From assembly GCA_020543525.1 (NCBI GenBank), contig JAHYIO010000023.1, forward strand, positions 372,001 through 436,000: a stretch of 64,000 nt of DNA, written 5' to 3'. Numbering within the stretch: position 1 is the first letter of the stretch; each line of letters begins with the position of its first letter. Origin of the DNA: Coriolopsis trogii. Lineage: Eukaryota; Basidiomycota; Agaricomycetes; Polyporales; Polyporaceae. Position numbers and translations under genes: made by a program. Of this stretch, positions 1 through 64,000 are shown piece after piece. The notes beneath the pieces are model-generated. The model was not told the origin of the DNA. It made no database searches and saw nothing but the letters and a program-made list of their open reading frames with translations.

Positions 1-1
1 C

Positions 2-622
2 AACCACCCGTGCACGTACGAGCAACAGCCGAAACGACGGGGGCCGGGGAAGGCCAACAGAGGAAGTGCACGCAAGCGCGGCCGACAGGGGCCAGCACCG
101 GGGTCGGGCCCATCGACATCGACCGCAGCAGCAACGGCAGCAGGCGGCGACGGCGGCGGCGGCGGCAGCAGCAGTCGCGGTGGAGGTGGAAGCGGACCAG
201 AGACCGGGCGCGCGGAGGCGACAAGCACACCCGAGCTCGCGGGAGGCGGTTCGGAAGTGCCAGCGCTGAGCCTGAGCCTGCCCGCTTCGTTCCCCTACAC
301 GCGCCCAGGATTCGAACCACAACTGACCGGACCTGTCCCTACCTATCCCGGATTCGCCTACCGTGCGCCGTCGTCGCCCTCATCGTCATACAACCCAGCC
401 CTGGCGCCGTTCACGTTCTACACCGTCCACGGTCGCGGCCCCGGCCCGAGTCGGAGTGCCGCCTCTGCGTCTGAGAGCGTGCTGTCGACGACGTCGTCTG
501 CGCCGTCGGTGCCCGAGTCGGAGGAGAGCAGCACGTTTGCGGACACGGCAGCGGACTATGCTGAGCTCGAGGAGTTCTACACCCAACCACGGCCAGGACA
601 GCCTGAAGACCCAGCAGAATGA
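2..622 (+). CDS. Zn2Cys6 transcription factor, C-terminal part (5' truncated by window edge)
   Basis: The reading frame is open from base 2 to the TGA at 620-622, so the gene enters from outside the window. The first visible residues read NHPCTYEQQPKRRGPGK: a Cys-Thr-Tyr followed by a Lys/Arg-rich linker is the usual exit of a fungal binuclear zinc cluster, the Cys being its sixth ligand. The remaining five Cys must lie upstream. After the linker come Gly/Ser/Ala-rich and Ser/Pro-rich stretches with no recognisable domain and an acidic C-terminus, compatible with an activation region. The ATG at 257 is internal to this frame and is not the start. Function is inferred as a DNA-binding regulator; its targets are unknown. 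It lies upstream of, and on the same strand as, another zinc-cluster gene. Confidence 0.72.
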   Translation, partial: NHPCTYEQQPKRRGPGKANRGSARKRGRQGPAPGSGPSTSTAAATAAGGDGGGGGSSSRGGGGSGPETGRAEATSTPELAGGGSEVPALSLSLPASFPYTRPGFEPQLTGPVPTYPGFAYRAPSSPSSSYNPALAPFTFYTVHGRGPGPSRSAASASESVLSTTSSAPSVPESEESSTFADTAADYAELEEFYTQPRPGQPEDPAE

Positions 623-2501
623 GCGGCCACTGCACGGTGGCGATGGTGTTTCCCCGCTCGAGCGGTGACTGGCCACGGTGAGTGCTTGCTAGACGTTGAA
701 CGTACGGCGCCGAGGGGCGCAGCCGTGGGATGACGCGCTGACGAGCTTCTCGTGCTTCTACGTCTGGACCAGGTCGAGCTGGGTTCATTTCCCATGGGCT
801 TCGCCGTTACCGGGCAACTTTGGCGGTTGGACACGCTCCCCATCCGAAGCGTGAATGCTCCGTGCCAGATTCTCTTTCTCATCTATATCTCCGCGTCGGT
901 CCGAGGGCCGAGCACGATCTCACGGAAAGTCTATGCTAATCTCTACTTATACGAATACTCGTACTGTGCCAGAATTAAACCGACTCCCTTACGTTCGTAG
1001 TCTACCCCCCGTTATAGCTCTCTTACTGTAGACCAGTAGAAGATAATACGATTAATATGTTGTAGCCCTGTGATCTCCAACCTCTCGCACTGCGTATAGG
1101 GTCCGAGCACGCTGGACGTAAGAAGGTTTAGACCCCCAGCCACGGCAATGGCTAGTGTTTAGCCAATGTTCTCAACATCGTGTCCGACAGGCCAAGCCAG
1201 ATTTCATGTCCGTAGAGTTCACTCACCGTCTTCACTTGCACACACGCATGTAGTGCTTCCTCCGCAACATGTCTCCCGCACGAGCATCAAAGCGGTGCGT
1301 ATCTTTGAGTTGGGCCCGCACGAGTCTGCATACAGGCGCAAGAGAAGACAGGCTCTCTGAAACAAAAATGACGTTCATGGTCCCATGTTTACGTCCTACG
1401 ACCGCACGTCCAGAAGCCTGTACCGAAACGTGTATGTCGTGAATCGTATCTGGCCTTGGCCCTGAGCTGAGTATCCCCGAGGAAGAGAAAGCGTCCACGG
1501 ACGATCCTTGATGTCAGTGAAAACAGGACGATCCTTGTCCGATTTTTTTCTCCAGATTCAAAGAGAGACAAAGCGGGCCAGATCACGGCATTTGGTATGG
1601 CTTTGCAGAGTGTGAGAGAGACCGTGTCGAGAAGCATTGAATACGGTTCGAACTTTGCTACCTTTTGCGTGCGCGTGAGTGAGAGCGGAACACGATGAAT
1701 GCAGGTGTGCGCATTGACTCCATGCTCCCCCCGCATCGCTTCAGACTTCAGGGGTAGCGGAACGAACGAGTAGGGCGCCCCGACGAGGCTGGAGGTCGAT
1801 ATCCGAGCTTGATTGTGTGGGTGCTATTGGCGCAGAGGCGTGTGTGCCGTCCTGGAGCCCCGGATCGCGATGACCTCGCGGTGATGTTCTGTCGGAGGCT
1901 AGACTGGGAGCGGGGCGAGGAGAGGGTATGACTGCATTTGAATGGGTGCGGGCGTCTGACCCGCCGGAAACGTCCCGAATGACGTTCTGGGAAACGGTGC
2001 GAGGACGCTTGGAATGGGAAGCTGGAGTGGGACAGGCGCGGTGTTGGGGGTGCGTTTGCCGGCGGGGAGTGCGAGAAGGCAGCGAGGCAGGAGTCTGGAG
2101 CCCTCTGGGAGTGTTGTGCTGGTGTCGAAAGCGATGGGCGAAAACATGGATGGTTGGGTCGGAAGCGGGCCCGGTCGATAGGGCGGAAGAGGGCCCCGGC
2201 GGGGATTGGCCCATTCGAAGAAGGGGCACTGGATTCGGTTCGGATCGCTGGGCCTGAGCGGGCGGCTATGTCGGCGCCGGAAAGCTCGCTGATGGTTGTA
2301 TGCGTTCGAGAACGCCCCCATCCCCGCACATCCGCACCATATCCCCTCCGCTTTCCTTCCTCTCCTCCTCTCATGGACCACATCGACCTCCGTCATACGC
2401 GTCCTGACGTCCTCCATGACCACAGCCTCTACGACCGCACCCACTCCAGCTCCAAACACTCGCACCCCCGCTGCCATAGCCGCCCATCTCGCCCACACAC
2501 A
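623..2501. other. intergenic region upstream of the septin/zinc-cluster gene
   Basis: No convincing gene. Between about 1740 and 2500 several overlapping frames stay open on both strands, but they have no recognisable motifs and look like a by-product of base composition. A pyrimidine-rich run at about 2341-2372 immediately precedes an ATG at 2373 that is in frame with the downstream gene and may be an alternative start. Confidence 0.5.
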
Positions 2502-5500
2502 ATGCCAGCCGAGGACCCCTCCGGGTACACACTCATGGTCGCTGGCCGCCGCACAGGCAAGACCTCCTTTCTCCGTCTCCTCCTCGACACCAGCAACGTC
2601 TCCTCCTCAGTCTCCCGCGACCAACTAGCCTCCGTCGCAAAGTTCGTCCACGGCAGCAGCGGACACACCGCGCATGTCCGGTCCGTCTCAATCGACATTG
2701 ACCTGGCGCCTGACGAGGTCGACGACGAGTTTCCCCTCACCCTCACCCTCATCGACACCCCTTCGCTCGACTTTGACGACGACCCCGCGTCCCAAAGAAC
2801 GCTCCAGGAGATCCTCAGACACGTCGAGACGCGCTTGGGAGAGAGCCTGGACGATGTGAGTGCTCCGTTCCTTTTGGCGCCCATATACCTCTGACCTTGC
2901 CGCGCGCCGCGTCTCAGGAACGTAAAGCACAGACTGGCAGCCACCTGGTACATCTGTACGTCGTTTCTCTGTCTCTCTGTCTCTCGGGCCCCTTCGCACA
3001 CTCTTCTTGTCTCGCGTTTCCTTCTACTGCTGCGCAAGTGCGGCGTCGTCACTACCGGCTTCTATCCGCCTAGACCCCCACCCCGACGCACGCGGAGGAC
3101 AAACACCCTCTGATCGTGTTGCCGGTGGGCGGCACGTGTCACCGCGTATGGCGAGAGTCCCCACAACGCGACGAGTGCACATCACTCGACATCCGTCGTA
3201 CCATGCCCAATCTCCGGCCCCTCCAGCTCTCGCCTGCGCGTTGATCTAGGGTCCCTCGGAGAGAAGCCTGACATTGCGGATGTCGTCCCGGAGCGCCTAG
3301 ACCACGCGGTGGGGGAGCGGTACTCCCATGCATCCTGTGAATCTTGTCGCATGGCCCCGGCTAAGTTTGCGATTGGTCCAGGCCTGTGGATAGGCGGACT
3401 CGGTTTGTGCCTGCAGCTGTTCGCGTTCTGTTGCGATATTCCCGCTGTTGATGGCCGTGGAGCCACGGGAGTCACGATGCTCGCTCCTCACTGAGTTCTC
3501 TCGAGTGGGGCGCATATTGCTCCGGACGCCTGCACTTACTTGCCTCCTCATGGGAATGGGGTTGAGAGCAATCGCAACACTTCGGCGTTGTCGGTGTGCT
3601 CTGTCAGTCTGGCGTGATACTCCTTTGCGATTCTATCTCGCTAAGGGAGACGGTGGCTAACCTACTGCCGTTTAGATGCATTTACTTCCTCGATCCCGAC
3701 TACATAGTACCACCATCCGTACAAGCACCACCAGTCCCTCTTGTACCTCGTGCACGTACGAACAGTCTTTCTACCCATGAGTCCGAACCTGTCATCCTAG
3801 AACCCCCCGTCACCAACAACCCCATTCTATGTCGGCCGATCCTCCCAGCTTCCGACATTTCTGCCATACGCCGACTCTCTGCGCGCGTCAATGTGTTGCC
3901 AGTAGTGGCTAGGGCAGATACTCTGACCACCGACCGTCTCACTGCCGTGAAGATGGCAATACGTCGAGATCTTGCTGAAGCCGGTATTGGTTTTGGCATA
4001 TTTGACCTCGACATCCCCTTGTATGCTCAGTTGGAGTCGAAGCTCGTCAAGTCCATGTCAGAAAACGGCTATGGGTACAACAAGCACCGCAACGGGTCCT
4101 CCACCTCTCCTCCATCCACGCCGATCACCCCGACGCTCTTGCGGCTGCCGTTTTCGCTGATCTCACCCGATATTTATTCGCACAGCGACGGTGTGACGAG
4201 GGGTCCGGTGAAACGCCACGACCTTGTGCAGCAGTACAGTCCTTCGAACCACATCACCCCCAAAAGCCAGACGACGCCCAAGATCGTCCCAGGCAAATTT
4301 GTGAGGAATTACCGCTGGGGTTCGCTCGACGTCATGGATGCGAGCCACTGCGAGTTCCTCCATCTGCGTGGTGCCATCTTCCACCATATGGAGGTATATA
4401 CATATCTTGGTTCTCTTCAAAGCGAACCGTTCGCTGACTTTGTCCGCTCATCCGCGCAGACCCTGCAGAAGTACACCCGCGAGTACCTGTTTGAGAAATT
4501 CAGGGCGGAAGTGCAGCCTTCGGCGCCTGTCAGCGTCCGCCCTCTGCAGTCGAGCGTGGTGAACAGACTCCCGCCCATGCGGGGATCGCGTCCAGTCCTC
4601 GCGATTGACACTGCGCCACTACATGCGAACGGGAACGGTCATCTGTCCGTCCCGCGGTCAGGACTCCACAACGGGGAGCTCAATGCCCAAGTCCTCTCTA
4701 TGGCCATGCAAGAGCTGTCGCCACGGACAGCGGCGTCGTCAAGTCAGTCGTCCCTCCCTTCTTCGCGACCCGGCAGCCGATGGCATTGTCGGTATTTGAG
4801 CGAGGCTTGTTGCGCACCGCGCAGGATTCCAGTCCACTGACCGCCGCCCTCTCCCCGCAGGGTCCCAGCGGCAACGGGCGAAAAAGATAACGGTGGCATG
4901 CAACTTCTGCAGATGTGAGTTTCCCCCCTGCATCGTCCTTGCAGCTCTCAAGACGCCGCGTTCTCACCCCCCTGTTTCGTGTGTGCAGCGCGGAAGCTCA
5001 AGTGCGACGGCGGAAGGCCGGCATGCGGGCAGTGCTTCAAACGTTCGAACCCCTGCGACTACACGGCGAGCAACAAGCGCCGGAATTCTGGCAAGCCGCG
5101 GAAACATCACGGCAGCGATAGCGAGGATGACAGCATCGAAGACGGGACGGCCGACCTGGAGCCCGCTTCGCATTCCCCCGACCTGTCGTCGTCCGCGCCG
5201 CACTCCCGGAGAAGCTCGAACGTGAGCATGCTTCTCACAGATCCGCTGCCGCCGTTGAGCGCAGCGGTCGAGCGACGCGAGGAACCCTCTGCCGCCGTCC
5301 TCCCGCCGATCACGTCCTCGAATGGGTATGGCAACGGCGGCGGCGGCGGGGGGCCGCATGGGTCGCGCAGGCCGTCGCTGAACACGGAACTGCCACCGAT
5401 TGCGACGCTGTCGGCGCCGCCGGGGCAGCAGGAGGACTCGCCGCCTTCGCTCTCGTCCTCGCTGTCGTCGTTCAAGCAGACGGACGGGACCGCGTCGCGG

Positions 5501-6008
5501 CGGCGGACGTCGTCCGCTGCGTCGGGGTCGACGTCGAGCCGGGGACGAGGTGGGAACGGATCAAAAATCGTGGCGTGCAACTTTTGTCGAGGTGAGTGCA
5601 GAGCGCGGGCTGATGACGGGATATTGACTGATGATCTGCATGCGCGGTCGCACAGCACGGAAGACGAGGTGCGACGGGGCGCACCCGACGTGCAGCAGCT
5701 GCTCGCGCCGGTCGCTGCGGTGCAACTACGTGAACGACCCGACGAAGGCGCGGTCGAAGAGCAGCGGGAGCAACACGACGCCGCCGGACGTGTCTGCGTC
5801 GACGTCGAGCCGGTCGTCGCCTGTCGCGCCGTCGACGGGGTCGGGATCGGTGTCGGTGACGCTGAGCACGCCGGGCATGGCGGACTCGGGGGTGCGGTCG
5901 CTGAGCGCGATGGACCCGGACGTGATGATGCAGCAGCAGCAGCCGGCGAAGAAGATGCGGTTGGGGCCGGAGCTGACCGCCCCGACGATCGCGGTGCTGA
6001 ACGTGTAG
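2502..6008 (+). CDS. septin-type GTPase domain fused to two Zn2Cys6 clusters
   Basis: Proposed exons 2502-2855, 2918-2955, 3676-4393, 4460-4742, 4861-4914, 4989-5591 and 5656-6008 give 800 residues. The N-terminal half is septin-like: P-loop AGRRTGKTS (about 14-22), G3-like DTPS (85-88), the septin G4 region RVNVLPVVARADTL (ARAD 209-212), the RNYRWG..DV and HCEF elements, and a closing LFEKFR helix. A Zn2Cys6 cluster follows, with C478, C481, C488, C495, C498 and C505 in exact C-x2-C-x6-C-x6-C-x2-C-x6-C spacing. A Ser/Gly-rich linker leads to a second cluster with the same spacing (C679-C706). The frame never closes between the GTPase and the zinc clusters, and no ATG in frame with the clusters lies after 4743. 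The donor joining them is either GTCAGT at 4743 or GTCGGT at 4788; both keep frame. An upstream in-frame ATG at 2373 is possible. A nuclear GTPase-regulator role is inference only. Confidence 0.72.
2956..3675 (+). other. 720-nt intron inside the septin domain
   Basis: The donor GTACGT at 2956 and acceptor TTTAG at 3671-3675 join VHL to CIYFLDP. The paralog at 6931-9360 has the same junction (IHL to CIYMIDP) with a 72-nt intron. The intron is therefore about ten times longer than its counterpart and than the other introns of this gene. It contains only short open frames with no recognised motif. It could hold an insertion remnant or an internal promoter; nothing seen proves either. Confidence 0.7.
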
Positions 6009-6930
6009 GCGACGGCGCCTTGCGAGCTGGCGAACAAGATATGTGCGAAACCTTTTGGACCTGGTCGTGTGTACGCTCTCTGTTTCTTTCTCGTTCTGTG
6101 TATAGTTTGTGGCGCGCGGCGTTGCGCGTTGTAACCGTTCTGGGACTGTGTTGAAGTCGAACGATTCCGTCCATCCGTAGAGAGCACATCCGTAGTTTGT
6201 GTCGGTCCGTATCCGTATCCGTATGTGCGTATGAACGTTCCCCCCCGTCGTTCTGTTTCCTTTCATATTTTGTTTTTCTTTCCTATTCTCCGAGCACCCC
6301 ACCATGGCATCGCATCTCCCCCGCCGCCCATCTCCAATCTGTCATCTTTCATTTGCGTATTCTCGCGTCTCCATCTCACGTTCTATACCTGTTCGCTACG
6401 ACTGTTGGTTTCCGTATTGGGTCTTAGGATTGTCGCTCGTGCATCGACGTGTACTATAGCTTCCCTTCTCGTGATCGAGTTACCCCCACTGCGCAGCGCT
6501 GTCCGGAATACGAGTTCGCGTTCGTGCTGTCTGGGCTGTGATCCGGGTGGTCGCAGGATGCGTGCGAAAGAAGGAGAGGCCGAGGGCGCAGTTAGGCAAC
6601 GCTGGGCGGGGGCCAAATAAGGACAAAGACCTGGTTGTATGCAGTCTTGACTCTTTTGTGGCCAGCGAGCAGCCCGACGCTTGGACCGTCACTCGGAGTC
6701 GCCGTACAGCAGTCCCAAGTCAGCATCCAGTCTACCGGCCTTGCTACCTGCCGTCCGCTTTGCCTTGTCGCTTGCACATACTCTCCACCCTGGTTGTCGC
6801 TGGTCGTCCCCCTCTCTTCCCCTCTCTCCTGTCCACTCCTTTGTTCTTTCCTCTCAGCCACTAGGCCGGCAAATACCCCATCCTCTCTCACTCTTTCGAC
6901 CACCACCACCACTGCTACCCGACACACACC
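6009..6930. other. intergenic region between the two septin-like genes
   Basis: No gene seen. It contains a short CCGTAT repeat (about 6206-6224) and, from about 6820 to 6930, a C/T-rich leader ending in CACACACC directly before the ATG of the next gene. Confidence 0.5.
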
Positions 6931-9360
6931 ATGTTCAGCTTCCGCCGCAAGCCTAGGAAGTCGGAGGATCCCAGCGGGCCGCCCTTCATCCGTACCTCTC
7001 CTTCCCTCCCCGAGCTCTCGTCCTCCGGCATCCCCTGGCCGAGCAACCTCGTCGACCTCTCCCAGCTCCCGAACGAGCAGTCGCCCTCGTCCCCCCCAAG
7101 GGGCGCCGCGAAGACGTCGTTCGTCAATGACTCCATCACCCCCGTCCCCTTCCACAAGCCGTGGTCGTCCCCGGGCAAGGCCAAGGACGCCGCCGCGGGC
7201 CCGCCCATCGCGTCCTTGTACTCGTCCTCGCACCCCCCGAGCGCGTTCGAGGGGCGCAAGTCGTCCCTCTCGAACCGCACCCGCGTGAGCCAGAAGCGCA
7301 ACAGGAACCCGACGACGTTCAACGTCATGGTGCGTCTCTCTCTCTTTTTCCCCAGTTGTCTGTGGCAGGATCTGTCGGTCGCTGTATGTGTGCCACTCGC
7401 TCACTTGCGCGTCGGTCGGTGGTGTGTGTTTGTAGGTTGCAGGCGCGCAAGGGACAGGCAAGACGTCGCTCCTCCGCCTCATCCTCGAGACCGCGGACAT
7501 CTCGCCGACGGCGACTGCAGACCAGAAGGCCGCGATGGAGCGCTTCCTGCGCGGGTCGACCAAGCGCACGGAGAGCATCCAGGCGGCGTGCGTCGAGATA
7601 TGCGAGAGCAAGTACGACAGGCTGCTCCTGTCCGTCATCGACACCCCCGGGCTCGACTTCCAGGAAGGCCGCGAGCTCAAGCTCGAGCGCCAGGTGTCGA
7701 CCATCGTCAAGTACCTCGATGCGCAGTTCGCCGATACGCTGAGTGAGGTGCGTGGGCATGTTGATCGGCGCGGAGCGCTGGTTGCTGTCGCGGTTTGGAC
7801 GTTTGAGACGTCAGAAGCTCACGGCCGGTGCAGGAATCCAAGGTCGTCCGTCAGAGCAAGGGAGACCAACACATTCATCTGTGAGTTGACGTGATACGTG
7901 CGCATGAGACCGGTGTCCATGGCCATACCTGCTCATTGCTGTTGTCTCGCAGGTGCATCTACATGATTGATCCCTCATCGATCATGTCCGAGTCTGCCCG
8001 CCGCACGATGTCGTCCCTGCCTACCAAGACACGCTCGGAGACGACCATCTCCTACAAGCCACCGGATCTCTCCTCCATGTCCGAGGACTCGGACTCGGAA
8101 GACGAAGATGACGGCGCTGGGAGCGGTCTCACCATGTCCCCAGCTGACATCCGCGTCATCCGTCGCCTCTCCGCCCGCTCGAATGTACTCCCTGTGGTCG
8201 CCCGCGCCGACTCGCTCACGGACTCGAGGCTGAACGCGATCAAGAAGGTTATCCGCCGCGACCTACGGGCCGCCAACCTTGATTTCGGCGTGTTCGGCCC
8301 TATACCGGACGACCCGAAGAGCCCGGCCGGCGTGCGTGCCAACGGCCACAGCCATAACAATAGCGTGAACAGCAGCGAGCACAGTGCCCCGCACGAGAAC
8401 GGCAACGGCAACGCGAACGGGGACGCGGCTGTAGCCGCTTCTCCCAAGGTAGAAGAGGCTCCAGCGGCGGCGGCAGCAGAAGGAGAGGACGTGGAGCGGA
8501 CCCCGCGCCCCGTCATCAAGCTGCGCCCGACGCGCCTCGCCCGCCGTCCGTCCCGGTCGCGCTCGCGGCTGGAGACGGTCGACGGGGCGGAGGACCCGAG
8601 CGCGGCGCTGGAGCTCGTGAACGACACGGAGAGCGTGGCGAGCGTGCGGTTCTCGGCGCACATCGTGGTGAAGACGGACCTGACGGCGAACCTGCCGTTC
8701 GCGATCATCACGCCCGAGCATACCCGGCGGAAACGCGCCAAGAGCCTGCCTGCGGTCGCCTCGCCCATCTCGGGCTCGGCGAGCGTGAACGGACACGGAC
8801 ACGGACAGGAAGGGGGAGGAGCGAGTAGCAGGAGAGAGTCGATGGTTGCGCCGTCCGAGGACGGGCACGCGAACTCGGTCGCGCAGTCGAGCGTGGTGAC
8901 GTCGCCGGTGTCGCCGTCGACGCCGTTGACGCCGTCGTCGATGCGGCATTATCCGTACCTGCAGGGCCCTCCGGCGGACCTGCGGGGCGTGTTCGTGCGC
9001 AAGTTCAGGTGGGGCACGGTGGACGTGCTGGACCCGCAGCATTGCGATTTTGCGGCGCTGAGGACGGCGGTGATGTCGACGCATATGAAGGTGCGTGTGT
9101 TTGGGTGGGGAGTGTCGTGCGTGATGAGCAGTGCGCTGACACGGGGTGGTGCTTGCAGCTGCTCAAAATCAGGACGAAGGAGGTGCTGTACGAGAAGTAC
9201 AGGACGGAGAAGCTGCTCGCGAGGCGCGCGACGCGCAACATCAGCGAAGACGAGACGAAACGGTTGTTGGAAGGTACGTCACGCTGTTTCGCTCCGGCCC
9301 TGAGGAGCATGAGAGAGGGATGTATCTCACCATCTGGTCTGTGCAGATCTGGGATTGTGA
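6931..9360 (+). CDS. septin-like GTPase, stand-alone paralog
   Basis: Exons 6931-7329, 7436-7747, 7834-7880, 7953-9090, 9159-9273 and 9347-9360 give 674 residues; the last exon is only 14 nt. After a Ser/Pro-rich N-terminus, a basic stretch (QKRNR) just before the G domain resembles the septin polybasic region. The P-loop is GAQGTGKTS (136-144), G3 is DTPG (202-205) and the septin G4 motif ARAD is at 336-339 within RSNVLPVVARADSLT. A long low-complexity insert follows, then VRKFRWGTVDV..HCDF and a THMK..YEKYR helix typical of the septin C-terminal G-domain edge. The C-terminal coiled coil of classical septins is absent. Intron positions and several motif strings match the preceding gene, so the two are tandem paralogs. 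It is larger than ordinary septins (usually 300-500 residues) because of the inserts. Filament assembly cannot be judged from sequence. Confidence 0.85.
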
Positions 9361-9784
9361 TTGTGTGTGCTTTCCGGTATAATTGTTTGTTGACCAGTGC
9401 TTTCCGAGACAAGCCTTCTGTATCTACTGACCCCCTCTCTCTCGTCAGTGCCGGCTGAGCCGGGGGCATCCTGACTCTTGCCTTTGGCCTTCTGGCACTT
9501 TCTTGCCCTCTGTGTATGCTTCCGCTCCCTCCCACATGCGCTATTTACTCGCCCATACCACTACCGTTACACTTACAGCCTCTGTTTGTAGTTTTTCGAC
9601 CCCCATTCATCGCCTCTGAACCCGATTGTCATCGGAACCGTGATAAGTTCTCCCCCGCCGATCCTTCCCGTTTCTCTTTGTCACGATTTTTTTCTGTGCT
9701 TGCTATACCATTATCTGCTATATTTTCGTGGTACAAGGGCTCCTGGGCGGTGTAGGCGTTACAGATCACATCATTACAACCAAA
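9361..9784. other. intergenic region between convergent genes
   Basis: Shared 3' region of the septin-like gene (+) and chorismate mutase (-). T-rich stretches on the + strand may include 3' processing signals; no gene seen. Confidence 0.5.
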
Positions 9785-11014
9785 CTATGAACGTTTGCCG
9801 CTCGACGCGAGCGTGTCTATCTCCTCTTCCGACAGCCCGTCCAGACGGACGAGCAAGTAGTTCACCTGTGTCCGGCAGACCGTGAGCATGAGCATGACCC
9901 AGACAGACAGGCACGTACCTCGACCTCCTTGGTGAGCGGGATGATGTAGTCCTCGTAGAGCTCGACGACGCCGTCGACGTCGATCTTGAGCGTGGCCGCG
10001 TCGTTGAGGGGCTCGCCGTCGGGGGAGAAGTTGAGTGCGTAGAGGGAGGCCTTTTTGCGGAGCCGCTGGAGGAGCTTCTTCTCGACCTCGGGCTTGGTGA
10101 TGAGCGCCTCGAGCGCGGCGCGGTTCTTGGAGCGGATGTGGGGGATGAAGTCGGCGGGGTGGGCCCTGAACTTGCTCTCGGAGACGAACTTTCCTGTGGG
10201 CGTGTGCGCGCGTGAGCAGAGTGCGGGGAGCGGGTGCTGGAGGGCGAGAGGGCGAGGGACGCACCGTAGTGGACGCGCTTGGAGATGGCCTGGAGGACCT
10301 CGAGGTCGACGAAGGCGGCGGAGCCGTAGTTGCCGTCGTCCTCGAACTCGTCGTCGCCGGTGATGCCGCTCGCGCGCTTGAGGGCGGCGAGGGCGAGGGT
10401 CGTCTGGCGGGTGATGCGGGGCACGATCGCCTGGGTGTAGAAGGAGAGGATGGACCGGTTGACGTTGATCGTGTTCGGGTGGAGGATGGGCGGGTGCGGG
10501 AACGGCGGAAGGACGGGCGGGGGCAGCTCTTTGGGGTCTGTGAACGGGTATTCGTCTGGGCTGGTCGTCGGTCGTCGCGGTCGGGTGAGGGCGCGAGGGC
10601 GGGGGCGGGGGCGGGCGGGAGGTTCATATTCAGCTCGGGTCTGTTCCTGACCCCCGTCTGTTCTCCCGCCGATTGGCAGGGATGCGGGGCGACTCACCTG
10701 GTGTACCGTCGCGCCTTGGCTGTACGCGAGGACTGCTGTCAGCGTGTGGGATGCGCGGACGCGGGGGACGCACCGTGGAAGGACTCTGTCTCCTTCAAGA
10801 ACCACTCGAGCCAGCTGCCGTGGAAGCCAATGTCCTGGAGCTCCTTGATCTCCCCACGGCGATACGCTTTTGGGTTGTGCGCGAACTGCGCACGTTCGAT
10901 GAGCGAGAAGATGATCGTGTCCTCGAGACGGACGAGGATCGCGCGGATGCGGTCGAGCGAGAGCGGGTCGCCGCCGAGGATGAAGTTCTGCTCGGGGAGA
11001 GGGACGCTGGCCAT
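9785..11014 (-). CDS. ARO7: chorismate mutase
   Basis: Minus-strand exons 11014-10774, 10719-10698, 10560-10265, 10193-9919 and 9865-9785 give 304 residues, slightly longer than yeast Aro7 (256). The enzyme converts chorismate to prephenate, the first committed step to Phe and Tyr, in the cytosol. The N-terminal helix reads [26 protein letters not shown]24 and E31 align with yeast catalytic R16 and E23. Downstream elements are the SPDEYPF segment, [15 protein letters not shown] (matching the yeast SRRIHFGKF region) and [14 protein letters not shown] at the C-terminus, where the last active-site Glu lies. Exon 2 is a 22-nt microexon coding AKARRYT; only this choice restores the conserved link between FH and SPDEYPF. 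Yeast Aro7 is activated by Trp and inhibited by Tyr; I infer but cannot show the same here. It is divergent from THI4. Confidence 0.93.
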
Positions 11015-13565
<2,551 letters not shown>

Positions 13566-14664
13566 CCGCGTCCCGCCGCGAATGTGCTGCAAGTTGGAGG
13601 AACAAAAAGAACAACCCCCCCCCCGGGAAGATGAAGAATAGACGAGGAGATCCCGCAGTGCACGGTGTTTGCGTCTTGCGCCGCGTTACCGTCGGCTGCG
13701 GCGCAGTGATTGGGGCCGGGAGAATGGGCGGTGGACGAAGCATGTGTCAGAAGAGAAGAGAGTATCTGTAGCACAAGCCCGAGTTCGGCGCCGAACGTTG
13801 TATCAATCCCAACTCGTTCCCTTTGTAACATATGTATCACTCTGAGCAACACACGTGAACAACGCAACGCACGAACGACCGCCGACACCCGCGCCTCGCA
13901 CTTGTCTCCCGGAAACAAAGTAGCATTCGGAAGCGATCAGACTCATACTCGTACAACACCAGAGCAACAGGCGCACATGTGAGATATGTAATATACGGTG
14001 AGATGGGAGGCGGGGTTCTGTCATTATCCAATGGTCTGTCTATCGGTGTATCCACAGCCAAACAGCGCGCCGAATATGGGGGATGAGAAGAGCAAGGGAG
14101 GAAAGTTGAGAACTATGTACCGGACCGACTCAAGTGGGACGGCCGCCTGTGCGTTCGTAAGTACCGTTCGATAATCAATACCAGAGAAGAAAGAGAAAGA
14201 GGAGGTGATGACCGGCCGATCGCGAGGCGAGAATAGATGAGCGCATAAACAATCATAATCACAAAAAGAACAGGAAAAGAAAGACCAAGTGTACCATATT
14301 GTCAACCGCAGCCAGCAGGAGTACATCTGTTATGAGATCGAGGCGCCACGCGCGCGTCAGATGTGGTCAGATCGTGAATCGTGTTGTCGAGACGGGGCCC
14401 AGAAAGCCGCGCATGAGATACACAGCTGGATCGGTCGTGTCGCGAGGCGAGCATGGGCTCAGGGGTGATCAGGCCTTCAGGGTCACCGTGCAAATCTCGC
14501 TTCCTTGCCGACAAACAAAGCAACGATCGCGGGGAAGCTCCAGAGGTTCCAGGTCGGTGTGTGTCCTCGGCGCGGTGTCCTCTCTATCACTCGCCCTCCT
14601 CCCATCTCGCCAAATCTCGGAATCTCGACCGCCTCTTCGTTCGTATGGGCGACCCACGACGCTG
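13566..14664. other. intergenic region between convergent genes
   Basis: Contains a run of about 13 C (13611-13623) just after THI4 and no recognisable gene. It is the shared 3' flank of THI4 and the NDK-like gene, longer than most 3'-3' gaps here. Confidence 0.5.
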
Positions 14665-16425
14665 CTACGCACGCACCGCGCGCGGGACGGGCGCAGGCTT
14701 CCCCTTCGCCTGGCTCCCCCCACTCAGCGCCGCACCCGCCATCTTCGCCGCCCTCAACAGCGCGCTCTTGTTCGTCCTCGGCGCGACCGTCGGGGCCTGC
14801 AAGCTGCTCGGCCGCGGGCGCGCCTTCGCAGGCTTCTCCGTCTCCGCCTTCGCCTTCTCCTTCGCCTCGGCCGAGGCGCCGTTCGCCTTGGCCAACCCGG
14901 CTCCAGTGGCTCTGGAGACGGACCCGGCCGAGCGCGCGGAGGGTGCGGTCGAGGGACGCGAAACGGTGTTGGTGAGGGAGGTGGTGCGGGTGAGCGGGAC
15001 GCGGGGGGCGCCGTTGGCCATGGACGCCGCCGACGGTGGGCGGGAGGAGATGCTTGGGCGGGCCGAGGTCGTCCCGCTGAACGACTGTCGGGAGGACGAC
15101 CGGGTGGGGACGGCCTGGGCGGATGATCCGCGGACTGTAGGTGGTTTATGAGCGATCATGGAGGGGAAAAGGAGGCAAGTTATGGAGAGACGTACACATG
15201 AACGAGGAGGGAGGGGCGGCTTCCTTTTGCTGTCTCAGGGCGGCGCTCTTGTTCAGCCTCGGGGCGACGGACGGCGGGCGAGTGCTGGCGACAGCGATGC
15301 TCTCTCGCCTCTTGTGTCCAGGGACACCGTCAAAGGTCGCCTTCTGGCTCTCAGCGTTGGTGATCGCCGGCCTCTTCTTGTCATCAGGCTTGATCCCGAG
15401 CCTGAGCGACGCCGCGCGGGTCATCCTAGGGGCGACCACCGGCGGCGCGGTGGACGCCACGGTGATCGTCTCTGCACGCTTGTGGCCGGGCACGTTGGCG
15501 AAGGTCTGCGCGAGGCGCTCCTTCGTGACCGGGGCACGCTTGGGGGACTCGAGCTTGATGCCGGCGCGGAGGGCGGCGGCCTTGGACATTCGTGGGACGA
15601 TATCGGGCGCAGCGTGGGTGGCGGGGAGAGGACGCGCCTTGAACCCTGGCTTTCCCGAGCCGTTGACAGAGGAGCCGCCAGCATGCGAGGAGGCAGCGTA
15701 CTCGGACCCTCCGCCGGCGTTGCGCAGAGCCTCCAAGACCGAGGAGGAAGCGGACCTCATGGAGCCTGCCGGGAGGTCATCGTAGGCGTGGCTGCCGACT
15801 TCGGGGAGTTCGGCTGTGGGGAAGGGCGGGGAGGAGGCGAAGATGGCCTGGATCTGTATCTCGGCGGTCTGTGCGTCGGGGGAGCCCATGACGGCGTTTT
15901 GAGCGGCGGATATGCCGTAAAGAGCACGGATGGAGTTTGGGGTATCGTTGCGGGCGACTTGGGGGTCGGGGTCGCCCATGAGGGAGTGCCAGACCTCGAC
16001 GGCGCGGCGGCGCTCGAGGACGTAGACCCAGACGGGACCTCTGTGCGGGCGCGTGGTGGACGGGGGGAGGAGAAGAAAGGGACGGCCGATTGAGGAAGAG
16101 CGTGGGGGGAAAGGGGGAGCGGGACTCACTCGACGAAAGACTCGTAATCGGGCCCAAACAACTCAAAGAGAGTGTCGGGGTCTGTGTCTACGTCGAACTC
16201 CATCTGGCGCTCCTTGACAATCTGCGGTCTGCGTGTGAGTACGAGTCGGGGTGCAGCTGGGGGAGCAGGACCGACCTCGAAGCCAGCGTCGGAGATACGG
16301 AGCTCGATCTCAAACCTGTGGTTGAGGGCATGGTGCTTGATGATGGCGACGGTGCGCGTGGTAGGGGAGACGGGGCTGGAAAGAACCTCACCGGGAGCGT
16401 GGAGGGGGGACGAAGGGGTGGACAT
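14665..16425 (-). CDS. NDK-fold protein lacking the catalytic His, with repeat-bearing tail
   Basis: Minus-strand exons 16425-16276, 16221-16130, 16040-15196 and 15134-14665 give 518 residues. Residues about 22-150 follow the nucleoside diphosphate kinase fold order: TRTVAIIKHHAL (cf. IKPD), GFEIVKERQMEF, EGPVWVYVLERRRAVEVW, MGDPDP and TPNSIRALYGI. Where active NDKs have N-x-x-H-G-S-D, this protein reads NAVMGSPD, so the phospho-accepting His is Met132 (codon 15889-15887). The usual Pro of IKPD is also replaced by His. Catalysis is therefore unlikely; a binding or scaffold role is inferred. The long basic, Ser/Pro/Ala-rich tail carries four copies of a motif of the form PR-x2-K/R-x-A-x-LR, two of them preceded by VPGHKR-x-E/S-I-x-VAST. 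Partners are unknown. Confidence 0.85.
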
Positions 16426-18457
16426 ATTGGGCGGTGCTGGGGGTTGAGAAGACAGAAGGAGCGAAGAAGCAGCGGGCCGCGGGGCGAATCAGACAAACGA
16501 AATGAAGGCAAAGAGAGCGGCAAGGAAAGCAATGTGAAGCTGCAGAGGCCCAGGGAGAGTGCAGAGGAGTATCTACCGTGCAAGTTGGACGACGTTCAGT
16601 TCAGGACTCCCTTGCCGATCCCCCTGAGACTCCAGCGCTCGGTCCCTTTCTGTCACGCCCTCTGCACCACGCCCGTTCTCGTCCGTCTCCTCTTCTCCGT
16701 TCTCTGCTTCATTCCAATCGCGTCGGTCTCCATATCGCCCCAAGCACGCATGCCTCCTCACTCTCAGCGCTGGCCTCCTCCGCGTCCCGCAACCGTTACT
16801 CTCCTCGCTGCCGTGACGAACGCGACATGTCACACACGTCACATCGTGTATCTTGACAACCCCGGCGCCTCTCCCCTCTATACCCGAGCCACACGTTCCT
16901 GTCTTTTCTTCTCGCTTCCTCCTACTCTTTACAGTCGCTCTCAATGCTTGTCCCGAACGTGTATGAGACTGCATCGCACTTAATTTATGACATTCTACCG
17001 CCAGCCGCAATCTATCGTCGGAATTCACCTCGGATTCCAACGCCCGGTCGGTGGTGGACTCCATCACATAGCAGAACCATGACAACATGCTATCATCACC
17101 CTGTCCTGTTCATGTCATACCGAAGGGCACGGTCTACAAACAAGTAACTCCTTGCGCCGTCGAACGGTGAGCGAATCTCTCTTGCTCTGCGGTGAGCCTC
17201 GGGAAGAGTGAGGTTCGACTGCTTCTCTTACGAACAGCGTCAGGCACATGCAAATGCATTGAAATACTCCCGCACTGCTATCGGAGAATCTCGGCTCGCT
17301 GAGGCACTATGTGCAGGAATACTCATGCGCTCCAGTCTCGAGACAAAGCCTGGTGGAATCGATCGACCCTTGCCACTCTATGTTGGCACCCCGACCCTTG
17401 AAGCACCGCGGGTCCGGGCAACATTGGCATCAGTTTACCTACTTGGCGACTCGTACCTCAAGATACATGAAATCGGTAAGTGTTCGCACCAAATTAATCG
17501 AGGGTCCACATGGTGTCCGAGACCGTCGGACTGCAACCTCCGTAGTACCCTTCCAAACGGGATGGCAAGTCTCACGTCGTGCAGTCGTGCGACGGTCTAC
17601 GCTGGTGGCACGATTAGGTGGGACGCCATGTCGTCTGCTAGCTTCGTTTTGCGGGTCTACGGTGGCAAGTATAACCGGCACAGCTCAGTTGAACATGATG
17701 CATATGACGAAACGAACGGCGTTGACGTTATCCAGGCGTTGAAGAAAGGTAACACGGGGGCCGAACGGCGACCTCGTCATGACCCGCACGTTCTCTCGTA
17801 TCCAACTCAAGCCTAGCCTCCCGATGCTTCTCATCCACGACGTCTCCACTAGCGTCGCAACTAACACATTCACGTCTGTCCCTTTGTGCAGTCCTCCATC
17901 GTCCCCCGGGCACCCGACGATCGATAGGTGAAGTCGGCTTGTGGCGGGCTCGGGACGGTTCACGCTGCGCTGGTCAAGAGAATGGATCGGGGATGTGAAG
18001 TGATCCGAGACCTGATATAGCCGACGAGGCCCAGGGACACGTCTCCCCGCGCCGGCTACTGTACGAACAGTGACGTGATCTCACCATGGCCCATCTTTCA
18101 TCTTCCCGCGAACTCACACTCTAGCTGAACCGCGCACACGGCTAGCGAACATCCCCCCAAGCGGCCAAGTTGCCAACCGAGGCGAACCAAGTACATATAG
18201 ACCGAGGCTCTCATACGCCATGCCACGACATGTCCCTCCTCCTGCATCTGAAACGCGCCTGCTAAGACCTCTCTCTCACCCTGGAAACATCTCGCGCCCG
18301 CGAACTTGATAACCATCGTGCAGCCTCCCACAGTCCGCCCACAGTGACCAAGCTTCAAAGCTTCATCGCGAACAGAAGTCGGAAATCTGATATAAAGTGT
18401 ACACACTCCCCTTCGTCGGTGCTCGCAATCGCGAAACTTCTGGTCACAATCCCTACC
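16426..18457. other. 2-kb intergenic region between NDK-like gene and P450
   Basis: A 202-codon open frame at 17208-17816 and an overlapping 143-codon frame at 17311-17742 show no recognisable motif or splice context; I do not call them genes. The last 100 nt hold the P450 TATA box. Confidence 0.45.
18391..18397 (+). promoter_or_regulatory. TATA box of the P450 gene
   Basis: TATAAAG lies 67 nt upstream of the ATG at 18458, which favours that ATG (short first exon) over the one at 18569. Confidence 0.5.
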
Positions 18458-20988
18458 ATGCATGCAGGACGCCTATCTCCGGTGAGAACTTTACTATCCG
18501 CTCTGTGCGCCGCCGGCGCGTTGGCGCAACTATGCCTCGTATAAGCCGCTCATCGGCCTCTTTTTCAGATGTCCACCATGGCGTGGACCCCGCTCTACGC
18601 CTTCCGCCATCGCTCCTCCATGTCCATGGCCTCCTCACCTGCGCACCGACCCTCTGTGCTATCCGACGCATATCTCACACGGAGGGATGCACTCACCCTC
18701 GCCTTCAGCGTCGGCTTCGTAAGTCTCTCGCATTCCGCCTCGAAGCAAACGCGAGTGCTCACGACCACGTCCGTGAACTTGCAGGTCACGTACCTGTACT
18801 TCAAGCGCTTCGAGCCCCACAGGCCGTCCCAGCACTTCTGGCTCCTCGTCGTGCCCCCCGCTCTCCTCGCGCTCCTCGTCCTCTCACCGCACTTCCCACC
18901 GCTCGGCGCCGCTCTCGTCGCCTACGCCGTGCACTTCGCAACCGTCCTCGGGGCGACGCTGATCTACCGCGCCTCGCCATGGCACCCGCTCGCCCGGTAC
19001 CCAGGCCCGTTCGTCTACCGACTGTCCAAGCTGGCGTTCGCTCTGAACGCCAGCGACGGCAAGCAGTACGTGCACCTGCAGCGCCTCCATCAGACTTACG
19101 GCGACGCCGTCCGGATCGGTGAGTGGTGCCGCTCGGGGGGACTCACGCGTAGCGCCATGCGTGCGTGTGGCGTAGTGGGTGTTTGTGTGGGGCGCGCTGA
19201 TTCTGAGGATGTGCCTCGTGCGTTGCACTACAGGGCCTAACGAGGTTTCCATCCGGGATACGGGGGCCATCGTACCCGTCCTCGGGCCCAACGGCCTTCC
19301 CAAGGGCCCCCGTAAGTGCCAGTCAACGCCCGACGTCTTGAGCGAATGGTATGCTGACGGGCGTGGGTCTCTCTATCCGACGCTGACGTTGACGTCGCCG
19401 CGCGTGTGGCTCGTCTGCTCGGCCTGCCTCTGGGGTCGCTTCTGGCTGTCGCCGATCACGGAGCAGACTGGGGTGGGCGCAACATGCGGGAGAGCGCGGA
19501 GCAGCTCGTCTCGCTCGTCGACGTGCGCGAGCACGCGCGCAGGAGACGGCCGTGGAACCGCGCGTTCAGCGTGCCCGCGCTGAAGGTGTACGAGGAGTAC
19601 GTCGCGCGGCGCGCCTCGCAGATCGTCGACCTCTTTGCGCGGCGTGGGGAACAGGGGGACGTTGTGGACGTGTCAAAGTGTCTGGGGTGGTTCACGTGCG
19701 TCTTTCTGCTGTTCTGTGCCACATTTTTGGCGACTTACCTGGGGATTCGATGGGTAGCTATGACTTGATGAGCGATATGGTGTTTGGGGGAGGTTCGGAG
19801 CAAATGCGGGACGGAGACCAGGACTGTGTGTGGCGACTCATAGAACAGGGGCTTGCGTGAGTGTCAAGACATGGTTGGTATTGTGCGAACTATAGCTCAC
19901 ATCCAGGTGGCTATTTGACCTTCAGGGCATCACAGATCATGGGCCACTGTCCTTGGTTGGGCATCTACTTGGGATATGTGCCATGGGCCGCGCGGCTCAT
20001 GAAACAACTCCTGGACTATGGCGAAGAGTGCGCGCTGGCGAGGATCAAGAACGGCTCGCTTGCGAGAGATCTGTTCTATTATCTGGTGCGTCACAATCTC
20101 ACGTCAGCCTGCCAGATGTCTGAACAGGCTCGGCAGAACAACGAAGACGGGATGGAGAAGGTGAGCCCGCCGCTGTCGCAGGTCGCGATAGACGGCGCGC
20201 TTGCGATTGTTGCAGGCGCAGACACGACGTCTTGCGTCCTGGCGAACACGTTCTTCTGCGTCCTCAGTCATCCGGAGGTGCATCGGCGTCTGCAGGCCGA
20301 GATCGACGCGTACTTTCCCCCTGGGGAGAACGCGATGGAGACGACGAAGCATCAGGACATGCCATACCTGAATGCGGTGATGTGAGTACCAGGATTCGCA
20401 TGCGGCTCGAGATCCGCGGTTGACGACTGGGTGTTGGCAGCAACGAGACTATGCGGGTGTACCCACCGTTACCCAGCGGGAGCCAGCGTGCGACCACACG
20501 AGAGACGGGTGGTATCATAGCAGGAAGCCAGTACGTTGATCATTCGTACCTCCCCGCGTGTTTTCGCTCTGAAGGTCTCTCCCGGTAGTTACGTCCCTCC
20601 GGGGACGACCGTGAACGTCCCCTTCTATTCCCTGCACCACGACCCGCGCAACTTCTCACCGCGCCCAGACTCGTTCTGGCCCGAACGGTGGCTGATCGCG
20701 TCCGGCCAGGAAGCGTTCGGGGGCGGACCGGGGGAGGAGTTTGTGCACAACGCGAACGCGTTCGTCCCGTTCTCGTACGGGCCCTCGAACTGTGTGGGGA
20801 AGGGGCTGGCGATGCAGGAGATGCGGATGGTGCTGTGCTTGGTGTTCCAGACGCTGCAGCTCAGGCTTGCGGACGGGTGGGATGCGGAGGTGTACGATGG
20901 GCAGATCCAGGAGTGGTTGGTCATGACGAAGCCGTGTCTGCCCGTGGTGTTCGAGCGTCGTCCGATGGGGCCCGTTGTGAGCTGTTGA
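18458..20988 (+). CDS. cytochrome P450 monooxygenase
   Basis: Exons 18458-18481, 18569-18718, 18785-19118, 19234-19311, 19467-19695, 19758-19856, 19926-20085, 20137-20381, 20441-20530 and 20589-20988 give 602 residues. Two hydrophobic segments at about 77-91 and 97-118 precede the Pro-rich hinge HPLARYPGPF, indicating a membrane-anchored microsomal enzyme. The I-helix has AGADTT (384-389), the K-helix ETMR (442-445), then the FWPERW segment and the haem loop FSYGPSNCVGKGLA with the thiolate Cys538. These are all the diagnostic motifs, so the gene looks intact. The start is uncertain: exon 1 codes only eight residues, and translation could begin at 18569, which directly follows a good acceptor. 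The intron at 19312-19466 is longer than the rest. The substrate is unknown; no secondary-metabolism cluster surrounds it. I do not assign a CYP family. Confidence 0.92.
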
Positions 20989-21349
20989 GGATGAGATGAT
21001 AATGATGTTTGTTGTACTGTAATGTGTGTAGTTTAGAGGGACGAGCTAGTGTTACTTATGATTACTTATTTCCTCGGTATAGGGGGATTGAAGCTTTGAA
21101 CTTGAAGTCGCTGGCCGCGTACATGTGCGCATGCGTCGGTGGCAGTGGCACCGTGGGTCGAGCGCCTTGCGATAGCGGAGCGGGCCTCGTGACCGACGTG
21201 GAGGGGATATTCTGGAGGGCGTCTGCGGGGAGGGCAGCAAACCCTGGATGCACACCGACCACGACCATCGTGCTCTCCACCCACGCCTACTCGCATTGTC
21301 TCCCATCGTCTTTCTCTATTCACGCTCTCCCTAGCCATCACCCAATAAC
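20989..21349. other. intergenic region P450 / TAM41
   Basis: Short gap between co-oriented genes; pyrimidine-rich before the TAM41 start. No gene seen. Confidence 0.5.
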
Positions 21350-22826
21350 ATGCTTGCCCGCACTACACACGCCCGCAGACTCCCCACCCTCGTCGCTCGC
21401 TCGTTCGCTACAGAGACTGCGACAGCGTCCGGCCCACAGCCCCCACCTCCACCCCCGCCCTCGCCTTCGCCGTCTAGCCAGAGCAAACACCCGACGTCGA
21501 AGCCCGCAAGCCGGACGAGGCTGAACCCGGCGCCGCGTCCGACGGTAGCGCACCGACACCAGGTGCTCGCCTCGCTCCCGCCCTCGTTCGGCCGAAACCA
21601 GTTCCTGCCCGTGGCGGACTCGACGCGCGCGCTGCTCGAGTCGATCGTCGCGCGGTTCGAGGCGCCGATCCGGTACGCGTTCGCGTACGGGTCTGGCGTG
21701 TTCGAGCAGGACGGGTACGAGCCCCAGTCGACGAGCGAGGCCGGGGGCGGGGGCGGGGGCGGGGGGCCGATGCTCGACTTTATGTTCGCGGTGACGCATG
21801 CGGCGCATTGGCACTCGATCAATATGGGCCAGTTTCCGGGCCATTATCCGTTGGGGGCGAGGATGATGGGGTCGAGCTTCGTGGCGAAGGTGGAGGAGAT
21901 CCCGCCGGGGGTGTGGTTCAACTCGATGGTGCAGATGGACGGAGTGGTGCGTGTTGTTTCTTTACTCCTTGTTTCTGTTTCGAGAGGGCGACGAAGGGGG
22001 TGTATGCGTGTAATGCATGACGACTGAACGTGCTTATTGACATATGGGCATGTAGACTATCAAGTATGGAGTCACGACGGTGGACAACCTCTGCTCGGAC
22101 CTGCTCAACTGGAAGTCGCTCTATCTCTCCGGACGGATGCACAAGCCGATCCGGATCATCAAGGACGACGCGCGCGTCCGGCTCACGCAGCAGGTCAACC
22201 TGACGTCGGCCGTGCGGACGGCGCTGCTGACGCTGCCCGCCGAGTTCTCTGAGCGCGAGCTGTTCGAGCGCATCGCCGGGTTCTCGTACGGGGGCGACGT
22301 GCGCATGCTCCTGCCGGCCGAGAACCGCGGCAAGGTGGGGAACATCGTGCGCAAGCAGGGCCCGCAGTTCAAGGAGCTCTACCACCGGCTCGTCGTCGCC
22401 CTCCCCGGCGTGCACTGGCCGGCGCACTCGGAGACGATCCAGCAGGACACGGCGCCTCAGGCGCGCGCGGCGCACCTCCGGAAGTTGCCGTCGAACTTGC
22501 TCAAGCGCGTCACGGACCACTACGCGGGTGCGGAGTCGATCTCGCCCAAGGAGGCGGACGAGGCGGTGTATTGGGCGAAGATGGCGGGCGACGCGAGTCT
22601 GCCGTCGGTCATCGAGCAAGGTGAGGAGTCCGCTGTTGAGTGCGATCGGAGTGGCGGCTGACTGACGTTGCGCGCTCTAGAATTGCACAGTATCGTGCGG
22701 TACCCGTCGACGGTCCAGACGCTCAAGGGCCTTGTCAGCGCTGGCCCGATAAAGAGCTTGCGGTACACGAGCGAGAAAGTGGCGAAGTGGTGGAAGGGCT
22801 CGAGCTCGAACACCAAATCGTCATGA
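21350..22826 (+). CDS. TAM41: mitochondrial phosphatidate cytidylyltransferase (CDP-DAG synthase)
   Basis: Exons 21350-21946, 22056-22620 and 22681-22826 give 435 residues. Tam41 converts phosphatidic acid and CTP to CDP-diacylglycerol on the matrix side of the inner mitochondrial membrane, feeding cardiolipin synthesis. The first 20 residues are Arg/Ala-rich with few acids, fitting a mitochondrial presequence. A nucleotidyltransferase-type AYGSGVFEQ (G114-S115-G116) is followed by MLDFMFAV with the metal-binding Asp143 and by HWHSINM. A run of eight Gly (132-139) is inserted between these motifs. Further family blocks are IKYGVTT, LYLSGRMHKP, FSYGGDVRM and the RYPSTVQTLKG C-terminal helix. 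The Pro run near residue 30 lies in the leader. No regulatory site is obvious. Confidence 0.95.
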
Positions 22827-23762
22827 TGGTAGAGGCCTCCGTCTCTCTCATAATCGCGTGTGCAGGTCGCGGCGGACTCTGTTTATCTGTTGAATGTAAC
22901 TCAAGGCCACTGAGCGTCTTACTGGTCACCTCCCCCTTGTACCCCCGCAGCCCGGTCATATTCACTCCCTCCACCACCCCCTGTCCTCTAATCACGCACG
23001 CCCACTTGGCATACATCATCCCATCCACATATCTCCGGTATACTCTACGGTATGATACTTGGCTTTTAGACCGCGGTCGGAACGGCTCGTTTCGTCTGAC
23101 AACTGTATCAATAATCAGTTTGCATGCAGAAAGATATACAGCACTCACCGCTTGCACGTTCCTTCTAGTCGGGATTTGATATTGAGTATGTGGGTGTGAG
23201 CAGTCGCCAGTCGTCAATTTCAGTGGGCAACTTGGTAGATTTGTCTTGTCTGTTTGAATTTGATCCTGGATATGAGTGAATGCGATTCATTGTGCCCAGA
23301 CATGGCTGTCCGAGACAAGAAGCACGGAGCAAGAATGGAAGTATAATGCAGATTCGACAACCTTCAAGTCCTGATAGCCGCCCAACAGTGCCATATTGTT
23401 TGTGTAGCTTGGAAAGTGTGCGTCGCTGCGGTAAGCAGCAATACAGTTATTCTTGCCGTAGCCGTCGGTCAAAACCACTGCACCACTCGTCCTTCAGCAT
23501 GCTGCAGCTGGTGAATTGCGCGGCAGTCAGGGCCGAATGCTCCCAGAAAGGCAACTTTGGCACTGCAGCCCATCACGTGACTCGGTGTTGACCGGCGGTG
23601 ATCGAGATCGCTGAGTGCTCGCGGACTTTTTAGACAAGGACGGTAACGGAACGGGCGTGTCGGATGGAATACCTCAAGTTCAACGCCGTTTCGCCGCACC
23701 CGTCCGCCCTCGTCGTCTCGCGTACCTCCTCCACCACCTCTAAAATTCCCCCGCCACCCGAC
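22827..23762. other. intergenic region TAM41 / SGF29
   Basis: No gene recognised on either strand. It carries the TAM41 3' flank and the SGF29 promoter; a frame with an upstream ATG at 23664 continues into SGF29 and is a possible longer start. Confidence 0.5.
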
Positions 23763-25237
23763 ATGGCGACCCGGCGCGGTGTGTCGAAACGGCCTGCGTC
23801 GTCAGAAGGTGGGTGTGCTGTCCCTTCGGCTCGTCCGGCCCTGGGTTAGGGACCCGTGATGGGGAGCGGAGTGCACAGTTGTGGACGCTGACGCATTGCA
23901 TCGTTTGATGGCAGAACTCGAGTGCTGGACACAGGCGTCGGTGCGCATGAACAAGCTCTCGGAGAGGCTGTCCGAACAGGAGCGCGATGACACTCTTGGC
24001 CGTGTGCACCGGCTGCTCTCCCAGTGGCCATCGGACGACGCACTCCCGGCCGAGGGCATAGACGGGGTCAAGAGCATATACAAGAAATTGCTCTCGGGCC
24101 TCAACGAGGTCAAGTCCAACGCGGAGAAAGACGCCGAGTACGTGTCGGTGCACGCCCTGCTCCCGGCGTCAAGAGGTTACTGACGGTTACTGTACCATGT
24201 ACATTCAGGGCAATAGACGAGATCCTTGAGAAACTCGGGGTGCTCATCGCACTCCGCAAGGCGTCAGAGGCAGCCCCGACAGGTGGGAATACATCACGAC
24301 CGTGGCCGTGGGGAACGAGCTCGTTTGGCTGACGCACGCACCTCTCCCTGTCCTGTTTTTGCAGAGAAACGCAACAAGCGGCCGCGAGGACACTCGCCTG
24401 CAGTTGTGCCAGCACCCACGCCCGCAGCCGCAGCTACCCAATCGCGGTCCATGTCGATCACGGTGCCACCACGAGGGTCCGTCGGGCCTCAGCAGTCGAT
24501 CCCGTTCTCGCGCGAGCCGAAGGCGAGAAGGGAGGCGTTGGCGAAGCAGCTGCCCCTGCAGGAGGGGCGGAAGGTCGCTTTCCACCCGCCCACAAACACG
24601 AGCAAGGGCGATGGTACCACGGGCGGCAAAGACGAAGAATGGATCCTTGCTGTCGTTACGAAGTGCATTAATCAGGACAAGAATCGGTGCGTATGGAATC
24701 GTCGCACTGGCACCGAATCTGGTGTGTCAGAGTGGTGATGGCGCGTTGTGGCTAATTGTGCGCTGGCCTCAGGTACGAGGTGCAGGACCCAGAGCCACAG
24801 GAAGATGGCTCGCCAGGGCAGTGAGTCAAAGTGAAGTTCGCTCTTTTCTCTGCTTTGTTGCTGACGGATGGCACCAGACGGTACAATACGACGTTGCGAG
24901 CCATCATACCGTTACCGGACCCGAACGTGCCGCCCGATAACGCAGCACATTTGAATGCATATCCAGAGTTCTCACCTGGGTCCACCGTCATGGCACTCTA
25001 CCCCGACACGAGCTGCTTCTACCGAGCAGAGGTCATCTCCAATCCAAGAGAACTGAACACTCCTGGACGGGTGAGTGAACATTGTGATTTCTCGCTTTGA
25101 CCAATTTATACATGCGATTTCTGCAGGGAGGGCAGGCGAAGCAGATCCCAATGTACAAGCTGAAGTTCGAGGATGACGATGATCAGGAACACATGGTCCA
25201 GGCACTTTGGGTTGTGGAGTGGCCAGGGAAGGATTGA
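23763..25237 (+). CDS. SGF29: SAGA complex subunit SGF29 (tandem Tudor histone reader)
   Basis: Exons 23763-23808, 23879-24137, 24209-24282, 24365-24686, 24773-24820, 24878-25070 and 25127-25237 give 350 residues. Sgf29 sits in the HAT module of SAGA and binds H3K4me2/3. The N-terminal half is helical (coiled-coil-like segments AELECWTQASVRMNKLSERL and KSIYKKLLSGLNEVKSNAEK). A basic, Pro/Ala-rich linker follows. The C-terminal half is the SGF29 tandem Tudor: GRKVAFHPP and EEWILAVVTKCINQDKNRYEVQDPEP form the first repeat, and STVMALYPDTSCFYRAEV with the final YKLKFEDDDD...VEWPGKD the second. Aromatic residues at the expected cage positions are kept. The ATG at 23763 has a better context than the in-frame ATG at 23664. 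It converges with translin 278 nt away. Confidence 0.92.
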
Positions 25238-25515
25238 TTCCGTTTGGGTTGTAACATTGACTGATTCGGGTTGACTCGGGTATCGTGTACTATAAGTGTA
25301 TCGCTATCGCTACTGGCGTCATCGAGGGATCTATTGGATGGTTGTTATTCGCTATCGTACACTATCATACGAACAGGGGTGCGGACGCAAGCGTATTACG
25401 CCAGTGCAATAGTTATGTGTGTCTAGGATGCATCCACTCTTGGTCGACACTGATAGGGGATGCTGCGGTAGCTCGACGAGAAGCGTCTGTGCCGCGGATC
25501 ACATCTCCTTCACGG

Positions 25516-26522
25516 CTATTCCTTTGTAGACGGGGCTAACTTCCTCAAGGAGACGTCGTACACAACTAGTACAGAGGTTAGTGAGAATGCGTACGAGCTC
25601 GGAACCATCACAATTCGTACCCTCTTCGATCTTCTTGATGTCATACTTCAGACTGTCATAGCGGCGTCGAAGAGTGTCGTTCTTCAAGTTAAGCTGGGTG
25701 ATGTGAATGAGCACGCCGTGACATCGCATCTAGGATGTCGGACAAACCATCGCAAAACCCGCGAAGATGTCCTTGACAAAGAGGGAGATCTTCAGAGGTT
25801 GGTCGAAGTCTCCCAGTGTTACGGCGTTGACCGCCAGACGTGACTGTGGGTGTTCGTGGACTTTGAGTACGCTAGCAAGCGGAAAGCGGAGAGGACAGCA
25901 TCACCAGCTCGTTGACCAAGGTAATCACGCCATGCAGATAGTCTTCTACAGGCAAAGTCAACCTGCCTTGCCACTCCGACTTGACTGCTCGACCATGAGT
26001 ATGCCGGGTAGTATGCGAGGATAGGATCGGAGAGCGTACTTCCGAAAATGTCGGCCACGCCGGGCAAAGAAAGGAGACCTCCGCTTTGCAGATATTCAAC
26101 GAGAACCGCAGAGAATACGGCGTTCCGCAAGGAGTTTTGCCACATCTCCTTCCATCTCCAGAACTGGTCGGGAGGGATGATCTCTGCAAGTGCAGCGATC
26201 GGGTCACGACAGCTCGTCAGAACTGGGCGAGCCGAGTCGAGCAAGGCTGGCACTGCGGTCGAAGTGATGACTATGTATTCCATCCTCAGAAACAACAAGC
26301 ATACTCACTGTCCATAGAACGAGTTGAGTGAATTTTGTTCAGGATGCCGGTCAAGGTCCTCGTCTTCTTGTCAAACTCGGTGACCTGTTCCTTGATTTTC
26401 TGGGTGAAGAAGGAAAGCCATGTGTTCGCTGCCTATGTCTGTGCAAACAAAATATATACTTCTCTAATCTCAACCTCCGCGTCAAGGATGCTGTTGATTT
26501 TTTCGAGGTTCTGGTGGTCCAT
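25516..26522 (-). CDS. translin (TRAX partner, RNA/ssDNA-binding)
   Basis: Minus-strand exons 26522-26460, 26399-26309, 26252-26040, 25984-25905, 25843-25748, 25693-25621 and 25565-25516 give 221 residues, close to human translin (228). Translin forms octameric shells, alone or with TRAX (C3PO), that bind and process small RNAs. The all-helical protein shows EVEIREKIKEQV at the first helix junction, KKTRTLTGILNKIHS, QFWRWKEMWQNSLRNAVFSAVLVEYL (split here for length), EDYLHGVITLVNEL joined to SRLAVNAVTLGDF, and the hallmark LNLKNDTLRRRYDSLKYD followed by KKIEEVVYDVSLRKL. Each intron was chosen to restore these blocks; all are about 52-61 nt. The gene is split into seven small exons and no single frame shows it, so it is easily missed. 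It is divergent from SEN1 with a 261-nt gap. Confidence 0.93.
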
Positions 26523-26783
26523 GACGAAGAGTACCGTTGCTGCAGCAACTTCAAGTCGGGCGTTTCGAGGGACTTATGTATGGGCGCCAGGAGCCACCAT
26601 GGTAGCCAAATACATGTAAACAACGCGCCTTGACGCGTCTCGTAATATTGTGATCTGTGGCCGCGCTCGCGTGTCGCGACTCGCGCTCCTGCTGCTGCTC
26701 CCTCAACTGTTTCCCTCAGCGACGGCTCCCCTTCATCCTCGCGCTTCATCTCTTGGGTTTTAGCAGCTTGTGGACAGGCTTAT
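26523..26783. promoter_or_regulatory. shared divergent promoter of translin and SEN1
   Basis: Only 261 nt separate the two start codons, so both promoters must overlap here. No TATA box was recognised; the sequence near SEN1 is C/T-rich. Co-regulation is an inference from the arrangement. Confidence 0.5.
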
Positions 26784-29700
26784 ATGGCCTCTCAGGCCCC
26801 GCGTTCAGAAGAGGTTAAGAAAAAACTTGCAGAGCTCCGCGACACACCGGTGGCCATTGCCTCAGACGATGTGCTTCGCCTGATCTCGACCTTTCTCCTT
26901 GGCACTCTTCAAAAGAGCGACAACAAACCCACCGTTAAACTCAAGCACGAACATTGGTTTTGCTCGGAAGCGGAGGAGGTGACGAGAGATGCGGCCGTCT
27001 TCCTCATTCGTTTGCACGCCTACAACAGCACATCGGTGGAAGTGTGGAGAGGTCAGCTGAGGCGGGTGCTTAGTCGCTGCTGCTATTGCGTCAGAAATAT
27101 GCACGAGGCGGAGACGATGTCTAGACATACGTGAGTCGCGCTTTCGCTGTCGTAGGGCCTGACAGACATTCATTGCGAACCCCCTTTCGCACGTAGTTTC
27201 TTTGGCGCTTTCAGCGATCACATCTTGAACAACTTCTATAATAGCTTTCATACTTTCCTCACCGACACCGTTGTGGAATTGCTGGCGGAAAAGGGCTTCC
27301 TTGTACAGTCAGAAGGTGATGGACGAACGCTCGCCGAGGCACCTCCAGCAGTGACCTATCTTATGGCAACTTACCTTCACATGCTGCAAGACCCTCGTAT
27401 TATGACACTTATTCATACGTATCGTCCTCGGGCACCCATCAAATCTTGGCCAACAGATATCCCTCCTTCAGCTCTTCTTGCCCTGCTGTTTGACGAGTCA
27501 GTCGAAGTACGCTCCTGGGCGCAGAAGCAATGCACTCTGTGCGGGGTTGCCCCCATGCCTATGGAGAACTTCGTCGCACCTCACATGAAAGTACTGAAGT
27601 CCGTGGCAAACTCTATCGCGTCGTCGCGGCCTCTGCATGACTGCTTCGGCGATGAATACAAGTGCTCATTCTGCCAAGACCCGGCCAACGTGTGGACGAG
27701 TTTCACGACTCTCCTACGTTTCGTACCTATCGAGCTCTTCCGCGCAAGCAAGTCGTTCGACCTAGATATCCGTCATATTATTGTAGGCCACCTGCATGAC
27801 ACAGGAAATCGTCAGCTCGTTTCATCATCTTTGCCATGACTTGTCTACTGACATGATATATGTGTCCTTGTGTCGTTCTATCCCATTCCTTAATAGATTT
27901 CATCGACGTCCTGAAGAGCTTTGTCATCCTATTAAGACGTATCGGTCCCGAAGTTTGGCAAGACGAGGGTCCGGAGTATGCACACATCGTTTTCAACTCC
28001 ATAAAGGACAACACGCGTTATGCGGACATGCTATGCAACCTACAGCCTCCTGTTGCGAAAGACGACTGGCAGCTTAAGTGGATCGAGGTCTATGCCAATT
28101 CGGTCGGGAAGCTCCCAGTCTTCAAGGATATCCTTCCATCCGTGCTGCAGTTCCTGTGCGAACAGCTGCAGCATGTTCGTTATAAGGCTGTCCGTCCGAA
28201 CGCCATGAGCATCGCGTCTCGAGTATGTATATTTCGCATCGTGAGTAAGAGGTTGAGACTAACTCCGAGAACGATACCCCAGCTCCTCTCTGCCGTGCTC
28301 TCGCAACAGAGCAAAACTGAGGCTGCCTCACGACAAGACCTCGTGTTGGACCTGCTCACAGTTCACTCAGGCGTATTTGTGAACATAACCTTTGGGAGGA
28401 GCTATATGGAGGAGGCATGGGAGGATGCACGAAAACTCGCTCGAAGGCTCCTGAAGCAAGCCCTGCTGACAGACGTCAAGCGGGTCGCAGGCGCCATCAA
28501 CGCACTATGCTCCTCGAACTCCGACTCGTCTTCCCCGACACCATCTCTTGTCCATGAGCGACTATGGAAGAACATATACGAGGGTGTTGAGGGGAACGAT
28601 TCGGATGCCATCGCCTTGTTGGTCTCCGTCCTGGCGTCGGTGGCACACATCGACGACTTGAAACCTACTGCATTCGAGGACACGTTCAAAAAATCACAGT
28701 CAGCTGCCACGTCGCAGGCGTCACTCGTCTCCGTCAACAATGCTCTCGCCGTCTTCCGAAAGGGCTTCCGAGACGTGTTGAGTCGATATACGGATATCAG
28801 CCTGGCATCCGCTGCCGTGGACCTGTTAGCCCGGGAGGACGTCGTCAAGCACGTCATCGCGCTCATGTTCTCCCCAGTGGAAGCACTACAGGAAGCCGCG
28901 CAGGCTCTAGTCGCCCTCGCGTACGACGTCGACGGTCGCCTCGAGTGCTTCCGCGTCCTCCTTGAACACTACCCCGACGCCTCCTTCATCGGCATCATCG
29001 ACTACCTGCAGGTTTACACCCATTATGCGACCGGCGTTCCGGAGGCATGTTCGCTCTCCCAGGCACTCGCACGATGTCTGACGGACGTCATCGACGTCCT
29101 CTGTTCCAGCGGCTCAGGCCTTCTCCTTCAGTCGTCGTTCCTTGAGTCCGCCGGCGCAGTCCTGGAAAAACACCTCCCCAGCTGGTGGCATCTCATGACA
29201 GAGGCGCTCTGCGTGATCTTCGCGCACACACCGCGCTGGGCCCGCTTCTTCGAGAACGAGGAGATGGTGCTCTGGATGCGTGACGCTCTCATTTTCGGGC
29301 GCGACCTCCTAGCTCAGAGGCGAATGCTGGAGTCGGGTGCTCTCGCCCGGTCGCAGAAGGAGGCCGGGGCAGGTCGACATCGAAAGCTGAGCGAGGTTGG
29401 GAAGAAGATGGTGGACGACCTCCAGCAGGTGCTCCGTGAGCTGACGAAGTGGCTGCGCTTGACGGACGAGGAGCTGCTGCATCAGTCCTTTGCGCTGCTC
29501 GAGACGTTGCTCGAGTGCTTCCGCTCGACGGACACCCGTCCGCGGCCGGAGACGTTCCAGCGCATACAGCGGCACATTGACGACGCCCGCAAGAACGACC
29601 CGAATCGGATGAGGTCGCGGCTGGATTCAACGCGGATCGTCAGGCTACAGGAGGCTATTGGCGCGTTTGATGACGACGACGACGAGATTGAGTTCGTGTC

Positions 29701-32700
29701 GCATACCTTCGCGCCTCCGAAGAACAAGGCTGTGAAGGAGGAAGCAAAGGTGAAGGCTGAACAGAGGCATATCCTCAAGAGCTCCAAAGACATGAAAGGG
29801 AAGGTTACGGACCGGAAAGCGGCGAAACCGGTCATTACCAGCTACTTCTCCGCTGCAGTTCAGAAGAAGTTTGATGGCGATTCGCGTTCCAAGGGTCCAT
29901 CCACGGGCCTTCGACCCGTCCCTGGAGCTGCTCAATCTGCCAGGCCGATCATCAAGGATGAGAGCGCCAAGTCGAGCACTGCTGCTTCAAGTACATTGGA
30001 GTCATCGAGTAGCGAAGAGGAGGAGAGCGAGGATGACGACGACGGCCCCAAGGGACTGGCAGCTCTGTCCAAGATGCAGCGCACCCCCACAATCAAGAAA
30101 CCCGCGGAACGACGACAGGTAAAGATGCTGGACCTCCCGACAGATGGCAAGAACGCGAAGCTGGAGCAGATCCGAAAACGGGACGATGCACGGCGCACCC
30201 ACCTCCGTCTCAAACCGGATGTCTCCTCTCTCTACCGTACTTTGCTTTCTTGGAACTACGATCACAATGGCCCGATGCCCCCAGGCGAGAACAGTCCTCG
30301 GCTACAGCCCGTTCCGGAGCGATTTAGAGACTACGTGCACTTCCGGAGCGTGTTCGAACCGATTCTGTTCCTCGAGCTGTGGAATCAGCTCTCAGAATCG
30401 AAGGAGACGCCTCTTGATTTTCACGAGGCCCGCATTCTCAGTCGACAGTACACGGACGAGTTCATCGACCTGGATATCTCTATCGAGGGTAGCGTGCAGA
30501 AGGATTGGAGTCTGACGGATACCGACATCGTCTTGTTGACAAGTCCGCAGGCAAAGCGCAGGGTCCTCGGGAAGGTGCAGAGCTACCGGACTTCGTACAT
30601 GGGTATCCAAGCGACGGTCCGATATCTATCTCAGGGCGGAGACCCTGGGCTACAGGCTGGCACCACCTGGACCCTGGGGAAGGTGCTGAGGTGAGTCGAT
30701 CGCGTCCTTGGTTCAGGGCTGTGACTCACACATCCCTAGCTTGTCCACGCTGATCCGCGAGTATGCCGCGCTCATGGCTCTTCCCCATTACGATCTCCTC
30801 GATAGCATCCTACGTACTCAACTCTCTAGACCATCAAACGTCGACTCGGATGAGGTTCAAAGAGTGATGAAGACCTACAACGTCAACGAACCACAAGCTA
30901 ATGCCATACTCAAGTCTCTCAGCACTGATGGCTTCGCACTGATACAAGGGTAGGCTGTCACGTACATCATCGAGAATTATGATGCTGAATCTCTCCAAGC
31001 CCTCCAGGTACGGGGAAGACATCGACCATCTGTGGGCTGGTGCAACTTTATCTTTCTCGGAGGTCCAGGAATATCGGTCGACCAGGGGAAAAGGAACTGC
31101 CAAAGAAGATCCTACTATGCGCTCCGAGTAATGCAGCCATCGACGAGATTGCATTCCGTCTCAAGGAAGGCGTGTCAGGCGCGGGTCATCGCGCGGAGCA
31201 TCCAAAGGTGGTCCGTATCGGCGCGTTGAAGTCGATGAACCTCAGCGTCCGGGATGTATCCCTTGAGTACCTCATGGATCAAAAGCTCAACATGCATCCA
31301 GAGTTGCAGAACTCCAGGGAGGCTGGCACGGAGTTGGCCCGGGTGCGAGCCGAGCTCGAGTCCGTGAAGAAGCAGCGTCAGCAGAAGCTCGAGGAGATCG
31401 CAGCCATCCATGACAACGCCGCAAAGGTTTTGGCTCTCGAGGAGGATATGAAGAAGCTCAACAGGCAGAAGGCGATGCTGACGCATCAGTTGGACAAGAT
31501 AAAGGACAAGCAGAAATCGGACTACCGAACACTGGATGCCACCAGGCGTCGCTTCCGTAACGAGGTCCTCCAAGAGGCCGATGTCATCTGCAGCACCCTA
31601 TCAGCTTCGGCGTACGAGTACCTGGAACCGTTTGACTTCGAGGTCGTCATCATCGATGAAGCGGCGCAAGCTATCGAACTCAGCTCCCTCATTCCGATGA
31701 AGTATCGCTGTCGAACATGTATCATGGTTGGAGGTGGGTCTGCATCGTCCAAGGGTACCAGGTGAATACAGTAACTCACATAGGACTATAGACCCTCAGC
31801 AGCTTCCTCCAACAGTGAAATCGCAAGAGGTAACTCATATAATTGATTGACATTGGCTGTCAGCGCTCATGCTGGTCGCAGGCATGCAAGCTTGGATACG
31901 ACCAATCTTTGTTCGTGCGACTGCAGAAGAGTCAACCTGATGCAGTCCATTTACTAAGGTATATACTCACGGTCTCACGCATCGTCTACTCTTCTCACCC
32001 CTGTTCCGCTGTAGCATTCAGTACCGTATGCATCCGGACATCAGTCAGCTGCCAAGCAACCTGTTCTACAACGGTCGTTTGAAAGATGGTCCTGAAATGG
32101 AAGTCAAGACACAACGAGCATGGCATGCGCACCCGAAGTTCGGGACGTACCGGTTCTTCAGCGTTGAAGCCGGCGTAGAAGAGAGCACGCCTGGCGCGGG
32201 CCATTCGCTCATCAACCGCGCCGAGGTACAGGTGGCATGCGCTCTTTACAACCGGCTCATCAAAGAGTTCTCCTCGGCCAACCTGGACTTCAAGGTTGGC
32301 GTCATTTCCATGTACCGAGGACAGATCGTAGAGCTACGGCGAACATTCCAACAACGCTTTGGAGAAGAGGTCTTGAGCACAGTGGACTTCAACACTGTCG
32401 ATGGTTTCCAAGGCCAGGAAAAGGATATCATCATCCTGTCCTGTGTCCGTGCTGGTCCCGGTCTACAGACTGTCGGTTTCTTGAGAGGTGCGGTATTGAG
32501 TCTATGCATCGGAGCCCAGCTAACCTGTATGACGAAGATGTTCGACGGATGAACGTCGCGCTTACTCGTGCCAAGGCATCTCTCTTCGTGCTCGGGAACG
32601 CGCCGACCCTGGAGAGGAGCGATGATATGTGGCGTACGATTGTCGACAACGCACGGACGAGATCGTGTCTTGTCAAGGTAAGGAGTCGTATGAGGTTTGC

Positions 32701-33204
32701 TCCGCGCTCGCGCCTGAAAGAGATCGCACCCAGGCCGACGTTGCGTACTTCACGGCACCCGTATCGTCATATGCCAAAGTGCCAGTACCACTACCTGTCA
32801 AGCAACCGAAACCACCATCAACAACAGCGCCTCCCTTACCTCCACCGGATTTGATGACCCCTCGTGAGCTTGCGAACCGCTCGAATACAACCGCCAGCGC
32901 ATCCCACGTCGCCAACGACACAACTCCGAGCGCTGAGAGTATACAGCCCCCGGCGGAGCCCTCCTCCGGTGCTCCTTCGTCAGAAGAGGCACATGTGGGA
33001 CAGAAGCGGCGCGCTGAAGAGCCCCTGAAAGACGAGGCCGCGTCGATTTCTGCCCCCGCGCAGGGTCAGAGCGCCCCGAAGCCGAAACCGAAGCCTCTTG
33101 CAAAACGCCAGAAACAGGGCCCAAGCTTGTTCATTCCGAAGAAGGTATGCGTTGATCTTGTTGTGACTGTACACGAGACTGATGTCATATGACCCCAGCG
33201 TTAG
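26784..33204 (+). CDS. SEN1: Sen1-type superfamily 1 RNA/DNA helicase
   Basis: Exons 26784-27130, 27197-27810, 27897-30690, 30740-30949, 31000-31733, 31792-31829, 31882-31958, 32015-32487, 32538-32677, 32734-33144 and 33199-33204 give 1947 residues. Sen1 unwinds RNA:DNA hybrids and terminates non-coding RNA polymerase II transcripts in the nucleus. The long helical N-terminal region (including HLHDTGNHFIDVLKSF) matches the Sen1 N-terminal domain. An acidic, Ser-rich linker precedes the helicase core: PPGTGKT (1323-1329, assembled across an intron), a coiled-coil-like insert near 1430-1500, DEAAQA (1541-1546), GDPQQLPPT, QYRMHP, GFQGQEKDIIILS and NVALTRAK. The C-terminus has a basic KPKPLAKRQK stretch, probably a nuclear signal. 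The last exon (CGT TAG) is my choice because its intron is 54 nt; an acceptor at 33237 would add a longer tail. Confidence 0.93.
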
Positions 33205-34523
33205 CGTTCCCTCACCTGTCTACTCGTTTCTTGCAGCAACCCATCGCATATTATTCGACCATCCACATCGCATATAGTCGCACAACTGCATCTCATCGTG
33301 TTATCCTCGTCGTCGCGTCATATCAGTTTGTCTACCTCGCATACATACTCTGTAATTTATATTGCACGTGTAGATCTCTCACAATACCATAGGAGCACAT
33401 AATGCGGATTATTGCCGCAGCCGACTCACTGCAGGAGACTCTGGAGACAGACGGGAGACAGAACGAGTGACAGCATTACCGGCCGGCGGTGTGTATCAGG
33501 GCTACCAGCCCCAGAATGTCCGAGTGCGTTGTTCGAGGCGTCATGCTGAATTACAACGTCGGGGGTAACGCAAATTGCCTCTACCCCTGAAACGTTCGGA
33601 ACATGTGTGTTTGTTCCTTGGAGACAAATCTGAGGCGCATCTTCCTTTGCACCCTGCCTCATGCATGCTACTCAACCACTCTATACTTTCAAGAACGAAT
33701 ATGCAGCCATGGAGGCATGATGGAAGAGGATGGCGAATCCTTACGAGAACCCGTCCAAGTGATTGAGGTCGCAGTCGCTTTACTTCTGCTGCTCAAGCCT
33801 CTGAAGCTCGACAGATCCGTGTTGTCGTCACGGAGACGCTCCCCCAGGTTCGCAAAGTGAGCAATATCAACGAGAGGTGTCGTTGCATCGCTTTGCGCAG
33901 CAGTTCAGTATGTATGTACCTGCCGCTGATGCTGAGTGCTGAGTACCGCCTGCGGTGGACATGGCGATCAAATCAATATCGCGGGATGTATACACCTGCG
34001 CAGCCCCAGGGCCGCATGGTCCTGTCTCACGTTAACCAACGTACGCCTTGACTGTGAGATTCGGGCTCCTCGAAAGGGACATGAATGAAGTACACACATA
34101 TGAGTGCTTTGATGTGGCGGCGCCGAGTCAAATGAGGCGCATCAGGAGACACAGCGGACGCCGGAAGGAGGATGGCAATGTGAATGTGATTGCGATGATC
34201 ACGATGAGTACTGGTGGTATCGGTGCGAACAATGTACTACAGCTACAGGCAGGGATTACGGCGCGTGTGATAGATGGTGGCATCTGTCTCTGGCCTCGAC
34301 GACACCGGCCCTGACCGGCAGGGACCTCGGTATCCTATGTATGTCCCTACTGTGTCATGGCGGCGCCGATGGGCTATGGGGAAGAGGGTGGGAGGGCAGA
34401 GAAAGAGCGGCGCCCACTGCAAAGAGGGGAAATCCCAACAGGGACAACGTACGAACCCAAGAAAGCAGACAAGAAAGCAAAGACGAAAGCATCAACGACG
34501 GAGCCCAGAACCGGTCGGTGCGT
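33205..34523. other. intergenic region between convergent genes
   Basis: No recognisable gene or RNA. Short open frames only. It is the 3' flank of SEN1 and of the GH71 gene. Confidence 0.45.
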
Positions 34524-36270
34524 CTACTGCGACGACGCGGACGCGACGAACGCGTTGTAGTTGAAAGCGGCCGGGGTCGGGTTGAAGTTGAACCCGTCCG
34601 GCTTGAGGTCGATGACCGTCTGCCCGTTGCGGGTGAGTGTGCCGTGCATGAAGCCACCGCCGGCGATCGGGAGCGAGAGCTTGTTGATACCCGCCTTGAC
34701 ATCAAACGTCTGCGAGGTCGTGTCCGAGGTCTGGAGCGTGACCTGGCCGTCAGCGGTCGCGAGGACGACAGCCCACAGCTTGTCCTGGAACTGTAGATCG
34801 CGAACACATGGGAAGTTGTCAGTACTATTGCAACGGTCACACGTGAGATGATGGGATACATACGAGCTGGAAATCGGTCGGGGGGCCGACAGGGTCGTTC
34901 GCCGTAGCGTCCTTCGGGTGCGGGCGGGCCCACATGACGAGCTGGTCCTTCTCGACTGCCGGGGCCTGACCGGTCTTGAACTGCTGAGCGAAGAAGCTCA
35001 CGAGGCTGAGCCAGCCTTGGTGGTCGAAGCCGTTCACCCATGCGTCGGCGCCAGGTGGGAGCTGTCCGTGCTGAGGGCCGATGTAGTGGGACTCGCCGAA
35101 GTCGTTCCAGGTGACGATCTCCACGAGGCTGACTTTGTCGCGGTTCGCGATGACGTTCTCCCAGCGGGAGACCCAGAGGTGCTCGTCACCATCGAAGATG
35201 AACTGAGTCGCGCATACGTAAGTCACACACAGTCAGCTGAGGGCACAAGGGGCTAGCTACTTACGTTCTTGTTGAACGTGTCAGCGCCAAAGTGGGTGAA
35301 GAACCATGGCGCAACCGCAGCCATGTATGTCTGTGCGCTGCCTTGGACGGCCGCGAGGCCGCTAATGTGCTGGTTGTCGGTATCGAAGGAACCAATGACG
35401 TTCTGGAGAGCAGGCGCGCTCCCATCCAGATTGTTGATGTCAACTCCGAGGCCTGCAGCAGCATCCACCTTCAGGCCTAGGGGCCATCCAGAGTTGAACT
35501 GTAGAGTCACTATTCAGCATCCGGGTCGCTGGCCCGCCAACGCTAAGAACACATACGTTGAAGTCGCCGTCCATGACACCGGTGAATTGGCCAAATGTCG
35601 CAGGGTCGATGAAAAAGGATGGGACAAAGTGGACCTTGCCGGCCGTCTCGGGGTGCTGAGTGTACTCAGACCGCCAGCCACCGGGCACATCTCCGGCATG
35701 GCCGAAAGTGCAGGCTTCACCGGCAAAGGTGGAAACAAATGCCTTGCCGTCGACGGTGAACTGGTTTGGACGGCCCAAGAAGTTGAGAGTGAGCTGACGG
35801 ATCTGGTCGGCGTCACTCGTGGCCTGGCATGGGAAGGAGCTGCAGTGAGGCAAACAATCGATCAGAATTTCAGAAGATTGGGGAGTACGTTAAATACAAA
35901 CCTCATGTCGAAGGAGAAGAACAGCTTGAAGTTCGAGTTCAATTGCTCGGCAGCGGTGTAGCTACATAATGCAGAGTAAGCCAATTGTTCCCGTACAAAC
36001 TCGCAGAGGAACATACGCATTGTCGGCTTGTTGTGCGGTGAAGGGGTCATTTCCGATGTTGAGAGCAAAGCCATCGATACCGTTTGCTTGTGCGAGTTGG
36101 ATATCCGACTTCCAGTCGTCGACAGTGAAGGCGGCAGTGAGACCGACAATGTGATGGGCGACCACAACCTTGTCGACACCAGCCTGGCGCGCGACCTTGA
36201 GGGGAGCGGCCTTGACAAATGCAGCAGCGGCAAGGAGACTTGCGGAACGGAGAATTGAGCGGAAATGCAT
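34524..36270 (-). CDS. secreted GH71 alpha-1,3-glucanase
   Basis: Minus-strand exons 36270-36017, 35961-35902, 35839-35557, 35498-35265, 35202-34864 and 34790-34524 give 478 residues. GH71 enzymes hydrolyse alpha-1,3-glucan (mutan), a fungal cell-wall polymer, and act in wall remodelling or attack on other fungi. The N-terminus MHFRSILRSASLLAAAAFVKA is a signal peptide with likely cleavage after KA. Family blocks are AHHIVGLTAAFT, DDWKSDIQLAQANGIDGFAL, KLFFSFDMS, LGRPNQFTVDGKAFVSTFAGE (split by length rule), a FVPSFFIDP strand, and VEIVTWNDFGESHYIGP near the active site, followed by a beta-rich C-terminal domain. No carbohydrate-binding module is visible. Some neighbours in the family have a C-terminal CBM, which is absent here. 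A minus-strand TATA box lies about 190 nt upstream. Confidence 0.93.
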
Positions 36271-37535
36271 GTCTGCGAGTACGAGTTTGACGTAGAGAGC
36301 GTGAAGGTGTTTGACTGTCGTGAGTAGATAGAAACAGCAAGTGCGTAGACGACGACTAGCGTCGGAAGAATAAAGGAATAAGAATAGAGAGAAGGAAAAA
36401 GGGAGTTGACCGCACTGCGTCGAACTGACGGGGGACCGTCGACGAGCACATCGCAGGCTTTATAGGGGCACTTTGCGGTCCAGACAGACGCCAGAGTGAG
36501 ACGCGCTGGAAAAACAATTACAATACGCGGGATTCAGAACAATGATGGGATGCGATGGGCAGGCGCGGATGTGTCGACGCGGGCGAGACATCATCTCTCC
36601 TGATTCAGAGCGGCAGCAGCGCGAGGCGGGAGCGTCGAATCCCATTCGTTATTGTCAGCCCGGATATGTCTGTTTGCCCAGCGGATAAGCCAAACACTGC
36701 CCCCATATGGCAATTACGCGCCCGTAGCCTAGCGACCCGCAACAGGCGCGCTGTGCGAGCGTGCGGATTTGACCAACTTCAACTCGATTTGAATCTGATG
36801 CGCATCGCAGTATATTCCGTTCGCCGGTGCATGGTGCCAGAAGGCCGCAGAGACGTCGACAGACTTGAGAAAATAGGTTCCTGCGCTTTCACCTCTGTCA
36901 GATTTCAAAAGACTCGATATCAACGCTCGAGGCTATTCCACGTCACCTTCACACTCGTCCACAGCTGCTGATATGGTTTCATGAAGCATAACGAGTCTAG
37001 CTAATTTATTTTCTCGTAGCTGTGCTCTTTTGTCGGAAGCAGAATTGGGCGGACTTGGTCGAAGGTCGGCATGGATGCTGGGCGGTGGACGACGCTTGCT
37101 TCAATGGCATACAGGACGCCTAGCCCCAACGAATACCTGACCCGGGTGGTACGAAACTGACGGTCTGACGGAGGTGTGCGTGGGCGCACGATTAGTCACT
37201 CTCCAGTGTCTCGTGAATAGTCCTTGCGAAGCCGGCAAGGTAGACACAGCTTGTGGATCATGCATCTGCTAAAGGAATGTGATTGACCATCAGGCATCAC
37301 GGTCAGGCGTGCCTCAGACGAGCGATGATTCGGAGGTGGTGGAGGAGGAAGAACAGTTAATCGAAATTAGTGTGGTTCACTTGCAAAGCTGTGCAACCAC
37401 TGTTTCGACCACGTGCTCACAGGCCGGACTGACGCGTCGTCAATTCAACTCCTCGGCGATGCACGCAGTGTGGTCTTCGACGACCATATATACGCGCATA
37501 AGTACTACGGACAAACAACTCGAACAACGCTCATC
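36271..37535. other. divergent intergenic region GH71 / RING gene
   Basis: Promoter region of both flanking genes; no additional gene recognised. The GH71 TATA box lies at 36459-36464. Confidence 0.5.
36459..36464 (-). promoter_or_regulatory. TATA box of the GH71 gene
   Basis: TATAAA on the minus strand about 190 nt upstream of the ATG, implying a leader of roughly 150 nt. Confidence 0.5.
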
Positions 37536-38589
37536 ATGGCGAGAAATGCAGGCTCTTTGCCGAGGAGATGGAGCACGGCCGACGCCTTCCTCTATTTCCG
37601 TAATCCCGAGGCAGCCAACGCGGTGCGAGGCGATATCACCAGCATGCTCAACCAGACGAGGTGAGCTAGAGTCCTACGACACTCGGGCCTTCTACAAGGG
37701 GACCCCGGGGATGTCCAGGTACTCTTGTCTTGGAAGCGATGCTTATACTCCAATACTAAGTGTACTGACATGTTTGCTGACCGCAGGCAACGCAACTCGC
37801 AGCTGGACGACTTTGCGAACTCCCTACCCAAACTGAGCGAGAAAGATTTGGAGACTCTCGGGCACTCTGGTGCGTGCAGAGCCTCACTACCACCTCCTGG
37901 TCTTCCGGAGCGTGCGCCATATGCTATGTCGCCACGACAGAGGGCGCATCGAACGGTGGATTGACAGTTGATGCACACGGTTGCCTTTAGATTCCACCTG
38001 TCCGATATGCTTGACGTCATTGCTCGCGATCCTAGCGGAGGAGGAGATGGCGATTGCCATGGATTCGCCTGCGCATCCCGTCGAGGAGCTAGGCGTGACC
38101 AGACTCGTGCAGACATGCGGCCATATCTTCTGCCGCAAGGAGTTGAGTGTTCGATATACTTTCGGTGCCGTTCCGAGCTGACTGACCACTCATTGTGGAT
38201 GATGCCGTGACGGAACAGTATCCGAGGTTGGCTGCATGAGGGTGTAAGTGGTTTCCTTCTTCCCCTGCTTTGACGGAAGCTCACCAACGCCCCCCTCCCC
38301 ACCTCTGTCTTCCCAGCACACAACATGCCCGACCTGTCGCACGCCGTTCTTTGCCCCTCCGCTAGGCCCGTCTACAACCGATGCTGCGCAGCCATTCACG
38401 ATGCGAGATGAGGACGCAGCTAACGCAGCTACATTCGATACAATCATCGAAGGGATGCGCGCTGCAGTGTCCAGAGGGGACGTGGGTCGGGCCATGGGCA
38501 TTAACAATCGACCAGACGAGGAAGACGAGGAAGAGGTCCACTTCGAGTACAACCACGGACGGGACGAGTTCTCGGGAATGTACTCCTGA
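37536..38589 (+). CDS. RING-finger protein with Asp in a zinc-ligand position
   Basis: Exons 37536-37660, 37787-37869, 37991-38141, 38219-38243 and 38317-38589 give 218 residues. The RING starts STCPICL (C73, C76). After a loop of about 35 residues it continues CGHIFCRKD (C112, H114, C117, D120) and ends CPTC (C132, C135). The sixth ligand, normally Cys, is Asp120, formed by the exon 3/4 junction. Asp can serve as a zinc ligand, as in RBX1, so the fold may be intact. An E3 ubiquitin ligase role is likely for the family; the substrate is unknown. The C-terminal tail is acidic (DEEDEEEVHFEYNHG) and disordered. Exon 4 is only 25 nt. The 126-nt first intron is longer than usual, so the first junction is the least certain. 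Confidence 0.85.
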
Positions 38590-39426
38590 CGATGCCAGTG
38601 ACGAGGCCGGAGCCGATGGTGTATGATTAGTGAGTGCCCGACATTGACAGATTACTATGGATGGTACGATACGTCCAATGCACAGTGCATCCTCAAGGAA
38701 AAGTTTGCGTTTCTGATTCCTTTTGCCTGCAATCAAGTCTCTGTGAAGCTCATCATGATGGTCTGTCGAAGTTCCGAGGTTTGTGAGGTAAGTTGTTCCT
38801 CCTCCGGAGTCCGCAGCTTGAGCGCTGGAACGAACCCTAGGCAGTTGTTTCGTGACTTTACTTCAAGTCATACTATCCAAATTCATGCATGAAGCATTCA
38901 CGCAGTCAAATAACATTTCCTGGCCCTCGTACTCATGTTGCATCACGTTCAGGGCTTGCAGGTTTCAGAGCCATTGGCTTCCCCCGGCTTTGTCGTCAGC
39001 TTTCGTGATGAGCGCGCAGGTTTGGACGGCTCGCTCGTCGACGCGTCAATACTTATGCGGGTATATCATAATCACCCCAATCAATTACGTTTCTCGAGGG
39101 CGTGGTGTCGGGCGTGCCGAATTAGCATGATGTCGAGAATCGTGAGACGCGCCCGAGTTGCCTCCTCCGAAGTCGGGTACATACATACCTGTGTACAGAG
39201 CGCCTTTCCTGTGCGTCAGCTCAATGTCACTACTGCCTCCCGTTCGTACGATGTGAATACAATGCGAGTAAATAGTGGTTCCTGACGCCAGTTCCAGTAA
39301 TGTGGCACAGACGTCTCTGGTCGAACCAATTGACACAAACCACACAATCTCTACGCAGATACAGACGACAGTGTCGACTCGACTCGCACGCTCTTCGGTG
39401 GCAATCAACCACGAATATGGTGACTA
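38590..39426. other. intergenic region between convergent genes
   Basis: No recognisable gene; 3' flanks of the RING gene and the NUDCD1 homolog. Confidence 0.5.
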
Positions 39427-41486
39427 CTACACCACTCCGTGCAGAACGACAAGCTCGCCCTCGCACAAGCAAAGAATGACGACCTTTCCCGCGGCCTTCA
39501 CAAGCCCGACCCCCAGCAACGAGCCCGCAGCGCCGCCTCCGATCTTGACGATCGACTGCTTCGCCCAGTTCTCTCTCGGGCCCGTCCCGCGGTACACGTA
39601 CACGTTTCCGCCCAAGTCCTGCGCACCGCTCTCGAACGCGAGCACAGCCCGCGCCGCGACGTGATGCACGAAGCGCGTGTCCCGCTTCGACGCCAGCACG
39701 AACGCGAGCGCAGAGTATGTCGACGTGTGCGTCCACGCGGGCGGAGAGGGTGGCCCTCCAGAAGCGGATGCCGAGGGGGCGTCCTGGAGGGTGTACGTGA
39801 CCCCGTCCACGCCGTTCTTGGCGACGAGGGAGATCTTGAACGCCCCGGCGGCGCCAGGGAACGGCGTCGACAGGATCTGAAGTGGTGCATCGTCCCCGTG
39901 CGCGGACCCGCCCTCGTCCCCGAGCTGTCCGTCCGCAGCAACCCAAGTGAGGCACGCAGCTTTGCCCACAGCAAGGTCCACCTCGTCGTCGCGCTCGCCC
40001 TCGGCGAGACTCGGCACACCCGCCCCGAGCCCAAGTCCCCCACGCCCGCCCGTGTCGGTCTGGAGTGCGGCGGTGTACTTCTCGAGCGCCTCGCGGATGT
40101 TGTAGAGCTCGGTCGGGTCGAGCGTTTCGGGCACGTCGTCGTCATCGGCTCCAGCTGCAGTTCCGGACCCCGAAGCAAAGACTTGAGGCCAGCGCGTGTC
40201 CTCATGCTGCTTGTCGAGATGAAGCGCGAGGATGCCGTACTTGCTGTCCGCCGCGCGGTCGAATGTCCAGAGGCTTGTGCTGACGTGGATGCCGTCCCAC
40301 AATTGGCGGAGCGTGTACCGAGGAACAACTAGCGGGACATCCGCGCCTGTGCCGAAAGCAGCAGACGGCGCACCCTCAACGAGCACGGTTAGCGTCCGGG
40401 GTGAGAATGCGACTTTGATGTGCTCAGTAGGGATGTCGGCTGGTAGGGGGATTGCGATAGTGAGCGAGTCCGAGGTCTGTGTCCACGAATACGGTGGAGG
40501 CTTTGAGACTTTCTCGCCAGTCTCTCCGTCGAGGTTCTCGCCTTGTCGGGGTATGGGAGCAATCTCATCAGCACTGGGCTCGTACTTGTCGGGCGGCGAG
40601 ACAGTGATCGGGAGATAGGTAGAGCTGCCGACTAAGACGAACGACTTGCGGGAAGGGTCGTACGCAGTATAAAGCGGTACATCGTCTCCGCGTCTGTGCC
40701 ATAGGATAGGAAGGGGTTGCTGCTCTGATGAGGACACGAGCGGGAGAGGGATGTGGGCGCCCCATATGTCGAACTTGACAGGCGGAGGTTTGTTACCCTT
40801 ACTTGTCGGCTCGGCGTTTCGTGGATAGTGTTTTGACGATAGGAGGAGCACCACGCTCTGGGCATCGGGAGCTACTGCTTGGTGTAGACGGAAGGGCACC
40901 GTAGGTCGCGAAGAGTCGTACGCTTCCGGGATTGCCAGCTCGTAGATCGCGAGGAGTTCAGCCGGCCCAGCGTCGTTGAGACGAAGCGCATACAGATACC
41001 CATACCCATCGGCGACAAAGAGAGACGTGGCGTCCACGAACGCGGCAGACGGATACTCGCGCTGGATAGTCTCCGTCTCGGCTGACAGGATAGGTCTGGG
41101 AAGCTCATGTAAGATCCGATAGACCGGTCTGAGTGTACTCTATACTCCAGGCAACCAGGCAACACATAAGAGGTTAAGACACACCTTCACCGAACTGGCT
41201 AGAGGACACGCATTACACTCACCTCATCCAAGTCAAACCCAATGACGTTCAGCTCGGCATCAACGTAGACCGCCCGTCTTGTCTGGTTGCACACAGCAAG
41301 GTGATTGTGAGTAACCCGGCTCTGCACCTCCTGGAAAGATAGCGGTGCGCGTCCGGAGACGTTCGATTGCGAGAGCTTGTGTTCGAGTGGGTAGCGTGTG
41401 ATGACCTCATCGTATTCGAGAGGCGAGAACTTGTAGCCGTCGAATCTTGGGTTCAGGAGTGAGCGATCAGGACTGAATGCAGGCAT
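39427..41486 (-). CDS. NudC domain-containing protein 1 homolog (CS domain)
   Basis: Minus-strand exons 41486-41223 and 41139-39427 give 658 residues. The N-terminal half looks like a beta-propeller-type region (AFVDATSLFVADGYGYLYAL; VVLLLSSKHYPRNAE), as in human NUDCD1. A CS (p23-like) domain begins near residue 300 with PPYSWTQTSDSLTIAIPLP and continues through IKVAFSPRTLTVLVEG to LWDGIHVSTSLWTFD, where the Trp pattern is typical of NudC. NudC family proteins are Hsp90 co-chaperones, often for propeller clients and dynein regulators. The intron was placed so that GFDLDE continues into STLRPVYRILHELPRP. The C-terminal third again has beta-strand blocks with Gly/Ala-rich linkers. Confidence 0.88.
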
Positions 41487-44134
41487 GGCAGAATGCTCTG
41501 TCGTGTCGAATGGGTACGATGAATGGTAAAAAGCATAAGAGAGTTACATCTTGCAGGGAGGGAGTTCAGATCTCAGAATCCGAAGTATATACTCTCGCAC
41601 CTTCTCGGACTTAGGTTTGCAAGCGCCCGTGGTATATCCCCCGCTTCTGGATATCATGTTCCACCACTGTGGGTACTCCTGCATGCCGGACAGGGTGATA
41701 GGGAGTTCCACAACAATAAAATACACGGATGAGCAGTGAAACATATGTGGCATCTTCTTTTTATCTTCTATAGTAAACGAGAGCAGTGCATTTTCCCTTT
41801 CAAATAGCAGACCCTACCTGGGAGATACAACCCGGGTACTGCCACTGCAGGCTACACAAAACTGATATCATGGGTTTGATACTGACCTTCTGCGGTTCCT
41901 TATGATTTAGCTGGTGCTCCCCAAACATTGAGTCAGACGATCCCCTGTCGAGTCGGAGCAAAGTCGAAGACGTCGCCCCAGCGCCTACATCATCCGGAAT
42001 CAAGGCGACTCACGCAGGATATGTGTATATAGCTACTGCCTGACGGCTCGGGCAGTCAATAATATCAAGCAAATCTCGTAGCTCAACGGTGCAGCAATTT
42101 TATAGCTACTACGCGCATTAAACATTTCTACTTGAGTTCCCGAGAATACTCGACTAAGATGTGCACATTGGGTGATTCCTCTTCCTATCCCTGGATCAGT
42201 AGTAGATGAGAGAATCGGACGACTGGGCTTTGGGCGTTTGTGGCCTAGGTGTTCGTATCCGGGCCACTGCAGTCACAACCCGGTCAGTCAACTATGGGCA
42301 CGAAAGAATGACAAACGCACTATTATCCGTAGCTCCAAGGTGACGCGAGGCAACTTGCGAGGCAACGGGCGGGTCTAAGTGTTCATACCCAGGCCACTGC
42401 AGTCACAACCCAGTCAGTCAACTATGGGCACGAAAGAATGACAAACGCACTATGATGCGCAACTCAAGGTGACATGCGAGGCAACGGGGAAGGGAAAGGC
42501 GGGTCTAGAATGCCTGCCTCGAAGGAGTTCGGAAATCGATTGTAAGGCCTTTCGGCCGGTTCATTCGGGTTTCCATGTTCGTTGCCCGGAACTGTGGCAT
42601 GTCAGAGTGGGTGGATGAAGGCGGCCAGTATTGGAGTGTAACCCACCAACTCCGAGTCGTCTCAGCCCGCCACTGCATAGCCAACGCCTTCAGATCAGCA
42701 TACAGTGGGATAAGTGCGTATGGACGAGCAGGTAGGCGTACCAGTCTGTGGAAGCCGAGTTATGCGGTGGGCCGGTACAAGCGGTGCGTACACCGTCGCA
42801 CCGGTTCCGACACATGTTCCCATGACCTCTCGAGGCCGAGGGATAGGTTGAGAAGTTTATCTGTGAGTAGGTATGGATGGGCCGCAGCCAGGAGCTCGAC
42901 GAGCTCGAGAAGAGTGCCCATGCTGGACTACTATGAGATTGGCGAGAGAGCCCCAAATGTGTGTAGAGAGGAGAGTGTGAGTGCTGATGAGGAATTGGTG
43001 GGCGAGGAGGGAGGTATTTATACCCGCTCGCGGTCCCGCTTTGGCCGCTACAGTAGGGTCAAGCAGTTCGGCCAAGCACTTGTGCTTGCACCGTCTGTCA
43101 GGCCGCTCCATTCAGTCAGCCGTCGTCCATAGCAGACCGATGCCAATGCCATGTCATGTAGCGCAGACATTACCGTCCTGTTGTCAGGCTGGCATTGTTG
43201 TCGCGACGTCGCTAAAGGTAGCTGAGGTCCATGTACAACTTGTTGGAATGGAGAATGTGCCGTGAATCCGATGAGTCGCGGAATGGTCTCAGACTGCGTC
43301 TTGGGTTATTGTGTCGGGACGCAACGTGTCGATGTTCTGGCAAAGCGAACAACATAACGTGTAAGTGGAGGGACCCGCGGAGTCGAGCTACTACCAGCTC
43401 ACCGAGTACTAACGGGACATGCCAGCTTGAGCGATAGACAATAGTCGTATCTGTCCATCAACGACACTGAGAAGCCCAGGGCACTAGCATCTGAAGTTAG
43501 TGCGGGTACCACTGACGGCCGCACATATACACTGGTACTGTCGCGGACTCTCTTCAAGATCCAAGCGTGTCGTGGGGCTTGTCCGACCACTCACCTCAGG
43601 AGGTTCATATGGCATGGGCCCGGGACTTTCCGAGTCTAGCCATAAGCGCCTTCAGGCCTCAGATAACATGGCTAGTATACTACTACAGCTAATTGTGCAA
43701 CGTGCGATACAACAATTGGTGGAAATTGCTACAGCATCTACACATCCCATGGTGCGGAAGGGTGTACACACATTGAACCAACGCAATGTAACGAGGAAAC
43801 AAAAGACTGAAGTGGAAAACAGTACATGGGCAGTGCGGATGATAAGACACGTACCATCCCCGCGGTTACGTATACTCGAGTCCTAACCGCAACGAATAGA
43901 TAATGTGACAAGGACGCGCCCGACCGACGTGAAAACAGCTCAAGCGAGACAGAAAGATGAGAACACAAAGTAGGTATGCTAAGCCGATGGACGAGAGGCA
44001 GTAGGCAGGTCGCGACAAATACAGGAAAGCGAGAGACAGACAGAGACCGTCCCCGGCCGGACGGCGTCCGGGGGAGAAGCGATGTGGAAATTAATACAAG
44101 TGACACGTACACTAACCCAGACACAGTCGCCCCA
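41487..44134. other. 2.6-kb gene-poor region
   Basis: No supported gene. A 185-codon open frame (42575-43132) overlaps opposite-strand frames and has no motif. The region holds a tandem duplication at 42249-42507 and AT-rich segments near 41750-42150. Confidence 0.5.
42249..42507. repeat. 130-bp direct tandem duplication, two copies
   Basis: Copy 1 (42249-42378) and copy 2 (42379-42507) share long identical blocks such as GGCCACTGCAGTCACAACCC and ATGGGCACGAAAGAATGACA, with a few substitutions and small indels toward the 3' ends. The copies abut directly. Confidence 0.9.
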
Positions 44135-46350
44135 CTAGACCTTGAGCGGGCTCTCACTTGAATCCAACAAGCCTTCTGCCTTGACCGCCGCGCTTGGCGC
44201 GTCGCCCCCTGGCGAAGACTTGAGCTGCTCCGGAGTCGCATCCCCGTTCGGGGGTGGGGTCGGTGGGGGTGGAGGCGTCTCTCCTCCCCGCGAGCCCTCG
44301 GACGACGGGCCATTGCCATTGTGGATAGTTGGTGTAGACTCGGATTCGCTCGTGTGTTGTATGTCCAGCTCGCCTTCCGCGTCCTGGTCTTGGTCGTGAT
44401 CATGCTCGCCCTGAACACCCGACTCCTCGTCATCGATGTCGCCCATCTCGACATCGTGGTCGCTGAAAACGCCCATCTCGTCCAGCTCCTGCAGCTGTTC
44501 CTTCAAGCTCTTCGTAATGTCGAGCTGGATCGGGCGACCAAACCCGAAACCGGAGCTACTGAGAAGCGAGCGCGCGTTGATTCCGTGACTGTCCGCGTCG
44601 TCATCGTCGCTGTCCTCGTCCTCGTCATCCGGTGCTGTGTGCAGAACGAGAGACCCATCGCCGCCGAGGATGTTCGCGAAACTGCCAAAGGGCGAACTCG
44701 ACGTCTCGACCGCGGGGGCAGCAGCGCCGTTCTCCCGGTCGCGCGCTTCGCGTTCCCGTCGTTCTCGCAGCCGCTGCTCGTACGCCTCCCGCTTGACCTT
44801 GAAGGACATGAGCCGGCTTGTGGAGTACAGCTGTGGGAGGTGTTCCGGTGTCTGGTATCCGATCTTGTTCTTCACCCTGTCTGTCACCCATTGGTACCAC
44901 TCGTCCTGACTCTTGCCATGTAGAATGGCGACGACCATGATCGTCATGTTATCGCATCCGATACCTGCCCCAGTCGTGGTATCGGGTGCCAGGCATAGCT
45001 CGCAGATTTCCTCGCAAATCTGAGGAAGGTGCTTCCCTTGTGAGATGAGAAGCCTGACGACGTTCACTGCCTGCTGAGAGGACAGGCAATCCCATATACC
45101 TACAAGACTTTCTGTAAGCACCATCCTCGAGGTGAATGAGGCAATGACGTACCATCGCAAGCGATGATAAGGAATTCATCATCCTCAGTGATCAGGTGTT
45201 CGATAACTTCGGGATCACTCGTGATGATCTGCGCCTCTGGTGCGAGAGAGGCATTCTTCTTGTAGTCGAAGTCGCCGAGAGCCCTCGCAAGAGCAAGGTT
45301 ACCTGTTCCGGAATGAGGATTGAGAATGGGGCACTAGACGATGCACGAACCATTGACGCGGCCGTACTCAATGTATCCGCCTGCTGCCACAATTCGGTTC
45401 TTTTCCTCTACAGTCGCCATGAATATCAGTACAGACCGGGATCCCCATACGATGAATGCACGTACGCTCATTCTGGGGCTTGTGATCATGGCTCAACGGT
45501 TTCGCCGTGCCCTTGACACTGATCACAGACCGCGAGTCACCGGCGTTCGCCTGCCACGAGGTTGGTACTGCATTTGGGGGGGATAGCGATAGTGGGAATC
45601 ACATACCACAAAGATCCTGCCGTCATTTGTGACCAAGGCGGCGACGGCAGTACATCCCGACGAGTCCCGGGCGAACTCAGGGTCTAGTAAAGCGTGCGAC
45701 CGCTTTCATCAGATATTGGGAAGGCATTCAAAGATGGCTTGGGCTGCGCACTAGATCGCATGTCTGCATCCGCCCCGATGAATGCGTTCTTGAGTGCGAG
45801 AGCGTACTCTTTCTTCCGATATGCTTCATCTTGAACGAGGCGCTTGTGGACATTTCCTCCAGCATACCTCGCCACGGCGGATCCTGGCAGCGATGAATAA
45901 GGTGTCTGGAGGCAAAAGGACTGAAAGTGAATGCATACCGCCATGGCCATCGTAGACGGCGAAGAATGTATTGGGGTCAGGCGAGTCTTTGTCCAAGCTG
46001 AGAATGGCGGTATGCGCATCCTCCATGGCTGCGGAACGAGTTAGTCTCGGCTGAGCTTGTGACACGCATATCATATAGACGGGGACGCATAGGAACGGCA
46101 GGACGAGAAGTATAGTGACGCACTTATTCTCCAACCCTGCATCTCAGAAACGCCATAGTGGTACTTGTCATTTGCCCCTTGCTCTGTCGTCTTGTCGGTG
46201 GCTGCAGCATGTTTGCATGGTCAAGGACAGAGCCCATGATGGCATAGGCGATCCAACGTACCTGGTATAGAGAGGGTTTGACCCTGGCAAGAAAAATCAT
46301 GGGATGAATTGGATGCTCCACAGGGCCCAAGAAAATCAATCACTGACCAT
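44135..46350 (-). CDS. PP2C-family Ser/Thr phosphatase (Ptc2/3 type)
   Basis: Minus-strand exons 46350-46348 (coding part), 46283-46262, 46201-46124, 46028-45939, 45883-45752, 45683-45607, 45550-45466, 45407-45351, 45302-45153 and 45099-44135 give 552 residues. PP2C enzymes are Mn/Mg-dependent phosphatases acting in stress and checkpoint signalling. The N-terminus MGQTLS fits an N-myristoylation site. Metal-binding motifs are MEDAH and YDGHGG; further blocks are DSSGCTA, NAGDSR, GDFDYKKN, IIACDGIWDCLS and GCDNMTI. After the catalytic domain comes a basic helix (YEQRLRERREREARDRE) and an acidic Asp/Glu-rich, Pro-rich tail, as in other fungal Ptc2-like proteins. The start codon is separated from the next coding base by an intron, and exon 2 has only 22 nt; this arrangement restores the conserved family N-terminus. 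Confidence 0.93.
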
Positions 46351-47280
46351 CTTTGCGCGTCGTGCGAGCTAGCGAGAGCGTGTGAGGGTCGTGGGCGATC
46401 GTGTCGGCAGGCAAGACGGGGACGAGAGAGTGGGCAGAACACAACGATGTGCGGGGTTGGCGGTCGTGTGGAGGGCCTCGAGTCAAGGATGTTGTTGACG
46501 GCTGTTTGCGGAGCAAATTATCTGAGAGAGGTACGCAGGTGGTGAGTGCCCGAAATGGCAAATTGCCTGTGCCCCCAGCCAGTGCCCCGCTTTCGTCTTT
46601 CCGCCGGGATCTGCGCAGATAAGATCATTTTGCGCCCACTTTCCGCCCAATCTCGCCCTCTGCCACCTCCTTCCTCGGTGGTTAACTCGTAAGCCAAGTC
46701 TACGCACACTATGCCGTGTGCCTCCTCACTCACCTCATTCAGACACCCGGAAATCGCAACAATAAACAGTCCCAACCTCGACACAGCCATCATGGACCCT
46801 CCAAGCATAACAAGCTCCATCACCACCCGGTGTTTGCCCTTCAGAGTCTGCGAACGCCCCTGAAAATCATGTGCAATCCGGAGAGCTCGCAGGAACTCTC
46901 CCTCGTCCTCGGCTTCCATCACATGCAACACACAACGGCGATGTTCTTGCTGGTAACCGACTCTCAGCCCTGTCCCTTCCGTCCGAGCCTCGCCCCAGAG
47001 AAAAGTCTCGGCAGAAGATGTGCCATCAGGTCGACGCCGTACCGATAAGTATCGTCGAACGTGCCCCTCTTCCACGTGCGCATTCCCGTAACCTCTAACA
47101 GTGTATGTAGCAACAGCCAGCTACGGTACGGTACCTTGCAAAACGGCCCGGCCGCATACGTATATAACGATGCCCATACGTCCGAGTCAAATAGCGACTC
47201 CCCATTCCCACTGGGTTCCTAATAGTCTTCCAGCTACCCCCAGCCTGACATCACAGTGCCGCACGACGCTACCGTCCATC
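46351..47280. other. divergent intergenic region PP2C / sphingomyelinase-like gene
   Basis: Promoter region for both flanking genes. No other gene recognised. A TATA box for the + strand gene lies at 47161-47167. Confidence 0.5.
47161..47167 (+). promoter_or_regulatory. TATA box of the sphingomyelinase-like gene
   Basis: TATATAA lies 114 nt before the ATG at 47281. The in-frame ATG at 47170 is only 3 nt past the box, probably upstream of the transcription start, which supports 47281 as the start. Confidence 0.55.
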
Positions 47281-49266
47281 ATGAGGCCCTGGTCCGTTCT
47301 AGGATTATGTCTGACGCTCCTCCTCCCCCTCCTCACCAACGCTCTCACGGTGGGAGATGTCCTTGGCAGGTCTCTCGCCGCCTACGCCCAGCAGCAGGAA
47401 CGCGCTACCCCCGCAAAACGGGACACCTTGTCGGATATCTTGACAGACATCGAAAACCTAGTCGAATGTTCGTCCTGCCAGGCGCTACTCCTCGTCCTTC
47501 AGGCCCTCGCCCACCTGGGCAACGACGCATTCACCAACGTGATTGCCGGTGTCTGCACGACTCTCGGCGTAGAGGATGAAGATGTGTGCAAAGGAGCGAT
47601 TGGCCTAGAAGGTCCCATCTTAGCGCACGACCTCCGCTTTATGGACATTCCGAGCAAGACGTCTGAGCTGTTCTGCTTGACGATCTTCGGGCTGTGCCAG
47701 TGGCCCGACGTCGATACGAGCCACTCGGTACCCGTGTCCAAGAAGCCGGCCAACGTGTCGAAGCCGGAGCCCAGTGGGGTGACGCCCATCAAGGTCGTAC
47801 ACATCAGCGATATCCACATCGATCTGAGCTACACGACCGGGGCGAACTTTAACTGCACCAAAAACATCTGCTGTCGTCCCTACACCGAAAGCGACGCGCC
47901 GGGAGTGACGGACTTTCCTGCTGGCCCCTTCGGCAATACGAATTGCGACAGCCCGGTCAGCCTTGAAGAGAGCTTGTACGATGCCATCGAGGCTCTGGTA
48001 CCCGACCGGGCCTTCACCATATTCACGGGCGACTTAGTCGAAGGGGCAGTTTGGCTCGTAACCAAGGAAGAAGTGACGAACGACCTGAACGATGCATACC
48101 GCCGAATGACCTCCATCGGCCAGACCTACGCCGTCATCGGCAACCACGACAGTTCCCCAGTCAACTCGTTCCCCCCAGCCGCCATCGACACGACCATCTC
48201 GACGCAGTGGGCGTACGATGCCCTCTCCTCCAACATAGAGCACTGGATCGGCAGCGCTGCAGCTGCCACCGTCTCGTCCAACTTCGGGAGCTACGCCGTC
48301 ACCGCCGCCAACTTCACCAACCTCCGCATCATCTCCCTGAACACCAACTTCTGGTACAAGTCCAACTTCTGGCTCTACGAGCGCACGATGGAGCCCGACC
48401 CGAGCGGCATGCTCGCCTGGCTCGCCTCCGAGCTCGAGGCCGCCGAGTCCGCCGGACAACGCGTCTGGATCCTCGGGCACATGCCCCTCGGCTCCACGGA
48501 CGCGTTCCACGACGCGTCCTACCACTTCGACGCGCTCATCCAGCGCTTCTCCGCCACCATCTCCGCCGTCTTCTACGGCCACACGCACCGGGACGAGTTC
48601 CAGGTCGCGTACAGCGACTACTCTGCGCAGTCCGCCGCGACGGCGACCATGGCGAGCTACATCGCGCCCGCGCTCACGCCCACGTCCGGCCACCCGACGT
48701 TCCGCGTGTACGACGTCGACCCGGCCACGTTCGCCGTGCTCGACTACACCGTCTTCTTCGCCAACATCTCCAGCCCCGCGTACCAGACGCACGGCCCGGT
48801 CTGGGAGAAGCTCTACAGCGTCAAGGACGCGTACGGCACCCTGCTCGGGCACACGAACCCGCGCGCGGAGCTCACCCCCGCGTTCTGGCACAACCTGACG
48901 GTGCTGTTCGAGAGCAGGGACGACGTCTTCCAGGCGTGGTACGGGAGGCGGACGAGGGACTTCGCCTCCGAGACGTGCACGGGCGACTGCAAGACGGCGC
49001 AGATCTGCCGGATGAGGGCTGCACAGGCCCAGTTCAACTGCGGGACCGTCAGCCCGGGGATAAACCTCAAGAGGAAGAGGGACGGCGGAGAGGCTGCTGG
49101 CGGACATGGCGAGCATCGTGAGTGTGAGGGGTCGAACGCCGTCCCCCTCATGACTTCAATCTACTCGAGTGAGGGGTTGGCGGCACTGAGAAACTCGCTG
49201 GTTGCTGTCGCGGGTGAGAGCTTCTTGGATACGACGGTGAACGGGACGTACGCTGTCGACTCGTAG
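47281..49266 (+). CDS. secreted acid sphingomyelinase-like phosphodiesterase
   Basis: A single exon codes 661 residues. A hydrophobic N-terminal signal peptide (about residues 1-21) is followed by a Cys-rich saposin-B-like segment (ECSSCQ ... GVCTTL ... LFCLTIFGLCQW). The calcineurin-like metallophosphatase core then shows all metal-site motifs: D177-I-H179, G250-D251, GNHD (287-290), GH400 in ILGHMPLG, and GHTH (433-436). This is the acid sphingomyelinase architecture: hydrolysis of sphingomyelin-type or related phosphodiesters outside the cell or in the vacuole. Fungi lack much sphingomyelin, so the true substrate may be inositol-phosphorylceramide or another phosphodiester; that is inference. 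Several N-x-S/T sites fit secretion. A basic KRKRDGG stretch near the C-terminus is unusual for the family. Confidence 0.92.
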   Translation: MRPWSVLGLCLTLLLPLLTNALTVGDVLGRSLAAYAQQQERATPAKRDTLSDILTDIENLVECSSCQALLLVLQALAHLGNDAFTNVIAGVCTTLGVEDEDVCKGAIGLEGPILAHDLRFMDIPSKTSELFCLTIFGLCQWPDVDTSHSVPVSKKPANVSKPEPSGVTPIKVVHISDIHIDLSYTTGANFNCTKNICCRPYTESDAPGVTDFPAGPFGNTNCDSPVSLEESLYDAIEALVPDRAFTIFTGDLVEGAVWLVTKEEVTNDLNDAYRRMTSIGQTYAVIGNHDSSPVNSFPPAAIDTTISTQWAYDALSSNIEHWIGSAAAATVSSNFGSYAVTAANFTNLRIISLNTNFWYKSNFWLYERTMEPDPSGMLAWLASELEAAESAGQRVWILGHMPLGSTDAFHDASYHFDALIQRFSATISAVFYGHTHRDEFQVAYSDYSAQSAATATMASYIAPALTPTSGHPTFRVYDVDPATFAVLDYTVFFANISSPAYQTHGPVWEKLYSVKDAYGTLLGHTNPRAELTPAFWHNLTVLFESRDDVFQAWYGRRTRDFASETCTGDCKTAQICRMRAAQAQFNCGTVSPGINLKRKRDGGEAAGGHGEHRECEGSNAVPLMTSIYSSEGLAALRNSLVAVAGESFLDTTVNGTYAVDS

Positions 49267-49674
49267 CCGCGAACTCTATACATTGATAGTTTTAGAATCA
49301 ATTAATGCGTGCATGTGGTGGACCGAGCCCGTACCGGCTGTACCCTTCTACAGAGGATCCAAGCGGTGTCCTCATGGCCCCGTAGGAATCAGGAACTCGA
49401 CTCAGCATTGGAATGTAGGAGGCAACATCGGCCTAACACCGTTCACCACCGCATCTATAGCATCCATGCATAAGCAAAAACCTCAACACAGCTACATCAC
49501 AGCACACGAGTCCCTTACAGATACAGCAGCAACGAAAGCGACGAAGACGAGACATGCAGTGCGCGCAAACTTTCCCGTGTCCCATACAACATACGACAGG
49601 CTTGTAAACTCGGAACATATCGAAATAATGTAAACGTTTCCACGATGCACCGACTGCGTCAGGGCAGACGAACA
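49267..49674. other. intergenic region between convergent genes
   Basis: Short 3'-3' gap with no recognised gene. Confidence 0.5.
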
Positions 49675-52637
49675 CTACTTTTTCCGCTTCGACGTGCTCG
49701 ACCCACTGCCCTTGTCCTGTGCCTCTCGCAAGGATGGCGGCGCAGGGGTACGCGCACGGGGAGGCGCACGCCCTCGCGCCTTGGGTTGCGATTGCGATTG
49801 CGATTGCAGTTGCGGTTGCTGTCGCCCGTCCCCGTCGCCCTCTTGCTCCTCGTGCTCCTCATGCTCCTCCTCCTCCTGCGGCTCGGCCCGAGCCTTGCCC
49901 TTGCCCTTACCCTTCGATGCCGACGCCGATGCAGGCGAAGGCACGGACATGGGCATCGGCGGGTACTCATGCGGCAAGGCTGCAACACGCCTCGGCGGAG
50001 TAGGCGGCATCGGTCGGTCGTGCCCATCCAGCTTGAACGACACCCGCCTCCCTCTCGACCGGCTCCGCTGCCCAGGAGGCACGGACGCCGGCCGGAGGAT
50101 AGAGCCCGAGGCGGGGGCGGGCGACGACGTCGCGTACGACGAGGAGGAGAAGGGGGACGAGGGCGGGAGCGTGCTGCCCGAGTACCTCGGGTCGTAGCTG
50201 TACGGGTGCGGGTGCGGGCGGTGCGTGGGCGTGGAGTACATCGCGGACGCGGAGGAGCCTGCCTCCGAGGAGGGCGTGTCGAGGATGTGGGATGGGAATG
50301 TGTGATGTCGCTGGTGGCTTGGGGTGAATGGCAGCCAGGGGACAGATGGAAAGGGCAGGCCTGGGGGATAGCCCGATGGTGAGGGATAACCAGAGTGTGG
50401 GTTTGGAGGGTGAAACGGCGCCATCGCGCCCTGGCTCATGTAATATGACAGCGTGTTCAAGGCCTCCGTGACTGCGAACACGGCCTGGGGGTCTCGTAAC
50501 TGGGGGGGCATGGGAAACGGTGTGGGTCTGTCATCAGGATGGCTTGAGCGGGCACTCGCAGAGGGCTGATCGCCATAGCGTGGGGTATAAGATGGAAGTA
50601 TATGCGCGTGATGCGGGAGTGGAGGTGGACTTCCAGTCCGGGCGCTTTCTTGATTTGCATGGCGGATGTCTCGCTCTGGTGATGTGTCTTCAGCTCCTCG
50701 GCACATGTAGAGTAACACCGCAACGTACCGTCTTCTGCATCAGAGATAACGGGGGAAGAAGTTGGAGGAGGAACATCGGAAGAGTACCCAGACTTAGACT
50801 GAGGCAGCCCTCTCCGAACCGGACTGCATGCACGCGAGCTAGGACCCGGGCTGGCCGCCTTTGCTGGTAAGCTATCGGAGAGGGAGGATGGCGAAGACAC
50901 CCTTTTCCGCTTGTTTCGCCCGGAGGGTGGCCTTGGTTGAGGTGAGTGCGAATCCCGTGCTGGAGACGGGTGAGGGTGAGGTTGTGACTGAGACCGTCGC
51001 CGAGCGAGCAAGGATGCGAGGGGTAGATCATCAGATTCAGATTCAGAGCCAGACGTGGCTGCAAAAGTCTCTCTCTCTTTTCCTTTCCCCTTGCTGCTAT
51101 GCCTCTTCACGGTAGAACGATCCGCGGGTTCTATTGAAGACGCTCGGACAGCTTTGGGTGACTTGTACAACTCTTTCCGCGTAACGGATATGTACACTTC
51201 GGGCGGTGGTACCCTCTTAGGCGGTCGCTTTTTCTTCGCCTCTTTCGGCGGACCGATGCGGAGAGGTACAGGAAAGCTCGGATGAATAGCAGCAGGGGAC
51301 GGGAGACAGAGCTCATCTTCATCGTCGCTGGGCGTGCAAGGTCGTGGCGTGAAGCGCGCACGAGGTTTGGGAAATTTGGGACTAGGTGTCTCAGCGGGAG
51401 GCGGTGGCGCTTCGTAGGCCATCTCGGGGATGCTATCCGGCGCAGAAGACGATCGTGGAGGCGTCAAAAGCTGCAGGACCTGTTCAGGTGAGGACGACCG
51501 TTCAGACTCGGGTTCAGGTGTCTTGCGGCGTTGAGCAGAGGATGCAACTGTCTTGGGAAGACTGGATTGAGGCGGTTTGGACTTTGGTGGCTCCGACTGT
51601 GGTGGTTTCGACTTTGGCTGCGAGGGGGTTTTGCTCCGCGCCCGAGATAGACGTGCAGTTGACCGTCCGCGAGTTGGTATGGGAGATGGGGAGCGTGATC
51701 TAGTTAGGTCAATGATGTCTTCTTTTCGAGGAGCTGAGCGGCGGGGTGGTATCGGGGTCTCGTCAATTTCCCATGTAGCGAATTCGTCTTCGGACGAGTC
51801 ATCGGCCGGTTTGGGGGGTGGGTTTGATTTCTGACGTTGGGGTGGTTTGGGCAGCGGGGTCCGGGAGGAAGAATGTTGTATAGCAACGTCCGACTCTGGG
51901 TTGAAGCCTTCATCCTTCTCATCCTCATCTACGAATGGATTCGCGTCGCCTTCTTCTGGCGCAGCGTCCTCGCCATCAACGTCACCACTATCTTCCTCCT
52001 CTTCCTCTTCCAGCCCAGCGAGCTCCCTTCGTCTTCTCTCCGCCTCCTCGAACTCTCTAAACGCCTCCGCGTCTTCCGAGTTGGTCTCGTCCGCGGGTGG
52101 CACATACCATGTCTTGTACTTCTCGGGCACGGGGGGTACGGGGATGGTGGAGAGCGTGTCGAGTTCATCCGCAGAGTCCTCTTCCTCCTCGTCGGCATCC
52201 GCTGAACTTGGGTCCTCTGCATCCTGGTTAGCTGCGTCTCCTGAGTCCGCACCTGCCCCAGGAGGTGCGACCATGGATCCGATCACATAAGTGCGCTCCG
52301 CGGCGCGTGTGACGCCGCGATCCTTGAGAATGGAGAGGTCGCGGAGATCGACGATGTCATCCTCGTCAATAGGTTTGTTGTAGCGCTCTGCAAGCTGGTC
52401 CCAGCTCTTGAACAGTCGGTCAAGTGATTTAGACCACGCGTCGGTGTAGGTCGCCGCACGCGAGGCCGGCAACGAAGACGAGGAGGAGGAAGGAGTCGAT
52501 GAGAGCCGGGGTCGTTTGGGTGCGGGAGGTCTGTCGGACGTGTGTCTGCGCGAGACAGGAGGAGATGCGGAGGGAGTGATCAAGGATGGTCTGGGCGGAG
52601 GCTCCTTGTCTGCAGGGCGGAGGAATGACTCGCTCAT
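49675..52637 (-). CDS. large disordered protein with a short Scm3-like motif
   Basis: Minus-strand exons 52637-50729 and 50675-49675 give 969 residues, almost all low complexity: Ser/Pro-rich, acidic (EEEEEDSGDVDGED) and basic (KKKRPPKR, GRNKRKR) tracts suggesting a nuclear protein. The one structured-looking part near the N-terminus, residues 66-111, is a helix (AWSKSLDRLFKSWDQLAERY) followed by DEDDIVDLRDLSILKDRGV. The second part resembles the IDL-x2-x-x-I-x-D-x-G pattern of fungal Scm3, the centromeric histone chaperone; the match is short and I am not certain of it. A second possible helix is AVFAVTEALNTLSYYMSQG at about 703-722. The start at 52637 has a good context; an in-frame ATG at 52733 would add 32 residues. 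Function is otherwise unknown. Confidence 0.75.
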
Positions 52638-55600
52638 GGTGTGAGCGGTGTCCTGGGGCAATTGCGAGTACAGAGCAGCCACCGGGCGTGGGTGGGCGTT
52701 CTGTTCATCGCTCTCCTGGGCACGTGACCGCACCTGTCACTTTCCCACCATCCCAGTCGCGTCTGTGGCACGGGCACTACTCACTCCTTGCTTTCTCCCA
52801 TCGAGGCCACTTCCAATGCGGACCCGCGGTGACAATCGGCTTGGTTCTAGGAACTGCTGAGCAGCACTCAAAGATGATCCTCCCGACATATGGATGCCAG
52901 CATGCTCGGTTAAGGCGAAGACACGGAACAACCTCTCTCATAGATCGACGCAGTCGTTGTGCACTCCGCCTAGGGTCCCAGAGCCGCAGTGCACGTCCGG
53001 TGGTCGTGTGACACATATATCCTCGGGGCTCAGGGTGTTCTGACCAATGAGTACGCAGGGCGGGGACGATTATGGTATTGGCGTGTTCTGCACGAGGTGC
53101 GCGGCCGCCACACAGCTCCTGGCACACGACCCAAACACTCCATACTTGCTTCGTTCGCTCAAGACACTAACACCGGCTTGCCTCTACTGCACCACCCCTT
53201 CCGATATCGGACCATCAGTACGTGTTTCTCAGCCCTGCCAGAGTCCAAATGACCGCTTCTAGCCTTCGACCATCGGTTGCTCGCGTCCAAGAGCCCCCCT
53301 CTTTCCTCTTGAAAGTTCAAGAATCCCAGGGTGTAGTCCCCACCCTTGGGCTTCTGGTACTCATATGCGCGGACGAGCGACGGTCTTGAGCGGATCCTTG
53401 TCGAATGTCGCGATGCGCGGATTGAGCGAGTACGTACATGCAAACGTCACATCTGATGCATTGCTCAGGCTCATGCGGGACTGGTACGACAGGGTGAATT
53501 ACGCAGGATGGGTCCTTACAAAATCAGTCGCTCCGCTCACAAGTCTCGGCCTCATTCCGTACCCAAAGCAACGTCCAGAGAGAAGAGCTCGGTGACCAAC
53601 GGCTAATCACTGCAGAGCTTCTACTGATTGTCTCTGTTCGGGAGTTGCCTACCTTATGCACCAGTCTGCGATATACAGATATAGATGACAACGTGAGGGC
53701 AACTCTCGCGTAATGTCTAATGACTTACCTGGTCCCCTGGGTTCGACGAGAAGGCGGTGGAAGTTCTCCAATCAAGTGACGTCGGCATACGAAGTTCTCG
53801 GTCTGCGTACGGTCGCGTTGCGCACTGCGCTCAGGGGAACGCGCTTGAAATTTCAATCTGAGCTACACATGCAGCCGCACGCACACAGGAATGTAGGACA
53901 CTTGCCTCTGTGGGGCGATAGCCACACTGACAGTGCCTTGAGGGTCATGAAAAACACACCTCTGAAAGCATTCCCAGCTCCAAGTCGCCGATCGCAATGT
54001 TCTAGTTCCCATTTACGAGACAGATGACGCTTGGTCTGCTTGCCCTGGCTATAGACGAACAAGAGACCCTCGCACGTTCGTCGTGAACCTGGTACTCGCC
54101 TTACGAAACATCAGGTTGATGTGAAGTGTAATGACGCGAAGACACTCGACGAGCACTACGGTGAGTGGCAATGGACTCCAGTCAGAGGTGGATGCCTCAT
54201 TACCTGGACAGGGAGGTCTGTGACTGATACTATCATGATGCAGGATCTGCCCGACGCTCTCTCCAGTCGAGTCGCGCGAGAACAGCAGAAAATACATGGT
54301 CGGCTCGGACTTGGCCAGAGGAATATCTGCGCCCGCTTTGAAGTCGCCCGCAATTCGATCTTATCGTGCTTCCAGCATGCGATAGATAACGGGGTATTGT
54401 ATCAGATAGGACGCGGGAACAGGACGATCCCAGGCACCCACAGGAAAGCGTAACCGCTCACCCATATTCATTTAGCGACGATCTCAAGAACGTTCGCTGC
54501 TGTATCAATGTCACAAGCGCTGCGGCTCTCACCTCCCGAAAGCCTTTGCAAGGTGCGAGGTTGCGACAAGAGTGGTGGCTGCCTTGCGCATGCGGGCCGT
54601 GGCACTTGGCCATTCCCATCGCCTTGTCTTCGGCGTGCGCGCATCACCCCTTCTGGCGTCGCCCTGCGGCGGAGCAGCGTGCGGCACCAGAAGAGACGGT
54701 GCAGCGAGCGCGTTGCCGTGCGGCGGGTGGCCAGGTCGCCGCCTATCGCTTGCCGTCTTCAGGCTATGATCCATGCTCTGCGGCACTTTGGCTCATGATC
54801 AATGAGATGCACGAGTCGCGGAAGGCTCATGATTAACACTGCGCTCAGCCCTTCTTCTGCGGAAGATAGGTCATGAGTGTGGAGTGGCTTTGCTTTTCCG
54901 ACCGTCGAGAGCTGCAATGGTTCGCGTACCCGTCTCCTGCCTGTCTCGGATAATACCTGGGCGGATGGGTATTATGTTACCTGGCGTTCGAGACATATTC
55001 GAGGTGTCTTAGGCCTTCGTTGAATGCGTTTGTATCATGTGCGAACTGTCACACGAGCCAAAAACGTACCAAGGTTGCAGCTCGTACGTAAACCGGTCGT
55101 GGTTTCTAAGTCCAGATAAGCAACGCTGGAGATGCTATTACGCCACAAATGCTCTAGGCTGAGAAGACAGTTCAGAAAACTTCACTACAGAGTCCTCGTT
55201 CCACGTCTATCACAGGAGTCGGGACGGGGTCCGTAGTCCGAAAAATCCACGACAGAAGGCGCAAGGGCGCGGGGGACCTGAAAGACCGAAGAAGGCAATT
55301 GCGCCGAGCGACGTGCGTACAAGTCCAGGGGCACGATAGTCACGGAGGTGAATTCGCACCATAGGCCAATAAGTGAGTTTGCGACGGCCATACTGCATTC
55401 AATCGGCTTTGGGGAAACTCTAACTGACGAAGCGGTATGCCCCAGCTGCGACTCTTCTCGAAAGCTCCTCGCCGAGCACTCAGCTGATACCGGTCAACTG
55501 AAGAGAGCCTCGGTCTGGATGCGCTCGTCCGTCCTCGCTGTGCGGGGTACCAGCGAACGATCTCGCTTCCAGACAGTGACATGCAGCTCACTCACCCCTT

Positions 55601-55930
55601 CTTCTCCCGTCATCGCGCCCAGCCAGGAAAGTGCTCTCATGTTGAGGATCTGGCTTATCGGTCGCCTCTCCTTTTCAAAGTTGGGCTACTCCGCAGTTCT
55701 GCCGAAAGCCACCGCCAGCGCGGGAGGCTTCCATCGTGACACGGGGCGTTAGCTCGGAACTGCTCGTGTGGCCACCAACTCTGCGCTCGTCTTCACCTTC
55801 CAGATTCGCGACGACTGCTCGCGGGCGTATATAACGCTCTCCGTTTTCGCCCTTCCAGTCCTACCTCACCACTTCGAACTCTAGCACCGGGATCTCCTAC
55901 TTGCCTTCTAGCTTCGACTCGAACATCGCC
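52638..55930. other. 3.3-kb gene-poor region
   Basis: No gene supported. Frames at 54121-54453, 54508-54798 and 55348-55752 are short, overlapped on the other strand and motif-free. The last 100 nt carry the promoter of the HIT-like gene. Confidence 0.45.
55828..55834 (+). promoter_or_regulatory. TATA box of the first HIT-like gene
   Basis: TATATAA lies about 100 nt upstream of the ATG at 55931, spacing like that seen at THI4. Confidence 0.5.
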
Positions 55931-57327
55931 ATGGCACTCGCTTCGACTTCTCTCCGTACAACAAGTGTGCCTCGTCGGATGCCCAAGGTATGTCCTGTAT
56001 GACATCATCCCAGAGCGACCACAACCTCTGATACCTCCCTCTGTTCCAGCGAGCCAGCCACACTTGGCCGGGTACCACTACCTCTGCGAACCACTTTGAA
56101 GACTTCCTTCGGGAGATTGGCGAGAGCACCGAGGTCGCCCATTTGTGCTGCATCCCTCGCCCGAGTACGTCTCTCGTCCGCCTATCCAAAGGCTCCCAAA
56201 AGACGGCGCTAACTTGACACTATTCACCGCGGTCTCGGTCTTGTGCAGGTGCCACACCCTGTCCTCATGCGCATCTGCACAAGAGATCAACGTCCGACGT
56301 CCAATCGAAGGCCAGATCATCTTCCAAAGCGGTGAGTGACCATCTCAGATCCCGCGAGTGACCTCACCAGATGGCTCATGCTCTGTCTCCCTCGCAGACG
56401 CATCCGTCGGCCGTCGACGTCGAAGCGACTCTCAGTCCGAGTCCCAACATGCACGCTCACCCGGCCCAACTGCAGAAGCCAACACAGACGCGACCCGAGC
56501 TGGCCGCCCGGGGCCGGACGATGTCCACCCCAAAGACCCCCCTCGTCTCCGGCACGCTCACGAGCGGCCTCCCCGTGCCCCTCTCGATGGCGACCAAGAG
56601 CCCCGCGCTGTCCGCGATCGACCTCGAGAACCACGACGCGTCGGCGACGCACGGCTACTTCTCCTCTGCGCGCGACACGCTCCTGTCCTGCATGGGCAGC
56701 ATCCCCGTCGAAGAGCGCCGCCGTCCCTCGACCCGCGCCCCGACCCGCCCCGCACCCGCCCGTTCCTCCTCCTCCTCCTCCTCCTCCCCCTCCTCCCCAG
56801 TGTCCGGGAACGGCCCCGACTCCTCGCCGTCCCCAAGCGCCCCAGCTGCACCCGCACGCGGGCGCGTCCTCGGCTCGTCCTCGCCCTTCCCCCGCCGCGC
56901 GTCCGGATCCTCCCAGTCCAGCACAAGCACGACAGGCTCCTCCCAGCGCTCCCAGCGCTTCAGCATCGCGCACCGGGGTCCGCGCGCCGGACGCTCCTCG
57001 AGCCGCACGCCCTCGATCGACTCGATCGACACCGCGTCCTCGTCCTCGTCCTCAGCGCCCGCGACGCCGCACAGCCCGCCGACGGCCCTCCCGGGAATGG
57101 CGGGGCCGGGGCCGAGCACGAGCCTGGAGGAGCTCGAGCGGACGTCGCGGTTCCGCGTGCCGGGGGTGTGCGTGGCGTGCAAGCGGACGGGGGCGAACTA
57201 CCCGAGCTGTGCCAAGTGCGGGGAGCGGTGGTGCTCGCGCGAGTGTCGGGTGGGCGCGGGTGGTGGCGGCGCTGGTGGCGGGGCTGCGGGTGTGCATGTG
57301 TGTCGTGCGCGGGGGGCGAGTGCGTGA
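55931..57327 (+). CDS. protein with C-terminal HIT/MYND-like zinc finger (copy A)
   Basis: Exons 55931-55987, 56050-56164, 56249-56331 and 56398-57327 give 394 residues. The body is Ser/Pro-rich and apparently disordered. The C-terminus has LEELERTSRFRVPGVC and a Cys array C343-x2-C346-x9-C356-x2-C359-x4-C364-x3-C368, then a Gly-rich insert and H385-x-C387. Spacing of the first six Cys and the WCSRECR string fit treble-clef HIT or MYND fingers, which bind proteins in chromatin or RNP assembly complexes. The closing H-x-C, rather than H-x3-C, is atypical. The 3' exon is clear; exons 1-3 rest on splice signals and an open frame only. It is paralogous to the gene at 60129-61351. The function is not known. 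Confidence 0.78.
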
Positions 57328-59111
57328 GGGTGATGGTGGGCCGGGTGAGGTGGGAGGGGTGAGGGGTGTGAGGGTGGGGATGATGAGCTTTGGGAGCTTG
57401 GAGGGTGTGGACTTGGATTCGGAACGCGCGTTGTTGCGACGCACGCGAGACTGGTAGTTATCATATGACCCTTGAGGTGCGTGTATTGGTAGCTTTTACA
57501 TATTGCTATTGCCACATGCGCATCGTACACACATGTACGTCCTGATAGAAAATAGACCAAGCGCTCTCATCATCTTCCGGACATGGACGATGCTCATTGA
57601 GTGTGGTGACGGGATCGGCGATTGAGGGCAACCTATGCCGCGATTCTCGAGTTGTATCATACTATGTAGAGCGGCCCGTCCTAGGCAGAGTTGTGGGAGT
57701 AATACCTCGGACTTACGGGTTGCCTACTTGTTAGGCCCCAGACGCATGAGCATCTCGGGACAGGAACGTCTCTTCGCAGTCCGTCAAGACTCGAGACGTT
57801 CCTAGAGGTCCCAATGGGAAATCACACGTACCGCCGTCGGACGCGGCAAAGGTTAGGGGTTCTGGGGACAAGTAACCTCATGCCGTCCGCGCCAGGCGAC
57901 GCTCAGCACCAACGCTGCCCCGCACGAACGAAGGGGTCATCCACCGCACATAGGGAAGAAGCTGAGGATGCATGCGGCGGAGCGCGTGCTGCGCGTTCCT
58001 CGGGCCTTCGCGAGGAAAGACGGTGACCGGCGAGTGGGCGTCCACCATCGATGGGTCGGATATGGTCACGAAGTCGAGCAGACACGAATGAGAACGCGAG
58101 GACGTCCCGCAACGGTTCGTCGTTCGTGAGCGTGGCTGGCAGGCGTGAGAGCGCGGGCCGCGGTGGGATGGATGGATGGGAGCGATGTTTCGATCGTTTC
58201 GGTTGGGATCCAGATCTCGGGCGCATCCTTGCTTTCGTTGTGGCGGCGGCATGTGTATGTATGTATATCCCGACCCTTCGCATGAGTACACTCGTACGGC
58301 AGGCGGATTCGTCTCGAGCTCGAGTGCTATTGTCGGCTGGGGCTGGGGCTGGGGTTGGGAGTCGTGCCTCCCAGAGATGTCAACTGTTGTTGTTGACAGA
58401 TAGTTGGACCATTGGGAGACTGGGCTGTCAGCGAGATAGTACTGGATGTCATTCTCGGTGATAACGCGTCTCGGACCTCGACGTACACCTGACGTCGCGA
58501 CTCGTGGCCTCCAGGACAGCCTCAGAATGTCTAGGCCGCCATGAAGGTTGCGACTGGAGTTTACGCACCTCCTCACGTGCGGCAAAGACGACAGGAGGTG
58601 CAAAAACGTATGTGTATGGTGTTCCTGATGCCAGATCCGGCGCCCCGCTGAGGCCTATTTTCGTATCAGGCTGCAGGGAGCAGAACATAATGGCGTGCTA
58701 GCGGTATGAGGACATGACAGGAACATGGATTCTTGCGAGCGCGACTTCTCACGTCGAGGTCAGATAGGTGGTCGTGTGCCGGGAATTGAGCAGGGACGAG
58801 AGAGCAGGTCTGCTACCACGTTGGGTGTTTCAAAGCTGCCGTTCGTCGGCTAGAAGAGGGGGGTTTTACGTAGAAGACGGATGGGGAAGCTGGTTGGATG
58901 CGGGGTAGCACCAGCTTGTGATATCACCGATGGCGGAGAGGATGGCAGAGGATGTTTGCCTTCCGGTTTTGTTGATGACCTCGACGATGCCGAAAAATGA
59001 GCTTAATGGGGAGGTTAGGCACAGCGTTGAATGCGATCGGAGGAGGAGAGGAGGAGAGACGATCGGTCAGAGGAGGAGACTGCCACTACGCGCCCTCGAG
59101 TTCTTGCCGCC

Positions 59112-59195
59112 CACGAAGTCGCTTCGTGATAATGATACATCACGAATTTAATTCGTGCAGAATTCGTGCTATGTTTTATTCGTGTAGACCACGAA
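59112..59195. repeat. cluster of CACGAA / TTCGTG palindromic half-sites (left)
   Basis: Seven copies of CACGAA or its complement TTCGTG in 84 bp, in alternating orientation (59112, 59123, 59141, 59152, 59163, 59179, 59190). Pairs can form short hairpins, for example CACGAATTTAATTCGTG. Confidence 0.85.
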
Positions 59196-59790
59196 GTTCG
59201 ATGCGGAGGGGTTCAAGTCCATAAATCAGCGCTTGCCAACCTGCCCTAAACTCCTCGAGCCAGCGCTCGGTGACGAGACTTCGCAATTTTCGCCTCGCCC
59301 TGCCCATTCACCCATGTCCTCTGCCATTAACCGTCTGTTTCCTCTGACTTCTGCTGGACTCGTGCACTGTTATCTTTCTGCTGGGACTCTGGGGGTCAAG
59401 TCTGGGACTATCTATGCAAAACTCATGGGAACCTTCTGACTCGGACTTCTGTGCTACTCTGGAGACTGGGTTCGCTGGATTTTGGGCTCTAGGCTACCGT
59501 TGCTCTGGCGGGTCTCAAGCTACTTACTGTTCTAGTATTCTCTGTGATGACGTGGTGGCTCCAATCAGGATGGGAACCTCGGTGTGCTGTTAGTCTCATG
59601 TGAGTAGTACTGGTGTCTTCCGCGATCAGGATAAGGAGGGACAATGTCTACCGTCAATGCTGTATCTCTTAGCGTAATCATACTAGTACATACAAACCAA
59701 ATACATTGTTTGCCCGTCAAAATACCAGATATACTGTGAATGAACCAAGTGAATTAGCCGAGCAATGGCCCTTTGCTGTCGCGTAGTAAA

Positions 59791-59976
59791 CACGAAGTAC
59801 CTCGTGAATACCATGCTGTTGCGGCTAGGGTTGTATTCGTGATTTGGGACAAAATGTTCTTTTATAACACGAAGTCACTCACGAACCCATGGTTTTGGCG
59901 CCGGATACACTTATACATTGTTAGTACGAATTTGCTGCGTACGAAGTACGAAGTTGTATTCGTGGTAATCTTCGTG
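59791..59976. repeat. cluster of CACGAA / TTCGTG half-sites (right)
   Basis: Six exact hexamers (59791, 59836, 59868, 59880, 59959, 59971) plus several ACGAAGT near-copies, in AT-richer sequence than the flanks. Together with the left cluster it brackets about 600 bp with no gene. Confidence 0.75.
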
Positions 59977-60128
59977 ACGGTTACGAAGTCTCGGGCGCAT
60001 AGTGCTGTGTGAGACGCCCGGAGGATGATAGTGGCGGTCGTGTGACTGAAGTGGTCGTCCTCGGCCTCTCCATAAATTCTCTTGGTCCTCCTGCCCAGTC
60101 TCCGTCGGTCGTCGCCCACTCGCGCACC

Positions 60129-61351
60129 ATGTCGACCGTCGTCTGCACCACCACCTTCGAGCATATTCCTGCCCACAAGTCGGGCCATCGTTACTGGGTG
60201 CGTCAGCCTTCTTTTCTTGTCCGATAACATGCACCCCATTTCTTCGCTGACTGCCATCTCGTCCTCCTCTCCTGCAGCCTTCCACGAGCACCGAGCGCAG
60301 TAGCAGACCGCCAGCTCTTCGCATCCACACTTCCGAGGTCACCCCGTCCGCTGCAAACGTCTCCAAACCCATGGGCCCGGCTGCAGCCTCTTCCTCGCGC
60401 GAACACCCATCGGACCCAATGCGGCAGCAGGCCCGACCTTCCAACGACGGCCCAGCGCCCGCCCTCCCGTTCCCCTCTTCGCGCACATCGCCCCATCCCT
60501 CTCGTCCTCGCCCGTCCTCGTCCGCAGAGCCCGCAGTCAACGCTCAACAGACCGACCCATGCGCCCGCCCACGCCCCCGCAGGACCCGCGCCGCATCGTC
60601 TGCTACGATGGGTGCCACCCCGCGCACCCGTCCGCGCATTCCCTCCCTCCTCTCCTCCGTCCTAACGCCCCACAAGTCTCCCGTCGCAGAGCCCCGTCCG
60701 TGCGCGCACGACCCCGACCTCGTCGGCTCCTTCACCCCCACCAGCAGCCCCCGCCCCCGCCTCCAGAGTCTGCTCTCGGGCCTCCCCCTCGCCCCCTCCT
60801 TCTCCACTCCGTCCTCCCCACAGCCGTCCCCACCCTCCTCCCGCCACGGCACCCTCCCGCGAAGTCGCTCGCGCCACCCCCACCCCTCCGACGCCCCCCT
60901 CACCCCGTCGTCCCCGATACCCTCGCCCCCCAACGACGCGGACGCGCCCCTGCCCTCCATCTGCCGCACGCCCTCGTCCTGCCCCGGCTCAGACTACTTC
61001 CCCACCGCGCCCTCGTCCGCCGGACCCGCGACGCCCGTCCACCCCACAAGCACACTCCCCGCCGCATCCCCAGAGCACACGCACACGCACCCGACCCGCT
61101 CGCCCCCGTCCCTCTCGCTCTCGCTCTCCAAAGCCCCTGCGCTCACGCTCCACCCCGTGCTCGAGTCGCTCGAGCGCACGTCCATGTTCCGCGTCCAGAC
61201 CGCGTGCGCGACCTGCGGCCGGCACGGCTCCAACTTCCCGTGCTGTCCAAAGTGCGGCGAGATGTGGTGCTCGCGCGCGTGCAGGCTCCGGAAGGGCGAC
61301 GGGAAGAGACACGTGTGTGCGGCGGCCAAGAGGAGCGTCGCCGCTGCGTGA
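60129..61351 (+). CDS. protein with C-terminal HIT/MYND-like zinc finger (copy B)
   Basis: Exons 60129-60197 and 60278-61351 give 380 residues. As in copy A, a long Ser/Pro-rich body is followed by LESLERTSMFRVQTAC and a Cys array C333-x2-C336-x9-C346-x2-C349-x4-C354-x3-C358-x9-H368-x-C370. It lacks the Gly-rich insert of copy A, so this is probably the more ancestral finger. The extra adjacent C345 is unlikely to be a ligand. Outside the finger the two proteins share composition but little sequence, so the finger is the conserved functional part. HIT/MYND-type fingers mediate protein-protein contacts; no partner is suggested by the neighbours. The start has a good context (ACCATG). Confidence 0.85.
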
Positions 61352-61916
61352 GCCGCCGAGGCACTCGCTCACTCGCCCCTCCCACTTTCCATCAGCGGCC
61401 GGTGCTTTGCTTATCGCACGTATTGTAGTGCTCATTGCTTCCGTTCTCTTCATCGGGCTTGTCTCACTGTCCTTGGGTTCGTCGGTCGTATGTTCATACA
61501 GTTTTTTCTAGTGCTGTACACTTTTTCTTGCTCCGCCGTGTCCTGGTAGAAGGCTGCATCCGCTACTGTAGACACATTGTACACAACTGCACGCAAGTTC
61601 CCCTCCGATCTCTCTCTGCTTTGATCTCGTGCTCTTCATCCATGTACATTCACAACCATCGCCATCTATGTGACCTCCTTCGGCTCTATGCTTGCAGGAT
61701 GTCTGCTGTGAGCCAAGGACTGGGAAGTACCACCAAACATTCTTGTGTGACGTAACCCCGTATCACTAGCGACTTCAACAAGGGAGTCGCGAGCTCAAAT
61801 GCATACACGGATGGTAGTGCGAACACGTCTGCAACGCATACGTGAACCAACAGTGGTGAGCACCCGCGTAAGCCATACCATCGCGTGCTATACGCCCGTC
61901 CCTCAGGCCTCAGGCC
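61352..61916. other. intergenic region between convergent genes
   Basis: 3' flanks of HIT-like copy B and BUD22; no gene recognised. Confidence 0.5.
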
Positions 61917-63952
61917 TCAGAACGTGATCTTCTTGCCCTGCGCAGGGACGATCCCCGGGTTCAGCTTCTCCTTCAGCCTCCGCTTCGCCTCCCAAGACGG
62001 GTGCAGCCCCCCGCCTCCTCCCTTCGCCCCCGTCCCCGTCCCCGCCCCCGCCGAGGTCGAAGTTGCCCCCGACCTCGCCGGATCCCTCGCAGAAGCCCTC
62101 GCCGCCGCACTCGGCCAGCCCGCGTCGGGCACGGGCGGACGTCCCTGACCGTGCGCGCCGCGCCCGACAGGCCCGGGTCTTGAGCTCTCGCGCGTGTTGC
62201 CCGCTCGGAACTTGGGGCCGCCGCCTGCGCCACCCGCGCCATCGGGCCCGGGTCGCTGCTGTCGCGCGCCGGCTGGTCCGTGTCCGTGTCCGTGCGGGTG
62301 AGCGTGGACGTCGCGCTGGTTCTTGACGTGGTTCGCGTTCCGCCCGTACTTTTTCTCCCAGATCCTGTGAGCCCGGAGGGGTTGAGGTCAGCGATGCAGA
62401 TGCGATCGGAGAGAGAGTAGGTGGGGCATGGAAGACGGGGAACGGGGAACGGGGAACGGGGAACGGGGAACGTACGCTCGGCGGGCGCGCTGCCCGCGCC
62501 GGTTCTTCTTCGGGGCGTCCGCGGCGCGTGCTTCCTCGTCGGCGTCGCTCAGGTCGGACGCGTCCGAGTCGCCGCGCGTGAAGCCGACGGAGAGCGAGGG
62601 GAGGAACGTCGACTCGCCCGGACGCGCGGATGGTGCGCGTGTCGACGTCTTTGATGTCTTCCCGGACGGTTTCTGCTTGGGCTCCTGGCGCACGCGGAGG
62701 TCGTCGTCCGACTCGTCTTCCGAGCTCTCTTCGTCGCTGGATGGTCCGGCGAGCCCGGGCGCGGCTTCGTCATCGATGGAGCCTGACTCCCAGCCTGCCC
62801 CGTCGTCCCCTCCGTCGACAGTGCCCGACTCCCAGCCTGCGTCGTCGACGGCTTCATCCTCCTCGTCTTCGTCTTCGCTCTCTTCGACTCGTTCCCTTTT
62901 CCCTCTGCGCACCGGCTCTCCTCCCTCGCTCTCACCCTCTTCCTCCTCATCGTCTTCTCCACTCTCGCTCTCACCCTCGCTCCCACCCATCCCAGCCTGC
63001 GCCTGCGTCCTCCCCCTCGCCCTCGCCAACCCCGGGTCGAGCACCTCCCTCAACGTCTCCACGACCGCCCTCACCGCCTCCGCGAGCACCTTCGAGCTCA
63101 AGAGCCGCCCGTGCACCTTCGCCGCCGCCGAGCCAGGCGGCTCCGGCGCGACGACCCCCGCCGCCGCCAGTTTCGCCTCGACCGCCGCGCGCACGTCCCC
63201 GTTCGCCCCGAGCGCCTTGTCCTTGAGGACCTTGGTCCGCAGCGCGGTGGCTGCGATCCGCTCGTGGTCTACGCTCTGGGCGGCACGGGCATGGAGTGAG
63301 TATCAAGACGGGAGAAGGAGAGGGCGGGCGGGCGGTGGTGGGAAGGGGTGGGATGCGACGGGGAGAACATGTACATACCTTGCACACCTCGAGCTGCCGC
63401 TCCATCTCTGCGGGGTCGTCCCCCTTCACGGGCGCGCCGTTCGCGCTCTGCGTCCTGTTCAGTACCGTCGCAAGGGCCAGCGCACAAAGTCAGTCACGAC
63501 CCTCGTCCCGCACACGCCCACACGACAGTCGGAGGGACACACGCGCGAACGAACGCACCTCGCCTGTTTCAGCCTCTTGACGAGCTTCCGGAGCTCAAAC
63601 GCGACCGCCTTCTTCGCCGCCTTGCGCACCTCCTGCCTCCCATGATGCTGGACGCAACCCAACGCACGTCGACGAGGGGAAGTATACGGCCATAGAGAGC
63701 CAGCATTCACGTCCGGACAGACCCACACAAAAAATCACATCTTGCCGCATTGAGCATTCTCCGAACCCCATCCCACACATAACAGAAAAGGGTACACACC
63801 AGCTTCTTCTCGATAACCTCCCCCTTGCCCTCCTCCTCCCCCACTCTCACTTTCTTCACCGCGCCACCAGGCCCAGCAGGAGTCTTGCCCGACGGCCGTT
63901 TTCGCTTCATCCCACGCCCAGCCGCATTCTTCGTGCTCTCCAGCGGCGCCAT
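61917..63952 (-). CDS. BUD22: BUD22/SRFBP1-family ribosome biogenesis protein
   Basis: Minus-strand exons 63952-63800, 63647-63559, 63454-63379, 63275-62476 and 62364-61917 give 521 residues. Yeast Bud22 is a nucleolar factor for 40S subunit assembly. The N-terminal part is basic and helical (RQEVRKAAKKAVAFELRKL; EMERQLEVCK; DHERIAATALRTKVLKDKAL), as in the family. The centre is strongly acidic (EDEEDEAVDDAGWESG, with a WESG motif repeated). The C-terminus carries the family signature RRAIWEKKYGRNANHVK and LHPSWEAKRRLKEK...PAQGKKITF, ending exactly on the conserved KKITF. A His/Gly-rich stretch and a Gly run lie between these blocks. Frame and phase agree across all five exons. It sits at the window edge with only 48 nt of upstream sequence visible. 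Confidence 0.92.
62437..62471. repeat. GGGGAAC minisatellite in a BUD22 intron
   Basis: Five exact copies of a 7-mer, placed directly after the minus-strand 5' splice site. On the transcript it reads GTTCCCC repeats starting within the donor. It is probably length-variable between strains. Confidence 0.9.
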
Positions 63953-64000
63953 GTCGTCTCGGCCGCGTAGCACCCCTTGTAGTCTCCGAACCCCCAAAGT

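Follow-up and report, generated by a model that had tools for sequence, protein, structure and literature searches.

The described systems closest to the locus reported here are the fungal septins (PF00735), the fungal Zn2Cys6 regulators (PF00172, Gal4 type), the KMT2A (MLL)-septin fusions of leukaemia, and the polycistronic transcripts of Agaricomycetes. The Fungal_trans middle domain is common but optional in Zn2Cys6 regulators. The KMT2A-septin fusions are acquired translocations in patients, and the septin forms the C-terminal part of the product. Septins are treated as MLL fusion partners in the accessible part of PMC5101219, and a title on the dimerisation of MLL fusion proteins stands in the reference list of PMC10751303. 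Septin motif definitions, including Sep2 as DxR[VI]Hxxx[YF]F[IL]xP, are given in the portion of PMC1931588 that was available. The polycistrons of Plicaturopsis have a mean ORF distance of 364 nt, and every frame contains stops between their coding units (available text of PMC4503453), and those of Ganoderma lingzhi have a mean distance of 434 bp, with about one third of gene pairs in frame (available text of PMC11590231).

We describe here a gene in which a septin-like domain is predicted to run in one frame into two Zn2Cys6 clusters. It lies in a window of 64,000 nucleotides, the whole stretch analysed (C20:372001-436000; positions below are those of the window), within a 38.8-Mb genome of 39 contigs, and the style of the genes points to a probable agaricomycete fungus. 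The predicted product is like fungal septins in its Pfam match above cut-off, WG motif, HCEF block and closing helix, but it departs from them in its altered G1, a G3 without glycine, the ARAD sequence, an incomplete Sep2, an insert between G4 and WG, and a C-terminal half that is predicted to bind DNA. It resembles the Zn2Cys6 regulators in having two exact clusters, the first of which aligns to GAL4, and is unlike them in carrying two clusters per chain and a septin-like N-terminus, and in giving no Fungal_trans match at E<=1 in the 800-aa frame. The nearest analogue is the KMT2A-septin fusions, in which a septin is likewise joined to a chromatin regulator, although here the gene is genomic and its septin part is N-terminal. 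With the polycistrons of Agaricomycetes the locus shares two adjoining same-strand coding units, but the pair is unlike those reported because the intervening distance is 60 nt and the septin frame has no stop within it. No septin/zinc-cluster fusion regulator was found among the listed titles and abstract beginnings of a literature collection that lies largely outside the subscription journals.

Gene model and domain order

Seven predicted exons between 2502 and 6008 on the + strand combine into a stop-free frame of 800 aa. The features are as follows, with the tandem paralogue downstream.

2502..2855, + strand: exon 1, with septin-like beta1, altered P-loop AGRRTGKT and G3 DTPS
2918..2955, + strand: exon 2, start of a Sep2-like block
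2956..3675, + strand: intron 2, 720 nt, unusually long
3676..4393, + strand: exon 3, with CIYFLDP, G4-like ARAD, an insert, WG and the HCEF block
4460..4516, + strand: exon 4, first part, the septin closing helix TLQKYTREYLFEKFRAEVQ
4517..4742, + strand: exon 4, second part, a linker open in the septin frame, with in-frame ATGs at 4577, 4700 and 4706
4743..4860, + strand: predicted joining intron, GTCAGT...CCCGCAG, with CTGAC at 4837 and the septin-frame stop 4838 inside
4861..4914, + strand: exon 5, first part of zinc cluster 1 (KKITVACNFCR)
4989..5591, + strand: exon 6, rest of cluster 1, a Ser/Pro-rich spacer and the start of cluster 2
5656..6008, + strand: exon 7, remainder of cluster 2 and the C-terminus, with the stop at 6006-6008
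6931..9360, + strand: septin B, the tandem paralogue, 674 aa in six predicted exons, whose P-loop is GAQGTGKT and whose G3 is DTPG

A Pfam search of the 800-aa frame places Septin first (1.1e-30, 107.4 bits against a cut-off of 26.2, in three stretches) and Zn_clus after it (2.6e-17, in two stretches), and a search of NCBIfam gave no matches. The septin-like domain occupies 2502-4516, and given the predicted splice the frame is free of stops through both domains. The initial annotation had described a septin frame that passes through a linker and a frame-keeping splice into two exact zinc clusters, and the 800-aa frame with this domain order bears out the description. Its further statements that no stop precedes the splice and that about 60 nt lie between the end of the GTPase and ATG 4577 are likewise borne out (first septin-frame stop at 4838, within the intron; 60 nt). 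The start codon, ATG 2502, has the context cacacacaATG, and a further in-frame ATG lies upstream at 2373.

Intron 2, which sits between the part with the altered P-loop and the remaining septin exons, is 720 nt long, far beyond the 50-282 nt of the 38 remaining introns in the genome's six septin genes, and its only genomic match is itself. That it contains an inner promoter is speculation.

The junction between the septin and zinc halves

No stop closes the septin half ahead of the zinc half: between 4400 and 4900 its frame contains a single stop, that at 4838. The frame of the zinc half has stops at 4560 and 4797 and no ATG from 4800 to cluster 1 (ORF 4800-5225), and the zinc half therefore needs an upstream exon. 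Splice sites and codons were scored with a donor/acceptor and codon model trained on the six septin genes, comprising 38 introns, with the joining intron left out, and 2868 codons, some of which come from the other exons of this same gene. The donor at 4743 (GTCAGT) is the top GT site of those scanned over 4390-4829 (6.0 bits) and keeps the septin frame across the join; the runners-up are 4645 (4.4 bits), 4483 (3.8), 4394 (3.6), 4792 (1.7) and 4788 (0.8), of which 4394 is the homology-supported donor of intron 3 itself. Because the septin half lacks its own stop, an exon further upstream is required for the zinc half and the best donor joins the two in frame, we favor one gene as the best reading of the DNA, and it is probable that one fused protein is made, whatever its function. 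We infer from the same features both the 4743-4860 splice and a single transcript across it. The septin frame also remains open over about 390 codons despite an identity of only 44% to septin B, which counts for one gene.

The 60 nt between the septin end and ATG 4577 carry less weight. A run of 20 codons is open at a frequency of 0.61 in the local non-coding DNA, so that a gap both open and in frame is expected by chance at about 0.20, and the open gap alone is thus weak evidence; the missing septin stop outweighs it and is the stronger point for one gene. The codon score over the gap (4517-4576) is +0.22 bits per codon in the septin frame versus -0.44 and -0.09 in the others, and falls to -0.69 past the donor at 4743. 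The score is crude, in that the conserved septin stretch 3676-3900 itself scores -0.27, yet this is the highest of the three frames, and it is weak evidence for a coding gap.

Several of these features count against one gene and bear on the foremost alternative, in which there are two overlapping same-strand genes. Septin A, as we call the septin half in comparisons with other septins, would then end at 4838 by retaining its last intron, the zinc regulator would arise from an inner promoter with ATG 4577, 4700 or 4706 as its start, and gene prediction would fuse the two. In addition to the chance of an open, in-frame gap and the crudeness of the codon score, neither splice site is strong: 6 of the 38 training donors score lower than 4743 when left out, a C at +3 as in this donor is found in one of the 38, and the acceptor at 4860 is the fifth among the AG sites scanned (6.0 bits versus 11.3 for 4459). 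The joining intron is long at 118 nt, exceeding 35 of the 38 training introns, and its only CTRAY-type branch site is the CTGAC at 4837. The base at -3 is C at ATG 4577, T at ATG 4700 and G at ATG 4706 (and A at ATGs 2502 and 6931); ATG 4706 could start a short zinc protein, and sharing of transcripts by neighbours is common in mushroom fungi according to the available text of PMC4503453 and PMC11590231. The in-frame third of the polycistronic pairs of G. lingzhi also counts against one gene. However, the pyrimidine at -3 speaks against the starts at 4577 and 4700, septin A would be left without its own stop and would owe its final residues to intron sequence, the promoter of the zinc gene would fall within septin coding sequence, and 1074 of the 1165 overlapping pairs of G. 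lingzhi run in opposite directions (available text of PMC11590231). We consider the two-gene arrangement to be unlikely on balance, if deserving of serious weight.

We also considered a start for the zinc half in frame 0, at ATG 4623 or 4683 with the donor at 4792, and rejected it; this frame is open, but the donor reaches only 1.7 bits, and the codon score over 4577-4741 is -0.21 versus +0.03 for the septin frame.

Codon composition does not mark the junction, at which a one-break GC3 scan found no break, and this is counted for one gene. The best single break is at 5658, inside the zinc half, with a log-likelihood ratio of 24.2 that is above all 300 of 300 permutations. GC3 also varies inside the septin half, where it dips to 0.45-0.6 around codons 90-240, and this is counted against one gene. 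We note that in the last exon (5656-6008) GC3 reaches 0.97, a bias far above that of the rest of the fused gene.

The septin-like half and its relatives

The six septin genes of the genome, namely septins A and B and four core septins, were spliced and aligned, with 252 columns common to all. Of these, septin B is the nearest to the septin half, with 44% identity over these columns versus 29-32% for the four core septins, and 40% over all 358 paired codons. The tree joins A and B with a support of 1.000, on branches of 0.72 (A) and 0.51 (B). Only 27 of 75 fourfold third bases agree between A and B at identical amino acids, and the duplication that gave rise to them is therefore probably old. 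Introns 1-3 of the septin half lie, by eye, at the positions of introns 2-4 of septin B. A and B are the fifth and sixth septins of this genome; the available portion of PMC1931588 gives a basidiomycete septin count of four or five.

The septin half is worn: a residue of the normal phosphate-binding loop is missing, and so is the glycine of G3. Its G1 sequence, AGRRTGKT, has one residue fewer than that of septin B; it does not match GxxxxGK[ST] and agrees with [AG]x4GK[ST] alone. Three of the four core septins have GxxxxGK[ST], and the fourth has GASGTGRT. At G3 it has DTPS rather than DxxG, whereas DTPG is present in all five other septins of the genome. The xKxD motif of G4 is replaced by ARAD, as it is in septin B, whereas the lysine is kept in all four core septins. 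Sep2 is complete in each of the four core septins and is represented in the septin half by the core VHLCIYFLDP only, and septin B also lacks the full motif. The Sep4 WG is present at residues 345-346, and is kept in septin B too, and the conserved blocks DISAIRRLSARVNVLPVVARADTLT and YRWGSLDV are retained. The Sep3 block, a marker of Group 5 (AspE), could not be recognised on visual inspection of the aligned septins, and A and B are therefore not assigned to this group. Septin B has long inserts between G4 and WG while keeping G1 and G3.

These comparisons modify the initial annotation, which had listed a P-loop among the septin motifs and had proposed either a GTP-controlled transcription factor or a recent gene fusion. 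ARAD, the WG motif, the HCEF block and the closing helix are all present, but the P-loop is not a normal one. One fused gene stands as the best reading, given the predicted splice, while GTP control lacks support, given the lost G1 residue, the lost G3 glycine and ARAD at G4. The word recent is likewise unsupported for the septin duplication, with its 44% identity over 252 columns and 27 of 75 fourfold third bases alike.

The wear of the septin half could also mean that the fusion exists only at the DNA level, with the septin exons a decaying passenger sequence and the working product a short zinc regulator that starts internally. The lost P-loop residue, DTPS, the incomplete Sep2 and the 720-nt intron would all be expected of such a relic, as would the longer branch of septin A (0.72 versus 0.51) and its lower GC3 (0.68 versus 0.87 for the first four exons of septin B). 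The best PDB matches point the same way, the septin half reaching 1.6e-15 where septin B reaches 1.5e-24 and one of the core septins 5.3e-131. A decaying sequence would not, however, be expected to retain about 390 septin codons without a stop, together with its intron positions (by eye) and conserved blocks such as those named above, and we find this explanation doubtful. We instead read the open frame and the kept introns as probable constraint on a fold that has lost its GTP-dependent switching, with decay as the rival reading. Switching by the septin half is unlikely because the P-loop is one residue short and G3 reads DTPS, and a role as a pairing or tethering module would be likelier. 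A GTP-switched transcription factor is very improbable even with the Septin match, the formal fit to [AG]x4GK[ST] and an ARAD common to septin B, since the septin half departs from both GxxxxGK[ST] and DxxG while septin B keeps them.

The zinc half, a proposed mechanism and the gene neighbourhood

The clusters of the zinc half, at residues 478-505 and 679-706, both have the canonical Zn2Cys6 spacing CX2CX6CX6CX2CX6C, in agreement with the two exact clusters first described. Cluster 1 aligns to GAL4 at 9e-06, and we infer that the zinc half binds DNA. The two are the only pair less than 5 kb apart among the Zn_clus stretches listed for the genome, which number at least 27. A comparison of the zinc half with the genome gave eight matches; three of these are self-matches, and the five others are weak, none better than 1.6e-5. 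Relatives were absent from six matched stretches of viral contigs and 30 of prokaryote contigs, collections that are not expected to hold fungi.

Returning to the one-gene reading, it would provide one protein of about 800 residues, the N-terminal half of which would be a septin-type domain no longer switched by GTP, and the C-terminal half a regulator carrying both Zn2Cys6 clusters on a single chain. That such a fused protein works, with a non-switching septin half, is a fairly even question that we would answer slightly in the negative. More tentative is the further step in which the septin-like half acts in pairing or tethering, as a fixed surface for itself, septin B or the four core septins. 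Such a surface may gather or hold the DNA-binding half, and gene control would then be tied to septin assemblies. In its most specific form, which we regard as unlikely, the protein would be a natural regulator in which the septin-derived pseudo-GTPase half pairs with the cell's septins, and assembly and disassembly at the septum or hyphal cortex would directly gate the double zinc-cluster protein. If the fused protein is made, a cytoskeletal fold and a DNA-binding regulator would be joined in one gene. One could then test directly whether the shape of the cell or the state of the septum is signalled to transcription by septin assemblies, and the leukaemia-associated KMT2A-septin fusions would have a naturally occurring counterpart.

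The order of genes is zinc, septin, zinc, septin, which suggests a possible duplication of a block. The first of these is an upstream single-cluster Zn2Cys6 gene (KKTLIACHFCR / ARKLRCDG; 1-620 and L029:7795-8622) that ends at 620, but its match to the zinc half is limited to the cluster, with 49% identity over 41 aa. Beyond septin B, at 9862-10623 on the - strand, there is an open frame with a weak match to chorismate mutase type II at 0.00037, which is below the cut-off. We also note that the upstream zinc gene has an intron which, judged by eye, interrupts its cluster at the position found in the two clusters of the fused gene.
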